Of a stretch of DNA of 64,000 nucleotides, positions 1 through 64,000 are shown one piece after another. The notes beneath the pieces are model-generated. The model had not been told where the DNA came from. It did not search any database and was given only the letters and a program-made list of their open reading frames with translations. Each line of letters opens with the position of its first letter. Position 1 is the stretch's first letter. The stretch comes from Gallionellaceae bacterium. GTDB taxonomy: Bacteria; Pseudomonadota; Gammaproteobacteria; Burkholderiales; Gallionellaceae. The position numbers and the translations under genes were made by a program. The DNA lies in assembly GCA_027448945.1 (NCBI GenBank), contig DAIDMQ010000016.1:1-64000 (forward strand), in the 5' to 3' direction.

Positions 1-4
1 TACC

Positions 5-325
5 ATGATCATGTACGCAAAGATTCGGCGGATGTATTTCCGCGACAAGCTCTCCATCAGTGAGATTGCAACAAAGACCAGCCTATCTTGGAACACCGTC
101 AAGAAATGGATAGGCACGGTACAAAGCTCAGACGTTAAATATCGCAGGAAGCCAGCCGACACACTCTTAAAGCCATTCGAGGATGGATTACTGCTAGCCC
201 TCAAAGCGGACTCGCATCGCCCCAAGCGGGATCGGCGCACCGCGCTGATATTGTTCAAAGACATTCAGAAACAAGGCTTCACGGGTCACTACTGCCGCGT
301 CACCGAATTCGTTCGCAACACATAG
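5..325 (+). pseudogene. IS21-family transposase (IstA-like) N-terminal fragment
   Basis: 106 aa ORF with an HTH (MYFRDKLSISEIATKTSLSWNTVKKWI) typical of IstA N-termini; far too short for a full transposase. Confidence 0.65.
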
Positions 326-694
326 GGTAAATCTGCAAGTGGGACGAACTGTATTTGAGTGAGGTTGTACGTGTCAATGCTATTAGCGGAAATGTCGCTT
401 ATTCTAAATCTGAGGGGGGCGACTTTGAAGCTATTGCATTCAATTTTACGGATGCGATGCCGACCCGAAAATTTGCATTTCAAACACCTCATTGTTGGCG
501 TTATTTACCCAAGTTAATCCCAAAAACAGCCCTCAAAATTACGCACTTCACCCAATATATATCGAGCTAAAACCCATTATTTATATGGCAAATTCACAGT
601 GTATTCCCATCGATTTCACAAAATTACTCCATGAAAAATCAATCAATCTCACCTTTTTAATCGCGATTTATTACCCACTTTTATCTCACTGAAT

Positions 695-738
695 ATACCG
701 CAAACATACCCCAAATATCCCGCAAATATACCCCATCA
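695..738. repeat. Four in-phase 11-bp tandem repeats (ATACCGCAAAC/ATACCCCAAAT/ATCCCGCAAAT/ATACCCCATCA)
   Basis: Read directly: units at 695-705, 706-716, 717-727, 728-738. Confidence 0.8.
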
Positions 739-757
739 CCGCAATAAATTCTCTGGG

Positions 758-838
758 CAGGATGCCAGTTGTCCGACATCGCTTACGCTTTTGTCGGACA
801 ACTGGGAGTTTCGCTCGCTAAGTCTGCTCCGCATCCTG
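758..838. repeat. Nested inverted repeats: inner 14-bp perfect IR (765-778/792-805), outer 8-bp IR CAGGATGC/GCATCCTG (758-765/831-838); possible oriT-like site
   Basis: CCAGTTGTCCGACA...TGTCGGACAACTGG; ATCCTG hexamer on both strands resembling the YATCCTG nick core of RP4-like MOB_P oriTs. Confidence 0.5.
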
Positions 839-1000
839 TCGCAATCGACTCAGGGCTACGCCCCGAGACCCCAACTTCAACGCGTCCTAATGTCGGCGCA
901 GCCTCTCTCGACTTATATTTTTATTTACGGCAGGAATAAACGTGTTTTGCAAGAACACGGGGGCATTAGGAGCAACCAATGCAAGGCCATGCTCGACTAC

Positions 1001-4000
1001 TCATCGCCCCAAAGACTGTTGTCGTAATGACTCATAAAGCTGCGCTGGGCCGAGCAGAATGTCTTTCAGTCCGCCGCGCACTCGTTCCGAATCGAGTGCC
1101 TGCTTGCTCATCGTGCCATGCGCAGACAGCGCATCCATAATCGCGTTCATCAGCTCATTCGCCAGATCAGGCGAGTTCGCAAACTGCTCTTTGGTGTTGC
1201 TGTTAGCCTGCTGCACCAAAATGCTCGACTCCAGTAGCTTGCCTTTGAGGACGTGGTTCACGTAAATCAGTTTGTCATCGTCGCTCAGTTCACCGTTGAA
1301 CAAATCGTTCACCTTCGCGATGATTTCAGCGAGGTAAATCTTTTCCTTTTCTCTCACCTCGCCGCTGCCTGTTGCGGTTATGGGCTCTAACTTGGGATAT
1401 TCGCCATTCACAAGCGGCAATGCTCGTTTGCCCTGATCTTTCAGCTTGTGGTGTGTCATCACGACCTTGGATAAATCGACACCCTCACGCTCGCGCCCGA
1501 ACTCCAGCAACGGCAGCAGCCGCTTGAAGAAAGTTGCACGCTTCTCGATGGCGGTATTGCCGTAATCAAAAATTTGCGACAGGAAGGCATATAAACGCTG
1601 GAACGCGCCCAGATTACTTTTGAACAGCAGCAGTCCCTTAATCTCGTCCAGCGCAACTTGTTCGGCGTTGGCATCTTTGATTGCGGCGGCGGCTTTTGCA
1701 GCTTCCATCGCCGCCTTGTATCGCTTGAGTAGTCGATCGGCGACGGGTTCAATCGCGGCAGAAAGCTCGGCTTGGCTCGCCTTGGCATTCATCTCCACCA
1801 TCACCACGCGCTCTACTTCGTTATCGTCGTAATGCCCCTCGGCATCGAGCTTGGCGCGCAGGTCATACACCAGATGCGGATCGGTCACGTCCTCCAGTTC
1901 CGCTGTCTCGAAATACGTCTTGAATGCAGCCAATACCTCATCAGGATCGTTCACGAAGTCCAGCACATAAGTCGTATCTTTGCCGGGATGCGCGCGGTTC
2001 AGGCGCGACAAGGTTTGCACCGCCTGTATGCCCGCCAGCCGTTTGTCTACGTACATGCCGCACAGCAAAGGCTGGTCGAAGCCCGTCTGGAATTTATTCG
2101 CTACCAACAAGATTTGATATTCGTCCGTCACAAATGCTTCGCGCATATCGCGCCCGCGCAAATTCGGGTTGAGCATCTTGCTGACTTCGGTGTAGGGAGC
2201 GATGCCAGACTCTTGATCGTTCACTTCGCCTGAGAACGCGACCAGCGTGCCGATTTTGTAGTCCTGAGATTTGATGTATTTCTCTATCGCCAGTTGCCAG
2301 CGCACCGCCTCAATGCGGCTGCCAACCACCACCATCGCTTTGGCTTTGCCATTCAGCAACGGCTGCACGTTCTCGCGGAAATGCTCTACCACCACTTGCA
2401 CCTTCTGGCTGATGTTGTAGGGATGCAAACGCACCCAGCGCATGATGCCTTTAAGTGCCTCGCTGCGCTCCACTTCTTTCTCGTCCCACTCGCGTCCCTC
2501 GTTGGCGAGCTTGAACGCCAGCTTGTAGGGCGTGTAGTTCTTCAGCACATCGAGGATGAAGCCCTCTTCGATAGCTTGGCGCATCGAATACACATGGAAC
2601 GGTGCGGGCAGATTGTCCGCGCTGGCAGGAAGATCCGGATTTGGACGGCGACCAAACAACTCCAGCGTCTTGGCTTTAGGCGTGGCGGTGAAGGCGACAT
2701 AGGTGATGCCCGCGATATTGGCGCGCGCTTCCATCTGTGCGGCCAGCAAATCTTCCGTGCTCACCTCGCCGCCATCTTGCAACGCCTGCATTTCCTCGGC
2801 GGACAACACCGACTTCAACTTGGCTGCTGCCGAGCCCGTCTGCGACGAATGTGCTTCATCGGCGATTACCGCGAAGCGTTTGCCCTCTGTCGCCGCCAGC
2901 TCCTGCACCGCCTTTAGCGCGAAGGGGAAAGTCTGGATGGTGCACACCACGATTTTCTTGCCGCCGGACAAGGCTTGCGCCAGCTCGCCGCTCTTGCTTT
3001 GGCTCTCACCCTTGATGCTCGCGACCACACCCGCCGTGCGCTCGAAATCAAAAATTGCTTCCTGCAACTGCGCATCCAGCACATTGCGATCTGACACCAC
3101 CAGCACCGAATCAAACAGCTTCTGGTGCTGCGCATCGTGCAAGTCGGCGAGGAAGTGCGCCGTCCACGCGATGGAATTAGTCTTGCCCGAACCAGCCGAA
3201 TGCTGAATCAAATACTTGCCGCCTGCACCTTCTGTCAGCACGGTCGCCAGCAGTTGGCGCGTCGCATCCAGTTGGTGATAGCGCGGAAAAATTACCGAGG
3301 TGATTTGCTTTTTGCTGTCGCGCTTGGTCACCAGATAACGCCCGATAATTTCCAACCAACTTTCACGCGCCCAAACATGTTCCCACAAATAAGCCGTGCG
3401 ATGTCCATTCGCATTCACCGGGTTACCCGCCGCGCCGTGGTCGCCTTGGTTGAACGGCAAGAACGTGGTCGCTGCACCCAGCAAGCGCGTCGCCATCATC
3501 ACCGCACTATTGCTCACCGCGAAATGTACCAATGCCCCGCGCGGAAAATCCAGCAACGGTTCGGCGGCATTCTGTCCTTTAGGTTTAGGGTTGCGGTCGA
3601 AACGATATTGATCCACCGCGTCTTCTACTGATTGTGTGAAGTTGGATTTCAGTTCCACCGTCGCCACAGGAATGCCATTGAGAAACAGCACTAGATCAAT
3701 CGCGTTTTCGTTGTGCAACGAGTAGCGCACCTGCCGCACCACACGCAGACGATTCGCCGCGTACTTCGTTTGTAATTCAGGGTTCATCGCCAGCGCGGGC
3801 TTGAATTGCGCAAGCTGCAAAGGCTGACGCAAGCCCAACATTTCCACCCCATGCCGCAACACATCCAATGTGCCTCTATCGTCCAACGATTTACGCAAAC
3901 GATCCTGCAACACCGCTTCCGCCGCCGCGCCGTGGCTCTTGCTCAACGCCTCCCATGCCTTGGGCTGTGTGGCTTGCACCCACGCGATGACATCAGCAGT

Positions 4001-4120
4001 AAACAAAGCGCGAGCGCGGTCATAGTTGGCGTAATCGCCTTCGGCATATAACCAACCCTGCGCCGCAAGATGCGCGTAAATGTCGTTTTCGAATTCGATT
4101 TCTCGATGCAGATTACTCAT
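1001..4120 (-). CDS. hsdR: Type I restriction enzyme R subunit (HsdR)
   Basis: 1039 aa; N-terminal nuclease (VATVELKSN), helicase Walker A HSAGSGKTNS, DEAH motif VIADEAHSSQ; next to hsdS/hsdM. Confidence 0.95.
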   Translation of the reverse strand: MSNLHREIEFENDIYAHLAAQGWLYAEGDYANYDRARALFTADVIAWVQATQPKAWEALSKSHGAAAEAVLQDRLRKSLDDRGTLDVLRHGVEMLGLRQPLQLAQFKPALAMNPELQTKYAANRLRVVRQVRYSLHNENAIDLVLFLNGIPVATVELKSNFTQSVEDAVDQYRFDRNPKPKGQNAAEPLLDFPRGALVHFAVSNSAVMMATRLLGAATTFLPFNQGDHGAAGNPVNANGHRTAYLWEHVWARESWLEIIGRYLVTKRDSKKQITSVIFPRYHQLDATRQLLATVLTEGAGGKYLIQHSAGSGKTNSIAWTAHFLADLHDAQHQKLFDSVLVVSDRNVLDAQLQEAIFDFERTAGVVASIKGESQSKSGELAQALSGGKKIVVCTIQTFPFALKAVQELAATEGKRFAVIADEAHSSQTGSAAAKLKSVLSAEEMQALQDGGEVSTEDLLAAQMEARANIAGITYVAFTATPKAKTLELFGRRPNPDLPASADNLPAPFHVYSMRQAIEEGFILDVLKNYTPYKLAFKLANEGREWDEKEVERSEALKGIMRWVRLHPYNISQKVQVVVEHFRENVQPLLNGKAKAMVVVGSRIEAVRWQLAIEKYIKSQDYKIGTLVAFSGEVNDQESGIAPYTEVSKMLNPNLRGRDMREAFVTDEYQILLVANKFQTGFDQPLLCGMYVDKRLAGIQAVQTLSRLNRAHPGKDTTYVLDFVNDPDEVLAAFKTYFETAELEDVTDPHLVYDLRAKLDAEGHYDDNEVERVVMVEMNAKASQAELSAAIEPVADRLLKRYKAAMEAAKAAAAIKDANAEQVALDEIKGLLLFKSNLGAFQRLYAFLSQIFDYGNTAIEKRATFFKRLLPLLEFGREREGVDLSKVVMTHHKLKDQGKRALPLVNGEYPKLEPITATGSGEVREKEKIYLAEIIAKVNDLFNGELSDDDKLIYVNHVLKGKLLESSILVQQANSNTKEQFANSPDLANELMNAIMDALSAHGTMSKQALDSERVRGGLKDILLGPAQLYESLRQQSLGR

Positions 4121-4701
4121 TATGGAACCCTCTCACGCCAAACCAGATCATGGGCATCACACTCAAGTTGCTTTGCCAGCTCAATTAGGCCGAACACCTC
4201 AACATCATCTATCTCAAGCGTAGTCATGATTTCAGCAAAGGTTCGGTCATCCGCATTCTCAAAATGCCTCACAAGATATGCCTCCACCCCTTCAGTTTTC
4301 GTATGCTGGTAAAAGGTGCCTAGTGCCGGATACCTAGCACCATTATTTGTTAGCGTTACCCACGCCTGTTTCTTATTTTTACCTTCAAAAAGATTTTTCC
4401 ACTTTGAGAGATAACGATTAGATTTTATTTCTTTGGCTTTCTGACGGGAGGTCTTAGCCTCATTTAACAGGCGAACATATTCAGCTTGGGTTCGTTCGCT
4501 AATCCAAAATTGCACGATGCTTGGCAAACTAGAGCGGTAGGAATTTTCACTGAAAATAACATAGTTAGAACGGCAAGCCTCGCAGTCCATGTGCATTGAG
4601 GAATCGGTTCTATTCCAGTCATCCATTCGATCAGTAATTGTGTAGGTACTCTTGCCGCAAGGGCAGGGATGCTTGGCTGTGGACATTTCTTCCCAACTCA
4701 T
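4120..4701 (-). CDS. Cys-rich (zinc-ribbon-like) protein of unknown function inside the type I RM operon
   Basis: 193 aa; CPCGKS...DCEACRSNY cysteine pairs; 4-nt overlap with hsdS, 1-nt overlap with hsdR. Confidence 0.7.
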   Translation of the reverse strand: MSWEEMSTAKHPCPCGKSTYTITDRMDDWNRTDSSMHMDCEACRSNYVIFSENSYRSSLPSIVQFWISERTQAEYVRLLNEAKTSRQKAKEIKSNRYLSKWKNLFEGKNKKQAWVTLTNNGARYPALGTFYQHTKTEGVEAYLVRHFENADDRTFAEIMTTLEIDDVEVFGLIELAKQLECDAHDLVWRERVP

Positions 4702-6074
4702 GCAGCCTCCATTTCGGGTGCGCTGTGGCGCACATCAATCTTACCCGACACCGCTGCCGAGATCAGCGCGCTGCGGCGCTCTTTCAACAACGCTATGCCG
4801 CGCTGCGCTTCGGCGGTGAGGGCGTCAAGTTTGGTGGTTTCGATATTGAGGAAGGTGGCGATAGCGGTCTGCTCTTCGATTGGAGGAACAGTCACTGAAA
4901 GATTTTCAATAACACCCATGCCTATGTTTTGCTGCGTTCCAAAACTCCAATTCAAGGTAACCGCTTCTTGAAAGTTTTTTGAGCGCATAAAGTTCAGAAC
5001 AAAATACGGCAACGATTCCTGTCTGCACCGAATTACTGCAAGGGGTGACCAGATATTGAAGTCAATATCCGTTTCCACAATAGCCGTCACACCAGTCGTT
5101 GCACCTGATTTGACCATGTAAATATCGCCGACTTGTGGCCGATACTTCTCCGAGTATCGCAAGTGATCTTCTTCAGAAATGTACCCACGTATCTTTTCAA
5201 AATTGATCTTGCCAGAAGATACAGCTTCAGCCGATACAAACGGAACTCCTTCATCAGGAAAGTTTGGTGTCTCGTGCGGACCATCCGTAATCGGAGTGGA
5301 GACAATGTGTTTTATGGCACAAACTTTCCAATGCTCGGGCACATCGCCCAGCCATTCGATGCCGGAGTCCTTGAGCTTCGCGTTGGGGTTGAGACCCTTG
5401 GTGACAGCGTGGGAGATGTCGGCCTGTCGCTTTTCACGGAGGAGCTGAATCAGCTTCTCCTGCTCCGTCACCAGCGCGTCAATCTTCCCCGTCTCGCGGT
5501 CTAGGAAGGAAGCGATAGAGGATTGTTCTACTAGACTTGGCAGCGGTATTCCCAAATTTTCTATGGAATATTTTCCGAGCGCATAGCGAGTCATTCCAGT
5601 TGCTTCTATTTCAAAAGCAACCTCTACATAGCGCGATTTGAAAAGATGGTAAAGATAGCCGCCATTGATTCCTGCGCGTGGTCGCAACAATGCGAGGTGA
5701 TAGCCACAAACCAAATTTGGCAGAACTTCTGCTACATGTGCTGGAATCCCGATGTCCCTTGGGTCTTCTGAATCCTTGGTGATGATGACATCATCAACCT
5801 CAAGACTGAGGCGGCGAATTTGCTCGGGGCTGGCAGTCGCTGCCATGAATTCGATGCTCGAATCTATATGTTCGTTTTTATATACGTCGGTGTAGTTGCA
5901 CAGCAGTACAGATGGTTCATCTTCAACTGTGTGCTTGTCTATATTGCTCAGGCGAACATCAACGGCGTATTTGAGTGGACTTATTTCCCAATGCCCCGGC
6001 ACTTCGCCCAGCCACGCCACGCCGCTGTCTTTGTATTCGGGATAACGCGGGAGACTCATAACGCCTCCTCCCAA
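4698..6074 (-). CDS. hsdS: Type I restriction enzyme specificity subunit (HsdS)
   Basis: Two TRD repeats with KDSGVAWLGEVPGHWE / KDSGIEWLGDVPEHWK signatures. Confidence 0.95.
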   Translation of the reverse strand: MGGGVMSLPRYPEYKDSGVAWLGEVPGHWEISPLKYAVDVRLSNIDKHTVEDEPSVLLCNYTDVYKNEHIDSSIEFMAATASPEQIRRLSLEVDDVIITKDSEDPRDIGIPAHVAEVLPNLVCGYHLALLRPRAGINGGYLYHLFKSRYVEVAFEIEATGMTRYALGKYSIENLGIPLPSLVEQSSIASFLDRETGKIDALVTEQEKLIQLLREKRQADISHAVTKGLNPNAKLKDSGIEWLGDVPEHWKVCAIKHIVSTPITDGPHETPNFPDEGVPFVSAEAVSSGKINFEKIRGYISEEDHLRYSEKYRPQVGDIYMVKSGATTGVTAIVETDIDFNIWSPLAVIRCRQESLPYFVLNFMRSKNFQEAVTLNWSFGTQQNIGMGVIENLSVTVPPIEEQTAIATFLNIETTKLDALTAEAQRGIALLKERRSALISAAVSGKIDVRHSAPEMEAA

Positions 6075-6970
6075 AGAGGCAGGTTTTTCCAGTTTTTAGG
6101 AAATCCCATTACGTTTACGGATGCCTGCGGACATGTGTCAAGCAGCGTTATCAACTTGTTGCGCCAATTTGATTCTGGGTTAATGACACGCAGCATATAA
6201 GCCAACATAGCAAGGCTGTTATACAGCCGTCCGTGTGCATCATCATCTCGATTAAACACGCTAGCCAGTTCCGCAGGTTTTTTGCTTGGCAGTCGCATTT
6301 TTACAGTAAGGCGACGATTCCAGATGCGCCCATGATGTGCGCAGTGATTGCGCACAATGGTTAAGTGATGCAGGAAGGAGACCAACACCAATTCATCTAA
6401 CACGTAAGTATCAGCAATTGCCTGGCGATCATGTGGTTTACGCAAGTTTTGTATCCACCGCGACAAATGCCCGATAGACATCAGTTCACACGATACCCAA
6501 ATTGGCGGTGTCGCCAAGTGGTTGTAGTTTTCCTGATAATGTTTGGCAAAAGTTTCATGGCTGCGTTGGAACTCCTTGTCCAACTCATCGCAGCAACGCT
6601 TCCATGTGTCCTGCCGATTAAACAGCGAGCCATCGTGGTGTGCAAAAACGCCGTAATTTAATGAAAGATAATTTGCCCAGCGGCAACGCAAGGAAATTTC
6701 AATATGTTCGATCGCGTCAAGTAAAAGCAAACGTAGTGCGCGGTCAAACTGATAGGTAGCAATGACATCAGAAAACTGAGTATCTGCGCGGAATTTATGC
6801 TCACCACTTGAGCTGGTTAACTCATAAGGTAACCAATAGGCACGAAGCCGATAGTAGTTTATGTGCGTTAGATAATGAGTGGCCAGATCACGATCTGGGA
6901 TCACCATGCCGCGCTTAGTAAGGAGCTTGATCTGATCGGCTACAGAGAGGGGTGGTTTGTGGAAAGTCAT
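6056..6970 (-). CDS. Abi family protein (Abi_2; AbiD/AbiF-like)
   Basis: KPPLSVADQIKLLTKRGMVIPDRDLATHYLTHINYYRLRAYWLPYE and RNHCAHHGRIWNR motifs; start taken at internal Met (MTFHKPP). Confidence 0.88.
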   Translation of the reverse strand: MTFHKPPLSVADQIKLLTKRGMVIPDRDLATHYLTHINYYRLRAYWLPYELTSSSGEHKFRADTQFSDVIATYQFDRALRLLLLDAIEHIEISLRCRWANYLSLNYGVFAHHDGSLFNRQDTWKRCCDELDKEFQRSHETFAKHYQENYNHLATPPIWVSCELMSIGHLSRWIQNLRKPHDRQAIADTYVLDELVLVSFLHHLTIVRNHCAHHGRIWNRRLTVKMRLPSKKPAELASVFNRDDDAHGRLYNSLAMLAYMLRVINPESNWRNKLITLLDTCPQASVNVMGFPKNWKNLPLWEEAL

Positions 6971-7154
6971 ACTTTTTCGACCCCACAAAAAAGTAACCCG
7001 CCTGGTGCGCATCGTTGAGAGGCGTGGCGGGTGTTGTTGGCGCGGATTATACATAGCAAGGAAAAATATGCAAATTTCCTTAGCATATTTTGCGCTGCAT
7101 TTTGTGATGGAAAATTCATCGTAGTTTTTACCACACGTTTTTTATACGAAAAAA

Positions 7155-8906
7155 TCATGCCGAAAGCCCCGCTATCATTTCTTTAATTCTATCGGTGGTG
7201 AGCTTGAGTTCCGCATCAATCTCCGCCAATTCGCGCGGCGGCTGAAAGACGTAGAAATGGCGATTAAATGGAATCTCGTAACCGACTTTGGTTTTGTCGT
7301 GGTCTATCCACGCGTCAGGTGCATGAGGCAGCACTTCGCGCTTGAAGTAAGTTTCGACTTCTTCAGAGAGCGGCACACTTTCGGTATCGCGCAATGACGA
7401 ATCAGACTGTGGCTTACCCTTAGATTTTCCCTTCTCACCCACAACAGCTTTGCCTTGCGCATCTTTAAGCGGACGTTCGACGGTGATAGTGCGATAGCCA
7501 AAGTCGCTGTTATTGAAAATGCGGCTGATAGGTTTGCCGTCCTTTTCTGCTTCGAGAAAATCGCCAAACAAGCGCGTGATCTCGGCGATATGTTCGTCAC
7601 TCATTTGCTTGCGTTTGCTGCCCAAACTCTTGCGCATCTTTTGCCAGAAATCACTGGAGTCAATGAGTTGGATTTTGCCTTTACGCTGTGTTGGCTTGCG
7701 GTTGGAGAGTATCCAGACGTAGGTGCTGATGCCCGTGTTGTAAAACATGTCGGTGGGCAGACCGATGATGGCTTCGACCAAATCATTTTCTAGTACATAG
7801 CGGCGGATTTCAGATTCACCTGAACCCGCACCGCCCGTGAATAAGGGCGAACCGTTAAGCACAATACCGAAGCGGCTGCCGCCATCCTTGGCGGGGCGCA
7901 TCTTGCTGACCAGATGCAGCAAGAACAGCAGCGAACCATCCGACACACGCGGCAAGCCGGGGCCGAAGCGTCCATTAAAACCTTGGCTTTCGTGCTCTTT
8001 GCGAATTTCTTTTTCGACCTTTTTCCACTCCACGCCAAACGGCGGATTGGACAGCATGTAGTCGAATTTCTTGTGCAGGTGTCCGTCGTCGGACAGCGTG
8101 TTGCCCGGTGTGATGTTGCCTACGTCCTGCCCTTTGATAAGCATGTCGGCCTTGCAAATTGCATAAGACTCGTCGTTGAGTTCTTGCCCGAACATGGTGA
8201 GCCGCGCTTGCGGGTTGTGTTCTTCCAGATACTCGCCCGCGATGGACAACATGCCACCCGTACCTGCCGTCGGATCATAGATGGTGCGCACCACGCCAGG
8301 CTTGGACAACATCTCGTCGTCTTCAATGAATAGCAGATTGACCATCAGGCGGATGACTTCGCGCGGAGTGAAATGCTCACCGGCAGTCTCGTTGGAAATT
8401 TCGGCAAACTTGCGGATTAGCTCTTCAAACACCAAACCCATCTGGCTATTGCTGACGGTATTCGGATGCAATTCAATCTGTGAGAATTTTTCGCAAACTT
8501 GATAGAGCAAGCCCGCTTTGGCCAGGCGCTCGACTTGAGTGTGAAAATCAAATCGTTCGAAGATGTCGCGCACGGCAGGTGAGAAAGATTGGATGTAGCT
8601 GAACAGGTTTTCGCGGATGTGATCCTGATCGCCCATCAGCTTTTTCATATCCAAAGCCGAAGTGTTGTAAAAACTCTGTCCTGCTTTGCGCAACAAGAAA
8701 GGCTCAGGATTCAGCCCAGCTTTTTGTTGCTTATCGAATTCGGCAAGCACAGCGGGCTTGGTGGTTTCGAGAACACAGTCGAGACGGCGCAACACAGTGA
8801 ACGGCAAAATAACTTTGCCGTACTCGGACTGTTTGTAATCACCACGGAGAAGGTCGGCGACCGACCAAATGAAGGACGAAAGTGCTTGGTGATTCATATG
8901 CCTCAA
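7155..8906 (-). CDS. hsdM: Type I restriction-modification N6-adenine methyltransferase (HsdM)
   Basis: [10 protein letters not shown] and SNPPFG motifs; HsdM N-terminal domain. Confidence 0.96.
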
Positions 8907-8986
8907 TCAAATTTCTTAACCGCCGCATTCTGAGGGCTACAGCACTTCGACGCAACAAGCGAAGCACACAAGAAATACCACAACAC

Positions 8987-9155
8987 TCAATGCAGAACCC
9001 GCCCCACCTCGGCATGACCTATCGCACCCTCCCGATTGCCTCTCTTCGGTATCCACAGGCAAGCCACTGCATCACCAGACTGTATGCGCTTGGCAAAAGC
9101 ATCCTCAACCAAAAACGTGACCCGTCTAAAATAAATATCCACACAGGTCTCGCTC
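8987..9155 (-). pseudogene. Truncated duplicate of the C-terminus of the AAA ATPase gene at 11214-12656
   Basis: Reads VDIYFRRVTFLVEDAFAKRIQSGDAVACLWIPKRGNREGAIGHAEVGRVLH*, matching VDIDLRRVTFLVEDAFAKAIQSGDAVACVLIPKRGNREGAMGKFEVGRVLH* of the intact gene. Confidence 0.9.
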
Positions 9156-9156
9156 A

Positions 9157-9185
9157 GTGTTCCCTGCCTGCGCGGGGATGAATCG
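9157..9185 (+). repeat. Solitary 29-nt type I-E CRISPR-repeat-like sequence
   Basis: GTGTTCCCTGCCTGCGCGGGGATGAATCG; same 6-bp stem/4-nt loop register as E. coli I-E repeat GAGTTCCCCGCGCCAGCGGGGATAAACCG. Confidence 0.5.
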
Positions 9186-9202
9186 CCCTAATCCGATTCC
9201 AC

Positions 9203-9601
9203 CTACTTCGTTTTTTTCTCTATCTTGCGACGACTGCGAACTAGCTTGGCAAAGTCACCGACCATCCCCACAACAAAAGCGCGCTCGGCTTCATCAAGTT
9301 CGCCCAGCAATTTTTCCAGCAGCAGCGACTGATCTGGCTTGCGTCGGGAAGCGGGACTCAACAACGATTCAACCGTGCAGTCCAGCGCGTCCGCCAATGA
9401 AAAGAGGCGACTCAATGATGGCGTGATACTGCCAGTTTCGATTCTGGACATACTCTCTTGCTCGATGCCCACTCGTTCTGCCAACTCCCCCTGCGTTAAT
9501 CCCAGCGACTTGCGACGTGCAGCAATCAACACACCCACTGATTTTGCGAGGTTCTGGTGCTTGATATTCGGCTGACTTTTCACCTTGCGACTCCACATCA
9601 T
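9203..9601 (-). CDS. XRE-family HTH transcriptional regulator
   Basis: HTH_3: LIAARRKSLGLTQGELAERVGIEQESMSRIETGSITPSLSRLFSLADAL. Confidence 0.92.
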   Translation of the reverse strand: MMWSRKVKSQPNIKHQNLAKSVGVLIAARRKSLGLTQGELAERVGIEQESMSRIETGSITPSLSRLFSLADALDCTVESLLSPASRRKPDQSLLLEKLLGELDEAERAFVVGMVGDFAKLVRSRRKIEKKTK

Positions 9602-9651
9602 TTGATGACGTAAAGTGTCGTTTCATTAGTCGCTTGCAAGAATGATTCATA

Positions 9652-9678
9652 ATGCCATAAAATGATGTGTTATGTCAT
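9652..9678. promoter_or_regulatory. Candidate operator: imperfect inverted repeat ATGCCATAA-N9-TTATGTCAT
   Basis: Lies in the divergent gap between the XRE gene and the lipoprotein gene; 8/9 arm identity. Confidence 0.35.
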
Positions 9679-9704
9679 ATTCGTGGCATTCTTTTGGAGA
9701 ATTT

Positions 9705-10328
9705 ATGAACTCGCATTCTGCTGCTCTCATTTCCGTCACCGCCAAACAATCCATGTTGAAATTTTCTAAGCGCGCAATCGGGTTAGCGTTTGTGATTAGC
9801 CTTGCAGCTTGCTCTACCGAGCAGTTGCATAAATTCAATCAAGACCTTGCTGCACTGAATGGAGGATTGGCAGACAACAGCAGTCCAACAGCGAAGCCAG
9901 GAACGATGGCAGTCAACGCCCCCAGCACCGATAAAACCGCACCCACTAAATTGATAGTGCCAAACGATACGCGCACCAAAGCCGCAATGGATGCCGCACT
10001 ACCTAACGTCAAAAAAATATTGGCGATACACCAGTGCGTTAAGGTGGATGAGGGAATGTTGCAACTGAATTACTACACAGTTTCTGGTGTGAGCATCAGG
10101 GCTTACGGGAACTACCCAGACCACCAGTGGTTTATGAAATATCACGACAAAAACAAATGTGTGGGTGTACAGGCAATTGATAGCTGGACGATGCCCGCGA
10201 TGAATGCCTTGCAATTCCGTGCTGTTTATTTTGCGGAAGACAGCGGCGAGACGGTGAATTTTGGCTATCTGATGAAAAAAACCGAAGACGGTTCGTGGAA
10301 GCTTGAATCTCTTGAGAAGACTAGCTAA
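9705..10328 (+). CDS. Putative lipoprotein of unknown function
   Basis: Signal peptide with lipobox LAAC; start chosen at internal ATG 9705. Confidence 0.6.
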   Translation: MNSHSAALISVTAKQSMLKFSKRAIGLAFVISLAACSTEQLHKFNQDLAALNGGLADNSSPTAKPGTMAVNAPSTDKTAPTKLIVPNDTRTKAAMDAALPNVKKILAIHQCVKVDEGMLQLNYYTVSGVSIRAYGNYPDHQWFMKYHDKNKCVGVQAIDSWTMPAMNALQFRAVYFAEDSGETVNFGYLMKKTEDGSWKLESLEKTS

Positions 10329-10355
10329 TTATCAAAATCAGGTAAACCACACATC

Positions 10356-11084
10356 ATGTTTCTAGCCCGCAATACGCCCGCCTTCGTCATCAGCTATTTG
10401 GTGCTGATGATACCGACCTACATCCTGCCTTACTTCGGCTCTAACTCCTCGCTGGTCAATGCCCTCAGTGTGTCGCAGGGCATGGGCATGTTGCCGCAAT
10501 GGTGGATGCACATTTGGTTCTTGGTCATGTTGACCCTGCTAGTCTGGTTGCGCGGCAGCGTTATCGACAAGGCTTATCTGCCCGTATTTCCGGTGATCGC
10601 AGCGATTTTCGACATGACACCGGGGCTAAGCATGATCCCGATGATTCCGACGGTGATGCATCTGGTCGGCATCATTTTGGGGGCGATGGGCGTGGTCGTT
10701 TTGGCAACGGAAGAAGCGGCAGTCAACAGAGAACTGTTGCTGGGACGCAAAGCAAAAATCGTGGCGGGAATTGCCACTTTGCTTGCTATTGGTGGCAGCA
10801 CTTTGTTTGTCACTACCCTAACATCGGGGCATCACAAACCGTCCGCAACGGTGGCAGAGAAATTGGTGAAGCCCGCGATTGCGCAAGCTCCGGTAAAGGT
10901 CGAGGAAGTTAAACCGCAAGCCACACCGGAAGAACTCGCGGCTGAAACACCTGCCGCCGCGCCCGCAATGCCCGCGACACCAAGCCACAAGCATCACAAC
11001 GTTGCACATGATTCCGTATCAACTACGACAAGGTCGGCTAAATCCGAAAAACAGTCTGTCCGATATTTAAATTTGAATGACTGA
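10356..11084 (+). CDS. Putative inner-membrane protein of unknown function
   Basis: Multiple hydrophobic helices then an Ala/Pro-rich tail; 242 aa. Confidence 0.6.
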   Translation: MFLARNTPAFVISYLVLMIPTYILPYFGSNSSLVNALSVSQGMGMLPQWWMHIWFLVMLTLLVWLRGSVIDKAYLPVFPVIAAIFDMTPGLSMIPMIPTVMHLVGIILGAMGVVVLATEEAAVNRELLLGRKAKIVAGIATLLAIGGSTLFVTTLTSGHHKPSATVAEKLVKPAIAQAPVKVEEVKPQATPEELAAETPAAAPAMPATPSHKHHNVAHDSVSTTTRSAKSEKQSVRYLNLND

Positions 11085-11213
11085 GTATTTTCAATAGCGC
11101 AATTCAAATAAGACAAAGGCAATGAGCGTATACAAAAATACCTTGTAACTCCTGCGCTCAAAGGGCTGCAAGGCTTTAATGCAACAAGCGCAACGCAACA
11201 AGAACCACAACAC

Positions 11214-12656
11214 TCAATGCAGAACCCGCCCTACCTCAAACTTCCCCATCGCACCCTCCCGATTGCCACGCTTAGGTATCAACACACACGCCACCGCATC
11301 ACCTGACTGTATCGCCTTAGCAAACGCATCCTCAACCAAAAACGTAACCCGTCTAAGATCAATATCCACTCGCTCCGCAAGCAACTCACTGCTGCCCTTA
11401 TCTAGAGCAATCTGTTTACCTGTTTTCATACGCAATTTTTCTGCGACGCTTTTGATGATGCGCAGACGTTGCTTAGCATCAGGAAGTGGCACGTTAAATA
11501 TCTCGCAACGCGACAACAATGACGCAGGCACACCAGCAAGGCTATTGGCCGTCAGCACAAATATCACTTTGCTGGCATCAAACTGCATTTCAAAGAATTC
11601 GTCCTTAAAGTTGCGACCCGTTCCAGGTTCAAGCAAATCCAACAACACCGGCAAAACAGGACAATTTGAATCACGGATCTTATCGACCTCATCAATCACT
11701 ACAACAGGTGATGCAGACTTTCCTGTTGCTAGTAAGGCAATCAATGCACCTGGCCGAGCTGCTGTCCAGGTTGAGTGTGAGCCAGTCAGTTGAAAGCCAC
11801 CCTGTGCGCCACCCGCACTGATTTTTTCCATAGGCACGCCCAAGGACTCTGCAAGCTGTGTCGCCAAGTACGTTTTGCCAATCCCCGGTTCACCCAGCAA
11901 CAAAATGGGCGTAAGGTGGAAATCTTGCGGCTTCATACAGCTAGCCAACACCAGTCCTGTTTCTAAACGGTTTATAGGTTCAACCAGATTTTCAAAGTTG
12001 TGTTTTGCTTCGCCTAATTTCACTACACCTTTTTTTGCATTGGGTATCGCACGATAGCCGTCGTTTATCTGTGCAGCCTCAAGAATCGAATCACAACCCG
12101 TTTTTTTCTCCTGCTTGATTGAGTTCAATAGGGTCATGGCATTTTCCAATGATTCAGGATTGAACACTTGTACGCTGTCACGCGGTTTCTGTTTTTTTCT
12201 TCTAGGAATGTTTTTTGGCGCATCAAGGACCGCCTTCCAATGAATGTATGACCGCTTAACCAGCATGTCTGCTCTGCCACTTTCCAGACGCTCGAACTTC
12301 TTCTCGAAACGATCCAGCCAATCTTCTGCAACGTGTCCTGTAAAGATAGGGCGATTGTTTGGGAAAGATTGAAGTATCTGCATTGCCGAATCCCATCTAG
12401 GGTCAACAATAAGCTCCAACATATCTTTGAACATGCCGCTTTCCTTATCAACAGACACTTGCATCGCAACGGCGATGAATAGGTTTGTTGAAAACTCTCG
12501 TGTTGCTTCATCCATGAGGATGCGCGCTTTCCCTAGTGTCCTCGATGCCAACGCAACAGCATCGTCAAAGGCGTAAGACGTTCCAATGCGTATGCAGGCA
12601 AGGTCAAAATTATCTTCCATGTTCTTCTCCAAATATTCCATCAGGGGTGGCATCAA
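11214..12656 (-). CDS. AAA+ ATPase with Lon-like ATPase module, no protease domain
   Basis: Walker A LGEPGIGKT, Walker B VVVIDEVDKI, sensor region VLTANSLAGVPASLLSRCEI; ends without a Lon protease domain. Confidence 0.85.
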   Translation of the reverse strand: MMPPLMEYLEKNMEDNFDLACIRIGTSYAFDDAVALASRTLGKARILMDEATREFSTNLFIAVAMQVSVDKESGMFKDMLELIVDPRWDSAMQILQSFPNNRPIFTGHVAEDWLDRFEKKFERLESGRADMLVKRSYIHWKAVLDAPKNIPRRKKQKPRDSVQVFNPESLENAMTLLNSIKQEKKTGCDSILEAAQINDGYRAIPNAKKGVVKLGEAKHNFENLVEPINRLETGLVLASCMKPQDFHLTPILLLGEPGIGKTYLATQLAESLGVPMEKISAGGAQGGFQLTGSHSTWTAARPGALIALLATGKSASPVVVIDEVDKIRDSNCPVLPVLLDLLEPGTGRNFKDEFFEMQFDASKVIFVLTANSLAGVPASLLSRCEIFNVPLPDAKQRLRIIKSVAEKLRMKTGKQIALDKGSSELLAERVDIDLRRVTFLVEDAFAKAIQSGDAVACVLIPKRGNREGAMGKFEVGRVLH

Positions 12657-12829
12657 GAAAATCGCGGTGATGTGAAACGGCGCATTAATAGTTTCTTGAA
12701 GTGCGCATATTGAGTCACGTCCTCACGCATTATGCAAGCAGTTTCGGAAATAAAGTGAATTTTGCATAGCGGTCAAATTCTCAGAATGTTATTGTGAGGG
12801 CGTGATGAAATAGTTTTAAGGATTGCGAA

Positions 12830-13087
12830 GTGACTGAAGAAGCTACAGAAGAAAAGAAGAAACGTGGGAGGCCAGCAAACCCCAAAGGGGCGATTTCGGC
12901 TGTTGAGCGTCAGGCGACCTATCGTAAGAACAAACTGAAAGAGGGAATTGAGCTCAGCATATTTTTAACGCATAAGCAGGCGGCCATTTTGCGCGCGGTA
13001 TCGAAGAGGGCAGGGAAAACTCAATCGGAGACGGTTGGGGAGTTGCTTGAGAATTCTACCCAGATCAGTCCCAACACAACAATTTGA
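12830..13087 (+). CDS. Small basic protein, possible DNA-binding (AT-hook-like KKRGRPANPKG)
   Basis: 85 aa ORF; 3' end overlaps the relaxase gene in antisense. Confidence 0.5.
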   Translation: MTEEATEEKKKRGRPANPKGAISAVERQATYRKNKLKEGIELSIFLTHKQAAILRAVSKRAGKTQSETVGELLENSTQISPNTTI

Positions 13088-15693
13088 TTGAGTTTTCCTG
13101 TGTGTTTAACGACCGTCCTTTTTTTATCGGGCGTTTGCGAAAGCTGAATGCTGGAAACGCCATCTTTGTATTTCACTGTGATTGATTGTGTAGCATCACC
13201 AATTGGCGGCGGAATAAAGTGCAAGGCGTATCTGCCGCGACCAAGGTGTTGAGCAAATCCAAAGTCGCTCTGGTCACTAACATCAGACGCAGCGATAACT
13301 TTACCCTCATAGCTCGTGTTGCTATCTGCACTGGGAATAACAAATTCAGCTTGCGGATCGAGGGATAAAATCTTTTTTCGTAAAATCTCTTCTATAGGCG
13401 TGGCGACCGTGGTCGGCGGCTCTTCAATAATGATGGGTTCTGACTTGGGTACGACAGGTATCACATCGAGTACAGTTTCAATCTTATTCAATGCACTGTT
13501 TCGTGCTACGCGGTGATTCGCAATCTCAACTTGCAACTCAGGGTTGAGGATAATCAGCCCCAATTCATCAGCAAGACGCGCCATCCTCGCTGTGAATAGA
13601 GGGTCATTACCAGTCAGCGTTAGTCCTTTGCCGAATTTCTGTTCGGCGTGCATCAGTGCTAAGCAAATCTCTTCGTCGGTAACCAGCACCTTGTCAAAGG
13701 TAATGCGATTGCCGCGATCCGTAAAAATGTGCTCACCATACATATCAAGATAATTGACATTGCCGTTACCAGTGACGCGCCATTTGATTCCTGCGTATTG
13801 GGCTAACAACGCATCAACTTCGAAGGGACGCATATCATGGATGTGCGAGGAACGAATTGCATTTTCATGGCGCTCATTATTTAAAAGCCGGCTCATCAGC
13901 TTCGCGAAATGTTGCTCATCAGATTTGAGTCGAACACCTGCTTCGACGAATTCAGACGAATCAATTTCTATCGTATGAGTTTCATTGAGAGTTGCTTCAT
14001 ACGATTTTGCATCACGCTGCGCCTGATACACGATGCCGCGTAAGGCTGACAATGCGGCCTGGTCACCCAGCTTGGCCTGTTCGTGCAACCATACACGCCA
14101 GCCAAGTGGCATGACGCGCGAAAAAGATAGTTCCCGCATGTGCGCTTGAAAAATACTCTCAACCTTAAGTTTTTGCTTAATGGCTCGACTGTGAATAGCT
14201 TCCAATGGAAATATGCGAGATTTTATGTCGTGCAAAAAATCACGTTTCAATGATTGGCGCTGCTGCTTGGATTCAACACGAATCGTCGCCAACAATGCAC
14301 TACGCTTAGCTCTAATGGCTTTAACCTGTTTAAGATATTCAATATCGCCTTCGGCAACCATATCCTGGTACCGATTGAAACGACTCCGCAAATCTGCACG
14401 CGCAATGGCTCGCGCTGCTTTACGCTCCTCGCGTTTCAAGTTGTCTCGCGCATAACGATTTTTAGAGGTGGAGTTTGACTCGACAATAGCGTCAGAATAG
14501 TCTGTGCCAACATCCGAATTATTGTGTCCAGCGAATGCCAGATTACGTTTTGATTGATTCTCTGGGTTTAATTCTCGCATCTCATCAGCATCAACCATGT
14601 TCAATTGTTGGTTGCGCGCCCAAGGTGGAACGCCTTGATCAAAGCTACTCTTGAGAAATGTATTAACCTTCTGGTGGATTTGTAAAGGATTAAACACGGT
14701 CATATTTGGGACGACACAATTCATGACTAGATCCGTGTCATCATCGTCTGTAGACGGAAAAGAAGTAATATCTTGAAGCAACTCGGTTTCATTAGTCGTG
14801 AATGCACCCCAACGCGCTTCTAGCTCATATCGCTTTAGAAGGCGCAGTCCTCTGCTGGCAGGAAAATATAAAACCTCGCCTGAATCAGCAGATGTGATTT
14901 CTAATCGTAAGCCGCCGCCCGTATCGAGTAGGCCAATTGAATAATTTTCTAACCAACGGTGCAAATCATGCCAATTCTGTAATGTTGGTAGTGCTCGCTT
15001 TAATGCTTTTGATACGTCTGATTTAAGCCAAGCCATGAGGCTGTCTGGGTCGTGCCATGCAGGCAATACTGAAGGCGATTTATGTAGTACATTTTTAATG
15101 ATGGATTTATTGCCGAGCTCATCCGATTGCACGATAAAAATACCATTATCGTTTGACCACCCGTGCTTGATTTCACTTTCGCGTGCCGCTCGGTGCAAAG
15201 TTTTAATTGACCATTCCAAATGTTGCGAACGAAACGTTATAGGGTGAATGCGATTGACTGCGACATGACAATGTATGTTGTCTGTATTTGAATGTATAGC
15301 AACCACGGATTGATGCTCACCAAGTCCTAGAGACTGGAGAGCATGATTTGCCGCATCAAAAATAACGTCGTGATGCGGACTTTCGTGCTCCGGCCAACTG
15401 AGAATGAATGTAAAAACGGGATCCTTGCATCGTAAATTTCGTGAAGCGACTGCGTTCATTTCTGTTGCGGCGAATTCAAGTGCGCAGATTTTGTTGGTTC
15501 GAATGGCAACGCATTTTTCTTCAGCGGTGAGCACATCTTTTGTGGCTGTTGCGTAATTCAGAATGTCACTGAATAAAGAGTTAGCAAGCTGATACTCCTT
15601 AGACTTATTCTCTAGAACATAGGCGACCAAATCACTAAACGGTTTAGCGTGATTTGATCGATGTCGGCGTTGGGGTGGAATGTGGGGAATCAT
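13021..15693 (-). CDS. MOB_P-type (TraI/MobA) relaxase with long C-terminal region
   Basis: Motif I KPFSDLVAYVLEN (catalytic Tyr) and motif III AIHSNTDNIHCHVAVNRIHP, comparable to RP4 TraI SDFAELVKYITD / HHDTDNLHIHIAINKIHP. Confidence 0.9.
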   Translation of the reverse strand: MIPHIPPQRRHRSNHAKPFSDLVAYVLENKSKEYQLANSLFSDILNYATATKDVLTAEEKCVAIRTNKICALEFAATEMNAVASRNLRCKDPVFTFILSWPEHESPHHDVIFDAANHALQSLGLGEHQSVVAIHSNTDNIHCHVAVNRIHPITFRSQHLEWSIKTLHRAARESEIKHGWSNDNGIFIVQSDELGNKSIIKNVLHKSPSVLPAWHDPDSLMAWLKSDVSKALKRALPTLQNWHDLHRWLENYSIGLLDTGGGLRLEITSADSGEVLYFPASRGLRLLKRYELEARWGAFTTNETELLQDITSFPSTDDDDTDLVMNCVVPNMTVFNPLQIHQKVNTFLKSSFDQGVPPWARNQQLNMVDADEMRELNPENQSKRNLAFAGHNNSDVGTDYSDAIVESNSTSKNRYARDNLKREERKAARAIARADLRSRFNRYQDMVAEGDIEYLKQVKAIRAKRSALLATIRVESKQQRQSLKRDFLHDIKSRIFPLEAIHSRAIKQKLKVESIFQAHMRELSFSRVMPLGWRVWLHEQAKLGDQAALSALRGIVYQAQRDAKSYEATLNETHTIEIDSSEFVEAGVRLKSDEQHFAKLMSRLLNNERHENAIRSSHIHDMRPFEVDALLAQYAGIKWRVTGNGNVNYLDMYGEHIFTDRGNRITFDKVLVTDEEICLALMHAEQKFGKGLTLTGNDPLFTARMARLADELGLIILNPELQVEIANHRVARNSALNKIETVLDVIPVVPKSEPIIIEEPPTTVATPIEEILRKKILSLDPQAEFVIPSADSNTSYEGKVIAASDVSDQSDFGFAQHLGRGRYALHFIPPPIGDATQSITVKYKDGVSSIQLSQTPDKKRTVVKHTGKLNQIVVLGLIWVEFSSNSPTVSD

Positions 15694-15751
15694 AATGGTG
15701 CAATCTCACACAGACAATATGTATCTGATAAAAAATCCAGGTGAGAAATAG

Positions 15752-16084
15752 TCATTTATCTATTCTCATCATTGCATCGAGCGCGCTTTGGATTATGGGT
15801 TGCCACAACGCTTCAGGCGGAGGGTGTCCATTTTCTAAAAAACTAGCGTGAATCGAGCGTATTGCTGCGACACATTCGATCAGCGCCACAATTATAAAAG
15901 CGTCAATCTTAATTTCCGTTTTTTGGTTGAGAGTGGCTCGGCGAATGAATTCGCTGGGCGTAAGGTTGCGGGCTGCTGCGGAGACGCGAATGGTCATAGC
16001 TTCTTCTCTATCAAAACGGACAGAAATTTTTTCTGATTTTCGATCCTTCGTTGTGCATGCCGTGAAAGCTTTATTGATTTTCAT
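15752..16084 (-). CDS. MobC/TraJ-like mobilization accessory protein (RHH)
   Basis: SEKISVRFDREEAMTIRVSAAARNLTPSEFIRRATL; directly upstream of relaxase gene. Confidence 0.75.
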   Translation of the reverse strand: MKINKAFTACTTKDRKSEKISVRFDREEAMTIRVSAAARNLTPSEFIRRATLNQKTEIKIDAFIIVALIECVAAIRSIHASFLENGHPPPEALWQPIIQSALDAMMRIDK

Positions 16085-16616
16085 TGGACCAGACAAATTC
16101 AACTCCAAACTTGCGAGAGGCGCGAAGTTGATTTTTAGTTAGGTTAGATAATTTAATTGAGTGGTAAGTCCGAGGGTTAATGCGATTTGCAATTACATGG
16201 CAGTGAGTGACTGTCGATTGAGTATGTATCGCGACAACAGCCTGATGATCTTCAAAGCCGAGATAATTGAGTACAGATTCAGCGACATCGAATATATTCT
16301 CAGTTAGTAGAGTTTCAGAGTCTGGCCAAGTGAAAGAAAAGGCGAAAGCGGGATTGGGACAGCGCCTATTTTTGCTTGCCACCGCATTCATTACGACAGC
16401 AGATGATTTGGGCGAAAAATAAGTGTACGTTCTAACTGAAATGCAACGCCCTGCATTATTAACAGCATCGATAGCCCTTGTTGATTGGTAGTTAAGAACC
16501 TCAGCGAACGGGGATCCTATTAACACGAATGTGTCATCAAGCAAGATTTGACTGATGAGGCTTGTAAATGGCTTTTCTAAAAGTTCTTCGGCACTAGAGG
16601 GAATCTTGGCAGTCAT
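16071..16616 (-). CDS. Stand-alone relaxase-like domain paralog, probably catalytically inactive
   Basis: Aligns with N-terminus of the 13021-15693 relaxase (MNAVASKNRRCPNPAFAFSFTWPDSE; HQAVVAIHTQSTVTHCHVIANRINP; WSNENQ) but Tyr is Gln and the acidic motif is lost. Confidence 0.85.
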   Translation of the reverse strand: MTAKIPSSAEELLEKPFTSLISQILLDDTFVLIGSPFAEVLNYQSTRAIDAVNNAGRCISVRTYTYFSPKSSAVVMNAVASKNRRCPNPAFAFSFTWPDSETLLTENIFDVAESVLNYLGFEDHQAVVAIHTQSTVTHCHVIANRINPRTYHSIKLSNLTKNQLRASRKFGVEFVWSNENQ

Positions 16617-16618
16617 AT

Positions 16619-16879
16619 TTATGCTCCTTTGGTGTTTTGGTTAATAAATTTTCGATTCGAATTCAATGTCAAAACAAGTTCTCTTATTTCTGCATCCGAA
16701 TGGCCTGCTATTCGATATGCATTGAGGTTAGCGACCTCGTTCTCCGGCCATCCAACAGCCCGCTGGCCAATTCGGACCGGAGCGGTGAATAATCCTTGCT
16801 GTATATCCGCGTAATGTGAACTACGTGATCGCCCTCGAATGCGGAGTACTTCAGGAAGTCGTAAAATTTTTTGTGACAT
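16619..16879 (-). CDS. AlpA-family regulator
   Basis: ILRLPEVLRIRGRSRSSHYADIQQGLFTAPVRIGQRAVGWPENEVANLNAYRIAG. Confidence 0.9.
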   Translation of the reverse strand: MSQKILRLPEVLRIRGRSRSSHYADIQQGLFTAPVRIGQRAVGWPENEVANLNAYRIAGHSDAEIRELVLTLNSNRKFINQNTKGA

Positions 16880-16983
16880 GTTAAATTTCCCAAGCGTTAT
16901 CTTCTGGTTATTGCTGTCGACACTTTAAGTTTCTAAAACTTGGCAAGTTCAGCTGTATTTGGAGTTGGAGGAAGCACAATTTC

Positions 16984-17208
16984 CTAGCTCCAATTGATTC
17001 GCTGAGTCGTGGATTTAACTCGCCATATCAAAACGCAAGGCCACTCTGCGAACGATTTTTTTGCACGTCGGATTAGAATTTCGGTCAATTCACTGGCTTG
17101 ACGTAAAGCTAGGCTAAAGCCATCAGCAAATCGATCCGGTAAAGCTGTCAACTGCGCTAGCAAAGAAGGTAGACCCCATTTTTGCGACAGGAATTCTTCA
17201 GTTTTCAT
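16984..17208 (-). CDS. Hypothetical small protein
   Basis: 74 aa ORF; no recognised family. Confidence 0.35.
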   Translation of the reverse strand: MKTEEFLSQKWGLPSLLAQLTALPDRFADGFSLALRQASELTEILIRRAKKSFAEWPCVLIWRVKSTTQRINWS

Positions 17209-17329
17209 TTTGTTACCTAACGTGTAATTATTGTGTGTGCATTAAACTACACCACCAATAATATGTAGACTACCTAGTGTAAATTTAGTAGCCTTCGCTA
17301 TTGGTATACATGTTTGCGTTGTAAAAACT

Positions 17330-18334
17330 ATGGGAAAGCAATCACCTAAGCTGGCAGAAAATAATGAGAGCGTTATTTCTCTTCTGAAATACATACAAAA
17401 ACAATCTAACAAAACTCAAATTGAAATTGAGAAGCAATTTGTCGATAAATTAGGTGCCCCAGGAAAGCAATGGTCTAGATGGGTCAATGGACATAGACTG
17501 CCAAGATTAGAGGTTGTTAAAAAGATGTTTTCTTTTGCGGTAGATAAACTGATTTCTGGGGCATGGACTGAAAATGGTGAGGAGGTTAATTGGTCTAATT
17601 TGTATCAAATTACCGTCATTGAACCTAAGGTGTTATTTTTGTTAAATCACAGAGTGGGGTTAGCTATTGCGTACCGTTCTTTAAATGCCCCCACCATTAT
17701 CACAGACCAAAAAATCCGAGGTATAGAGGCGGGTTACTACATTCCATCATTAGATGAAATTGAAAAGTTATTTTTTACTGATGCAATTAATCACGAAGTC
17801 GCATTGAGTCGCGTTGATAGGCTTGTGACCTGTAAGAACACGGAGGAATTAAGCTCCGTTGGAATGCTACTTAAAGATATAGAGAGTTGTTTTGGTATAA
17901 GCGATCACGACAAAATTGAAAGCTCAAAATTTTTTAGGCGTTGGAATATTGTAGCTGATGAAAGTTATGATTGGGCCGAACAATTACTTCTTAAAATGCA
18001 AGATGATGTGGGTGTACTTGAAAAAATTTCTAAACGTCTTATTTCAGTAGGTGGTGGTCTCTCAGACGATCTATTTTTTGAAGAAGCCAAAATTGGCAAC
18101 ACAATCCTCCAAAGTGCAAATGATCTACAGAAAAGGATAAATCAAATATCGACTATGAGTCCTGCCGAAAGGATTATTTGGAAAAATGAATTGTATTATT
18201 TCAATGTTAAAGCCCAAGGGTTAGACGGATACACAAAATCCAAATATATGTGTGTTTGCGAAACATTGGAAATTGATTATGGCGGCAGGAATGTTCGAGA
18301 GCTTCATCTAAATAAGTTTCTCCCAATTATTTAG
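17330..18334 (+). CDS. Hypothetical protein with possible N-terminal HTH
   Basis: 334 aa; KTQIEIEKQFVDKLGAPGKQWSRWVNGHRLPRLEVVKKM is HTH-like; AT-rich island gene. Confidence 0.55.
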   Translation: MGKQSPKLAENNESVISLLKYIQKQSNKTQIEIEKQFVDKLGAPGKQWSRWVNGHRLPRLEVVKKMFSFAVDKLISGAWTENGEEVNWSNLYQITVIEPKVLFLLNHRVGLAIAYRSLNAPTIITDQKIRGIEAGYYIPSLDEIEKLFFTDAINHEVALSRVDRLVTCKNTEELSSVGMLLKDIESCFGISDHDKIESSKFFRRWNIVADESYDWAEQLLLKMQDDVGVLEKISKRLISVGGGLSDDLFFEEAKIGNTILQSANDLQKRINQISTMSPAERIIWKNELYYFNVKAQGLDGYTKSKYMCVCETLEIDYGGRNVRELHLNKFLPII

Positions 18335-18480
18335 ATTTGAGAGCAGGCTGGTCTAAATCATTAAGCAAATCTTCTTCACGCAGGTTGCGTGTAAACCCTG
18401 AGCATCTGCATGCTCTGGTGCCCAGAAAACAGCCAATACCTTTTAATCGCGCGATATTTATAGCCATAGTTTCTTGCTAT
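18327..18480 (-). pseudogene. Frameshifted C-terminal remnant of a tyrosine recombinase
   Basis: One frame reads WLFSGHQSMQMLRVYT, the adjacent frame continues RNLREEDLLNDLDQPALKSK*; together resembles integrase ends GHK..QMLxRYTHLRAEDL. Confidence 0.5.
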
Positions 18481-18586
18481 CCCATCAGAGCTGAAATTTG
18501 AAGTTAGAGCATTTTAATGATGAAAATTTGGGTCCTAGCAATTTTCTGGTTTACCCCTGAGTTTACCCCCGAGCGAAATTTTGAAA

Positions 18587-18620
18587 TAAAAAAGGAGCTA
18601 GCCGTTAAGCTAACTCCTTG
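18587..18620 (-). terminator. Rho-independent terminator downstream of tRNA-Arg
   Basis: AAGGAGTTAGC-TTAACG-GCTAGCTCCTTTTTT on the minus strand. Confidence 0.7.
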
Positions 18621-18627
18621 TTTATAT

Positions 18628-18704
18628 TGGTGCGCCCGAAGAGATTCGAACTCCTGACCCCTTGGTTCGTAGCCAAGTACTCTATCCAGCTGAGCTACGG
18701 GCGC
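18628..18704 (-). tRNA. tRNA-Arg (anticodon ACG), CCA encoded
   Basis: GCGCCCGTAGCTCAGCTGGATAGAGTACTTGGCTACGAACCAAGGGGTCAGGAGTTCGAATCTCTTCGGGCGCACCA, full cloverleaf. Confidence 0.96.
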
Positions 18705-18720
18705 GTGTAAATTGTTGCCT

Positions 18721-18814
18721 TGGCGGAGAAGGAGGGATTCGAACCCTCGATCCAGGTTTATGCCCGGATGCTCCCTTAGCAGGGGAGTGCCTTCGACCAC
18801 TCGGCCACCTCTCC
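18721..18814 (-). tRNA. tRNA-Ser (anticodon GCT), CCA encoded
   Basis: GGAGAGGTGGCCGAGTGGTCGAAGGCACTCCCCTGCTAAGGGAG...GGTTCGAATCCCTCCTTCTCCGCCA, long variable arm. Confidence 0.96.
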
Positions 18815-18977
18815 GAAGGCCGCGCATATTAATGGATACCTGGTTCTAGGTCAACAAAAGAGTGAGGAATATTTTACATACTGGCTAAGGAAACGCTAAA
18901 CAAGTCCCGAAACTGCTTCAGTCCCTCTTAATATCAGGCGCTATGAGTATTCAAGAATACGTATATGAGCGATTTGT

Positions 18978-19331
18978 TCAGCTTTTCTTCTTGACCACGA
19001 ATGGATGGGCGTGTCTGCTCAGAATGAAGTCGGCAATCAGCTTGAACCAAATGGTGAGCCCGGCCATGGCGCTCCAAGTACTGTAATCGAAAGTCGCTGA
19101 GACTACACCGTAGATCGTTACAAGCAATGTCACGGCAGCCAGTAGATTGATGGCCAATGTGTAAGGTGCATATCGTTCTGCATTTTCAGGAGGCTGCCCG
19201 CGTTTGAGGGCGACTTCAGAATAGTCACGTTTGATCGCGATGCGCCAAGAACGTCTGAGCCAGTAAAAGGAGATCGGAAATAGTGCGATGAATAGTATCC
19301 ATGTCATCGCGATGCTGATATCAAAAACCAT
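18978..19331 (-). CDS. Putative small membrane protein
   Basis: 117 aa with three hydrophobic segments. Confidence 0.6.
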   Translation of the reverse strand: MVFDISIAMTWILFIALFPISFYWLRRSWRIAIKRDYSEVALKRGQPPENAERYAPYTLAINLLAAVTLLVTIYGVVSATFDYSTWSAMAGLTIWFKLIADFILSRHAHPFVVKKKS

Positions 19332-19343
19332 GTGCTCTCCAAG

Positions 19344-19370
19344 AAAAAACCCCGCCGGGTTAGGGCGGGG
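19344..19370 (-). terminator. Rho-independent terminator for the symporter operon
   Basis: CCCCGCC-CTAACCC-GGCGGGG followed by a T-run (minus strand). Confidence 0.8.
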
Positions 19371-19397
19371 TCAATGTTACAGATAAATCAAACTATT

Positions 19398-21206
19398 TTA
19401 GTGTGCACCGTCTACAGCTTTAGCGCCGCGTGGGGTACGTACACTTTCAACCAAGTGCTGGATGTGCTCCGGTGGTTCTGGAGTGAACTTGTCTACCAAG
19501 AAAGCAACCGCGAAGTTGACCAACGCACCCACTGCACCAAATGCTTCCGGCGTGATGCCGAAGAAGCTGTTAGGGCCGCCTATCATGTTCACGAAGTCAG
19601 TACCTTTGATGAAGAAGATACCCTTGTGTGCGAACACGTAGAACAGTGTGATACTCAGGCCTGCCAACATACCGGCGATAGCACCTTCTTTGTTCATCTT
19701 CTTGCTGAAGATACCCATCATGATTGCCGGGAACAAGGAGCTCGCCGCAATACCGAAGGCCAGCGCAACCGTACCCGCCGCGAAGCCGGGAGGATTCAGA
19801 CCCAGATAGCCCGCAACGACGATGGAGCATGCCATGGCGATCTTGCCTGCCACGAGCTCGTTCTTTTCGCTGATATTCGGATTGAAAACACCTTTGATCA
19901 AGTCGTGCGAGATGGCGGATGAGATTGCCAGCAACAGACCTGCGGCCGTCGACAACGCAGCGGCCAAACCACCCGCGGCAACCAAAGCGATCACCCAGTT
20001 GGGCAGCAATGCGATCTCGGGGTTAGCCAACACGATGATATCTGGATTGACAGTCAGTTCGTTACCCTTCCATCCTGCAGCTTCAGCCTTGGCTATAACG
20101 GCTGTGTTCTTGGTACTGTCGTTGTAGTACTGGATACGTCCGTCGCCGTTCTTGTCTTCGAATTTCAACAAGCCAGTCTTTTCCCAACGTGCCATCCAGT
20201 CTGGACGCTCTTCGTATTTGATCTGTGAGTCGTGTGCATATGGGTCCGCGTTCTGCATCACGACGCCGGGTGTCATCGTGCGCAACAAATTCATTTTGGC
20301 CATTGCACCTACTGCTGGTGCAGTCGTGTACAAGATCGCGATGAAAACCAAAGCCCAGCCAGCAGAAGAGCGGGCAGCTGCAACAGTGGGAACGGTGAAG
20401 AAGCGCATGATGACGTGAGGCAGACCCGCTGTACCGATCATCAGGGACAAGGTGTACACGAACATGTTCAGTGTACTACCCGCCGTTGAGGTGGTGTACT
20501 GACCAAAACCCAAGTCGACCACAATAGTGTCCAGCTTTTGCAGCAGGGAGATATCGGAGCCAGCCAGGTTCGAACCCAAGCCCAATTGGGGGATAGGATT
20601 ACCAGTCAGTTGCAAGGAGATAAAAATTGCAGGAACTGTGTAAGCGAAGATCAGAACCCAGTATTGAGCTACTTGTGTGTAGGTGATGCCCTTCATGCCG
20701 CCCATAACAGCGTATACAAAAACGATACCCATACCGACATACACGCCAGTCTCACTTGAAACGCCCAAGAAGCGTGAGAATGCCACACCCACCCCGGTCA
20801 TTTGGCCAATCACATACGTCAGCGAGGCTGTCAGCAAGCACAGCACAGCTACGGTAGAAGCAGACTTGGAGTAGTAGCGGTCGCCAATGAATTGGGGAAC
20901 GGTGAACTTACCGAACTTACGCAGATATGGTGCCAGCAACAAAGCCAGCAACACATAGCCACCTGTCCAGCCCATCAGGAACAGACCGCCACCGTAACCC
21001 ATGTTGGAAATTAGGCCCGCCATGGAGATGAAAGATGCGGCCGACATCCAGTCCGCCGCTGTCGCCATACCGTTTACACGCGGGCCTACGCCACCACCTG
21101 CGACGTAGAACTCACTGGTGCTGCCTGCGCGGGCCCAGAAAGCGATACCAAGGTAAAGCGCAAAACTCAGCCCTACGACCAGGTAAATTGTTGATTGCAG
21201 TTCCAT
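19398..21206 (-). CDS. Sodium:solute symporter (ActP-like cation/acetate symporter)
   Basis: SSS-family 602 aa protein with many TM helices; paired with DUF4212 gene. Confidence 0.9.
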   Translation of the reverse strand: MELQSTIYLVVGLSFALYLGIAFWARAGSTSEFYVAGGGVGPRVNGMATAADWMSAASFISMAGLISNMGYGGGLFLMGWTGGYVLLALLLAPYLRKFGKFTVPQFIGDRYYSKSASTVAVLCLLTASLTYVIGQMTGVGVAFSRFLGVSSETGVYVGMGIVFVYAVMGGMKGITYTQVAQYWVLIFAYTVPAIFISLQLTGNPIPQLGLGSNLAGSDISLLQKLDTIVVDLGFGQYTTSTAGSTLNMFVYTLSLMIGTAGLPHVIMRFFTVPTVAAARSSAGWALVFIAILYTTAPAVGAMAKMNLLRTMTPGVVMQNADPYAHDSQIKYEERPDWMARWEKTGLLKFEDKNGDGRIQYYNDSTKNTAVIAKAEAAGWKGNELTVNPDIIVLANPEIALLPNWVIALVAAGGLAAALSTAAGLLLAISSAISHDLIKGVFNPNISEKNELVAGKIAMACSIVVAGYLGLNPPGFAAGTVALAFGIAASSLFPAIMMGIFSKKMNKEGAIAGMLAGLSITLFYVFAHKGIFFIKGTDFVNMIGGPNSFFGITPEAFGAVGALVNFAVAFLVDKFTPEPPEHIQHLVESVRTPRGAKAVDGAH

Positions 21207-21215
21207 GTTATCCCC

Positions 21216-21470
21216 TTAGTCTTCGTGTACGTCGAATTTACGATCAATCTCACCCATCTTTTTGGCATAAACAAAAATCAAAGCCACGAAGACATAGATA
21301 GATCCCTGTTGGGCAAACCAAAAGCCCAGTGGATAACCGCCCAGATGTATGTTGTTGAGTATGTCGGCAAACAAAATGCCTGCGCCGAATGACACTAAGA
21401 ACCAAATTGCCAGGATCTTGGTCAGCAAACCCAACGTGGCCTTCCAATAGGCCTCGCCGCTTTTGTCCAT
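21216..21470 (-). CDS. DUF4212 domain protein (putative symporter small subunit)
   Basis: WKATLGLLTKILAIWFLVSFGAGILFADILN...GFWFAQQGSIYVFVALIFVYAKKM. Confidence 0.9.
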   Translation of the reverse strand: MDKSGEAYWKATLGLLTKILAIWFLVSFGAGILFADILNNIHLGGYPLGFWFAQQGSIYVFVALIFVYAKKMGEIDRKFDVHED

Positions 21471-21616
21471 TGTTATTCCCCTTTATTATTGACGTAATAT
21501 TTTCGAAATGTCGGTGTCTCGAAGTGATGAAATGAGACGCGAGGATTGTATATCAGCCGGATTGAAATAATCGACTATAAATCGCCTATATCCTGATAGT
21601 TGGCATGGATATGAGC

Positions 21617-22303
21617 CTAAATCTCGTTTTTTGAATGCCGCAACTCACGTTCCAAATCGCGTAATGCATGGTAATTCAATCTGCTAGCGTTGTTACATTG
21701 CGCCACGAGTAGTAGTTGAGCAGTTGCTAATGCATCTGCGAGTGCATTGTGGCGACTGTCATTGATGATGTTGAAATGACGAGTCCAGTCATCAAGGACG
21801 CGGTGGGTATACATCAGGGTGGGGAATCGTGCCGGCATGACATAGGCCAAATCCAACCAAGTGTGCTTGAAATTAAAGCCCAGATAAGCCTTCATCGCCT
21901 TGCGTATCATGGTCTCATCGAAGGTGACATGAAAGGCAACCAGCGGGTCTTTGCCGATGAACTCAAGAAAATCTAGCAATGCATCTGCCGGCAGAACGCC
22001 CTCGCGTTGAGCGGAGCCTGAGATGCCATGGATGAGAATGTTGTCATGGTTGCTGCTGGTGGACTGTTGCAATACGACGGAGTAACTGTCGCTTAGCACG
22101 ATGCGTTGGTCCACTACGGCAACCGCTCCGATGGAGAGCAAAGTGTCCGTGATCAGGTTGAGTCCCGTGGTTTCCACATCAAGCACCACACAGCGCAGCG
22201 CGTCACGCAATACAGGGAGTGCTTGCCAAGCTGCCAGACGCTCAGTTTGCTTTGCTGTCAGTTGTGCCCTGGGTGCCAGCCAGCGTTGCAAGATGCTTTT
22301 CAA
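21617..22303 (-). CDS. 3'-5' exonuclease (DnaQ/epsilon-like)
   Basis: VVLDVETTGLN exo I motif, DSRHNALADALATAQL exo III motif. Confidence 0.9.
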   Translation of the reverse strand: MKSILQRWLAPRAQLTAKQTERLAAWQALPVLRDALRCVVLDVETTGLNLITDTLLSIGAVAVVDQRIVLSDSYSVVLQQSTSSNHDNILIHGISGSAQREGVLPADALLDFLEFIGKDPLVAFHVTFDETMIRKAMKAYLGFNFKHTWLDLAYVMPARFPTLMYTHRVLDDWTRHFNIINDSRHNALADALATAQLLLVAQCNNASRLNYHALRDLERELRHSKNEI

Positions 22304-24192
22304 AGTTGGTAGTCCAGTGCCAGCTTGGCTTGGGCCTTGCGCGCCTGACGGAAGGCTTCTTTGAGGATACGCCGGTCGAGTTCGTTAAGCTGCTCGGGGT
22401 CAAGTAGATTGTCGAGTTCTTGAACCGTTGTATTGGTATTTTTACTGACTTCATAGTGGTGGCGCAGGCGCAACATCTGAATGAACAGAAAGGCGTTGAT
22501 CCAGCCTTCGATTTCGGCTGCCGGGATGTGGGCGACCACGGCACTCTGGCGCAATCTTTGTACGGTGCTGGTGGATGTCACGCCGGTAGCGAGACTCATG
22601 ATGCGCGCCGCATCGACAAAGGGTGTCAGGCCGTTGAATTTGAGGTCGATGCGATCCGTTTCATTGAGGACGAAATCGCGCACCAGGCCTAACGGCGGAC
22701 GATTGCGTATGGCATTTGCGGCCATTTGGTGCAAAAAACGCTGGTTGCCGCGCGTCAACTGCGCCAACCAGTTGCGCAGTTGCTCGGCGAGTTTGGTTTG
22801 TCCAGCCAGCGCACGAAAATCGAAAAAAATGGAGGAATGCAACAGACTTTCTGGTGAGCCCCTGTCCACCCATTTGCTGAAGACCGCACGCCATTCGTCC
22901 ATGGACAGACACCACTGCGGATTGGACGCCATGATGTTGCCCTTGCATAAGGAAAAACCGCAACGCGCCATCGCGTGATTGATACGCAGGGCGACGGGAA
23001 GGAGCTTGCCGCGTACCTCATCGACAGTCATGCCCTCTGGTACGGTGAAGATCAGGGCATTATCCTGGTCGGTGTTCAAAGTCTGTTCCAAGCGACCGCC
23101 AGAACCCATTACCAGCCAGCACAGTCCCTCATATATTGGTGTGTCGCACAGGCCTGCTGCATTGCACTCGAGTTCAATCAGTCGAGCTGAGAGCAAATCG
23201 TTGAGCGTGGAGATGAATAAGGTTAGCTGTTCGGGAGCAACGCCCTGAGCCATCATGTTGTGTGTCAAGGTGCGTATGTCTTTACTTAAGCCGACAAGTA
23301 CATCGATGTTCTCGGCTTTGCGTAATGCGCCACTGATCTGGCGCAAGCCGACGCGTTGCAGAGAGAATAAATCGCGTTCCGACAAGATGCCCAATAGCAC
23401 GCCGCCATTGTCGCAGACCAGTACGTGACGGAAACCCTTGCGCGCCATCACCATGGCTGCCTCATAAGCGAGCGCATCGGGGGGCAGTGTTGTGGGAGAG
23501 TGGCTCATCACCGCAGAGATGGGTTGGTCGGTTGCGATGCAGGGTAGGACGACGCGACCAAGCAGATCATTCAGGGTGAAGATGCCTAAAGGTTTGTTGC
23601 TGGTATCGACGACTATCATGGAGCCGACTTGCGCATCACGCATGGTCGTCAGTGCGATTTGTATGCTGGTGTCTGGCGGACAAGTGACAGGGGTGCGGCG
23701 TATCACATCCGCCAAGGTGGTCGACATTGATTGTTGTTCGCTGGCCGCCTGCGAGAATTTTGCTTGCATGGCCTGATTGGACTGATCGAACAAAGCCGCA
23801 ATACGACGGGTGCAGAAATCCTTGAATACCATCGATAGCCCAAGCAGCGAATGGAAATCTGCCACGTCGAGTTCGAAGCAGAAAACGTCGGTAGTCGCCC
23901 TGTAAGTCGCGGATACGGCACGTGCGGCGAGCAGGGCTCCAACGGGGAAGCTTTCACCCTCGTGCAATTCCATCACGGCATCTTCGCTGTGACGCTCGCC
24001 CTGCACCATGCCCTGTTTGATAATCAGGAATCTCGTGGATTTACCCTGCGCAGGTTCGAGTATCACTGTGCCTTTAGGATAGTAGGCCAAACGTAGTCGC
24101 TCTAGCAGCCAGATTTGATGGCCGGTCTCCATCCTGTCATAAGGTGCATGTGCGGTGAGAAAAGAAAGCTGTGAGATGTGAATCGCGCTCAA
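22300..24192 (-). CDS. DUF294 nucleotidyltransferase-like protein with cyclic-nucleotide-binding and CBS domains
   Basis: cNMP-binding-like N-terminus, CBS pair, GSGGRLEQTLNTDQDNALIF. Confidence 0.9.
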   Translation of the reverse strand: MSAIHISQLSFLTAHAPYDRMETGHQIWLLERLRLAYYPKGTVILEPAQGKSTRFLIIKQGMVQGERHSEDAVMELHEGESFPVGALLAARAVSATYRATTDVFCFELDVADFHSLLGLSMVFKDFCTRRIAALFDQSNQAMQAKFSQAASEQQSMSTTLADVIRRTPVTCPPDTSIQIALTTMRDAQVGSMIVVDTSNKPLGIFTLNDLLGRVVLPCIATDQPISAVMSHSPTTLPPDALAYEAAMVMARKGFRHVLVCDNGGVLLGILSERDLFSLQRVGLRQISGALRKAENIDVLVGLSKDIRTLTHNMMAQGVAPEQLTLFISTLNDLLSARLIELECNAAGLCDTPIYEGLCWLVMGSGGRLEQTLNTDQDNALIFTVPEGMTVDEVRGKLLPVALRINHAMARCGFSLCKGNIMASNPQWCLSMDEWRAVFSKWVDRGSPESLLHSSIFFDFRALAGQTKLAEQLRNWLAQLTRGNQRFLHQMAANAIRNRPPLGLVRDFVLNETDRIDLKFNGLTPFVDAARIMSLATGVTSTSTVQRLRQSAVVAHIPAAEIEGWINAFLFIQMLRLRHHYEVSKNTNTTVQELDNLLDPEQLNELDRRILKEAFRQARKAQAKLALDYQL

Positions 24193-24325
24193 TGTAAGGC
24201 CTCCGATTGGTATCTTCCTAATATTATAACGATGCGTTCAATCTCGTCGGAATGAAACTTTTGGCTTAAGCCCAAGGCCGGGTTGTTAAGTGTGCAGCTC
24301 GCGCTGACTTGCTTGTTTTAGGCTC

Positions 24326-26371
24326 ATGGTATTGGGTTATACTCCGAACGTTTTGGACAAACTTGTACGGTCTGTCATGTCACCCAATCGACTCTTCCCA
24401 AGCATGGCTGTATTGCTGTCGATAGCCACATCTAGTGTGCTCGCCGAGAGTGAACAGGATTTTCTGCAGGAATTTCCGGTGGTGCTTAGTGCATCCCGCT
24501 TGTCGCAGCCGCTTTCTGAAGCGCCTAACGCGATGACGGTGATAGATCGCAACATGATAGTTGCGTCCGGCTTCCGCAATTTGCCAGATGTGTTCAGTCT
24601 GGTTCCGGGCATGTATGTAAGCTATTACAGCGGAGCCCAGCCTATCGTCTCCTATCACGGCTCCACAGATCAGTATGCACGCGCTATGCAGGTCTTGATT
24701 GATGGCCGCAGTGTCTATATGCCCCCACTTGGCACTGTTGACTGGGCCGGTTTGCCGATCACTTTGGATGACATCGAGCGCATAGAAGTGATACGCGGTC
24801 CTGCGGCCGCTTCCTATGGCGCGAACTCTGTGCACGGTGTGATTAACATCATCACGCGGGACGCGGGTGCGATTAAAGGCACCAGGGTCGCGGTGACCAG
24901 GGGTAATAAAGGTGTCAATGATGTGATCGGCCAGTTCGGCCATAACGGTGAGCGCTACGATTACCGCATGACCATGGCGTATAAAGCGGATAACGGCTAT
25001 GACGACCGAACCGCGACACATTTCCCCAGCCAGTCTGCGGCGGACATGAACAATAGCAATGACAGCAATCAGGCACGATTGCTGAACTATCGCGGCAGTT
25101 TCTATCCGGATAGCACCAATAATTTTGATGTGCAGTTGGGTGTTAGCCGCGACATCCAGGGCGTAGGTTATTGGGATAGTCATGCACAGTTGAACCCGTT
25201 TCACGACCTGATCACACTGAACAGCTTTTAGCAGTTGAATTGGTTGCACCAGCTACAAAATGAATCTGAACTCAGTGTGCGCATCTCGCATACGCGTAAT
25301 GCCTATCAAGAAAATTTCAATGTGCCTGTGTTGGGTGTGGCCGTGCCGATTGCCAAATCGCCGAGTGCCGATCGCACCGCCTTGGAGGTGCAGCATACTG
25401 TCAATCTGACGGTGGACAATCGCCTGGTTTATGGATTGCAACATAGTGTTGAGCAGGCATATAGCAACGTTATTGTTCCGATGAATGCGCCGGCCAGTTT
25501 TATTCATCAGATTGATGTGCGTTCTACCCGCGTGTTTATGCATGACGAGTGGCGCTTCACACCCAGGTTGATCACCAATGTGGGTGGCATGTATGAAAAT
25601 GACGGACAAGGCGCGAAGAGAGTCTCGCCACGGGCGAGTTTGAATTTTCATATCTTGCCCAAGCAGACCGTGCGACTGGGTGCTTCGATTGCTTACCGCA
25701 CACCCTCCCTGGCAGAAAACTACGGCACGTCAGCGCTGAACTATCAGGTTGGAGACAAAATAATCGCCGGTTCGACATCTTTGCATCTTAACTCCGAGAA
25801 GATGTTGTCGCGTGAAATCGGATATCTGGGGGAGTTTGAGGATTGGAATAGTACTGTGGATATGCGGGTGTTCCGGGATCAGTTCAGTGGTGCGATCTAC
25901 CCGACCAATGTGTTTTTTAGCAATGGGTTGTCAGGCGAATACGACGGTGTAGAAACCACGTTGAAGCATAGTTTTTCGCCAGGGGCACAACTGACGATCA
26001 ATTATGCGCACGAATTGGCGCGCAGCAATATTGCCGCATTACAGCCCGCAGGAAACGACTTGCTGGCAGCCAGCACGCCCATGAATACTGTCAGTGCGAT
26101 GTTCGCGCACAATTTGGATAATGGCATCTCATACAGTATCTCGTATTATCAACAGGGGCAGTTGCAAGCCTTCGACCGTGGAACGACAGATATGCAGGGG
26201 ATGCATAAACGCACGGATGTGCGCTTGGCTCAAGCCTTTAAAAATCTTGCCGGTTTGAAGGGCGATATCGCCTTGGTTGTGCAAAATTTATTCCAAGACA
26301 ATTACACCGAATATGTTGCAACCAGTGTGTTTGATCGGCGCGCTTACGTGACACTGAGTTTGCACTGGTGA
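24326..26371 (+). pseudogene. TonB-dependent receptor, interrupted by an in-frame TAG (25229-25231)
   Basis: Plug domain SASRLSQPLSEAPNAMTVIDR...; second ORF 25235-26371 continues in the same frame to a beta-barrel end VTLSLHW. Confidence 0.85.
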
Positions 26372-26422
26372 CCTTGGTGATTATGGTGTTATCTTAGACG
26401 CCTGTCTTTACGAGATATCCTC

Positions 26423-26857
26423 ATGTCATTTCAGAATCCAAACCTCGAGCAGATACGTGCATTGTTGCACTCGGTAAAACGCGTTGCGGTACTGGGATTG
26501 TCGCCAAATACCGCGCGTCCCAGTTTTCGGGTTGCCAGTGGTTTGCAAAGTCGCGGCTATCAGATCATCCCGGTGCGTCCCATGGTAGATGAAGTGTTGG
26601 GTGAGCGCGCCTACCCAGATCTGGAAAGCTTGCCGCAGCTGCCTGACATCGTGGATGTGTTCCGGGCCTCTGAGCATGTGAGTGCTATTGTCGACAGCTG
26701 CATCACGCTGGGTATCAAGAAGCTGTGGTTGCAAGATGGCGTGATAGACGGGAATGCCGCCTTGCGTGCGCAACAAGCAGGCATAACAGTCGTTATGGAT
26801 AGATGCATGTGGCGTGATTGTGTACAGCTTTGCGGGGAGTTGGAAGGTAATGATTAA
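26423..26857 (+). CDS. CoA-binding protein (YccU-like)
   Basis: VAVLGLSPNTARPSFRVASGLQSRGYQIIPVRP...GIKKLWLQDGV. Confidence 0.9.
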   Translation: MSFQNPNLEQIRALLHSVKRVAVLGLSPNTARPSFRVASGLQSRGYQIIPVRPMVDEVLGERAYPDLESLPQLPDIVDVFRASEHVSAIVDSCITLGIKKLWLQDGVIDGNAALRAQQAGITVVMDRCMWRDCVQLCGELEGND

Positions 26858-27425
26858 ACAACGTTGTGCCTGGGCGGGAGATGATGCGTTATATCAGCGT
26901 TACCACGATTTGGAGTGGGGCGTGCCTTTGCATGATGATGACAAACTATTCGAGTTCCTTATCTTGGAGGGTGCGCAAGCGGGATTGAGCTGGATCACCA
27001 TTTTGCGCAAACGCGAGAATTATCGTGCCGCTTTCGATGGTTTTGACGCAAAGTGCATTGCCCGCTATACCCCGGCTAAAATAGAATCACTGTTGCAAGA
27101 TTCGGGCATTGTGCGCAACCGTTTGAAAGTGAACTCCACCGTGCTGAATGCGCAGAAATTCTTGGAAGTGCAAGTGGCGTTCGGCAGTTTCGATGCCTAC
27201 ATTTGGCAATTCGTAGGCGGCAAAACAATACAGAACACGCGACACAGTTTGGCGGATATACCGGCCAGCAGCAAAGAGTCGGATGCCATGAGTAAAGATC
27301 TGAAGAAGCGCGGCTTCAAATTCATAGGGACTACAATCTGCTACGCCTTCATGCAGGCGACCGGTATGGTCAACGACCACACCGCAGAGTGTTTCCGCCA
27401 CGGACCATTGAGCAAGAAAGGATAG
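26850..27425 (+). CDS. tag: DNA-3-methyladenine glycosylase I
   Basis: RCAWAGDDALYQRYHDLEWGVPLHDDDKLFEFLILEGAQAGLSW; start at ATG 26850. Confidence 0.95.
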   Translation: MIKQRCAWAGDDALYQRYHDLEWGVPLHDDDKLFEFLILEGAQAGLSWITILRKRENYRAAFDGFDAKCIARYTPAKIESLLQDSGIVRNRLKVNSTVLNAQKFLEVQVAFGSFDAYIWQFVGGKTIQNTRHSLADIPASSKESDAMSKDLKKRGFKFIGTTICYAFMQATGMVNDHTAECFRHGPLSKKG

Positions 27426-27428
27426 GCT

Positions 27429-28253
27429 ATGAAATTCACCAAAATGCACGGTGCGGGTAATGACTTCGTCGTCATAGACGGGGTACGCCAATCAGTGAAT
27501 CTGACCCCGGAACAACTGCGCTTGCTGGCTGATCGCAATTTCGGTGTGGGCTGCGATCAGATACTGCTGGTCGAAAAAGCACAGAGTAAAGAGGCGGACT
27601 TTCGCTATCGCATCTTCAATGCGGATGGCGGTGAGGTGGAGCAGTGCGGTAACGGTGCGCGCTGTTTCGTGCGTTTTGTACATGATCAGAAGTTGACCGG
27701 TAAGCGTGAGATTGTGGTTGAGACCAAGAGTGGTTTGATCGTGCCCAAACTGGAGGATGACGGGCGCGTCACAGTCAACATGGGCGCGCCCATTTTTACC
27801 GCAGAGCGCATACCGTTCACAGAGGGTACCGGGCAAGTGAGCGAGCCCTTGCAAGTGGGTGATGAAATCGTGCATATCAGCGTTTTATCCATGGGCAATC
27901 CGCATGCGGTGCAGGTGGTCGGCGATGTGGAAAATGCCCCCGTAAACAAGCTGGGCCCGCTCATCGAACGTCACGAACGTTTTCCCAAGCGCGTCAATGC
28001 GGGTTTCATGCAAGTGCTAGACAGGCACAGTATCAAGCTGCGTGTATATGAACGCGGTACCGGCGAGACGCTGGCGTGTGGTACGGGCGCTTGTGCGGCA
28101 GTGGTGGCCGGAATACGTCTGGGCTTGGTGCAAAGCCCGGTACATGTGCTGACACGTGGCGGTTCATTGAGCATCGCCTGGGATGGGGTTGGCCATCCGG
28201 TGATGCTGACCGGCCCCGCAATCACCGTATTTAGCGGTGAGATTACCCTATAA
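27429..28253 (+). CDS. dapF: Diaminopimelate epimerase
   Basis: [45 protein letters not shown]. Confidence 0.98.
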
Positions 28254-28262
28254 GGAGCGAGT

Positions 28263-28889
28263 ATGAGAGTAGAAGACGTAGCGCAATATCTGGAAGACAA
28301 TCCGCAATTCTTCGAGTCGCATATCGATAGCCTGTTGCGTATCGCCATCCCCCATCCTCATGGCGGGCGCACCATCTCGTTGAGTGAACGCCAGTTGTTG
28401 GCATTGCGCGAAAAGAACAAAGAGTTGGAAAAGAAATTGCATAATCTGCTGCAGTTCGCCAAAGAGAATGACGCCTTGCAACATAAGGTGCACGAGTTCA
28501 TCGTCGCACTGTTCGCCGCGCGTGATCTGGGTACGTTGCGTGACATGGTTCCGCATTTGCTGAGTGACATCTTCAATGTTCCTCACAGTGTGCTGCGCTT
28601 GTGGGAAGTCAATCCACCCAGTGCGGAGACGCTAGCCTTTGCAGACGCGCAAACTCAGCCCGTGTGCTTGCATCATGCCGCGCACGACACGGTCACATGG
28701 TTCGGTGAGAGTGCCCCGCAACTACGTTCCTACGCCTATATGCCCTTGCATGCAGGCAGCGATACAGTCGGTTTGCTGGTGCTTGCCAGCCCAGACAAGC
28801 AACGTTTCTATCCCGAGATGGGTACGGTGTTCTTGCAACGCATCGCTGACGCGGTTGCCAGTGCCTTGCATCCTCATTTGCAACCATAA
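28263..28889 (+). CDS. DUF484 family protein
   Basis: VAQYLEDNPQFFESHIDSLLRIAIPHPHGGRTISLSERQL; between dapF and xerC. Confidence 0.93.
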   Translation: MRVEDVAQYLEDNPQFFESHIDSLLRIAIPHPHGGRTISLSERQLLALREKNKELEKKLHNLLQFAKENDALQHKVHEFIVALFAARDLGTLRDMVPHLLSDIFNVPHSVLRLWEVNPPSAETLAFADAQTQPVCLHHAAHDTVTWFGESAPQLRSYAYMPLHAGSDTVGLLVLASPDKQRFYPEMGTVFLQRIADAVASALHPHLQP

Positions 28890-28890
28890 C

Positions 28891-29823
28891 GTGAACGATA
28901 CCGGCCAGTCTGATAACTTTGCCGTGGCGGCAGGCAATCAGCGCTATCTGGAAGAGTATCTTGCCTGGTTGCGTTTCGAAAAACGCTATTCTGAATTGAC
29001 TGCGGAAAATTACGCCCGTGATCTGCAACGTTTATTCGAATTGAGCGGGGATATGCCGCTGGATACGCTCAAGGTTCACCAGATTCGGCGTTATATCGCG
29101 CAGCTGCATGGACGGGGATTATCTGGCCGCTCTTTGGCGCGGATGCTATCTGCTTGGCGTGGATTTTTCGCTTATCTGATGCGTGCACACGGGCATGGTG
29201 ACAATCCCTGTGTAGGATTACGTGCCCCCAAAACGCCTAAGACTCTACCTCAGACACTGTCACCGGACGAGGCGGCGCGTCTGATGGAGATACCCGGTGA
29301 CGATGCCGCTGCGATACGCGACAAGGCGATGATGGAATTACTGTATTCCTCTGGTCTGCGTCTGGCCGAGTTGGTTTCTTTGGAGCAGGCCGACATGAAT
29401 AATGCCTTTGTCGAGCATGAGATACGCGTGACCGGTAAGGGCAGCAAGCAGCGTGTGATCCCCTTGGGTAGTTATGCGATCAGCGCACTGCAGGCCTGGC
29501 TGGCGGCGCGAGCGCAACTGGCGACTCCGGATGAGACGGCATTGTTCGTCGGTCAGCGCGGTTCGCGCATCTCGCCGCGTGTGGTCCAACTTCGTATGAA
29601 GGAGTGGGGCATCAAGCTGGGCATTAACAGCGGTGTCCACCCACATTTGCTGCGGCACTCTTTTGCGACACACGTATTACAATCCTCGGGCGACCTGCGT
29701 GCGGTACAGGAGATGTTGGGACATGCCAGCATCTCCACCACTCAGGTTTATACTCATCTGGATTTCCAATACCTCAGCAAGATCTATGACTCGGCGCACC
29801 CGCGCGCCAAACGTAAATCCTAA
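28891..29823 (+). CDS. xerC: Tyrosine recombinase XerC
   Basis: HLLRHSFATHVLQSSGDLRAVQEMLGHASISTTQVYTHLDFQYLSKIYDSAHPRAK; GTG start. Confidence 0.96.
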   Translation: MNDTGQSDNFAVAAGNQRYLEEYLAWLRFEKRYSELTAENYARDLQRLFELSGDMPLDTLKVHQIRRYIAQLHGRGLSGRSLARMLSAWRGFFAYLMRAHGHGDNPCVGLRAPKTPKTLPQTLSPDEAARLMEIPGDDAAAIRDKAMMELLYSSGLRLAELVSLEQADMNNAFVEHEIRVTGKGSKQRVIPLGSYAISALQAWLAARAQLATPDETALFVGQRGSRISPRVVQLRMKEWGIKLGINSGVHPHLLRHSFATHVLQSSGDLRAVQEMLGHASISTTQVYTHLDFQYLSKIYDSAHPRAKRKS

Positions 29824-29875
29824 GCACGGAGCATCGCTTCGTTGACCGGATGAAATTTTATCGCCTTTAAATACT

Positions 29876-31204
29876 ATGATTGAAACCAAATCCCGCAAGC
29901 CACGTAACGAGCAAGGGCGCTCCCGCGCCGGTAACCGCGACTTCCGCAAACGCAGACCGCAACAAGAGAATGCCGCGCCGCGCGTTTTGACTGCGCCACG
30001 CAGTGGAGATTCCTATGCGGAGCCGACCATCGTGTTGGGCGAGGGGCGCGAACGCGCTTTACAGCGTCGCCATCCCTGGGTGTTTTCTGGCGCGATTGCA
30101 CATGTGGATGGCAAACCCGCTAACGGTCAGACCGTGGCGGTGCGAAGCGTGGCGGGTGAGTTTCTCGCTTGGGCTGCTTATAACGCTGGTTCGCAGATCA
30201 CTGCACGTGTGTGGTCGTGGCGCGAGGATGAGGTCATCGATGCTGCATATTTCCAACGCAAAATCACCAATGCGCTCAATGCGCGCGACTCGCTTTCCAT
30301 GGCTAGGGACAGCAGTGGTATGCGTGTCATCCATGCGGAATCGGACGGACTGCCCGGCCTCATCGTGGATAAGTATGGTGATGTGCTGGTGATGCAGATT
30401 GGTAGTGCGGGCGTGGAATATTGGCGCGAGACCATCGCCGATGTGCTGCAAGTGGTGTGCAACGCTGGCTGTATTTATGAGCGCTCGGATTCCGAGTCGC
30501 GCGGTTTGGAGGGATTGCAAGAACGCAACGGCGTGATGCGCGGCACTTTGCCCGCGCAAGTGGAAGTCGTCGAGCACGGTTTGCGCTTTAAGGTCGATGT
30601 GGCGGACGGACAAAAGACCGGCTTCTATTTGGATCAGCGTGATAACCGCAAACTCACCGAGACCTTGGCGCACGGTAAGACCTTGCTTAACTGTTTCTGC
30701 TACACCGGCGGCTTTTCGCTCTATGCGCTGCGCGGTGGCGCAAAGTCTGTGCTATCCATAGATGCGTCTGCTGAAGCATTGAAAATTGCCGAACATAATC
30801 TGGGTGTGAACGGATTGGATGCGAGCGCAGCCGAATGGCAGTGCGATGACGTGTTCCAAGCACTGCGTAAATTTCGCGATCAGGGCAGGAAGTTCGATTT
30901 CATCATTCTCGATCCACCCAAGTTCGCGCCTACTGCCGCTTTTGCCGAAAAAGCTGCTCGCGGCTATAAGGACATTAATCTACTGGGTTTCAAGCTGCTC
31001 AATCCCGGCGGTTTACTCGCCACCTACTCTTGTTCGGGCGGCATCTCTGAAGACCTGTTCCAGAAGATTATCGCGGGTGCGGCACTGGACGCGGGTGTGG
31101 ATGCGCAGATCGTGCATCATCTGCATGCCAGTGCGGATCATCCTGTGTTGTTGAGCTTCCCCGAAGGTGCTTATCTCAAGGGCTTGCTGTTGAAGATTAC
31201 GTAG
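29876..31204 (+). CDS. rlmI: Class I SAM-dependent rRNA methyltransferase (RlmI family)
   Basis: PUA-like N-terminus GRERALQRRHPWVFSGAI; LNCFCYTGGFSLYA; DFIILDPPKFAP. Confidence 0.9.
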   Translation: MIETKSRKPRNEQGRSRAGNRDFRKRRPQQENAAPRVLTAPRSGDSYAEPTIVLGEGRERALQRRHPWVFSGAIAHVDGKPANGQTVAVRSVAGEFLAWAAYNAGSQITARVWSWREDEVIDAAYFQRKITNALNARDSLSMARDSSGMRVIHAESDGLPGLIVDKYGDVLVMQIGSAGVEYWRETIADVLQVVCNAGCIYERSDSESRGLEGLQERNGVMRGTLPAQVEVVEHGLRFKVDVADGQKTGFYLDQRDNRKLTETLAHGKTLLNCFCYTGGFSLYALRGGAKSVLSIDASAEALKIAEHNLGVNGLDASAAEWQCDDVFQALRKFRDQGRKFDFIILDPPKFAPTAAFAEKAARGYKDINLLGFKLLNPGGLLATYSCSGGISEDLFQKIIAGAALDAGVDAQIVHHLHASADHPVLLSFPEGAYLKGLLLKIT

Positions 31205-31306
31205 GGAAACGCTGGATACGTGTCTGCGCCCCGTGCGCCTTGCACTGCATCCCGCTCGCCGACTGATTCGGCGTTTTCGTGGGTATTTTTAAACGCTTAT
31301 TTTGTA

Positions 31307-32686
31307 TCAGAACCCGAATTCCAGATTTGATATGTGTGGGTTGCGCAAGTAATGCCCCAGATGCCGATCAGTCTGGGTGGTGTGATTGATCAGCCAGTCT
31401 ATCAAGAGCATGCGGATTCGAAAGGTCACATAGGCTGATTTGGCCGGCGTGTTAGCAATCTCCTCGCACAGCAAGGTGTAATAGCGTAGAAATGCTGCGT
31501 GTTCCTTCTTGTGCTGATCGGCAAAGGGATATTGTGTCTCCGCCATGATCTGCTCTTCCTGCTTGAAGTGCTGCGTCATGCCCTCTCCCAGGGTATTCAG
31601 ATCTGATTGCACCTGTTGCATATCACCTGCTTGGTAGGCATCTGAAAGTTGGTGCATCTTGCCCAGCATCTCGCGGTGTTGTGCATCGATCTCGGGTATC
31701 TCGACAACTAATTTGTCATTCCATTCTGTGACCTTATCCAGCTCATCGGAGTCCTCGTGCGAGCCGTGTGCGAGATAGTGTTCGCAACGATGCACGTATA
31801 GACTCACGACACTATCTTCCGGTGCGAGACGGTGACACTGCAGGAACAGCTCTAATGCGCGTTCTATCTTGCGCAAGTGATAGCAAGCGACTGCCTCGCC
31901 GAACACGGGTTGTATCGTCGTTTTGGCGTTGCGCAGACGTTCGGGGTCGGCGTCATATACCTCATGTACCGATTGGGGATGTGTTTTGCCTTTGACATGA
32001 ATCCGGTCTATCAAGCGTATGCAGTAATTCGAAGCGTTCTCTAAGCCGTATAGGGTGTGGTCGCTAATCAGTAGCGGTACCCCGTAGACCTTGGTGGCGG
32101 TCTCCAGGCGCGAGGCAAGATTGACGGTGTCACCTATGGCAGTCGTGTCCATGCGATTTTCTCCGCCCACCGTGCCCAGCATGGTGATGCCGGTATTCAA
32201 GCCTATACCTATCCCGATAGGGAAATAACGTGCACGGTGCCGGCCTTGGTTGTAGCGTTCCAGACTGAGCAACATGCCGATCGCAGCCCGCATCGCATCA
32301 TCAGTGGTGCCTGCAAACAAGGCCATGATGCCGTCCCCCATGAACTTGTCGACGAAGCCTCCGAAGCGAGCGATCACCGGCTCCATCACGCTCATATAGG
32401 AATTCAAAAATCGGAAGTTGTCATCAGGTGTCATGGACTCGGACAAGCTGGTGAAGTTGCGAATGTCAGAGAACAGTACGGTGAGCACTTGCTCGGTGTG
32501 CTGGCCCAAGCGCGCATGCAGTATGCTGTTCGCGCCCATTAAAGTCATGAATTGCACGGGCACGAATTGGCGATACGCGACCTCGGTCAATGCCAGCTCG
32601 GTCTTGGTGCGCTCATGCGCAGCCCGCTCGGTTTCGAGCTGGCTGCGCAATTCCATTAACGCATGTTGCTGTGTGCTATCGACCAT
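31307..32686 (-). CDS. Class III adenylate/guanylate cyclase fused to C-terminal hemerythrin domain
   Basis: VLFSDIRNFTSLSE and FVDKFMGDGIMALF; C-terminus WNDKLVVEIPEIDAQHREML...HFKQEEQIM...HKKEHAAF...DRHLGHYL. Confidence 0.92.
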   Translation of the reverse strand: MVDSTQQHALMELRSQLETERAAHERTKTELALTEVAYRQFVPVQFMTLMGANSILHARLGQHTEQVLTVLFSDIRNFTSLSESMTPDDNFRFLNSYMSVMEPVIARFGGFVDKFMGDGIMALFAGTTDDAMRAAIGMLLSLERYNQGRHRARYFPIGIGIGLNTGITMLGTVGGENRMDTTAIGDTVNLASRLETATKVYGVPLLISDHTLYGLENASNYCIRLIDRIHVKGKTHPQSVHEVYDADPERLRNAKTTIQPVFGEAVACYHLRKIERALELFLQCHRLAPEDSVVSLYVHRCEHYLAHGSHEDSDELDKVTEWNDKLVVEIPEIDAQHREMLGKMHQLSDAYQAGDMQQVQSDLNTLGEGMTQHFKQEEQIMAETQYPFADQHKKEHAAFLRYYTLLCEEIANTPAKSAYVTFRIRMLLIDWLINHTTQTDRHLGHYLRNPHISNLEFGF

Positions 32687-32773
32687 CTAGCGCATACCCG
32701 TAGCGGGAGAGACTCGCAATATAGCCGTTATCGCACCACGTCAAAGTGGCGGATAAAGGGGAAATACCTGCGC

Positions 32774-33697
32774 TTATTGCCGGCTGATGAAGGGCTTTAC
32801 ACCCAACTTCCCTTGCAATTTTTCGGCGGCTGCGCGCGCTTCATCGGCGTTGTCGTAGGTGCCCAATCTCACTCTGACCATATCGTTCTGACGGTGCAAG
32901 CTGAGGGTCTTGGCGCTATTGCCGAGCTTATGTTGCATCTTGTTCATGTATTGCCTGGCGCTGCCATAGCTCTTAAATGCACCGAGTTGCAGATATACCT
33001 TGCCCGTGATGGGCGCAGTTGTATGTTCTGATTCAACGACTGAGGCGGGTGCAGGCTCGGGCAATGGGGTCGCGATGACGGTGCTTTCCATCGGTGTGCT
33101 CTGTACGACGGGCGCAGGAGCAGCCGGAGCGATGACAGTGTCAGGCGCCAGACTCTCCACTTCGACTTCGCCACTGCCCGCACCCAAGATGCCGAGTTTG
33201 TGCGCGGCGGTGTAAGAAAGATCGATGATGCGGTCATGCATGAATGGACCGCGGTCGTTCACGCGCACGATTACAGATTTGTTGTTGGACAGATTGGTGA
33301 CGCGCGCATAGCTGGGAATAGGAAGCGTGGGGTGGGCCGCACTCATCGCATACATATCGTAGGTCTCGCCTATGGAAGTGCGTTGACCATGGAATTTTTT
33401 GCCATACCAAGAAGCGATGCCGCGCTGTTTGTATTTGCCGACTTCGGTGAGCGGGATGTATTCCTTGCCCAAGGCCTTGTAGGGGCGATTGGCATAGCGG
33501 TGTAGCGGTTCTGCTTTGGGTACTGCATCGGGGGTGTCATCGATGTTGGCCGGTGTGTTGGCATCCGGGCCGTCACCGGCAAGATATCCACCTGAACTGT
33601 TGCTTGTTGGGGGTGTCGTTTCGCTGCGTTGCGGAGTGCTGCTACAAGCAGCGAGCAGCAAAGTGGCAACAGCCATCAGGGCGAGCTTTTGATTCAT
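32774..33697 (-). CDS. rlpA: Septal ring lytic transglycosylase RlpA
   Basis: Lipobox; GIASWYGKKFHGQRTSIGETYDMYAMSAAHPTLPIPSYARVTNL; C-terminal SPOR domain. Confidence 0.95.
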   Translation of the reverse strand: MNQKLALMAVATLLLAACSSTPQRSETTPPTSNSSGGYLAGDGPDANTPANIDDTPDAVPKAEPLHRYANRPYKALGKEYIPLTEVGKYKQRGIASWYGKKFHGQRTSIGETYDMYAMSAAHPTLPIPSYARVTNLSNNKSVIVRVNDRGPFMHDRIIDLSYTAAHKLGILGAGSGEVEVESLAPDTVIAPAAPAPVVQSTPMESTVIATPLPEPAPASVVESEHTTAPITGKVYLQLGAFKSYGSARQYMNKMQHKLGNSAKTLSLHRQNDMVRVRLGTYDNADEARAAAEKLQGKLGVKPFISRQ

Positions 33698-33706
33698 GTT
33701 CTTTCC

Positions 33707-34804
33707 TTATGTCTTGTTGAGTTTTTGGTGTGTCTCTATGCTCATCAACATGCCGAAGCCGAGTAATAAAGTGAGCATCGAGGTGCCGCCGTAGCTGACG
33801 AGTGGCAAGGGAACACCCACGACAGGCAGGATGCCGCATACCATGCCCATGTTGACGAAAGCATAGGTGGCAAAAGTGAGCGTGATGCTGCCCGCCATTA
33901 GGCGCGTGAAATAAGTGGATGCGCTGGCGGTGATCATGAAGCCCCGCCCGATCACGAATAGATACATAGCCAGCAGGATGACCGTGCCGATCAGGCCGAA
34001 CTCTTCAGAATAGACAGCGAAGATAAAGTCGGTGCTGCGCTCCGGCAGGAAGTCCAGATGAGTCTGGGTGCCGGCCATGTAGCCCTTGCCGAGCAAGCCG
34101 CCTGAGCCAACTGCAATCATGCCTTGTATGGTGTGGTATCCCTTGCCGAGTGCATCCTGCGAGGGATCTAGTAACATCATGATGCGGTGACGCTGGTACT
34201 CGTGCAGCATGTTCCACATGATGGGCGCGCTGGCAATGGCCGCGACCGCCATGCCCCCCATGATGCGCCAGCTGAGACCGGCAAGGAACAGCACATAAAA
34301 TCCGCTCGCAGTAATCAGTAAGGCGGTACCCAGATCGGGTTGGCGCGCGATCAACGCGACTGGCACGATGAGCAAAAGGGCGGCAATCAGGTAATTTTTC
34401 CACGTGAGTGTGGCTTCGTGTTTCTCAAAATACCAAGCCATCATCAAGGGCACGCCCACCTTCATTAATTCTGATGGTTGTATGGTGCCTACACCGATAT
34501 TGAGCCAGCGTCTTGCACCGTGGCTAATCTCACCGAACAAGGCCACACCAATCAATAGCAACAATCCCAAGCTATAGACGGGCAGCGCGGTGCGCATCAA
34601 ATAGTGCAGTGGCAGGTTGGCGACTATCCATAGAAAGGTCAAGCCGACCAATATGTTCACGCCTTGGCCTCCCAAGCGCAGCCAACTGCCATCAGTTGCG
34701 CTGAACAGCACCATCAAACTGGTAAACATCAGCAAGGATAATCCCAACATCAACATCGGATCGATGTGGGCGGTGAAGCGTTGCCAGAGTTGTCGTTTAG
34801 TCAT
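33707..34804 (-). CDS. mrdB: Rod shape-determining protein RodA
   Basis: SEDS-family; LDFLPERSTDFIFAVYSEEFGLIG; next to PBP2 gene. Confidence 0.96.
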   Translation of the reverse strand: MTKRQLWQRFTAHIDPMLMLGLSLLMFTSLMVLFSATDGSWLRLGGQGVNILVGLTFLWIVANLPLHYLMRTALPVYSLGLLLLIGVALFGEISHGARRWLNIGVGTIQPSELMKVGVPLMMAWYFEKHEATLTWKNYLIAALLLIVPVALIARQPDLGTALLITASGFYVLFLAGLSWRIMGGMAVAAIASAPIMWNMLHEYQRHRIMMLLDPSQDALGKGYHTIQGMIAVGSGGLLGKGYMAGTQTHLDFLPERSTDFIFAVYSEEFGLIGTVILLAMYLFVIGRGFMITASASTYFTRLMAGSITLTFATYAFVNMGMVCGILPVVGVPLPLVSYGGTSMLTLLLGFGMLMSIETHQKLNKT

Positions 34805-36701
34805 GGGGGGCGTCCTCTTCATCTGGCAGATCCGCGAGCGGAGTAGGTATCTTGCCGAGTAGGTAATAGTCCATGACTTTGCGTGCAATCGGCGCCGCCG
34901 TGCCGCCGCCATGACCGCCGTTCTCAGCCAGCACTACCAGCGCAATCTTGGGTTGTTCCGCAGGCGCGAAAGCGATGAACCAGGCGTGGTCACGGTGACG
35001 TTCATCGATCTTGCTGGCGTCATACTTCTCACCTTGCTTCATGCTGATGACCTGTGCCGTACCGGTTTTACCCGCGATGTGATAAGGCGCGCCCAGGGAG
35101 GCGGCGACCGCGGTACCTCCAGGTTGCGTCACCGCGACCATGGCGCGTTTGACCAGATCGACATCAGCCGGATCCAGCTTCATGTCGATCTCCGGTTCGA
35201 CTGTGATGACGCGATTCTCGCCTGCGCGCGGGCTGCGGATTTCACGAACAAGATGCGGGCGATAAGCAATGCCGTTGTTGGCAAGCGTGGCGACCGCATG
35301 CGCCAGTTGCATGGGAGTCACCAAGCTATAACCCTGTCCGATACCCACTGAAACTGTATCTCCCGGGTACCACTTCTGGTTGTAACGCTTTTGTTTCCAT
35401 TCCTGCGAAGGGAGTAAGCCGGAAGTTTCGCCTTCCAGGTCTATGCCAGTTTTTTTGCCAAAATCGAAGCGCGATAAAAATGCATGGATATTGTCTATGC
35501 CCAACTCGGTAGCGAGTCCGTAATAGTAAGTGTCACAAGATACTACGATGGATTTGAACATATCCACCATACCATGCCCACCCGCTTTCCAGTCCCGATA
35601 CTGGTGGCTACTGCCGGGCAGTGTGTAATAACCGGGGTCGCTGATGGTGCGACTCGGTGAACGGATTTTGTAATACAAGCCTGCCAAAGCCATGAAAGGC
35701 TTGATGGTCGAGCCGGAGGGGTATTGTCCTCGTAGTGCGCGATTGTTAAGCGGGTGGTCGGGAGAATTATTCAATTCATCCCAGCTTTGCGTATCAATGC
35801 CATCTATAAACAAACTCGGGTCATAGCCCGGTTTGCTAACGAAGGCCAGCACTTCACCGTTTGTCGGGTCTATGGCGACCAATGCGCCGCGATAGTTGCC
35901 AAAGGCTTGCTCGGCGATTTCCTGGAGCTTGGCATCTATGCTCAGCACTAGTGTATTGCCGGATATTGGGGCCGTGCGTGACAACAAGCGAACTGCGCGG
36001 CCTGCAGAGTCGACTTCTACTTGTTCTATGCCCGTGGTGCCGTGCAGTTCGTTCTCGTAACTTTGTTCGAGGCCGGTCTTGCCTATGTAGTCGGAACCGC
36101 GATAGTTGGCGGCCAGATCATTTTCTTCGAGTTGATCGACATCAGTCTCGTTGATGCGGCCGATATAGCCGAGCAGGTGCGAGGCCTTGTCGCCAAAGGG
36201 ATAATCACGCAACAAACGCGCCTTGATCTCTACCCCGGGGAAACGGTATTGCTGTGCGGCGAAGCGTGCGACTTCCTCATCGCTAAGTCGATTGCGTATC
36301 ACCACGGATTCAAGGTTGTGACTCTCGGCCAGCAGCTTTTTGAAGCGCTTCTTGTCGCGCGGCGCGATCGGAACCAGTGCGCCCAGTTCCTCTATCGTCG
36401 CATCTGTGCTGACCGGAACCTTGTTTGGCGTGATCTCCAGTGTGTAACCCGAATAGTTGTGCGCCATCTCTACGCCGTTGCGATCCAGTATCAGACCCCG
36501 ATTGGGTACGATAGGTACGATGGAGATGCGATTGCTTTCCGCCAAAGTCTGGTAGTAGTCGTGCCGCCAGACTTGCAGATAGAGCAGGCGTAGCAGCACT
36601 ATGGCAATGAGGGTTAGAGCGAACACCACACTGACTGCCAAACGCAGGCGGAAGTGGAAAATCTCCTTAAGATGGTTTTTTAACTCGACATGCCGTTTCA
36701 T
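34797..36701 (-). CDS. mrdA: Penicillin-binding protein 2
   Basis: YPSGSTIKP active-site motif; KTGTAQ. Confidence 0.97.
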   Translation of the reverse strand: MKRHVELKNHLKEIFHFRLRLAVSVVFALTLIAIVLLRLLYLQVWRHDYYQTLAESNRISIVPIVPNRGLILDRNGVEMAHNYSGYTLEITPNKVPVSTDATIEELGALVPIAPRDKKRFKKLLAESHNLESVVIRNRLSDEEVARFAAQQYRFPGVEIKARLLRDYPFGDKASHLLGYIGRINETDVDQLEENDLAANYRGSDYIGKTGLEQSYENELHGTTGIEQVEVDSAGRAVRLLSRTAPISGNTLVLSIDAKLQEIAEQAFGNYRGALVAIDPTNGEVLAFVSKPGYDPSLFIDGIDTQSWDELNNSPDHPLNNRALRGQYPSGSTIKPFMALAGLYYKIRSPSRTISDPGYYTLPGSSHQYRDWKAGGHGMVDMFKSIVVSCDTYYYGLATELGIDNIHAFLSRFDFGKKTGIDLEGETSGLLPSQEWKQKRYNQKWYPGDTVSVGIGQGYSLVTPMQLAHAVATLANNGIAYRPHLVREIRSPRAGENRVITVEPEIDMKLDPADVDLVKRAMVAVTQPGGTAVAASLGAPYHIAGKTGTAQVISMKQGEKYDASKIDERHRDHAWFIAFAPAEQPKIALVVLAENGGHGGGTAAPIARKVMDYYLLGKIPTPLADLPDEEDAPHD

Positions 36702-37216
36702 CAGCGTTCACGGCTCACACGTATCTGGCGCAAAGCATGCAGGGCGAGGCTGAGTGGTATCCACAGCAGGGTGGAAGTCAAGCAACCCAAGAAGTAGCCC
36801 CATACCACATCGCCGTCTACCAGCCAGTGCACTGATGCATAAACCGTATAGGACAGCACGAATAGTCCGAACACTTGTGTGGTCTGCTGGCGCAGATCAA
36901 ACATCTGCAAACGACGGTGCAGCACCACGCCGCCGAAGGCCAGCAGGGTGTAAGTCAGTGCGTGCTGGCCAAACAGACTCGCATCCGCCACATCGGCAAA
37001 AATACCCACTGCCCAAGACATCCCGATGCCGATGCGCATCGGCTTGTGCATACACCAATACAGCAACATCATTGCGACAAAATCAGGGCGCAACATCAAA
37101 CCATAACCATCCCAAGGCAGGCCGTTCAGCAAGAGCGCGATCGCAATAGTCGTAAAGATGAACAAGTTGCCGACGGGGCGTTGGATCTCGGTTTTGGTGG
37201 TTGAGCTCAGTCCCAT
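36701..37216 (-). CDS. mreD: Rod shape-determining protein MreD
   Basis: MreD TM pattern; between mreC and mrdA. Confidence 0.93.
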   Translation of the reverse strand: MGLSSTTKTEIQRPVGNLFIFTTIAIALLLNGLPWDGYGLMLRPDFVAMMLLYWCMHKPMRIGIGMSWAVGIFADVADASLFGQHALTYTLLAFGGVVLHRRLQMFDLRQQTTQVFGLFVLSYTVYASVHWLVDGDVVWGYFLGCLTSTLLWIPLSLALHALRQIRVSRER

Positions 37217-38130
37217 TAGTTTCTCCGTTTTGCCTTTGTGTTCCCGAGCTCCTCGGGGCTAGGTTCTAAAACCGGCATTTCGGGCAACTTTGGCAAAGTG
37301 GAGAGAATCAACAGTTGGTGGTTTTTGTCCACGCCGCCCACGGGTAAGCAAGTGATGCGCGCAAAAGGATAGGCGGCATCACGTTCAATTTTGGTCACCT
37401 TGGCTACCGCGATTCCTGCGGGATAGACGCCATCTATGCCAGAAGTGACCAGCAGATCGCCTTCTTGTATATCCGAGCTGATGGGCATGTAGCGCAAAGT
37501 GAGCTGGCTGGTATCGCCGGCACCGTACACGATGGTGCGCAAGCCGTTGCGCAATACCTGCACGGGGACGACATGATCCTTCTCGGTAATCAAGGTGACT
37601 TCTGAAAGCCAAGGATAGACGCGAGTAATCTGACCGACGATGCCGATATCATCCATCACCACCTGGCCGGCTTGCAGTTGTGCGTCCGCACCTTTGTTAA
37701 TAATAATTTTACGTTTGAATAAGTCACGTTCGGCATAGATGATTTCAGCCATCCGGGTCTGGAATTCGGCCCGTTGCGGGATTGCGACTAATTCGCGTAA
37801 TTGACGGTTTTCCTGCTGCAACTCAAGCAATAGTGCCAGTTGTGCGGAATCTTGCAGGTGCCGCTCACGTAGCATCTGGTTGTCAGCTTTGAGCGTACTT
37901 TGGGCGGAAAAATAATCGTCGACCTGATTCCACATGCGCACCGGGAAGGTGGCCATTGCCTGTAAAGGCGCGACAATCACCGAGAGAGTGCCACGCGCCG
38001 ATTCCAGATAACGATAGCGTACATCGATGAACATCAGCAGTAGCGACAACACCGTGAAGAACACCAGTCTAACGACCGAGCTGGGGCCGCGATTGAAAAA
38101 GCGAAATGAATGGGTGTTGTCTACTAGCAT
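37216..38130 (-). CDS. mreC: Rod shape-determining protein MreC
   Basis: Coiled coil plus beta domain with VPVQVLRNGLRTIVYG. Confidence 0.95.
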   Translation of the reverse strand: MLVDNTHSFRFFNRGPSSVVRLVFFTVLSLLLMFIDVRYRYLESARGTLSVIVAPLQAMATFPVRMWNQVDDYFSAQSTLKADNQMLRERHLQDSAQLALLLELQQENRQLRELVAIPQRAEFQTRMAEIIYAERDLFKRKIIINKGADAQLQAGQVVMDDIGIVGQITRVYPWLSEVTLITEKDHVVPVQVLRNGLRTIVYGAGDTSQLTLRYMPISSDIQEGDLLVTSGIDGVYPAGIAVAKVTKIERDAAYPFARITCLPVGGVDKNHQLLILSTLPKLPEMPVLEPSPEELGNTKAKRRN

Positions 38131-38206
38131 CTTGAGTCGGGCAGGAAGGCGGGCGGGGCAAGTGTCATAATTACCTCCTGCTGACGACTTGGCATAGTAT
38201 CCAACC

Positions 38207-39313
<1,107 letters not shown>

Positions 39314-39331
39314 TCAAATAAACAATTTGCT

Positions 39332-39619
39332 ATGTCATTAACCACTCAAGACGTTCAAAAAATCGCCAGATTGGCGCGATTGGCTATGAACGATACCGAA
39401 ATCGAAGCAGCCCGAGCCCAGTTGTCGGGTATTTTTGAACTCATAGAACAGATGCAAGCAGTCGATACGACAGGCATAGAGCCGATGTCGCATGCGCAAG
39501 ACCTTTCGCAACAATTGCGCGAAGATGTCGTCACGGCGAGCAATGATCGTGAGGCTTTCCAGGCAATTGCACCGCAAGTCGAAGGCGGTTTATACCTCGT
39601 TCCACAAGTCATCGAATAA
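39332..39619 (+). CDS. gatC: Asp-tRNA(Asn)/Glu-tRNA(Gln) amidotransferase subunit C
   Basis: MSLTTQDVQKIARLARLAMND; upstream of gatA. Confidence 0.97.
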   Translation: MSLTTQDVQKIARLARLAMNDTEIEAARAQLSGIFELIEQMQAVDTTGIEPMSHAQDLSQQLREDVVTASNDREAFQAIAPQVEGGLYLVPQVIE

Positions 39620-39625
39620 TCCATC

Positions 39626-41080
39626 ATGCTCAATCACAGTCTGCAACAACAAGGCGACGCATTGCGCGCCAAGAAGATATCCAGTGTCGAACTGACCCAG
39701 CTGTATCTGGATCGAATCGCCACCCACAATCCCGTATTGAACGCTTTTGTTACGGTCGAGTCCGCCAAAAGTCTGGCGCAAGCCAAGGCTGCTGATGCGC
39801 AACTTGCCGCAGGTTCGGCGCAAGCGCTGACTGGCATTCCCATCGCGCAGAAAGACATTTTCTGTGCTCAAGGGTGGCGCACTACTTGCGGCTCCAAGAT
39901 GCTGGACAACTTCATCTCCCCATACGATGCGCACGTCATCACCCAATTCAATAACGCGGGTGCGGTGAATCTGGGCAAGACCAATATGGATGAATTTGCG
40001 ATGGGTTCATCCAACGAGACCTCGTATTTTGGTCCGGTGCGCAACCCTTGGGATATAAAAGCCGTGCCTGGCGGAAGTTCGGGTGGTGCGGCGGCTGCGG
40101 TCGCGGCGCGCTTATGTGCTGCTGCGACGGGTACGGACACGGGTGGGTCGATACGTCAGCCCGCCGCGCTGTGCGGCGTCACCGGGATCAAGCCGACTTA
40201 CGGCACGGTGTCACGCTACGGCATGATCGCCTTCGCTTCCAGCCTGGATCAGGCTGGGCCGATGGCACGTAGCGCAGAAGATTGCGCGCTGATGCTGAAC
40301 GTGATGACAGGTCACGACCCACGTGATTCCACCAGTTTGGTGCGCGACAAAGAAGATTACACACGTGAACTGAATAAGCCGTTGGCGGGTCTGCGTATCG
40401 GTTTGCCGCGTGAATTCTTCGCCGAAGGGTTGTCACAAGACGTGGGTCAGTGTGTACAAGCCGCCGTCGCCGAATACCAAAAGCTGGGTGCGACCGTAGT
40501 AGAAATCAGTCTGCCCAATGCGAAATTGGCAGTGCCGGTTTACTACGTGCTAGCACCCGCCGAAGCGTCGAGCAATCTGTCGCGCTTCGACGGTGTGCGT
40601 TACGGCTATCGCGCACCGGACTACACCGATCTCACCGACATGTACGAGAAGACCCGTGCGCAAGGTTTCGGCGAAGAAGTGAAACGCCGCATCATGATAG
40701 GCACATATGTGTTGAGCCACGGTTACTACGACGCTTACTATTTGCAAGCGCAAAAGATACGCCGTTTGATAGCGCAGGACTTTACTGAGGCGTTCAAAAA
40801 ATGTGACGTCATCATGGGACCGACCAGTCCTTCGACGGCTTTTAATTTGGGTGAGAAAGGCGACGACCCCGTGCAGATGTATCTGTCCGACATCTACACC
40901 ATCGCGGTGAATCTGGCCGGTTTGCCCGGCATGTCCATCCCTTGCGGTACGGGCGCGAACGCCATGCCGGTGGGTTTGCAGATTATCGGCGATTACTTCA
41001 AAGAAGCGCAGATGCTCAATGTCGCACATCAATATCAATTGGCGACGGACTGGCACAGCCGCGCACCACAAGGTTTGTAA
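39626..41080 (+). CDS. gatA: Asp-tRNA(Asn)/Glu-tRNA(Gln) amidotransferase subunit A
   Basis: Amidase signature [14 protein letters not shown]. Confidence 0.98.
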
Positions 41081-41089
41081 GGAAATACT

Positions 41090-42544
41090 ATGAAATGGGA
41101 AATCGTCATCGGGCTGGAAGTACATACACAGCTCTCTACCAACACCAAGATATTTTCCGGCGCATCGACGGCGTTTGGTGCTGAACCGAATACCCAAGCG
41201 GATGCGGTGAGCATTGCCTTGCCGGGGGTGTTGCCTGTGCTGAACAAGGGCGCGGTGGAACGCGCGATTAAGTTCGGCCTCGCAGTCGGTGCGCACATCG
41301 CGCCACGCTCGGTGTTTGCGCGCAAAAATTATTTCTATCCTGATTTGCCTAAGGGCTACCAGATTAGCCAAATGGATTTGCCCGTGGTCGGCAAAGGTGC
41401 GTTGACCATACAAGTCGAACCACTTTCTGGTAATGCAAAGCCATACGAAAAAGTTGTGCGCATCACGCGTGCACATCTGGAAGAGGACGCAGGTAAGTCG
41501 GTGCATGGTGCAGCGCAAAGCATGACAGGCATAGACTTGAATCGCGCGGGGACACCATTGCTGGAAATCGTGTCCGAGCCTGATATGAGTTCTGCTGCCG
41601 AGGCGGTATCGTATGCCAAGACCTTGCATTCCTTGGTGCGTTGGATAGGCATCTGCGACGGCAATATGCAGGAAGGTTCTTTCCGCTGTGACGTGAACGT
41701 GTCGGTGCGTCGTCCCGGCGAGTCTTTGGGAACACGCCGCGAGATCAAAAACCTGAACTCATTCAAGTTCATGCAGCAGGCGATTGATTACGAAGTGCAA
41801 TGGCAGATCGACACCATAGAGAATGGTGGCAAGGTGCAACAGGCGACCATCTTGTTCAATCCCGATACCGGTGAGACACGTTCCATGCGCAGCAAGGAAG
41901 ACGCGCACGATTACCGCTATTTCCCCGATCCCGATCTGCTGCCCTTGGATATTTCGCCCGCGATGATAGAGGCTGTGCATGCCACCATGCCGGAGTTGCC
42001 GATCGCCAAGCAAGCGCGTTACACCGATGAGTTTGGGCTGTCTGCTTATGATGCGAGCAGCTTGACCTCCTCACGCGAGATGGCGGAATTTTTCGATGCG
42101 GGTGTGGCGATGGTGGGCGCGGCAAATGCAAAGCTGTGTGCTAACTGGCTAATCGGCGAAGTCAGCGCGCAACTGAATCGTGACGGTCTGGACATCGCGC
42201 AATGCCCGATTAGTGCAGCCCAATTCGGCGCCATGTTGGCGCGTATCGCGGACGGTACGATTTCAAATTCGGGTGCAAAAGAAGTGTTTCGCGCGCTGTG
42301 GTCTGAAGGCGGCGATGCCGATGCCATCATCGAAGCGAAGGGCCTGAAACAAGTTTCCGACAGTGGCGCGATTGAAAAAATAGTCGATGAGGTGATGGCC
42401 GCGAATGCCGACAAGGTCGCGGAATATCGCAGCGGAAAAGACAAATTATTCGGTTTCTTCGTCGGTGCGGCGATGAAGGCTTCGCAAGGCAAGGCCAACC
42501 CGGCGCAACTGAACGAAGTGTTGAAGAAAAAACTCGCGGGCTGA
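41090..42544 (+). CDS. gatB: Asp-tRNA(Asn)/Glu-tRNA(Gln) amidotransferase subunit B
   Basis: [25 protein letters not shown]. Confidence 0.98.
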
Positions 42545-42547
42545 TTT

Positions 42548-42652
42548 GTGCTTTTCAACTCTTATAGTTTCATCTTGTTGTTTTTGCCGATTACGTTTGT
42601 TGCCCAAAAATACAAAAATAGGGTCAGACTCGATTTAATTTACAATTCTTGA
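42548..42652 (+). pseudogene. N-terminal fragment of an MBOAT (AlgI-like) O-acyltransferase
   Basis: VLFNSYSFILLFLPITFVAQKYKNRVRLDLIYNS*; first ~20 residues match the typical MLFNSYxFILLFLPIT start. Confidence 0.6.
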
Positions 42653-42698
42653 GTCGCTCTAGACTTTGCTGCACGACTGTTCTTCGAGGAATGTTGAC

Positions 42699-43547
42699 AT
42701 GCGCCTGCTTGTTTCGATTCTGCTGAGCTGTGCCCTTTATTGTCCTGCGCTCATCTTCGCCGCCGAGCCGCCGCCGCTGATGCTGGCGAATGTGTTCCAT
42801 GCCGATGTCCGCCTTGCTGATTATTGGGTCAGCGAGAAATACGACGGTGTGCGGGGCTATTGGGACGGTAAACGTTTGATGACACGCGGCGGCGAAGTCG
42901 TCCACGCGCCAGACTGGTTCACGGCGGGTTGGCCGAACACGCCGCTGGATGGCGAGTTGTGGGCGGGGCGCGGGCGCTTTGCGCGCGCGGTTTCCACCGT
43001 GCGGCAGATGCAGCCCGACGATGCCGCTTGGCGCGAGATGCACTTCATGCTGTTTGATTTGCCCGCTCATCCAGGCGACTTCACCGCGCGGGATGCCGAA
43101 CTTCAGCGCGTCGTGGCAACGATCGGGCAACCTTGGGTAGCGCACGCAGAACAATCCCGCGTGAGCAGCCTTGCCGAATTGCGCGCCATGCTGGATCGCG
43201 TCGTAAAACTGGGCGGCGAAGGTTTGGTGTTGCACCGCAGCGCCTCGCGCTATCGCGCCGAACGCAGCGATGACTTGCTTAAATTCAAGCTTTATGAAGA
43301 CGCGGAGGCGCGGGTCATCGGACACTTGCCGGGCAAGGGAAAATACGCGGGGATGCTGGGCGCACTGGAAGTCGAAACCGCGCAAGGATTGCGTTTCAGG
43401 CTGGGAAGCGGATTGTCGGATGCCGACCGCCACACACCGCCCGCGCTGGGCAGTTGGGTAACGTATCGTTACAACGGGGTGAACGAGAAGACCGGCATCC
43501 CGCGCTTCGCCCGCTTCTTGCGCGTGCGTACCGACCTGATGCCCTAG
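42699..43547 (+). CDS. ATP-dependent DNA ligase with signal peptide (LigE-type)
   Basis: Signal peptide MRLLVSILLSCALYCPALIFAAE; KYDGVRGYWDG nucleotidyltransferase motif; C-terminal OB region. Confidence 0.92.
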   Translation: MRLLVSILLSCALYCPALIFAAEPPPLMLANVFHADVRLADYWVSEKYDGVRGYWDGKRLMTRGGEVVHAPDWFTAGWPNTPLDGELWAGRGRFARAVSTVRQMQPDDAAWREMHFMLFDLPAHPGDFTARDAELQRVVATIGQPWVAHAEQSRVSSLAELRAMLDRVVKLGGEGLVLHRSASRYRAERSDDLLKFKLYEDAEARVIGHLPGKGKYAGMLGALEVETAQGLRFRLGSGLSDADRHTPPALGSWVTYRYNGVNEKTGIPRFARFLRVRTDLMP

Positions 43548-43679
43548 CACACTTTTTCTTGAGATAAATCGTTACGCAATACGAGGTTGACAGGGGTAAG
43601 CGTTCTGGTAAATTTCACGCTCTTTTTCGGCATCCGATTGACTTCTGGTTCTAAGCCCATTGCTGGTATAACCGGACGT

Positions 43680-43697
43680 GTCGGGCTGAAGCCCGAC
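43680..43697. repeat. REP-like hairpin GTCGGGCT-GA-AGCCCGAC
   Basis: Perfect 8-bp inverted repeat followed by CTACTGA. Confidence 0.6.
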
Positions 43698-43766
43698 CTA
43701 CTGACTGATTGATCTTGCTGTTCGCGGTGAGCTCAAAATAACCACCACTTTTACTGGGAGTTAAGT

Positions 43767-45314
43767 ATGTTACGTGCGTTATTTTTGTTGCTTGCAACGC
43801 TGCTGTTGAGTGCGTGCGGGACCAATCCTGTCACGCACAAAACTGAATTTCAGTTCGTCTCGGAATCCAATGAAATTGCTATGGGGCAGAAAAACTATGC
43901 GCCTGCCCGCCAACAGCAGGGCGGTGATTACGTCATCGATCCTGAACTGACGGCCTACGTGCAAAGCGTGGGCAATAAACTGGCGGCGGTATCGGATCGC
44001 AAGCTGCCTTATGAGTTTGTGGTACTTAATGACTCTGTCCCCAATGCATGGGCGATGCCTGGCGGCAAGATCGCATTCAATCGCGGCTTGCTTTATGAAT
44101 TGAATAGTGAGGCTGAACTGGCGGCGGTGTTGAGCCATGAGATTGTCCATGCCGCCGCGCGTCATGGTGCGAAAAGTATGGAAAGCGGTATATTGTTGCA
44201 AGGTGCGACGGTGCTGGCCGGTGTGGCGACACAAAACACGCGCTATGGAAATTTGGCGGTGGGCGGGGCGCAGCTGAGTTCGCAACTGATCTCCACCAAA
44301 TTTGGTCGGGATGACGAGTCCGAAGCCGATCATTACGGCATGATCTATATGAAGCGTGCAGGTTACGATCCGACTGCCGCAGTGACCCTGCAAGAAACTT
44401 TTGTGCGCCTAAGTAAGGGTAATAAATCCAATTTCATCCAAGGTTTGTTTGCCAGTCATCCACCCTCAGATCAACGTGTAGCCGACAATAAAGCCACGCT
44501 GGCCGAGGTGGGTGCGGGCGGGGAGTGGGGGCGTGAGGTTTATGCGGAAAAGGTCAAACACCTCAAGGCGACCGAGGCTGCTTACAAAGACTATGACGAG
44601 GGTGTGAAAGTGCTCGCTGCAGGTGATGCCATTAAGGCTGCCAGTCTTGCAAAACAGGCCATCGCCATCGAGCCGCGTGAAGCACGTTTTCAAGAGTTGC
44701 TGGGGGATGTGGCACTGTCGAAAAATGACAATAAACTTGCCCTGACTTATTACGACAAGGCGATCAAATTACAGCCTGACTACTTCCGTCCGCATGTGCA
44801 AAGCGGTATCGCGTTGAATAATCTGGGGCGCAAAGTTGAAGCGGAAAAGGCCTTACAAGCCAGCAACGCCTTGTTGCCCACCGCCACCAGTCACTTTCTG
44901 CTCGGCCAGTTGGCCGAAGGGCGCGGCGATGTGAATGCGGCGATGCAGAATTATCAGCTCGCCTCGGCTTCAAATTCAAATGTGGGTAAGGAGTCGGCGC
45001 AAAGCATGCTGCGTTTAGATGTGCCGCTGAATCCGTCTAAATACCTGCGTACAGGGGTGCAAATCGATAATTATGGGAACCTTTATGCGGTCGTGCAGAA
45101 CCCGACCAGTGTGGGATTGAAGCAAGTTCAGTTCAGAGTGCAGCGCCTGGATCCTGCTAACGGTCAGCCCGTCGCACAAACGCAATTAATCTTATTGCCG
45201 GGCGAGTTGGTGGCACAACAGCAGCGTGTAATACGCAGTGGCATACAAGTTGGTAATGCGCAGGAAGCCAGTCTTTATCGCGTGCTCGTCGAGCATGCGG
45301 TGGGACTGCCTTAG
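43767..45314 (+). CDS. M48 family metallopeptidase lipoprotein with TPR repeats (BepA/LoiP-like)
   Basis: Lipobox LLLSACG; HEIVHAAARHG zinc motif; C-terminal TPRs. Confidence 0.9.
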   Translation: MLRALFLLLATLLLSACGTNPVTHKTEFQFVSESNEIAMGQKNYAPARQQQGGDYVIDPELTAYVQSVGNKLAAVSDRKLPYEFVVLNDSVPNAWAMPGGKIAFNRGLLYELNSEAELAAVLSHEIVHAAARHGAKSMESGILLQGATVLAGVATQNTRYGNLAVGGAQLSSQLISTKFGRDDESEADHYGMIYMKRAGYDPTAAVTLQETFVRLSKGNKSNFIQGLFASHPPSDQRVADNKATLAEVGAGGEWGREVYAEKVKHLKATEAAYKDYDEGVKVLAAGDAIKAASLAKQAIAIEPREARFQELLGDVALSKNDNKLALTYYDKAIKLQPDYFRPHVQSGIALNNLGRKVEAEKALQASNALLPTATSHFLLGQLAEGRGDVNAAMQNYQLASASNSNVGKESAQSMLRLDVPLNPSKYLRTGVQIDNYGNLYAVVQNPTSVGLKQVQFRVQRLDPANGQPVAQTQLILLPGELVAQQQRVIRSGIQVGNAQEASLYRVLVEHAVGLP

Positions 45315-45324
45315 TTTGGGTGTA

Positions 45325-46047
45325 TCAACGCGATAGGTCGAAGCGCATCACGCGATAGAAATGATAAAAGCAATGCTGTATGTCGGGAGGGCCTTTTAGT
45401 GTTTTGCCGCGCCGGGAGAGCGAGTCGATTAGTTTTTTCTCCACATCTTCGCCCCAGAATCCGGGTAGGAACGGTTCCAGACGCGCTAATATCCAGCGGA
45501 AGGGCGGGAGGCGGTAAAGCAAGTGGTGACGCGGTGTTTCGCCATATTCGGTGATGAGGACAGAGCCGCCAGGGCGAAGGACTCGCGCGATCTCTTCATA
45601 CACATGTTGCCGCGCTTCTGCCGGCATCTCATGAAACAAGAAAAATAAGATGACCTGATCGAAGGCGTTATCAGCATACGCGAGCGACTCTGCATTCATG
45701 CGGGCGAGATGGCAACGGTCGGCCACATCTTGTGTCTTGCCGCGCGCCAGTTGCAATTGGCCAACAGCCACGTCACACAAATGCACTTCGTTGTCGGTGT
45801 GATGCAATAAGGATGGCGTGAGTTTGCCGTAAACGCAGGTGAGTTGCAGCAAGCGTGCACCGGGCTTGTCCTCAACCCTGGACAAGGTCTTGTTCAGTAG
45901 CGTGTCGTATTGACCGAACAGGATGGCATTGATGATGGGTTGGTGATCGAAGAACCAGATGCTCTTCTCCCATAGATAAGCCCACCAATAATGTTGTGCC
46001 AGATAATCTGGTATGCCGCCTGTCAGGAATTTTTTGTACAAAGGCAT
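45325..46047 (-). CDS. rquA: RquA-like methyltransferase-fold protein (putative rhodoquinone biosynthesis)
   Basis: IPDYLAQHYWWAYLWEKSIWFFDHQPIINAILFGQYDTLL and atypical motif I LLQLTCVYGKLTPSL instead of a DxGxGxG SAM motif. Confidence 0.75.
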   Translation of the reverse strand: MPLYKKFLTGGIPDYLAQHYWWAYLWEKSIWFFDHQPIINAILFGQYDTLLNKTLSRVEDKPGARLLQLTCVYGKLTPSLLHHTDNEVHLCDVAVGQLQLARGKTQDVADRCHLARMNAESLAYADNAFDQVILFFLFHEMPAEARQHVYEEIARVLRPGGSVLITEYGETPRHHLLYRLPPFRWILARLEPFLPGFWGEDVEKKLIDSLSRRGKTLKGPPDIQHCFYHFYRVMRFDLSR

Positions 46048-46055
46048 GTAGGACC

Positions 46056-46805
46056 TCAGCCGGGGTGACACACGCTGCAATGGGGGTCGGGTCGCAGTGC
46101 AACCTGACGAATGTTCATCTCCAACGCGTCCAGCGTCAGCATGCGCGCATTCAAGCCGGACGCTATTCCCATCAAGAGTTTCAAAGCTTCAGCGGCCTGT
46201 ATCGTTCCTATGATGCCCACCAGTGGCGAGAACACACCGGTGGTGGCGCAACGCAGCTCCTGCGCTTCGCTATCTTCGGGATACAGGCAGTTGTAGCAGG
46301 GGATATCGTCGCGGCGGAAGTCGAACACCGAAGCCATCCCTGAAAACTGTATGGCAGCCCCCGACACGAGCGGTTTTCTCAACTCGTGACAGATGCGATT
46401 GATGGCATAGCGTGTGTCGAAGTTGTCTGAGCAGTCCAGCACCACATCTGTTTGTGCGATGAGGGTGCGCAGACGCACGGCATCAGCGCGTTCATTCAGG
46501 GGTACATAGCTGATTTCGGGGTTGATGTGGGTGAGGGTGGCGACCGCCGAGGTGACTTTGCTTTTTCCTAGCGCGGAGGTTTGATGCGCGATTTGGCGCT
46601 GCAGATTGCTCAACTCGACGGTGTCGTGGTCACACAGTGTGAGTTCTCCTACACCGCTGGAAGCCAGATAAAGTGAGGCCGGAGAGCCGAGCCCGCCGAT
46701 CCCTATGATGAGTGCCTTGCTGTTGAGTAAGCGCTGCTGACCTTCTATGCCGATTTCGTCGAGCAGGATGTGGCGGCTGTAACGTAGTAACTGACTATCG
46801 TTCAT
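46056..46805 (-). CDS. moeB: ThiF/MoeB/HesA family adenylyltransferase
   Basis: RYSRHILLDEIGIEGQQRLLNSKALIIGIGGLGSPASLYLASSGVG. Confidence 0.93.
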   Translation of the reverse strand: MNDSQLLRYSRHILLDEIGIEGQQRLLNSKALIIGIGGLGSPASLYLASSGVGELTLCDHDTVELSNLQRQIAHQTSALGKSKVTSAVATLTHINPEISYVPLNERADAVRLRTLIAQTDVVLDCSDNFDTRYAINRICHELRKPLVSGAAIQFSGMASVFDFRRDDIPCYNCLYPEDSEAQELRCATTGVFSPLVGIIGTIQAAEALKLLMGIASGLNARMLTLDALEMNIRQVALRPDPHCSVCHPG

Positions 46806-46811
46806 GCACAC

Positions 46812-47219
46812 TCATTTGTAGCGGCGCAATTCAGGCGGCGTGGTCTCGTCGTGATCGCCGTGCAGATGCGTGTCGTAAGCGCGTATGAAGATTTCTTTCT
46901 CGCGCCGCTTGGTGGGATGGTCTGGCACATCCATATTGTGTAATTCAGTGTCTTCACAATAGTGAACGACCTGGCGGCTGATGCGATTCAACAGGCTGTT
47001 GTCCAGCACGAAGCCCTGTTCCACCAGAGCATGCTCCAATCCGGCCATGGTGTAGTGTTCCAAGCTGTAGCAAAGAACTACTGCATCGGGCTTTTCGCCA
47101 CGGTGTACGACTAAGTCCTCCAGGCCAGACAATAAATGCAATGCTTTATCTACTTGGCCTGCGGGCTCATCGGCGAAGATGAGCTCGCGTTTCTTTTGCA
47201 TGTCACAAGGGTTGATCAT
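46812..47219 (-). CDS. Conserved hypothetical protein
   Basis: 135 aa ORF between moeB and ctpA. Confidence 0.65.
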   Translation of the reverse strand: MINPCDMQKKRELIFADEPAGQVDKALHLLSGLEDLVVHRGEKPDAVVLCYSLEHYTMAGLEHALVEQGFVLDNSLLNRISRQVVHYCEDTELHNMDVPDHPTKRREKEIFIRAYDTHLHGDHDETTPPELRRYK

Positions 47220-47243
47220 GATTTCCTCGCAGTGTCTCAGCGA

Positions 47244-48629
47244 TCATTTACCGTGCAGGATCTGCATCCCTTTGAGCAGATTCAGAGCCTGGTTCAATTG
47301 ATAATCGTTCTTGGAGCCAAATTCGGCAGGCGCCACCTTGTTGTCTTCCGGTTTGTCTATCACTTGTGCCTGCTTCTTGCTATCGCCCTTGTCTTCAGCC
47401 TGCGTGTCGTTGATTAGATGTTTGTCCAGATCGGCTTCACGCAGACGGAAGGCATTTTCTAAGGCGGTAGTAGAGGGATCTTCCACCAGGATGTCGGGCA
47501 CGATGCCCTTGGCCTGTATGGAGCGACCGCTAGGGGTGTAGTAACGCGCCGTGGTGAGTTTCACTGCGGTGTTGTTGCCCAGTGGCAAGATGGTCTGTAC
47601 CGAGCCTTTGCCAAATGTCTGGGTACCCATGATGACTGCACGTTTGTGATCTTGCAGTGCGCCAGCCACAATTTCTGATGCGGATGCAGAGCCGCCATTG
47701 ACCAAGACCACCATAGGGACACTCTTCACCGCTTCGGGCAGGCCTTTCAAATAGTCGGATTTGCCGCTGCTACGGATGTAATTCTCCGGATTCGCAGTCA
47801 GGCGCATCTTGGCATCTTCAGTGCGGCCGTCGGTATAGACCACCAATGCATCTTTCGCCAAGAAGGCTGAAGAAACACCAACGGCACCGGTGAGCAAGCC
47901 GCCCGGATCGTTACGCAAGTCCAGAATCAGACCTTTCATTTCGCCTTTATTCTCTTTGAAGAGTTTCTCCAAGGCGCTGGCAAGGTTCTCGCCGGTATGT
48001 TCCTGGAATTGGGTGATGCGCACGAACACATAGCCGTTCTCGAGCAATTTCGCCTTAACGCTCTGTACTTTGATGACGGCACGCGTCACGCTGATGACTA
48101 GCGGTTTGGGCTCGTTCTTGCGAATGATGGTGAGCAGTATCTTGCTGCCCGGCTTGCCGCGCATGCGTTTCACCGCATCATTAAGCGACAGACCTTTAAC
48201 CAAGGTGTCATCCAATTTGATGATCAAATCGCCGCTCTTCACGCCTGCCTGGAAGGCGGGGGTATCTTCGATAGGAGAGATGACCTTAACCAAACCGTCT
48301 TCCATTCCCACTTCTATACCCAAGCCGCCGAACTCCCCTTGGGTGCTGGATTGCAGTTCTTTGAATGCATCGGCATCCAAGTATGCAGAGTGGGGGTCCA
48401 AACCGCCCACCATGCCGTTGATGGCCTGGGTGATCAGGGTCTTGTCGGAGACAGGCTCTACATAATCGCTTTTGATGCGTCCGAATACGTCGGTGAAAGC
48501 GCGCATCTCTTCAACGGGGAGCGGGGTAGCCAGCGTGTCTTTTTGCGCGACAGCCGTTAAATGTATGGTCAATGCCACACCAGTGAATAAACCCAGACCT
48601 ACTAAACCCAATTTTTCTAAACGACGCAT
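47244..48629 (-). CDS. S41 family C-terminal processing peptidase
   Basis: PDZ domain; LVNGGSASASEIVAGALQDHKRAVIMGTQTFGKGSVQ. Confidence 0.95.
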   Translation of the reverse strand: MRRLEKLGLVGLGLFTGVALTIHLTAVAQKDTLATPLPVEEMRAFTDVFGRIKSDYVEPVSDKTLITQAINGMVGGLDPHSAYLDADAFKELQSSTQGEFGGLGIEVGMEDGLVKVISPIEDTPAFQAGVKSGDLIIKLDDTLVKGLSLNDAVKRMRGKPGSKILLTIIRKNEPKPLVISVTRAVIKVQSVKAKLLENGYVFVRITQFQEHTGENLASALEKLFKENKGEMKGLILDLRNDPGGLLTGAVGVSSAFLAKDALVVYTDGRTEDAKMRLTANPENYIRSSGKSDYLKGLPEAVKSVPMVVLVNGGSASASEIVAGALQDHKRAVIMGTQTFGKGSVQTILPLGNNTAVKLTTARYYTPSGRSIQAKGIVPDILVEDPSTTALENAFRLREADLDKHLINDTQAEDKGDSKKQAQVIDKPEDNKVAPAEFGSKNDYQLNQALNLLKGMQILHGK

Positions 48630-48642
48630 GTGTGCTCCATAA

Positions 48643-49815
48643 TTATTTTGCCGCCAGCCACTTAAGGGGATCCAACGGCTTACTTTCCAAACGCAGTTCA
48701 AAGTATAAACCAGTATCTTCATTACCGCCGCTGTTGCCTACAGCGGCAATCGTGTCTCCGCCGCGCAACTCATCGCCGACTTGTTTGTAGAGTGTCTCAT
48801 TGTTGCCATATAAGCTCATATAGCCTTTGCCATGATCCACGATGAGCAAATTGCCGAAGCCGCGTAGCCAGTCGGCAAATACTACCCGACCTGCGGCGAT
48901 GGTTTTGACCATTTGCCCCTCGGCGGCACGTACAAAGATACCTTTCCACAACACGGTACTATCGGTGCGGGGTGCGCCGAAGCGATTGGTGATGTCTCCT
49001 TTGACGGGGATGGCAAGCTTGCCTTTGAGTTGAGCGAAGGGTTTGCCGTCATAACGATCATCGGGCAGCTTATTGTTACTGAAGATGGACGTGGACTTGG
49101 GTTGGGCCAGCATCTGCGTTATCTTCTCGACCAATTGGGCTAGTCGATTCTCGTTCTGTTGCAAGCGCAGTATTTCGCGGCGTTGCCCTCTGAGTTGCTG
49201 GGATATCTTGATTAGCGTTTGTTTGCGCTGTTGACGCTTTTCCTTGAGGTCGAGTTGTTGGGCCTTCTGCTCGGCTTCCAGTGATTTGAGCGTGGCGCGT
49301 TGCTCTTGGGTCTCATTGCTGAGACTGGCGATCTTTTGCAGATTGGCGCGCATGGCATTGAGCCAGTTTGCACGATTGCGAGCGATGTAGTGAAAGTACT
49401 CGAGATCGCGCGCGACTTGGTTAGGATCGCGATTGCTTAACAATAATTTTGCGTATTCCTCTTGTCCACCCAGATATTGCTGGTAGAGCAAACGGCCTAG
49501 CAACACTTGCTGACCTGTCATATTCTTGCTGAGTTGTCGTTGCTGGGACTGTAATTCACTGAGTTTATGGTCGGCGATACGCTGTTGCTCAGACAGCAAG
49601 GCGATCTGGCGATTCACATTGCTGATGGCACGCTCTGATTCACGCAAAGCGTCGGAAGCTGTGGTTTTGGATTCGGTAGTCTTGTCCATGTTGCGCTGCA
49701 TGGCAGAGATGCGTTGGCGCAGATTCTCCAACTCCGCCTGCTGATCTGCATGCGCACCATGTGTGGTGAGCAGCAAAAAGCACATCAGCAGCAAGCAGCG
49801 TGTATAGAGCGTCAC
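48643..49815 (-). CDS. Murein hydrolase activator EnvC (M23 domain)
   Basis: Coiled coil then degenerate M23 domain; next to S41 peptidase and gpmI. Confidence 0.92.
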
Positions 49816-51350
49816 TTGAATCGGATTAAGCTTTGCCCGGTCATTTCATCGGGTTTGGGCAGGCCCATCATATGCAAGAGGGTGGGCGCCAGGTCGCGCA
49901 ACGCTCCCTTTTCTGCGACTACAGCATGGCGCCCGACGTATACGAATGGCACCAGATTTAGGGTATGTGCGGTATGAGCCTGATGGGTGCTGTGATCTAT
50001 CATTTGTTCGGCATTGCCGTGATCGGCTGTGATGATGACCTCGCCACCTATGGTTTGCATGGCTTTGACCACTCGACCTATGCAGATGTCCAATGTCTCG
50101 ATGGCCTTGGTCGCCGCTGCCATATCTCCGCTATGGCCTACCATGTCGCCATTGGCGTAGTTGCAGATCATGGTTTGGTACTTGCGCGACAAAATCGCCG
50201 CTTCAAGTTTGTCGGTCACTTCAAAGGCGCTCATCTCCGGCTTGAGATCGTAGGTCGCAACCTTGGGTGAAGGCACCAAGATGCGGTCCTCGCCTTCATA
50301 GGGCTGCTCTTTGCCGCCATTCAGGAAGTAGGTGACGTGCGCATACTTCTCGGTTTCAGCGATGCGTAGTTGCCTCATGCCCAGCTTGGAGAGGTATTCG
50401 CCTAAGGTGTTGTGTATGGCTTCTGCGCGGTAGGCGCACGGTTGGTGGAAGTCCTCGCCGTAGTTGCTCAGAGTGGTGACATTACCCAGCTTGGGAAAAT
50501 GTTTGCGTGCAAAGCCGCTGAAATTCTCGTCGCTCAGGGCGCGTGTAATCTCGCGGGCGCGATCAGCACGGAAGTTCATGAATATCAGCGCGTCACCATC
50601 ATTCATGCGCACCGATGATTGGCCGGCAGGGATGACGCTGGTGGCTTGTACGAACTCGTCGTTCTCGTCACGCGCATATGCGGCTTCAAGTGCCTCATGG
50701 GCGGTGTGTGCGCTGAACAGTCCTTGTCCTTGGGTCAGCAAATCATAAGCGGTTTCTACTCTATCCCAACGATTGTCGCGGTCCATCGCGAAATAGCGTC
50801 CGATTACAGAGGCTATCTGACCCACGCCCAGCTTGTCACATAGGGCTTGCAGGGTCTGTAAAGATGGCTCTGCGCTTCTCGGCGGAGTGTCGCGACCGTC
50901 CAGGAAGGCGTGCAGATAGACTTTCTTCAGGCCAGCCTTGGCTGCCATCTCCAGCATGGTATAGATATGGTTTTCATGGCTGTGTACGCCGCCCGCAGAC
51001 AGCAGTCCCATGATGTGCAGGGCGCTGCCATTGTCCAGGGCGGTTTTGATTGCTGCGCGCAATGCGGTGTTGTCAAAGAATTTGCCTTCTTCTATTTCTA
51101 CATCAATGCGGCTTATATCTTGGTATACCACGCGGCCTGCGCCGATATTGAGATGGCCCACTTCTGAGTTACCCATCTGACTGCTTGGCAAGCCGACAGC
51201 CTTTTCCGAAGCGTCGATTAGGGTGTGAGGGTAGTCGCGCCAGTAGCTGTCCCAGTTGGGTTTATGCGCTGCGGCGATGGCGTTGTAGTCGGTATCTTCT
51301 CGATAACCGAAGCCGTCCAAGATAATCAGTAAAACAGGAGTGATGTTCAT
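49812..51350 (-). CDS. gpmI: 2,3-bisphosphoglycerate-independent phosphoglycerate mutase
   Basis: [43 protein letters not shown]. Confidence 0.97.
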
Positions 51351-51434
51351 CAGGTAATATATAAGTAAGCGATAATTTTTAAACAGCGGTATTTTAGCCG
51401 AATTCGTCGTGAATTATTTAACACCGAGGTTTAT

Positions 51435-51737
51435 ATGCAACATCCCATCATAGATAGAGAGCAGGATATTAACCAAGCTTCGCAAGCAATCAAGGCCATG
51501 GCTCACCCCTTGCGCTTGAAGATATTGTGTTTGCTCGGCGATCAGGAAGTCAGCGTGCAAGACATCGTCGAATACGTTGGCACTTCGCAAAGCAATATTT
51601 CGCAGCATTTGGCCATCTTGCGTGACAAAGGTGTGTTGGCGACCCGCAAAGAAGCCAATTTTGTTTACTACCGTATCAATGACCCGCGCACATTGAAGTT
51701 GGTGGGTTTGATGCGGGAGGTGTTTTGCAGCAACTGA
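51435..51737 (+). CDS. ArsR-family regulator (SqrR/BigR-like, two Cys)
   Basis: AMAHPLRLKILCLLGDQEVSVQDIVEYVGTSQSNISQHLAILRDKGVLATRKEANFVYYRI...VFCSN. Confidence 0.88.
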   Translation: MQHPIIDREQDINQASQAIKAMAHPLRLKILCLLGDQEVSVQDIVEYVGTSQSNISQHLAILRDKGVLATRKEANFVYYRINDPRTLKLVGLMREVFCSN

Positions 51738-51758
51738 AAGGTTGTTTGATTATATCGA

Positions 51759-51778
51759 GTATTAGTATATGCTAATAC
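51759..51778. promoter_or_regulatory. Candidate ArsR operator, inverted repeat GTATTAG-TATATG-CTAATAC
   Basis: Perfect 7-bp arms between the ArsR gene and the RND adaptor gene. Confidence 0.5.
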
Positions 51779-51799
51779 ATTGGATTGGTGATTTTCGGG

Positions 51800-52825
51800 A
51801 TGGCTAAGATGAAAAACATATGGATGTTTGGTGCCTTGCTGGGCAGTGTGATGTCGGTGCAAGCTGCGGAGCAGTTGGCGGTCGCGCCAGTTGAATACCG
51901 CGAGGTCGCACAAACTTATGTCGCAGAGGGTTTGGTAGAAGCGACACGTCAATCAACGGTTTCCGCACAGATATCGGGTCGGGTAAAAGAAATATATTTT
52001 GACGTGGGAGATAGGGTCAAGCCGGGTCAATTAATTCTGCGCATAGACGAGCGTGAAGCGGCGCAAGCCTTGGCAGGCAGTCAAGCTCAGTTGGCACAGG
52101 CGCAAGCTAATCTGCAAAACGCCAAGTCTACTTATGAGCGCGCCAAACAGATGTTTGCACAAAAATTTATCAGCCAAGCGGCGCTGGATAAGGCTGAGGC
52201 GGATTATCGGGTTGCCGTTGCACAAGCGGCCGCAAGCAGTGCGGGCGCAAGTCAGGCTGGCTTGGCGCATGCATACACCGCCGTGATCGCACCCTACGGT
52301 GGCGTAGTAGCTTCGCGTCATGTCGAGGTGGGTGAGATGGTGATGCCCGGTAAGCCTTTGATGACTGGCTTTGACCCATCCGAGATGCGCGTGCTGGTGA
52401 GCTTGCCGCAATACAAGCTGGCTGAAATCGGCAAGCATCCTGAAGTGATGGTGGAGCTGCCTGCGCTTGGTAAATACATCAAAGCAACATCGACACAAGT
52501 CCAGCCTCTGGCGGATGCGCGTACGCATGGGACAGAGGCGCGCGTAACATTGCCACCCAACGAAGCAGGTATTTATCCTGGCATGTTCGTGCGTGCACAT
52601 TTTGTGATTGGTAAAGCTAAAAAGTTGATGCTCCCCGTGAGTGCGGTGTTGCGTCGTAGTGAAGTGGTTGCCGTCTATGTGGTGGATGACAAGGGCGGCG
52701 TTAAGTTGCGTCAAGTACGTCTGGGTGATGTCAGCACAGATGGTGGCGTGGAAGTACTGGCTGGCTTGTCGGCCGGCGAGAGGGTGGCATTGGATCCTAT
52801 CAAAGCAGGCATGATGGGGAAGTGA
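51800..52825 (+). CDS. RND efflux periplasmic adaptor subunit
   Basis: VSAQISGRVKEIYFDVGDRVKPGQLILRID; lipoyl/barrel-hybrid pattern. Confidence 0.93.
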   Translation: MAKMKNIWMFGALLGSVMSVQAAEQLAVAPVEYREVAQTYVAEGLVEATRQSTVSAQISGRVKEIYFDVGDRVKPGQLILRIDEREAAQALAGSQAQLAQAQANLQNAKSTYERAKQMFAQKFISQAALDKAEADYRVAVAQAAASSAGASQAGLAHAYTAVIAPYGGVVASRHVEVGEMVMPGKPLMTGFDPSEMRVLVSLPQYKLAEIGKHPEVMVELPALGKYIKATSTQVQPLADARTHGTEARVTLPPNEAGIYPGMFVRAHFVIGKAKKLMLPVSAVLRRSEVVAVYVVDDKGGVKLRQVRLGDVSTDGGVEVLAGLSAGERVALDPIKAGMMGK

Positions 52826-52867
52826 TCGGTAGTACGTGGCAATAAACAAACTTGGGAGAGTAAAAGA

Positions 52868-54142
52868 ATGGCACATATCGTAATCATGGGCGCGGGTATA
52901 GGTGGGATGCCGATGGCGTATGAAATGAAGGAAAAAATACGCAAGGCAGACAAAGTGACAGTGATCTCGAACACCGAGAACTTCCACTTCGTACCATCCA
53001 ACCCTTGGGTGGGTGTGAAGTGGCGCGACCGCGAGGATATCGAGTTCGGTGTGCGCCCTTACTTGGAGCGTAAAGGGATTAACTTTATATCTACCGGAGT
53101 GAAACGTGTCCATCCGGAGAGTAATCGCCTGGAGTTGAATGATGGGTCATTGGTTGATTACGATTTCCTGGTCATTGCGACCGGCCCCAAGTTGGCATTC
53201 GATGAAGTCGAAGGGCTGGGTCCGCACGGCGGACATACACATTCGGTCTGTCATGTGGACCATGCGATGAAGTCACATGACATGTGGGATAGCTTCACCA
53301 AAGAGCCCGGCCCTATCATTGTCGGCGCTGTACAGGGAGCCTCCTGTTTCGGCCCTGCATACGAGTACGCATTCACCATCGAGACCGATTTGCGTCGCAG
53401 ACGTATCCGTAACCATGTGCCGATGACTTTCGTGACATCTGAGCCCTACATCGGCCACCTCGGTTTGGGTGGAGTGGGTGACTCAAAAGGTTTGTTGGAG
53501 TCGGCGATGCGCGAGAAGCACATCAAGTGGATCTGCAACGCCAAGGTGGATAAGATCGAAGCAGGCAAGATGTTTGTTACTGAGTTCGATGACCTGGGCA
53601 AGGAGAAACAAAAGCACGAATTGCCATTCGCTTACAGCATGATGTTGCCCGCGTTCAAGGGTGTGGATGCGGTATTTGGCATCGAGGGTTTGACTAATCC
53701 GCGCGGTTTCATCGTTGTCGACGAGCATCAGCGCAATCCCAAGTTCAAGAATATCTACGCGGTCGGCGTGTGTATCGCGATACCGCCGGTGGAGAAGACG
53801 CCGGTTCCTATTGGTACACCCAAGACGGGTTACATGATCGAGTCCATGGTGACCGCAACTGCACACAACATTCACTCTGAACTGACCGGTAATCCGCCCA
53901 CCAGCAAGGCAACTTGGAATACTGTCTGTCTGGCAGATTTTGGCGATACCGGTATGGCATTTGTGGCATTGCCGCAGATTCCGCCACGGAATGTGAATTG
54001 GGTGTCATCGGGCAAGTGGGTGCACGTTGCCAAGATCGCGTTTGAGAAATATTTCATGCGTAAGATGAAGCGCGGCACTTCAGAGCCTATGTACGAAAAG
54101 CTCACTATGAACGCAATGGGTATTACCAAGCTTAAAGAATAA
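52868..54142 (+). CDS. FAD/NAD(P)-dependent oxidoreductase, sulfide:quinone oxidoreductase-like
   Basis: HIVIMGAGIGGMPMAYEMKEKI; SNPWVGVKWRDREDIEF; GASCFGPAYEYAF. Confidence 0.88.
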   Translation: MAHIVIMGAGIGGMPMAYEMKEKIRKADKVTVISNTENFHFVPSNPWVGVKWRDREDIEFGVRPYLERKGINFISTGVKRVHPESNRLELNDGSLVDYDFLVIATGPKLAFDEVEGLGPHGGHTHSVCHVDHAMKSHDMWDSFTKEPGPIIVGAVQGASCFGPAYEYAFTIETDLRRRRIRNHVPMTFVTSEPYIGHLGLGGVGDSKGLLESAMREKHIKWICNAKVDKIEAGKMFVTEFDDLGKEKQKHELPFAYSMMLPAFKGVDAVFGIEGLTNPRGFIVVDEHQRNPKFKNIYAVGVCIAIPPVEKTPVPIGTPKTGYMIESMVTATAHNIHSELTGNPPTSKATWNTVCLADFGDTGMAFVALPQIPPRNVNWVSSGKWVHVAKIAFEKYFMRKMKRGTSEPMYEKLTMNAMGITKLKE

Positions 54143-54158
54143 TCAGCAAGTAAATCTG

Positions 54159-54177
54159 ACCGGGTCTATGGCCCGGT
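54159..54177 (+). terminator. Possible terminator/attenuator between SQR and RND permease genes
   Basis: ACCGGG-N7-CCCGGT followed by a T-rich run. Confidence 0.45.
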
Positions 54178-54213
54178 CTTCGGCTTTATTTTTATGTCAG
54201 TTTAGGAATAAAT

Positions 54214-57200
54214 ATGGGTATCTCAGGACGTATCGCCAAACATTTCTTGCATTCGCAAATGACTCCATTGCTGGCCTTGGTCGCAGTGTTGTTGGGTGTG
54301 TTCGCGGTATTGGTGACGCCCCGCGAGGAAGAGCCCCAGATTAATGTAACGATGGCGAACGTCATGATCGCCTATCCGGGCGCATCCGCCAAAGACGTTT
54401 CCCAAACAGTGGCGACTCCGGCAGAACAAGTGCTGTCGCAAATCGCTGGTGTGGACCATGTATATTCGGTCGCACAACCTGGAATGGCAGTGATTACCGT
54501 GCAGTTCAAGGTGGGACAGGAGCATGTTCCTTCGCTGGTGAAACTTTATGACGTGGTGCATTCGCACGCAGATTGGCTGCCTCCGACTTTGGGTGTGGCA
54601 CAGCCCATCATCAAAGCCAAGGGCATCGATGATGTCCCTGTAATGGCGTTGACTTTATGGCGCGAACAGAATGCTGGCGGCAGTGTGGAGCTGACGCAAG
54701 TGGCACATGCAATCGAGATAGATTTGAAGCGCGTGCCTGGTACTCGTGAGGTCTCCACGTTGGGTGCGACCCAGCGCATGGTCAAGGTCGAACTGAATCC
54801 GGAGAGCCTGAATGCCTACCAACTCAGTCTGCAAGATGTTCGTAATGCATTGCAGGCATCCAATGTGTCGCAGAATGCCGGCGTGTTGGCAAAGGACAAT
54901 CGAGAGGTATTGGTACAAACAGGCGGATTCCTGACCAACGCCAGCGACGTGAAGCAGCTTGTGGTCGGCGTGTCTGATGGTAAGCCGGTTTTCTTGCGGG
55001 ATATCGCCGATGTTGAAGATGGCGCAGATCAGCCTAATAGCTATGTTTGGATGGGTGCCGGCCCGGCGGCGGCCGATAAAGAGATCAAGGCCAAAGGTGA
55101 GTTCACCGCAGTGACCATCGCGATTAGCAAAAAACCGGGCTCGAACGCAGTCGATGTGACAGACCAGTTGCTCAAACGTGTGGATGAGCTCAAAGGCAGT
55201 GTGATCCCTGCAGATGTGCAAGTCAGTGTCACACGCAACTACGGTGAGACCGCCAACGACAAGGCGATGAAGCTGATCAAAAAGCTGTTGTTCGCCACGG
55301 CAGCAGTGGTGCTGTTGGTATGGCTGACGATGGGCAAGCGTGAAGCGCTGGTGGTAGGTATTGCGGTGATGTTGACATTGGCCGCCACATTATTTGCTTC
55401 GTGGGCTTGGGGTTTCACACTCAATCGGGTCTCCTTGTTCGCACTGATTTTCTCCATAGGTATCTTGGTGGATGATGCCATTGTTGTTGTTGAGAATATT
55501 CATAGACGGCGTGCCTTGGCCACACATCAATCATTGTCTGAGATTATCCCGGAGGCAGTGGATGAAGTGGGTAGTCCGACTATCTTGGCGACTTTCACTG
55601 TGATTGCCGCATTGCTGCCCATGGCATTTGTCAGCGGTTTGATGGGGCCATACATGAGTCCAATCCCGATCAATGCCAGCATGGGCATGTTGATATCCTT
55701 GGCTGTCGCCTTTGTCATCACACCCTGGTTGGTGTTGCGCTTTGCGGGGCCGCATCATGAGGAAATCAAAGACGAGCGTGATACCGCCTTGAGTCGCTTC
55801 TTCCGTAAGCGTTTGAGCCCGTTCTTGAATGGTGAGTACGGCAAGCCGGCACGCCGCAAATTGTGGTTGGCGATATTTGGGGGATTGTTTATCGCCGTAT
55901 CGTTGGGCGTGGTTAAGTTGGTGATACTGAAAATGTTGCCCTTCGACAATAAGTCCGAATTTCAGATTGTGGTTGATATGCCTACAGGTACTGCATTGGA
56001 GCAGACCGGTGCGGTATTGCATGACATCGGTGCATATATGGCGACTGTCCCTGAAGTGACGGATTACGAAGCGTATGTGGGTACGGCATCGCCTATCAAT
56101 TTCAATGGTCTGGTGCGCCAATACTATTTGCGCAGCGAAGCTAATCAGGGCGACCTGCAAGTCAATCTACGCGACAAGCATCACCGTAATCGTAGCAGCC
56201 ATGAAATCGCGACCTCTATTTTGGAGCCTATGCAAAAGATCGCAAAGCAATGGGGTGCCAAAATCAAGGTGGTAGAAGTGCCGCCTGGACCGCCAGTGAT
56301 GTCCCCCATCGTTGCTGAAATATATGGCCCGGATTATGAAGGTCAGCGCAAAGTTGCAGGAAAGGTGCGTGAGCAGTTTGGCGAGACAAAAGACATCGTG
56401 GGGATAGATGATAGTGTCAGCGAAGACGCGCCGAAATTGATGTTGCGCGTACTGCAAAGCAAGGCGGCAATGCTGGGTGTCGCACCACGTGACATCGTGG
56501 ATGCAATCAGTGTGGCATTGAGCGGACAGAACGTCACCTCCTTGCATGACACCAATGCCAAATATGCCCCACCCTTGCACATAGGTTTGGCTGCGGAACG
56601 GCGCGGCAATATTGACGAGGTCCTTAAGCTCAAAGTGCATGCGCGCGACGGGGTACTGGTGCCATTGTCGGAAGTGGTGCAAGTGGTAAATATGGAGCGA
56701 GATCTTCCTATTTTCCACAAGGATCTGCTGCCAGTGGTCTATGTGTTCGGTGATATGGCAGGCAAGTTGGATAGTCCGCTATATGGCATGTTCGCCATCA
56801 ATAGCAAGGTCAGTGGTATGGCATTGGAGCAAGGAGGCAATCTGGAGAGTTACTACTTCAACCAGCCCAGTGATCAGTATGCCAGTTATGCGCTGAAGTG
56901 GGATGGTGAATGGCAAGTGACTTTCGAGACATTCCGCGATATGGGCATCGCTTATGGCGTAGGACTAATCCTGATATATCTGTTGGTAGTGGCGCAGTTC
57001 AAGTCCTATGTGGTGCCGCTCATCATCATGGCACCCATACCATTGACCATCGTTGGTGTGATGCCCGGACACGCACTGTTTGGATCGCAGTTCACTGCGA
57101 CTTCGATGATAGGCATGATCGCGCTGGCGGGCATCATCGTGCGTAACTCCATATTGCTGGTGGACTTCGTCAACTTGCAGGTGCGCGACGGAGTAGATCT

Positions 57201-57414
57201 GCAACATGCGGTAATCGCGGCAGCCAGCGCACGAGCAAAACCCATTATTCTGACCGGACTTGCAGCGATGCTGGGCGCGCTGTTCATTTTAGACGACCCC
57301 ATTTTCAATGGTCTGGCCCTGGCATTGATCTTCGGCATCCTGGTTTCGACCATTTTGACCCTGATTGTCATCCCGGTTTTGTATTACGCAACCCTGTATA
57401 AGAAAATCCAGTAA
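54214..57414 (+). CDS. RND efflux transporter permease
   Basis: 1066 aa; AcrB-type repeats; SIGILVDDAIVVVENIHRR. Confidence 0.96.
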   Translation: MGISGRIAKHFLHSQMTPLLALVAVLLGVFAVLVTPREEEPQINVTMANVMIAYPGASAKDVSQTVATPAEQVLSQIAGVDHVYSVAQPGMAVITVQFKVGQEHVPSLVKLYDVVHSHADWLPPTLGVAQPIIKAKGIDDVPVMALTLWREQNAGGSVELTQVAHAIEIDLKRVPGTREVSTLGATQRMVKVELNPESLNAYQLSLQDVRNALQASNVSQNAGVLAKDNREVLVQTGGFLTNASDVKQLVVGVSDGKPVFLRDIADVEDGADQPNSYVWMGAGPAAADKEIKAKGEFTAVTIAISKKPGSNAVDVTDQLLKRVDELKGSVIPADVQVSVTRNYGETANDKAMKLIKKLLFATAAVVLLVWLTMGKREALVVGIAVMLTLAATLFASWAWGFTLNRVSLFALIFSIGILVDDAIVVVENIHRRRALATHQSLSEIIPEAVDEVGSPTILATFTVIAALLPMAFVSGLMGPYMSPIPINASMGMLISLAVAFVITPWLVLRFAGPHHEEIKDERDTALSRFFRKRLSPFLNGEYGKPARRKLWLAIFGGLFIAVSLGVVKLVILKMLPFDNKSEFQIVVDMPTGTALEQTGAVLHDIGAYMATVPEVTDYEAYVGTASPINFNGLVRQYYLRSEANQGDLQVNLRDKHHRNRSSHEIATSILEPMQKIAKQWGAKIKVVEVPPGPPVMSPIVAEIYGPDYEGQRKVAGKVREQFGETKDIVGIDDSVSEDAPKLMLRVLQSKAAMLGVAPRDIVDAISVALSGQNVTSLHDTNAKYAPPLHIGLAAERRGNIDEVLKLKVHARDGVLVPLSEVVQVVNMERDLPIFHKDLLPVVYVFGDMAGKLDSPLYGMFAINSKVSGMALEQGGNLESYYFNQPSDQYASYALKWDGEWQVTFETFRDMGIAYGVGLILIYLLVVAQFKSYVVPLIIMAPIPLTIVGVMPGHALFGSQFTATSMIGMIALAGIIVRNSILLVDFVNLQVRDGVDLQHAVIAAASARAKPIILTGLAAMLGALFILDDPIFNGLALALIFGILVSTILTLIVIPVLYYATLYKKIQ

Positions 57415-57447
57415 AATGCTGGGCTTAAATTTTTAGGAGCTTCAAAC

Positions 57448-57660
57448 ATGAACGCAGAACGCATCATACGTATCGTCGCAGGCAGCTTTGTGCTGTTGTC
57501 TTTGGCTCTGGGCGCGCCTGGCAGTCCGGTATTTCAGAATACCAACTGGTTATGGTTCACCACCTTTGTCGGCGTGAACTTATTCCAAAGTGGCTTCACG
57601 ACTTTCTGCCCGCTCAATAACATACTCGCCAAGTTCGGTATCAAGAGCGGTTCTTGCTAA
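57448..57660 (+). CDS. DUF2892 family membrane protein
   Basis: MNAERIIRIVAGSFVLLSLALG...GVNLFQSGFTTFCPLNNILAKFGIKSG. Confidence 0.92.
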   Translation: MNAERIIRIVAGSFVLLSLALGAPGSPVFQNTNWLWFTTFVGVNLFQSGFTTFCPLNNILAKFGIKSGSC

Positions 57661-59435
57661 AGAATTTACTGCAGTCCGTACGCATGACCCGCATCAGTCT
57701 GGCTTTAGTCGGACTCATGTGGGTCGTACCTTTTTTGCTGACGACACACGAGTATCCACTGACGACATTCGATCAAGAGTGGTGGACCGCTTTGCTGGGT
57801 GTGTCGGCGATGTTTGCAATGGTCGGCAGGGAATTCTGGTCGTCTCCCTCAGTGCCGCGTATTACTCTGCTCCCTATAGGGCTGGTATTCGTAGCGGTTC
57901 TGCAAATGGCGCTGGGCAAGATTGCTTATTACGAGCAAGGTTTGCTTTACATACAATATCTTCTATTTGCCGCACTGCTGATGATATTGGGTGCATGGTT
58001 GCGACGTAGCGTTGGCCTTGTTCCGCTGGCGCTAACTTTGGCCGCCTTTTTGCTGATAGGCACCGAATTGGGGGCGGCCGTTGGGGTGTTGCAGCATTTT
58101 GGCTGGCATACATGGTTCGACTCCTTGGTGGTGAGAAAAGTGTCATACAGTCTGTATGGCAATGTGGCTCAGCCCAATCATTATGCTGATTACATCTCAC
58201 TCGGTCTGATATCGCTGGGGCTGCTTTTTCAATATGGAAAGCTGAGGTGGTTGCATGTGCTGATTTTGGTCGTGCCCTTGTTGTTTGTGCTGACATTGGC
58301 GGGCTCGCGTAGCGCGTGGATATATCTGGTATATGCGACGTTGTTGGCCTTTTTGTATAGTGGCAGAACACTAGACTTGAAAAAGACCAAGTATTTCATG
58401 TTGGCCTTGCTGGCAGGGTTCGCATTGATGCATCTGCTGGTGCAACTCCCGTTTTTAGCTGGAGCAGGCGAGGAAACGGATACTTGGCGCCGGCTTATGA
58501 ATTCAGATACCAATGGTAGTGCGCGACTGTATTTGTGGCGGGAAGCACTGGTGATGTTTCAGCAGCACCCATTTGTGGGCGTTGGCTTTGGTCAATTCGC
58601 GCTGCACCATTTGGCGTTGTTGCCTGTCCTGGATGGAGGCAGCTTTCCGGGTTTGTACAATAATGCGCACAATGTCTTGTTTCAGTTGGCCGCAGAGACT
58701 GGCTTGTCCGGCTTGTTAATATTTGTTGGCGCGCTACTGCCGTGGTTCTTGGGTTTGCGTTCCGCAACAGCAAAGCATGCAGTGTATTTTTGGGGTTATG
58801 GTGTATTGGGTATCATGGCGATACACAGTTTGCTGGAATATCCATTGTGGTATGCATACTTCATTGCAATTATCTCGCTACTGTTGGGCGTGTTTGATGA
58901 GAAGCATTTTTCCGTTGAATTGAGATTATTGGGACGTGCCGCGCTAGCATTGATTTTATGCATGGGCATAGCAGTACTATTGCAAACAAAAGTCGCTTAC
59001 GTGCAGCTGAAGTCAGTCTTGAATATTAAGCAGGTCTCGGCGAGTAATGAAGAAAAAGCGATGCGCATGTATCAAGGTTTGTATGCCTTGCAAGCGGGAA
59101 GTATGGTATCTCCGTACGCAAAGTTGTTTTTGGCTGCTTATACGGACGTCAGTCCGAAAAATGTTGATAGTAAGCTCTCTTATAACCAGCAAGCGATGAG
59201 TTACATCCCCACTTCGGATATGGTCTATAGGCAGTCTTTTCTATTGGCCCAAGCTGGCCGGATGGATGAAGCAAAAGTATTGATGGTTCAAGCAATCTGG
59301 TCCTACCCGGGAAACGGAAATGCGCATCAGAAGTTGCTTGATTTGTCCGAGAAAGACCCCGCGCATTTTTCGGCTCTGCTAGAATTCGCCACCCAAAAAG
59401 AACAGGAGCATGCTCGTGCAGTTCGTATTAGATAA
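57654..59435 (+). CDS. O-antigen ligase/PglL-like oligosaccharyltransferase (Wzy_C)
   Basis: 593 aa polytopic; GNVAQPNHYADYISL; FVGVGFGQFALHH; NNAHNVLFQLAAETG. Confidence 0.9.
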   Translation: MLKNLLQSVRMTRISLALVGLMWVVPFLLTTHEYPLTTFDQEWWTALLGVSAMFAMVGREFWSSPSVPRITLLPIGLVFVAVLQMALGKIAYYEQGLLYIQYLLFAALLMILGAWLRRSVGLVPLALTLAAFLLIGTELGAAVGVLQHFGWHTWFDSLVVRKVSYSLYGNVAQPNHYADYISLGLISLGLLFQYGKLRWLHVLILVVPLLFVLTLAGSRSAWIYLVYATLLAFLYSGRTLDLKKTKYFMLALLAGFALMHLLVQLPFLAGAGEETDTWRRLMNSDTNGSARLYLWREALVMFQQHPFVGVGFGQFALHHLALLPVLDGGSFPGLYNNAHNVLFQLAAETGLSGLLIFVGALLPWFLGLRSATAKHAVYFWGYGVLGIMAIHSLLEYPLWYAYFIAIISLLLGVFDEKHFSVELRLLGRAALALILCMGIAVLLQTKVAYVQLKSVLNIKQVSASNEEKAMRMYQGLYALQAGSMVSPYAKLFLAAYTDVSPKNVDSKLSYNQQAMSYIPTSDMVYRQSFLLAQAGRMDEAKVLMVQAIWSYPGNGNAHQKLLDLSEKDPAHFSALLEFATQKEQEHARAVRIR

Positions 59436-59826
59436 TATTTTCCCGATTGGAATCGGCCTATTCAGCGGTGTGATGTTGCTGTGGTCTATGTTTGGCAATC
59501 GTATCCGTGGCATCAAAGCGATAGATGCACAAGCTGCCCTGCAACTGATCAACCACAAGAATGCTTTTGTGCTGGATGTACGCGAACCAGAAGAATATAA
59601 ATCCGGTCATGTATTGAATTCCAAGCTGATCCCTTTGGGTAAACTCAAAGAGCGTATGGGTGAGTTGGAAAATTATCGCGATCAAGCCATGGTGGTGGTA
59701 TGTCGTACTGGTAACCGTTCTGGTACTGCCTGCGTGTTGCTAGGTAAGGCCGGATTTACCCAAGCTTATAATTTGTCGGGTGGCGTAATGGCCTGGCAAA
59801 GCAGTAAATTACCCTTGGAAAAGTAA
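59410..59826 (+). CDS. Rhodanese-like domain protein
   Basis: LDVREPEEYKSGHVLNSKLIPLG; VVVCRTGNRSGTA. Confidence 0.94.
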   Translation: MLVQFVLDNIFPIGIGLFSGVMLLWSMFGNRIRGIKAIDAQAALQLINHKNAFVLDVREPEEYKSGHVLNSKLIPLGKLKERMGELENYRDQAMVVVCRTGNRSGTACVLLGKAGFTQAYNLSGGVMAWQSSKLPLEK

Positions 59827-59827
59827 G

Positions 59828-60085
59828 ATGGCCAAGGTTGTGATGTATACCACAGCAGTATGTCCATATTGCATCAGGGCGGAGCAGTTGTTGCAGCGCA
59901 AGGGTGTGGAGGACATCGAGAAGATTAGGGTCGACTTGCAACCGGAGTTGCGCCTGGAGATGATGGAAAAGACCGGTCGCCGCACTGTCCCCCAAATCTA
60001 TATCGATGCATTTCACGTCGGTGGTTATGATGACCTTTCCGCCTTGGATAGAGCAGGAAAATTAGAACCCCTATTAGCTAAGTAA
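59828..60085 (+). CDS. grxC: Glutaredoxin 3
   Basis: YTTAVCPYCIRAEQLLQRKGV; RRTVPQIYIDAFHVGGYDDL. Confidence 0.96.
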   Translation: MAKVVMYTTAVCPYCIRAEQLLQRKGVEDIEKIRVDLQPELRLEMMEKTGRRTVPQIYIDAFHVGGYDDLSALDRAGKLEPLLAK

Positions 60086-60094
60086 GGAATAACG

Positions 60095-60544
60095 ATGAGT
60101 GAAGCAGCCCCGGCACAGGCCATTTTTAGTATGGATAAGATCTACGTGAAGGATATCTCTCTGGAGATACCTCATGCGCCGCAGATATTTTTGGAACGTG
60201 AAAATCCGCAGATTGATGTGCAACTGCACAGTCAAGCTGCCGTCATAGAGGAAGGCGTTTACGAAGTCACGGTTACGACGACCGTGACTTCCAAGCTGGG
60301 TGAGAAGGTGATGTTCCTGATAGAGGCCAAGCAAGCTGGAATATTCCAAGTGCGTAATGTGCCTAATGAAGAGCTTGAGCCGATACTGGCCGTGATGTGC
60401 CCAAATATCCTGTTCCCTTATCTGCGTGAAGTGGTCTCCGACGTCTCTGTGCGCGGTGGTTTTGCACCGGTCATGCTTAACCCGATCAACTTCGAGGCGC
60501 TGTACCAACAGCAAAAGCAACAAGCATCAGAAACAACACACTGA
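60095..60544 (+). CDS. secB: Protein-export chaperone SecB
   Basis: FSMDKIYVKDISLEIPHAPQIF; CPNILFPYLREVVSDVSVRGGFAPVMLNPINF. Confidence 0.97.
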   Translation: MSEAAPAQAIFSMDKIYVKDISLEIPHAPQIFLERENPQIDVQLHSQAAVIEEGVYEVTVTTTVTSKLGEKVMFLIEAKQAGIFQVRNVPNEELEPILAVMCPNILFPYLREVVSDVSVRGGFAPVMLNPINFEALYQQQKQQASETTH

Positions 60545-60996
60545 TGATACCTGGTCTCCGCTTACTTGTGGCAACGCTACTTGCAGGCCTGATGTCTGCG
60601 GGTGCTGCGCATGCGGTGGAGTACATGTCTGTGTCGGCGCCGCATGCGATCTTATATGACGCCCCATCACTGCATGCAAAGAAGATGTTTCTTGTGAATC
60701 GCCACATGCCATTCGAGACGGTAGTGAGTTTGGATGCTTGGGTCAAAGTAAGGGACAGGTCTGGTGCTTTGTATTGGGTTGAAAAATCCGCACTTACTTT
60801 CAAGCGATATGTATTCGCCGTTTTGCCCTTGGTCGATGTGCGCAAAGCCCCAGATTTTTCATCCCCCTGCGTACTGCAAGTTAGGCAACAAGTGGCCCTG
60901 GAGTTGCTCGAGGATACGGGTACCGGTTGGCTGAAGGTGCGCCATCAAGATGGCGAGTTGGGGTATGTCAAACACAGCGAAGTGTGGGGCGGCTAA
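60544..60996 (+). CDS. SH3 domain-containing exported protein
   Basis: Signal peptide; SH3-like repeats; overlaps secB stop. Confidence 0.8.
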   Translation: MIPGLRLLVATLLAGLMSAGAAHAVEYMSVSAPHAILYDAPSLHAKKMFLVNRHMPFETVVSLDAWVKVRDRSGALYWVEKSALTFKRYVFAVLPLVDVRKAPDFSSPCVLQVRQQVALELLEDTGTGWLKVRHQDGELGYVKHSEVWGG

Positions 60997-60997
60997 G

Positions 60998-61984
60998 TTG
61001 AATATCACGGTCATGGGGGCTGGCGCTTGGGGCACGGCCCTCGCCATCAATCTGTCTGCCCAGCATAAGGTCACTTTGTGGGCGCGTAATGCAGAGCTGA
61101 TCGCCGAGATGCAAAAGCAGCACAGCAATAGCCGTTACCTTCCCGATATTGCGCTTCCCGGCAAACTTGCACTGGATGCCAATCTTGAGTCGGCACTAGC
61201 CGAAGTGGAATTGGTGATTTTGGCAGTGCCGGTATCGGGATTGCGTGATGCATTGCAGAAGATTGCGACTCTGGATCGCCCTGTAGCGATTGCATGGTTG
61301 TGTAAAGGCTTCGAGGCGGTTAGTGGACTGCTGCCCCATCAAGTCGTGGCTGAAGTCCTGCCACAGAGTATCAAGTGTGGTGTACTTTCTGGCCCCAGCT
61401 TTGCGCAAGAAGTGGCGCGTGGCTTACCAACTGCACTTACATTCGCTTCAGTGGATGAAGAATTCGCCCGTGTGACCGCGCAGGCTTTGCATAATGCCCG
61501 TTTGCGGGTTTATACCAGTTCTGATGTGGTGGGCGTGGAAGTCGGTGGCGCGGTCAAGAATGTGCTGGCGATTGCGGCAGGCATCAGCGATGGCTTGGGC
61601 TTGGGCTTTAACGCCAGAGCGGCATTGATCACGCGCGGTTTGGCAGAGATCGCCAGGCTGGGTGTCAAGCTCGGTGGCCAGGCGGAAACATTGAATGGCT
61701 TGTCGGGTGCGGGAGATTTGATACTCACGTGCACGGGTGACCTGTCGCGTAACCGCCAAGTCGGTTTACTCCTGGCACAGCAACACACTTTGCCGGAGAT
61801 ACTCAAGCGTCTTGGGCATGTCGCGGAAGGGGTGTTTACCGTGCGAGAAGTACATCAACTGGCACAGCGTTTGGGCGTAACCATGCCTATATGCGATGCG
61901 GTCTACCGTATAGTCTATGGTCAGGAACCTGTGGCCACAGTACTTGTTGATCTGCTGAATCGCGCGCCCAACTCGGAATTTTAG
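60998..61984 (+). CDS. gpsA: Glycerol-3-phosphate dehydrogenase (NAD(P)+)
   Basis: LNITVMGAGAWGTALAINLS; GLSGAGDLILTCTG; TTG start. Confidence 0.96.
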   Translation: MNITVMGAGAWGTALAINLSAQHKVTLWARNAELIAEMQKQHSNSRYLPDIALPGKLALDANLESALAEVELVILAVPVSGLRDALQKIATLDRPVAIAWLCKGFEAVSGLLPHQVVAEVLPQSIKCGVLSGPSFAQEVARGLPTALTFASVDEEFARVTAQALHNARLRVYTSSDVVGVEVGGAVKNVLAIAAGISDGLGLGFNARAALITRGLAEIARLGVKLGGQAETLNGLSGAGDLILTCTGDLSRNRQVGLLLAQQHTLPEILKRLGHVAEGVFTVREVHQLAQRLGVTMPICDAVYRIVYGQEPVATVLVDLLNRAPNSEF

Positions 61985-62028
61985 GTCACCCCCAGCCTGG
62001 CATGCAGCAACTGTTGCCACACCGATCC

Positions 62029-62496
62029 CTAGCAACTAATCCCTTTGAAGTCGCATTGTCGCCATGCTTCGTAAACGCTGACCGCGACCGTATTCGAAAG
62101 ATTAAGGCTGCGATTTTCAGGCAGCATGGGTAAGCGTACGCGCTGTGCGGCGGGAAAGTCTGCAAGAACTTCCGCGGGTAAGCCGCGACTTTCAGGGCCG
62201 TACAAAAATGTGTCCCCGCCTTGGTAGGACAGGCTATGGAAAGCTTGCGAACCTTTGGTGCTTAGCGCAAACACTCTGCCGGGATCGAAATCTGCTAGGC
62301 AGCTTGCCAGATCATCATGCACTTTGAGTGTGGCGAATTCGTGGTAATCCAAGCCGGCCCGTACTAGCTGTTTATCCTCCAGAGTGAAGCCCAGCGGCTT
62401 GATCAGATGTAGTTTGCAGCCAGTGTTGGCGCAGAGTCTGATGATATTTCCCGTGTTGGGTGGGATCTCTGGTTGAAAAAGTATGATATTGAACAT
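62029..62496 (-). CDS. trmL: tRNA (cytidine(34)-2'-O)-methyltransferase
   Basis: MFNIILFQPEIPPNTGNIIRLCANTGCKLHLIKPLGF; SPOUT fold. Confidence 0.96.
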   Translation of the reverse strand: MFNIILFQPEIPPNTGNIIRLCANTGCKLHLIKPLGFTLEDKQLVRAGLDYHEFATLKVHDDLASCLADFDPGRVFALSTKGSQAFHSLSYQGGDTFLYGPESRGLPAEVLADFPAAQRVRLPMLPENRSLNLSNTVAVSVYEAWRQCDFKGISC

Positions 62497-62589
62497 GGAA
62501 AGTTGCTGAGTAATTTCTTGTCAGGAAGGGTAAAAGCGATTAACTTCGCGGTCAATCAGCTGAAGCACAATTTAGAGCGAGGGGGAATT

Positions 62590-64000
62590 ATGGGGCGTCC
62601 GGAGAAAGTCCGCTTAGGTGATTTGCTGGTGAATGCGAATCTGATCTCGCAACAGCAGTTGGATCAAGCCCTTATGCAGCAGCAGAGCAGTGGGCGGAGG
62701 TTGGGGCGCTTACTGGTTGAAAATGGATTTGTCAACGAGGAGCAGATATCAGAAACCCTGGCCAAGCTTTTCAATATTCCCTATATCAACCTAAAGCGCT
62801 TCAATTTGAATCCGGAGTTGCTCAAGCGTATCCCCGAGGAGCAGGCGCGTCGATATCGTGCCATCGTGTTGGATGCGGTTGAAGATAGGCTGCGTGTCGG
62901 TATGGCTGATCCAACTGATGCTGCGGGCTTTGAAGAAATCAAACGCATATTGAAGTGCGAAGTGGATTTGGTAGTAGTCACTGAAGGTCAGGTACTGGAA
63001 AGCATCGATCGCGGCTACAGGCACACCAACGAGATCGGTGGGCAAATGTATACGCGTGTGAATAGCGGACTGCAGGCTGGACATGTGGTTGCTTCGGGTG
63101 AGGCCGCTGCTCCAGAGGTTTCCGTCACCAAGCAGATACAGGCACTGTTTAATACCGCCATGCAAGTGCGCGCCTCGGACATCCATATCGAATTGACAAA
63201 AGAGGCGGTGGTCTGCCGACTTAGGATAGACGGTATGTTGCATGCGCATATCGATCTGGGTTACCCGCCGACGGAGGCAGTGGTGTTGCGGCTCAAGTTG
63301 ATGGCAGAGTTGGATATCGCTGAAAAATATCTGCCACAGTCAGGCAGTTTCAGGACGCACGTTGATGATCAGGGACTTTTGGTGAATCTGGTGTCCTGCC
63401 CGGTCAAGAAGGGCGAGTCGATCGTGATGCACCTAACTTACCAGAACCGGCAAAGAGCGACTCTGGATAGTCTGGGTATGCCCGAAAATATGCTGATCAG
63501 GCTGCGCGAAATCATAGAGTATGGAAAGGGAATGGTGTTGTTTGTTGCGCCGCCAGATGCGGGCATAACGACGACGATGTATGCGGTTCTCACCGAGGTC
63601 GACAAGGTCAGTAAAAAAATATTCAGCGTGGAAGATCTGGTCGAGCATCAAATTACAGGGGTGAATCAGATTCAGGTCGATAGAGATGCGGGATTTGACT
63701 ATTTGTCCGCATTGCAGGCCGCTGCGGTTCAGGATCCGGATGTGCTGATGTTGAGCAGTATCCACGACAAGCAAGTTGCACGCTTGACGATCAAGACGGC
63801 GATGGAACAGCGCGTGGTGCTTGCAAGCTTGAGTAGCAACGACGCGGCTACCGCCTTGTTTCATTTTTCCGAATTGGGTGTGCCGGCATTTATGGTCGCA
63901 TCCTCGGTGCAGGTTGTGATTGCGCAAAGACTGTTGAGGCGTATCTGTCCTCATTGCAGCGAACCCTACGTGGCGAATAGTCAAGAAAGTGCCTGGTTGA
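62590..64000 (+). CDS. GspE/PilB-family protein with N-terminal MshEN-like domain and degenerate ATPase motifs (runs off window end)
   Basis: MGRPEKVRLGDLLVNANLISQQQLDQALMQQQSSGRRLGRLLVENGFV...RASDIHIELTKEAVVCRLRIDG...RRICPHCSEPYV; translated by eye, open to the window end. Confidence 0.9.
   Translation, partial: MGRPEKVRLGDLLVNANLISQQQLDQALMQQQSSGRRLGRLLVENGFVNEEQISETLAKLFNIPYINLKRFNLNPELLKRIPEEQARRYRAIVLDAVEDRLRVGMADPTDAAGFEEIKRILKCEVDLVVVTEGQVLESIDRGYRHTNEIGGQMYTRVNSGLQAGHVVASGEAAAPEVSVTKQIQALFNTAMQVRASDIHIELTKEAVVCRLRIDGMLHAHIDLGYPPTEAVVLRLKLMAELDIAEKYLPQSGSFRTHVDDQGLLVNLVSCPVKKGESIVMHLTYQNRQRATLDSLGMPENMLIRLREIIEYGKGMVLFVAPPDAGITTTMYAVLTEVDKVSKKIFSVEDLVEHQITGVNQIQVDRDAGFDYLSALQAAAVQDPDVLMLSSIHDKQVARLTIKTAMEQRVVLASLSSNDAATALFHFSELGVPAFMVASSVQVVIAQRLLRRICPHCSEPYVANSQESAWL

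Follow-up and report, generated by a model that had tools for sequence, protein, structure and literature searches.

A second, short relaxase-domain gene stands beside a complete MOB_P relaxase gene in the mobilisation operon of a Gallionellaceae contig, of which a stretch of 64,000 nucleotides (the window) was analysed. Its product is a paralog of the nuclease domain of the adjoining relaxase that shows protein-level constraint and has lost the first motif-I tyrosine and the T-D of motif III, and a second, distant instance with the same losses was found in another Burkholderiales family. These features are consistent with a relaxase domain that no longer cleaves DNA and may have been kept as a component of the relaxosome.

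The short gene and its operon

The short gene (16071..16616, minus strand) has an ATG start, an open frame and a strong preceding ribosome-binding site, AAAGGAGcataaatATG, and encodes 181 residues that comprise the nuclease domain only. PF03432, the MobA/VirD2-like nuclease domain, was recognised in the protein at E=4e-19 (69.6 bits versus a gathering cut-off of 24.6). Its residues 15-180 were aligned with the N-terminal domain of the adjoining 890-aa relaxase at 39% identity (E=2e-37), a similarity which, from this comparison, is far above chance. This nearly end-to-end alignment and the Pfam score bear out the relaxase paralogy proposed in the preliminary description. The short protein scored below the equivalog cut-off for TraI/MobA(P) conjugative relaxases (NF041893, 80 versus 250 bits). 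AlphaFold models of the short protein and of the large N-terminal domain reached pLDDT 76 and 78, and the best PDB match of both was the relaxase MobA of R1162 (2ns6; E=7e-3 and 1.4e-4, respectively), the short model being of moderate confidence and its fold match weak.

The order of genes on the minus strand is alpA, short gene, mobC and large relaxase. An AlpA-like regulator gene (16619..16879, minus strand; PF05930, E=5e-10) would be the first gene of this presumed operon. The mobC gene (15752..16084, minus strand; PF21983, E=6e-10), encoding a NikA-like ribbon-helix-helix accessory protein, starts with the ATG at 16084 and is devoid of an obvious ribosome-binding site of its own; both its 14-nt overlap with the short gene and the open frame of the latter, as previously described, are real. 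The large relaxase (13021..15693, minus strand) combines PF03432 with TraI_middle and LPD7, reaches 267 bits for NF041893 (cut-off 250) and has its active-site residues Y25, Y47, TDN and H134/H141/H143 all intact. The region upstream of alpA (16880..17329), which includes a small ORF at 16984-17208, would hold the promoter or oriT if these are located upstream of the operon; significant structure, an oriT hairpin, a promoter or a consensus site were sought in this region and none stood out.

Active-site residues and the two motif-I tyrosines

Residues were compared over 35 near-invariant columns among 18 large relaxases. Twelve of the 35 were changed in the window short protein and seven in that of the second genome, G226, with Y25, H95, T137, D138 and D182 (replaced by E) lost in both (overlap p=0.033); H95 was already missing in the window's own large relaxase. 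Gln23 of the window short protein takes the position of the first motif-I Tyr (FxxLvxY; Y25 in the large relaxase), and a Gly does so in the short protein of G226. Motif III ahead of HxH, T-D-N in 18/18 large relaxases, reads S-T-V and I-L-N, respectively. The conserved D-N had earlier been reported as VT: the motif is indeed changed, and the exact reading has to be corrected to D replaced by T and N by V. All three metal-binding His are kept in the window short protein (H131, H138 and H140), and both short proteins have retained H134, H141, H143, N147 and R148 (large-relaxase numbering), as well as the second motif-I-like Tyr (Y47 in the large relaxase, Y43 in the window short protein). As its first motif-I Tyr is replaced, and likewise the motif III T-D, the short protein is probably unable to cut DNA, and residual activity is possible since Y43 is retained. 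The basic N-terminal segment QRRHR is also gone from the window copy, whose net charge went from +3 to -1, which argues somewhat against plain or autonomous oriT binding. Given this loss and the very long branch of the protein (3.5 changes per column), its DNA binding may be gone.

The relaxase subfamily concerned displays two FxxLxxY motifs, hence two motif-I-like Tyr, and the assignment of the RP4 Y22 equivalent varied with the method. L-INS-i, G-INS-i and HH-suite aligned Y22 with the second, retained Tyr, E-INS-i with the first, lost one, and the spacing from beta-1 favours the first. In a profile comparison, a weak match to MOBL (structure 9qq7) also brought the first motif opposite the segment around the catalytic Tyr of that family, which is Tyr26 in RelLS20 (PMC5313138). 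In the E. coli plasmids L100 and L109, typed conjugative (23 records at >=95% identity), Phe stands in place of the second Tyr and the first remains, and the first was present in 30/30 double-motif relaxases read. As a conjugative-typed lineage carries Phe at the second position and none of the 30 relaxases has lost the first, the Tyr loss in the short proteins is probably real, and the balance of these hints makes the first motif-I Tyr the likely catalytic residue. Even with a catalytic second Tyr, the T-D of motif III would still be lost in both short proteins. Regarding the preliminary claim of a Gln at the RP4 Tyr22 equivalent, the replacement of the first motif-I Tyr by Gln23 therefore stands, but its equivalence to Y22 is ambiguous between alignments and weaker than was stated. 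Two motif-I Tyr are also found in MOB_F relaxases (TrwC, F TraI), a separate family outside which only one active-site Tyr is recognised (review, PMC12857230). The case also draws attention to a detail of NikB/IncM-type relaxases, namely two motif-I-like Tyr, both nearly always conserved, of which one conjugative-typed plasmid lineage is without the second.

Recurrence, constraint and origin

G226, the one match in 399 genomes of the order, carries, arranged as in the window, a 219-aa short gene (PF03432, 87.8 bits) followed by a NikA-like mobC and a 986-aa relaxase gene. Its short gene and mobC overlap by 17 nt, mobC is preceded by GAGGAG, and the locus also contains a P4-type integrase and a 94-aa AlpA-like gene (AlpA-like by eye, with no Pfam match). 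The overlaps in both genomes suggest an expression coupled with that of MobC. The Tyr loss, which had been singled out as worth following in other short paralogs, was shared by this sole other one found (Tyr to G), as was the loss of the D. No third succession of short gene, mobC and relaxase was found in 1,346 genomes, mostly from Burkholderiales and the wider class. Neither a scan for sequence patterns across 84,980 species, which was strict and misses divergent copies, nor a search of IMG/VR yielded a third short copy, and plasmid searches covered the best place per record only. No short copy was seen beside the relaxase in close relatives, including a Methylotenera MAG, other genomes of the same family, Burkholderia, Cupriavidus, Acidovorax, Rhodoferax and Chromobacterium, among others, an absence that is limited for L035, L039 and L040 by little or limited upstream DNA. 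As the remaining close relatives of this relaxase show no such gene, the short copy appears as a rare addition and not as a family-wide component: the two-relaxase arrangement proposed beforehand recurs in G226 but is not general.

Other short PF03432 frames (L092, L093 and L048) were rejected as unrelated stand-alone, frameshifted or different relaxases, and two places reported in Rhodoferax were explained by sequence repeated within one linear record, with the same large relaxase. In three Methylophilaceae-type relatives, an ORF lies between mobC and the relaxase (7258-7866 in L036; 8056-8709 in L064 and 9675-10301 in L065, both same-family genomes). Directly upstream of the relaxase, a 'phosphohydrolase' gene was found in Cupriavidus and Acidovorax (L031/L032), and a Fic-family gene in Rhodoferax (L066), so that the cargo at this place varies among related elements.

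Both short proteins look constrained. Synonymous divergence was saturated (dN 0.58 for the short-large pair of the window and 0.34 for that of G226), and identity to the own large relaxase was compared between near-invariant columns and the remaining ones: it amounted to 64% versus 31% in the window (p=4e-4) and 77% versus 48% in G226 (p=0.001). When the large domain was left to drift neutrally to the observed divergence in simulations, with indels excluded, only 19/2000 runs were free of stops. The short gene has neither the stops and frameshifts nor the lack of protein-level constraint of a decaying pseudogene, and we retain the earlier view that it is maintained, with the reservation that such tests integrate the entire past of the gene and are compatible with a recent relaxation.

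As to the origin of the short genes, the short/mobC joint of G226, CATGAAAAA, is identical to the codons CAT GAA AAA (H-E-K) of the large relaxase from the same genome, and the joint of the window, in TCC AAT GAA, is near the codons TCA AAC GAT of the large gene. Both joints suggest a tandem duplication of the stretch between the mobC start and a position inside the relaxase gene. The breakpoints differ, at about relaxase residue 178 in the window and 214 in G226, suggesting two independent duplications with convergent loss of the Tyr and T-D. Each short protein was placed nearest to its own large relaxase in trees, without support, and a single origin of the short proteins was not rejected (pAU 0.097); the two may perhaps have arisen independently.

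Possible roles and genomic setting

We tentatively favour, at somewhat less than an even chance, the view that the short protein, a relaxase domain no longer capable of cleavage, has been maintained to modulate the relaxosome. A partial duplicate of the adjoining MOB_P relaxase would have been reduced to its HUH nuclease domain and would probably have lost cutting, the motif III T-D and the first motif-I Tyr being replaced and the three metal-binding His remaining. The non-cleaving protein, made from the shared operon immediately ahead of MobC, may bind oriT, MobC or the relaxase, and compete or pair with the full-length relaxase at oriT or on MobC, whereby nicking would be modulated. The dominant-negative, accessory and heterodimer roles named in the preliminary description are likewise candidates. 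It speaks against this view that there are two instances only and that close relatives otherwise show no short copy, the gene being dispensable for the family. The broader proposal that, on two or more independent occasions, a partial relaxase duplicate of a mobilisable element became a cleavage-dead HUH 'pseudorelaxase' regulating or assisting the relaxosome is rather doubtful.

An unlikely but serious alternative is that the short gene is the remnant of a partial tandem duplication (from the mobC start to relaxase codon ~180-215), its frame remaining open mainly as a translational leader of mobC and its protein doing little. The own leader of mobC would then have been replaced at the duplication junction, leaving its translation coupled to the short gene, a step to which we give similarly limited credence. 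Both short genes end in the region of the mobC start codon in the same frame relation, the H-E-K joint of G226 is as expected from a duplication by microhomology, and in the window the strong ribosome-binding site belongs to the short gene while mobC has no clear one. Active-site losses, the very long branch and rarity would also fit relaxed selection. However, coupling alone would not leave near-invariant positions with twice the conservation of all others, nor readily account for three His, the N and the R being kept while the Tyr and T-D were lost in both genomes, and the mobC of G226 does have its upstream GAGGAG.

It is conceivable, though improbable, that the short protein is a positive subunit of a heteromer with the large relaxase and not its inhibitor, for instance by keeping hold of one end of the DNA or by bringing in the full-length enzyme via MobC. 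MOB_P relaxases are recruited to oriT by NikA/MobC-type accessories (PMC12857230), which would offer a shared docking partner, and transfer is lost upon deletion of nikA or nikB (PMC6112013). A duplicated domain with a preserved metal site, encoded in the same operon next to mobC, would suit such a subunit, but most relatives do without it and the basic N-terminus is gone in the window copy. Still less credible, and in our opinion very improbable, is an active nickase operating through Y43, for instance at a different site. It would be in line with the retention of this Tyr (Y43/Y47) in both short proteins, with the three His and with the three alignments that place RP4 Y22 on the second Tyr; against it, the motif III T-D, which does not vary among the large relaxases compared, is lost in both copies, and the L100/L109 lineage has Phe for the second Tyr whereas the first was never missing among the relaxases read.

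Compared with known systems, the short protein shares PF03432, the HxxxxxxHxH signature and a gene position adjoining a NikA/MobC ribbon-helix-helix accessory with TraI/NikB-type MOB_P relaxases (NF041893; NikB of R64/IncI1 and of pCTX-M3/IncM). It differs from these by the absence of TraI_middle, LPD7, the first motif-I Tyr and the motif III T-D, and by its gene lying ahead of mobC and next to that of a complete relaxase. HEN relaxases (MOB_P5, ColE1 MbeA type) are, as far as known, active and the only relaxase of their element. They resemble the short protein in that motif III deviates naturally within MOB_P (PMC12857230, PMC3394729), but they change the His triad, whereas the short protein keeps the triad and has lost the Tyr and T-D in a second copy. 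By the functional analogy proposed here, it would be, like the NikA/MobC accessories, a non-cleaving relaxosome component of the same operon; their ribbon-helix-helix fold is different, and the window has its own mobC too. Searches of an open-access library revealed no description of an inactive relaxase paralog standing on its own, which is no proof of absence, and the succession of short gene, mobC and relaxase is apparently a rare, undescribed variant. If functional, the short protein would represent a relaxase pseudoenzyme encoded within the very operon for mobilisation. It would give direct access to how the frequency of nicking is limited in integrated elements, and could be studied as a naturally non-cleaving relaxase.

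The island is flanked by a tRNA-Arg(ACG) and tRNA-Ser(GCT) pair (18628..18814, minus strand), of which a second copy of the 3'-end repeat was sought and none found. As the contig starts at window position 1 and no integrase lies between there and the tRNA pair (1-18628), the other end of the island is absent from the assembly; the contig start (1-350) apparently falls inside a transposase fragment, as judged by eye. A type I restriction-modification system (hsdR, hsdS and hsdM; 1001-8906, minus strand) was also present, in which hsdS and hsdM are separated by an Abi_2 gene (6056-7054). Downstream of the relaxase, an AAA-family ATPase gene (Lon-like by NCBIfam in the window) was found both in the window (11214-12656, minus strand) and in the Rhodoferax plasmid L066 (10258-11691), and may be a shared cargo.
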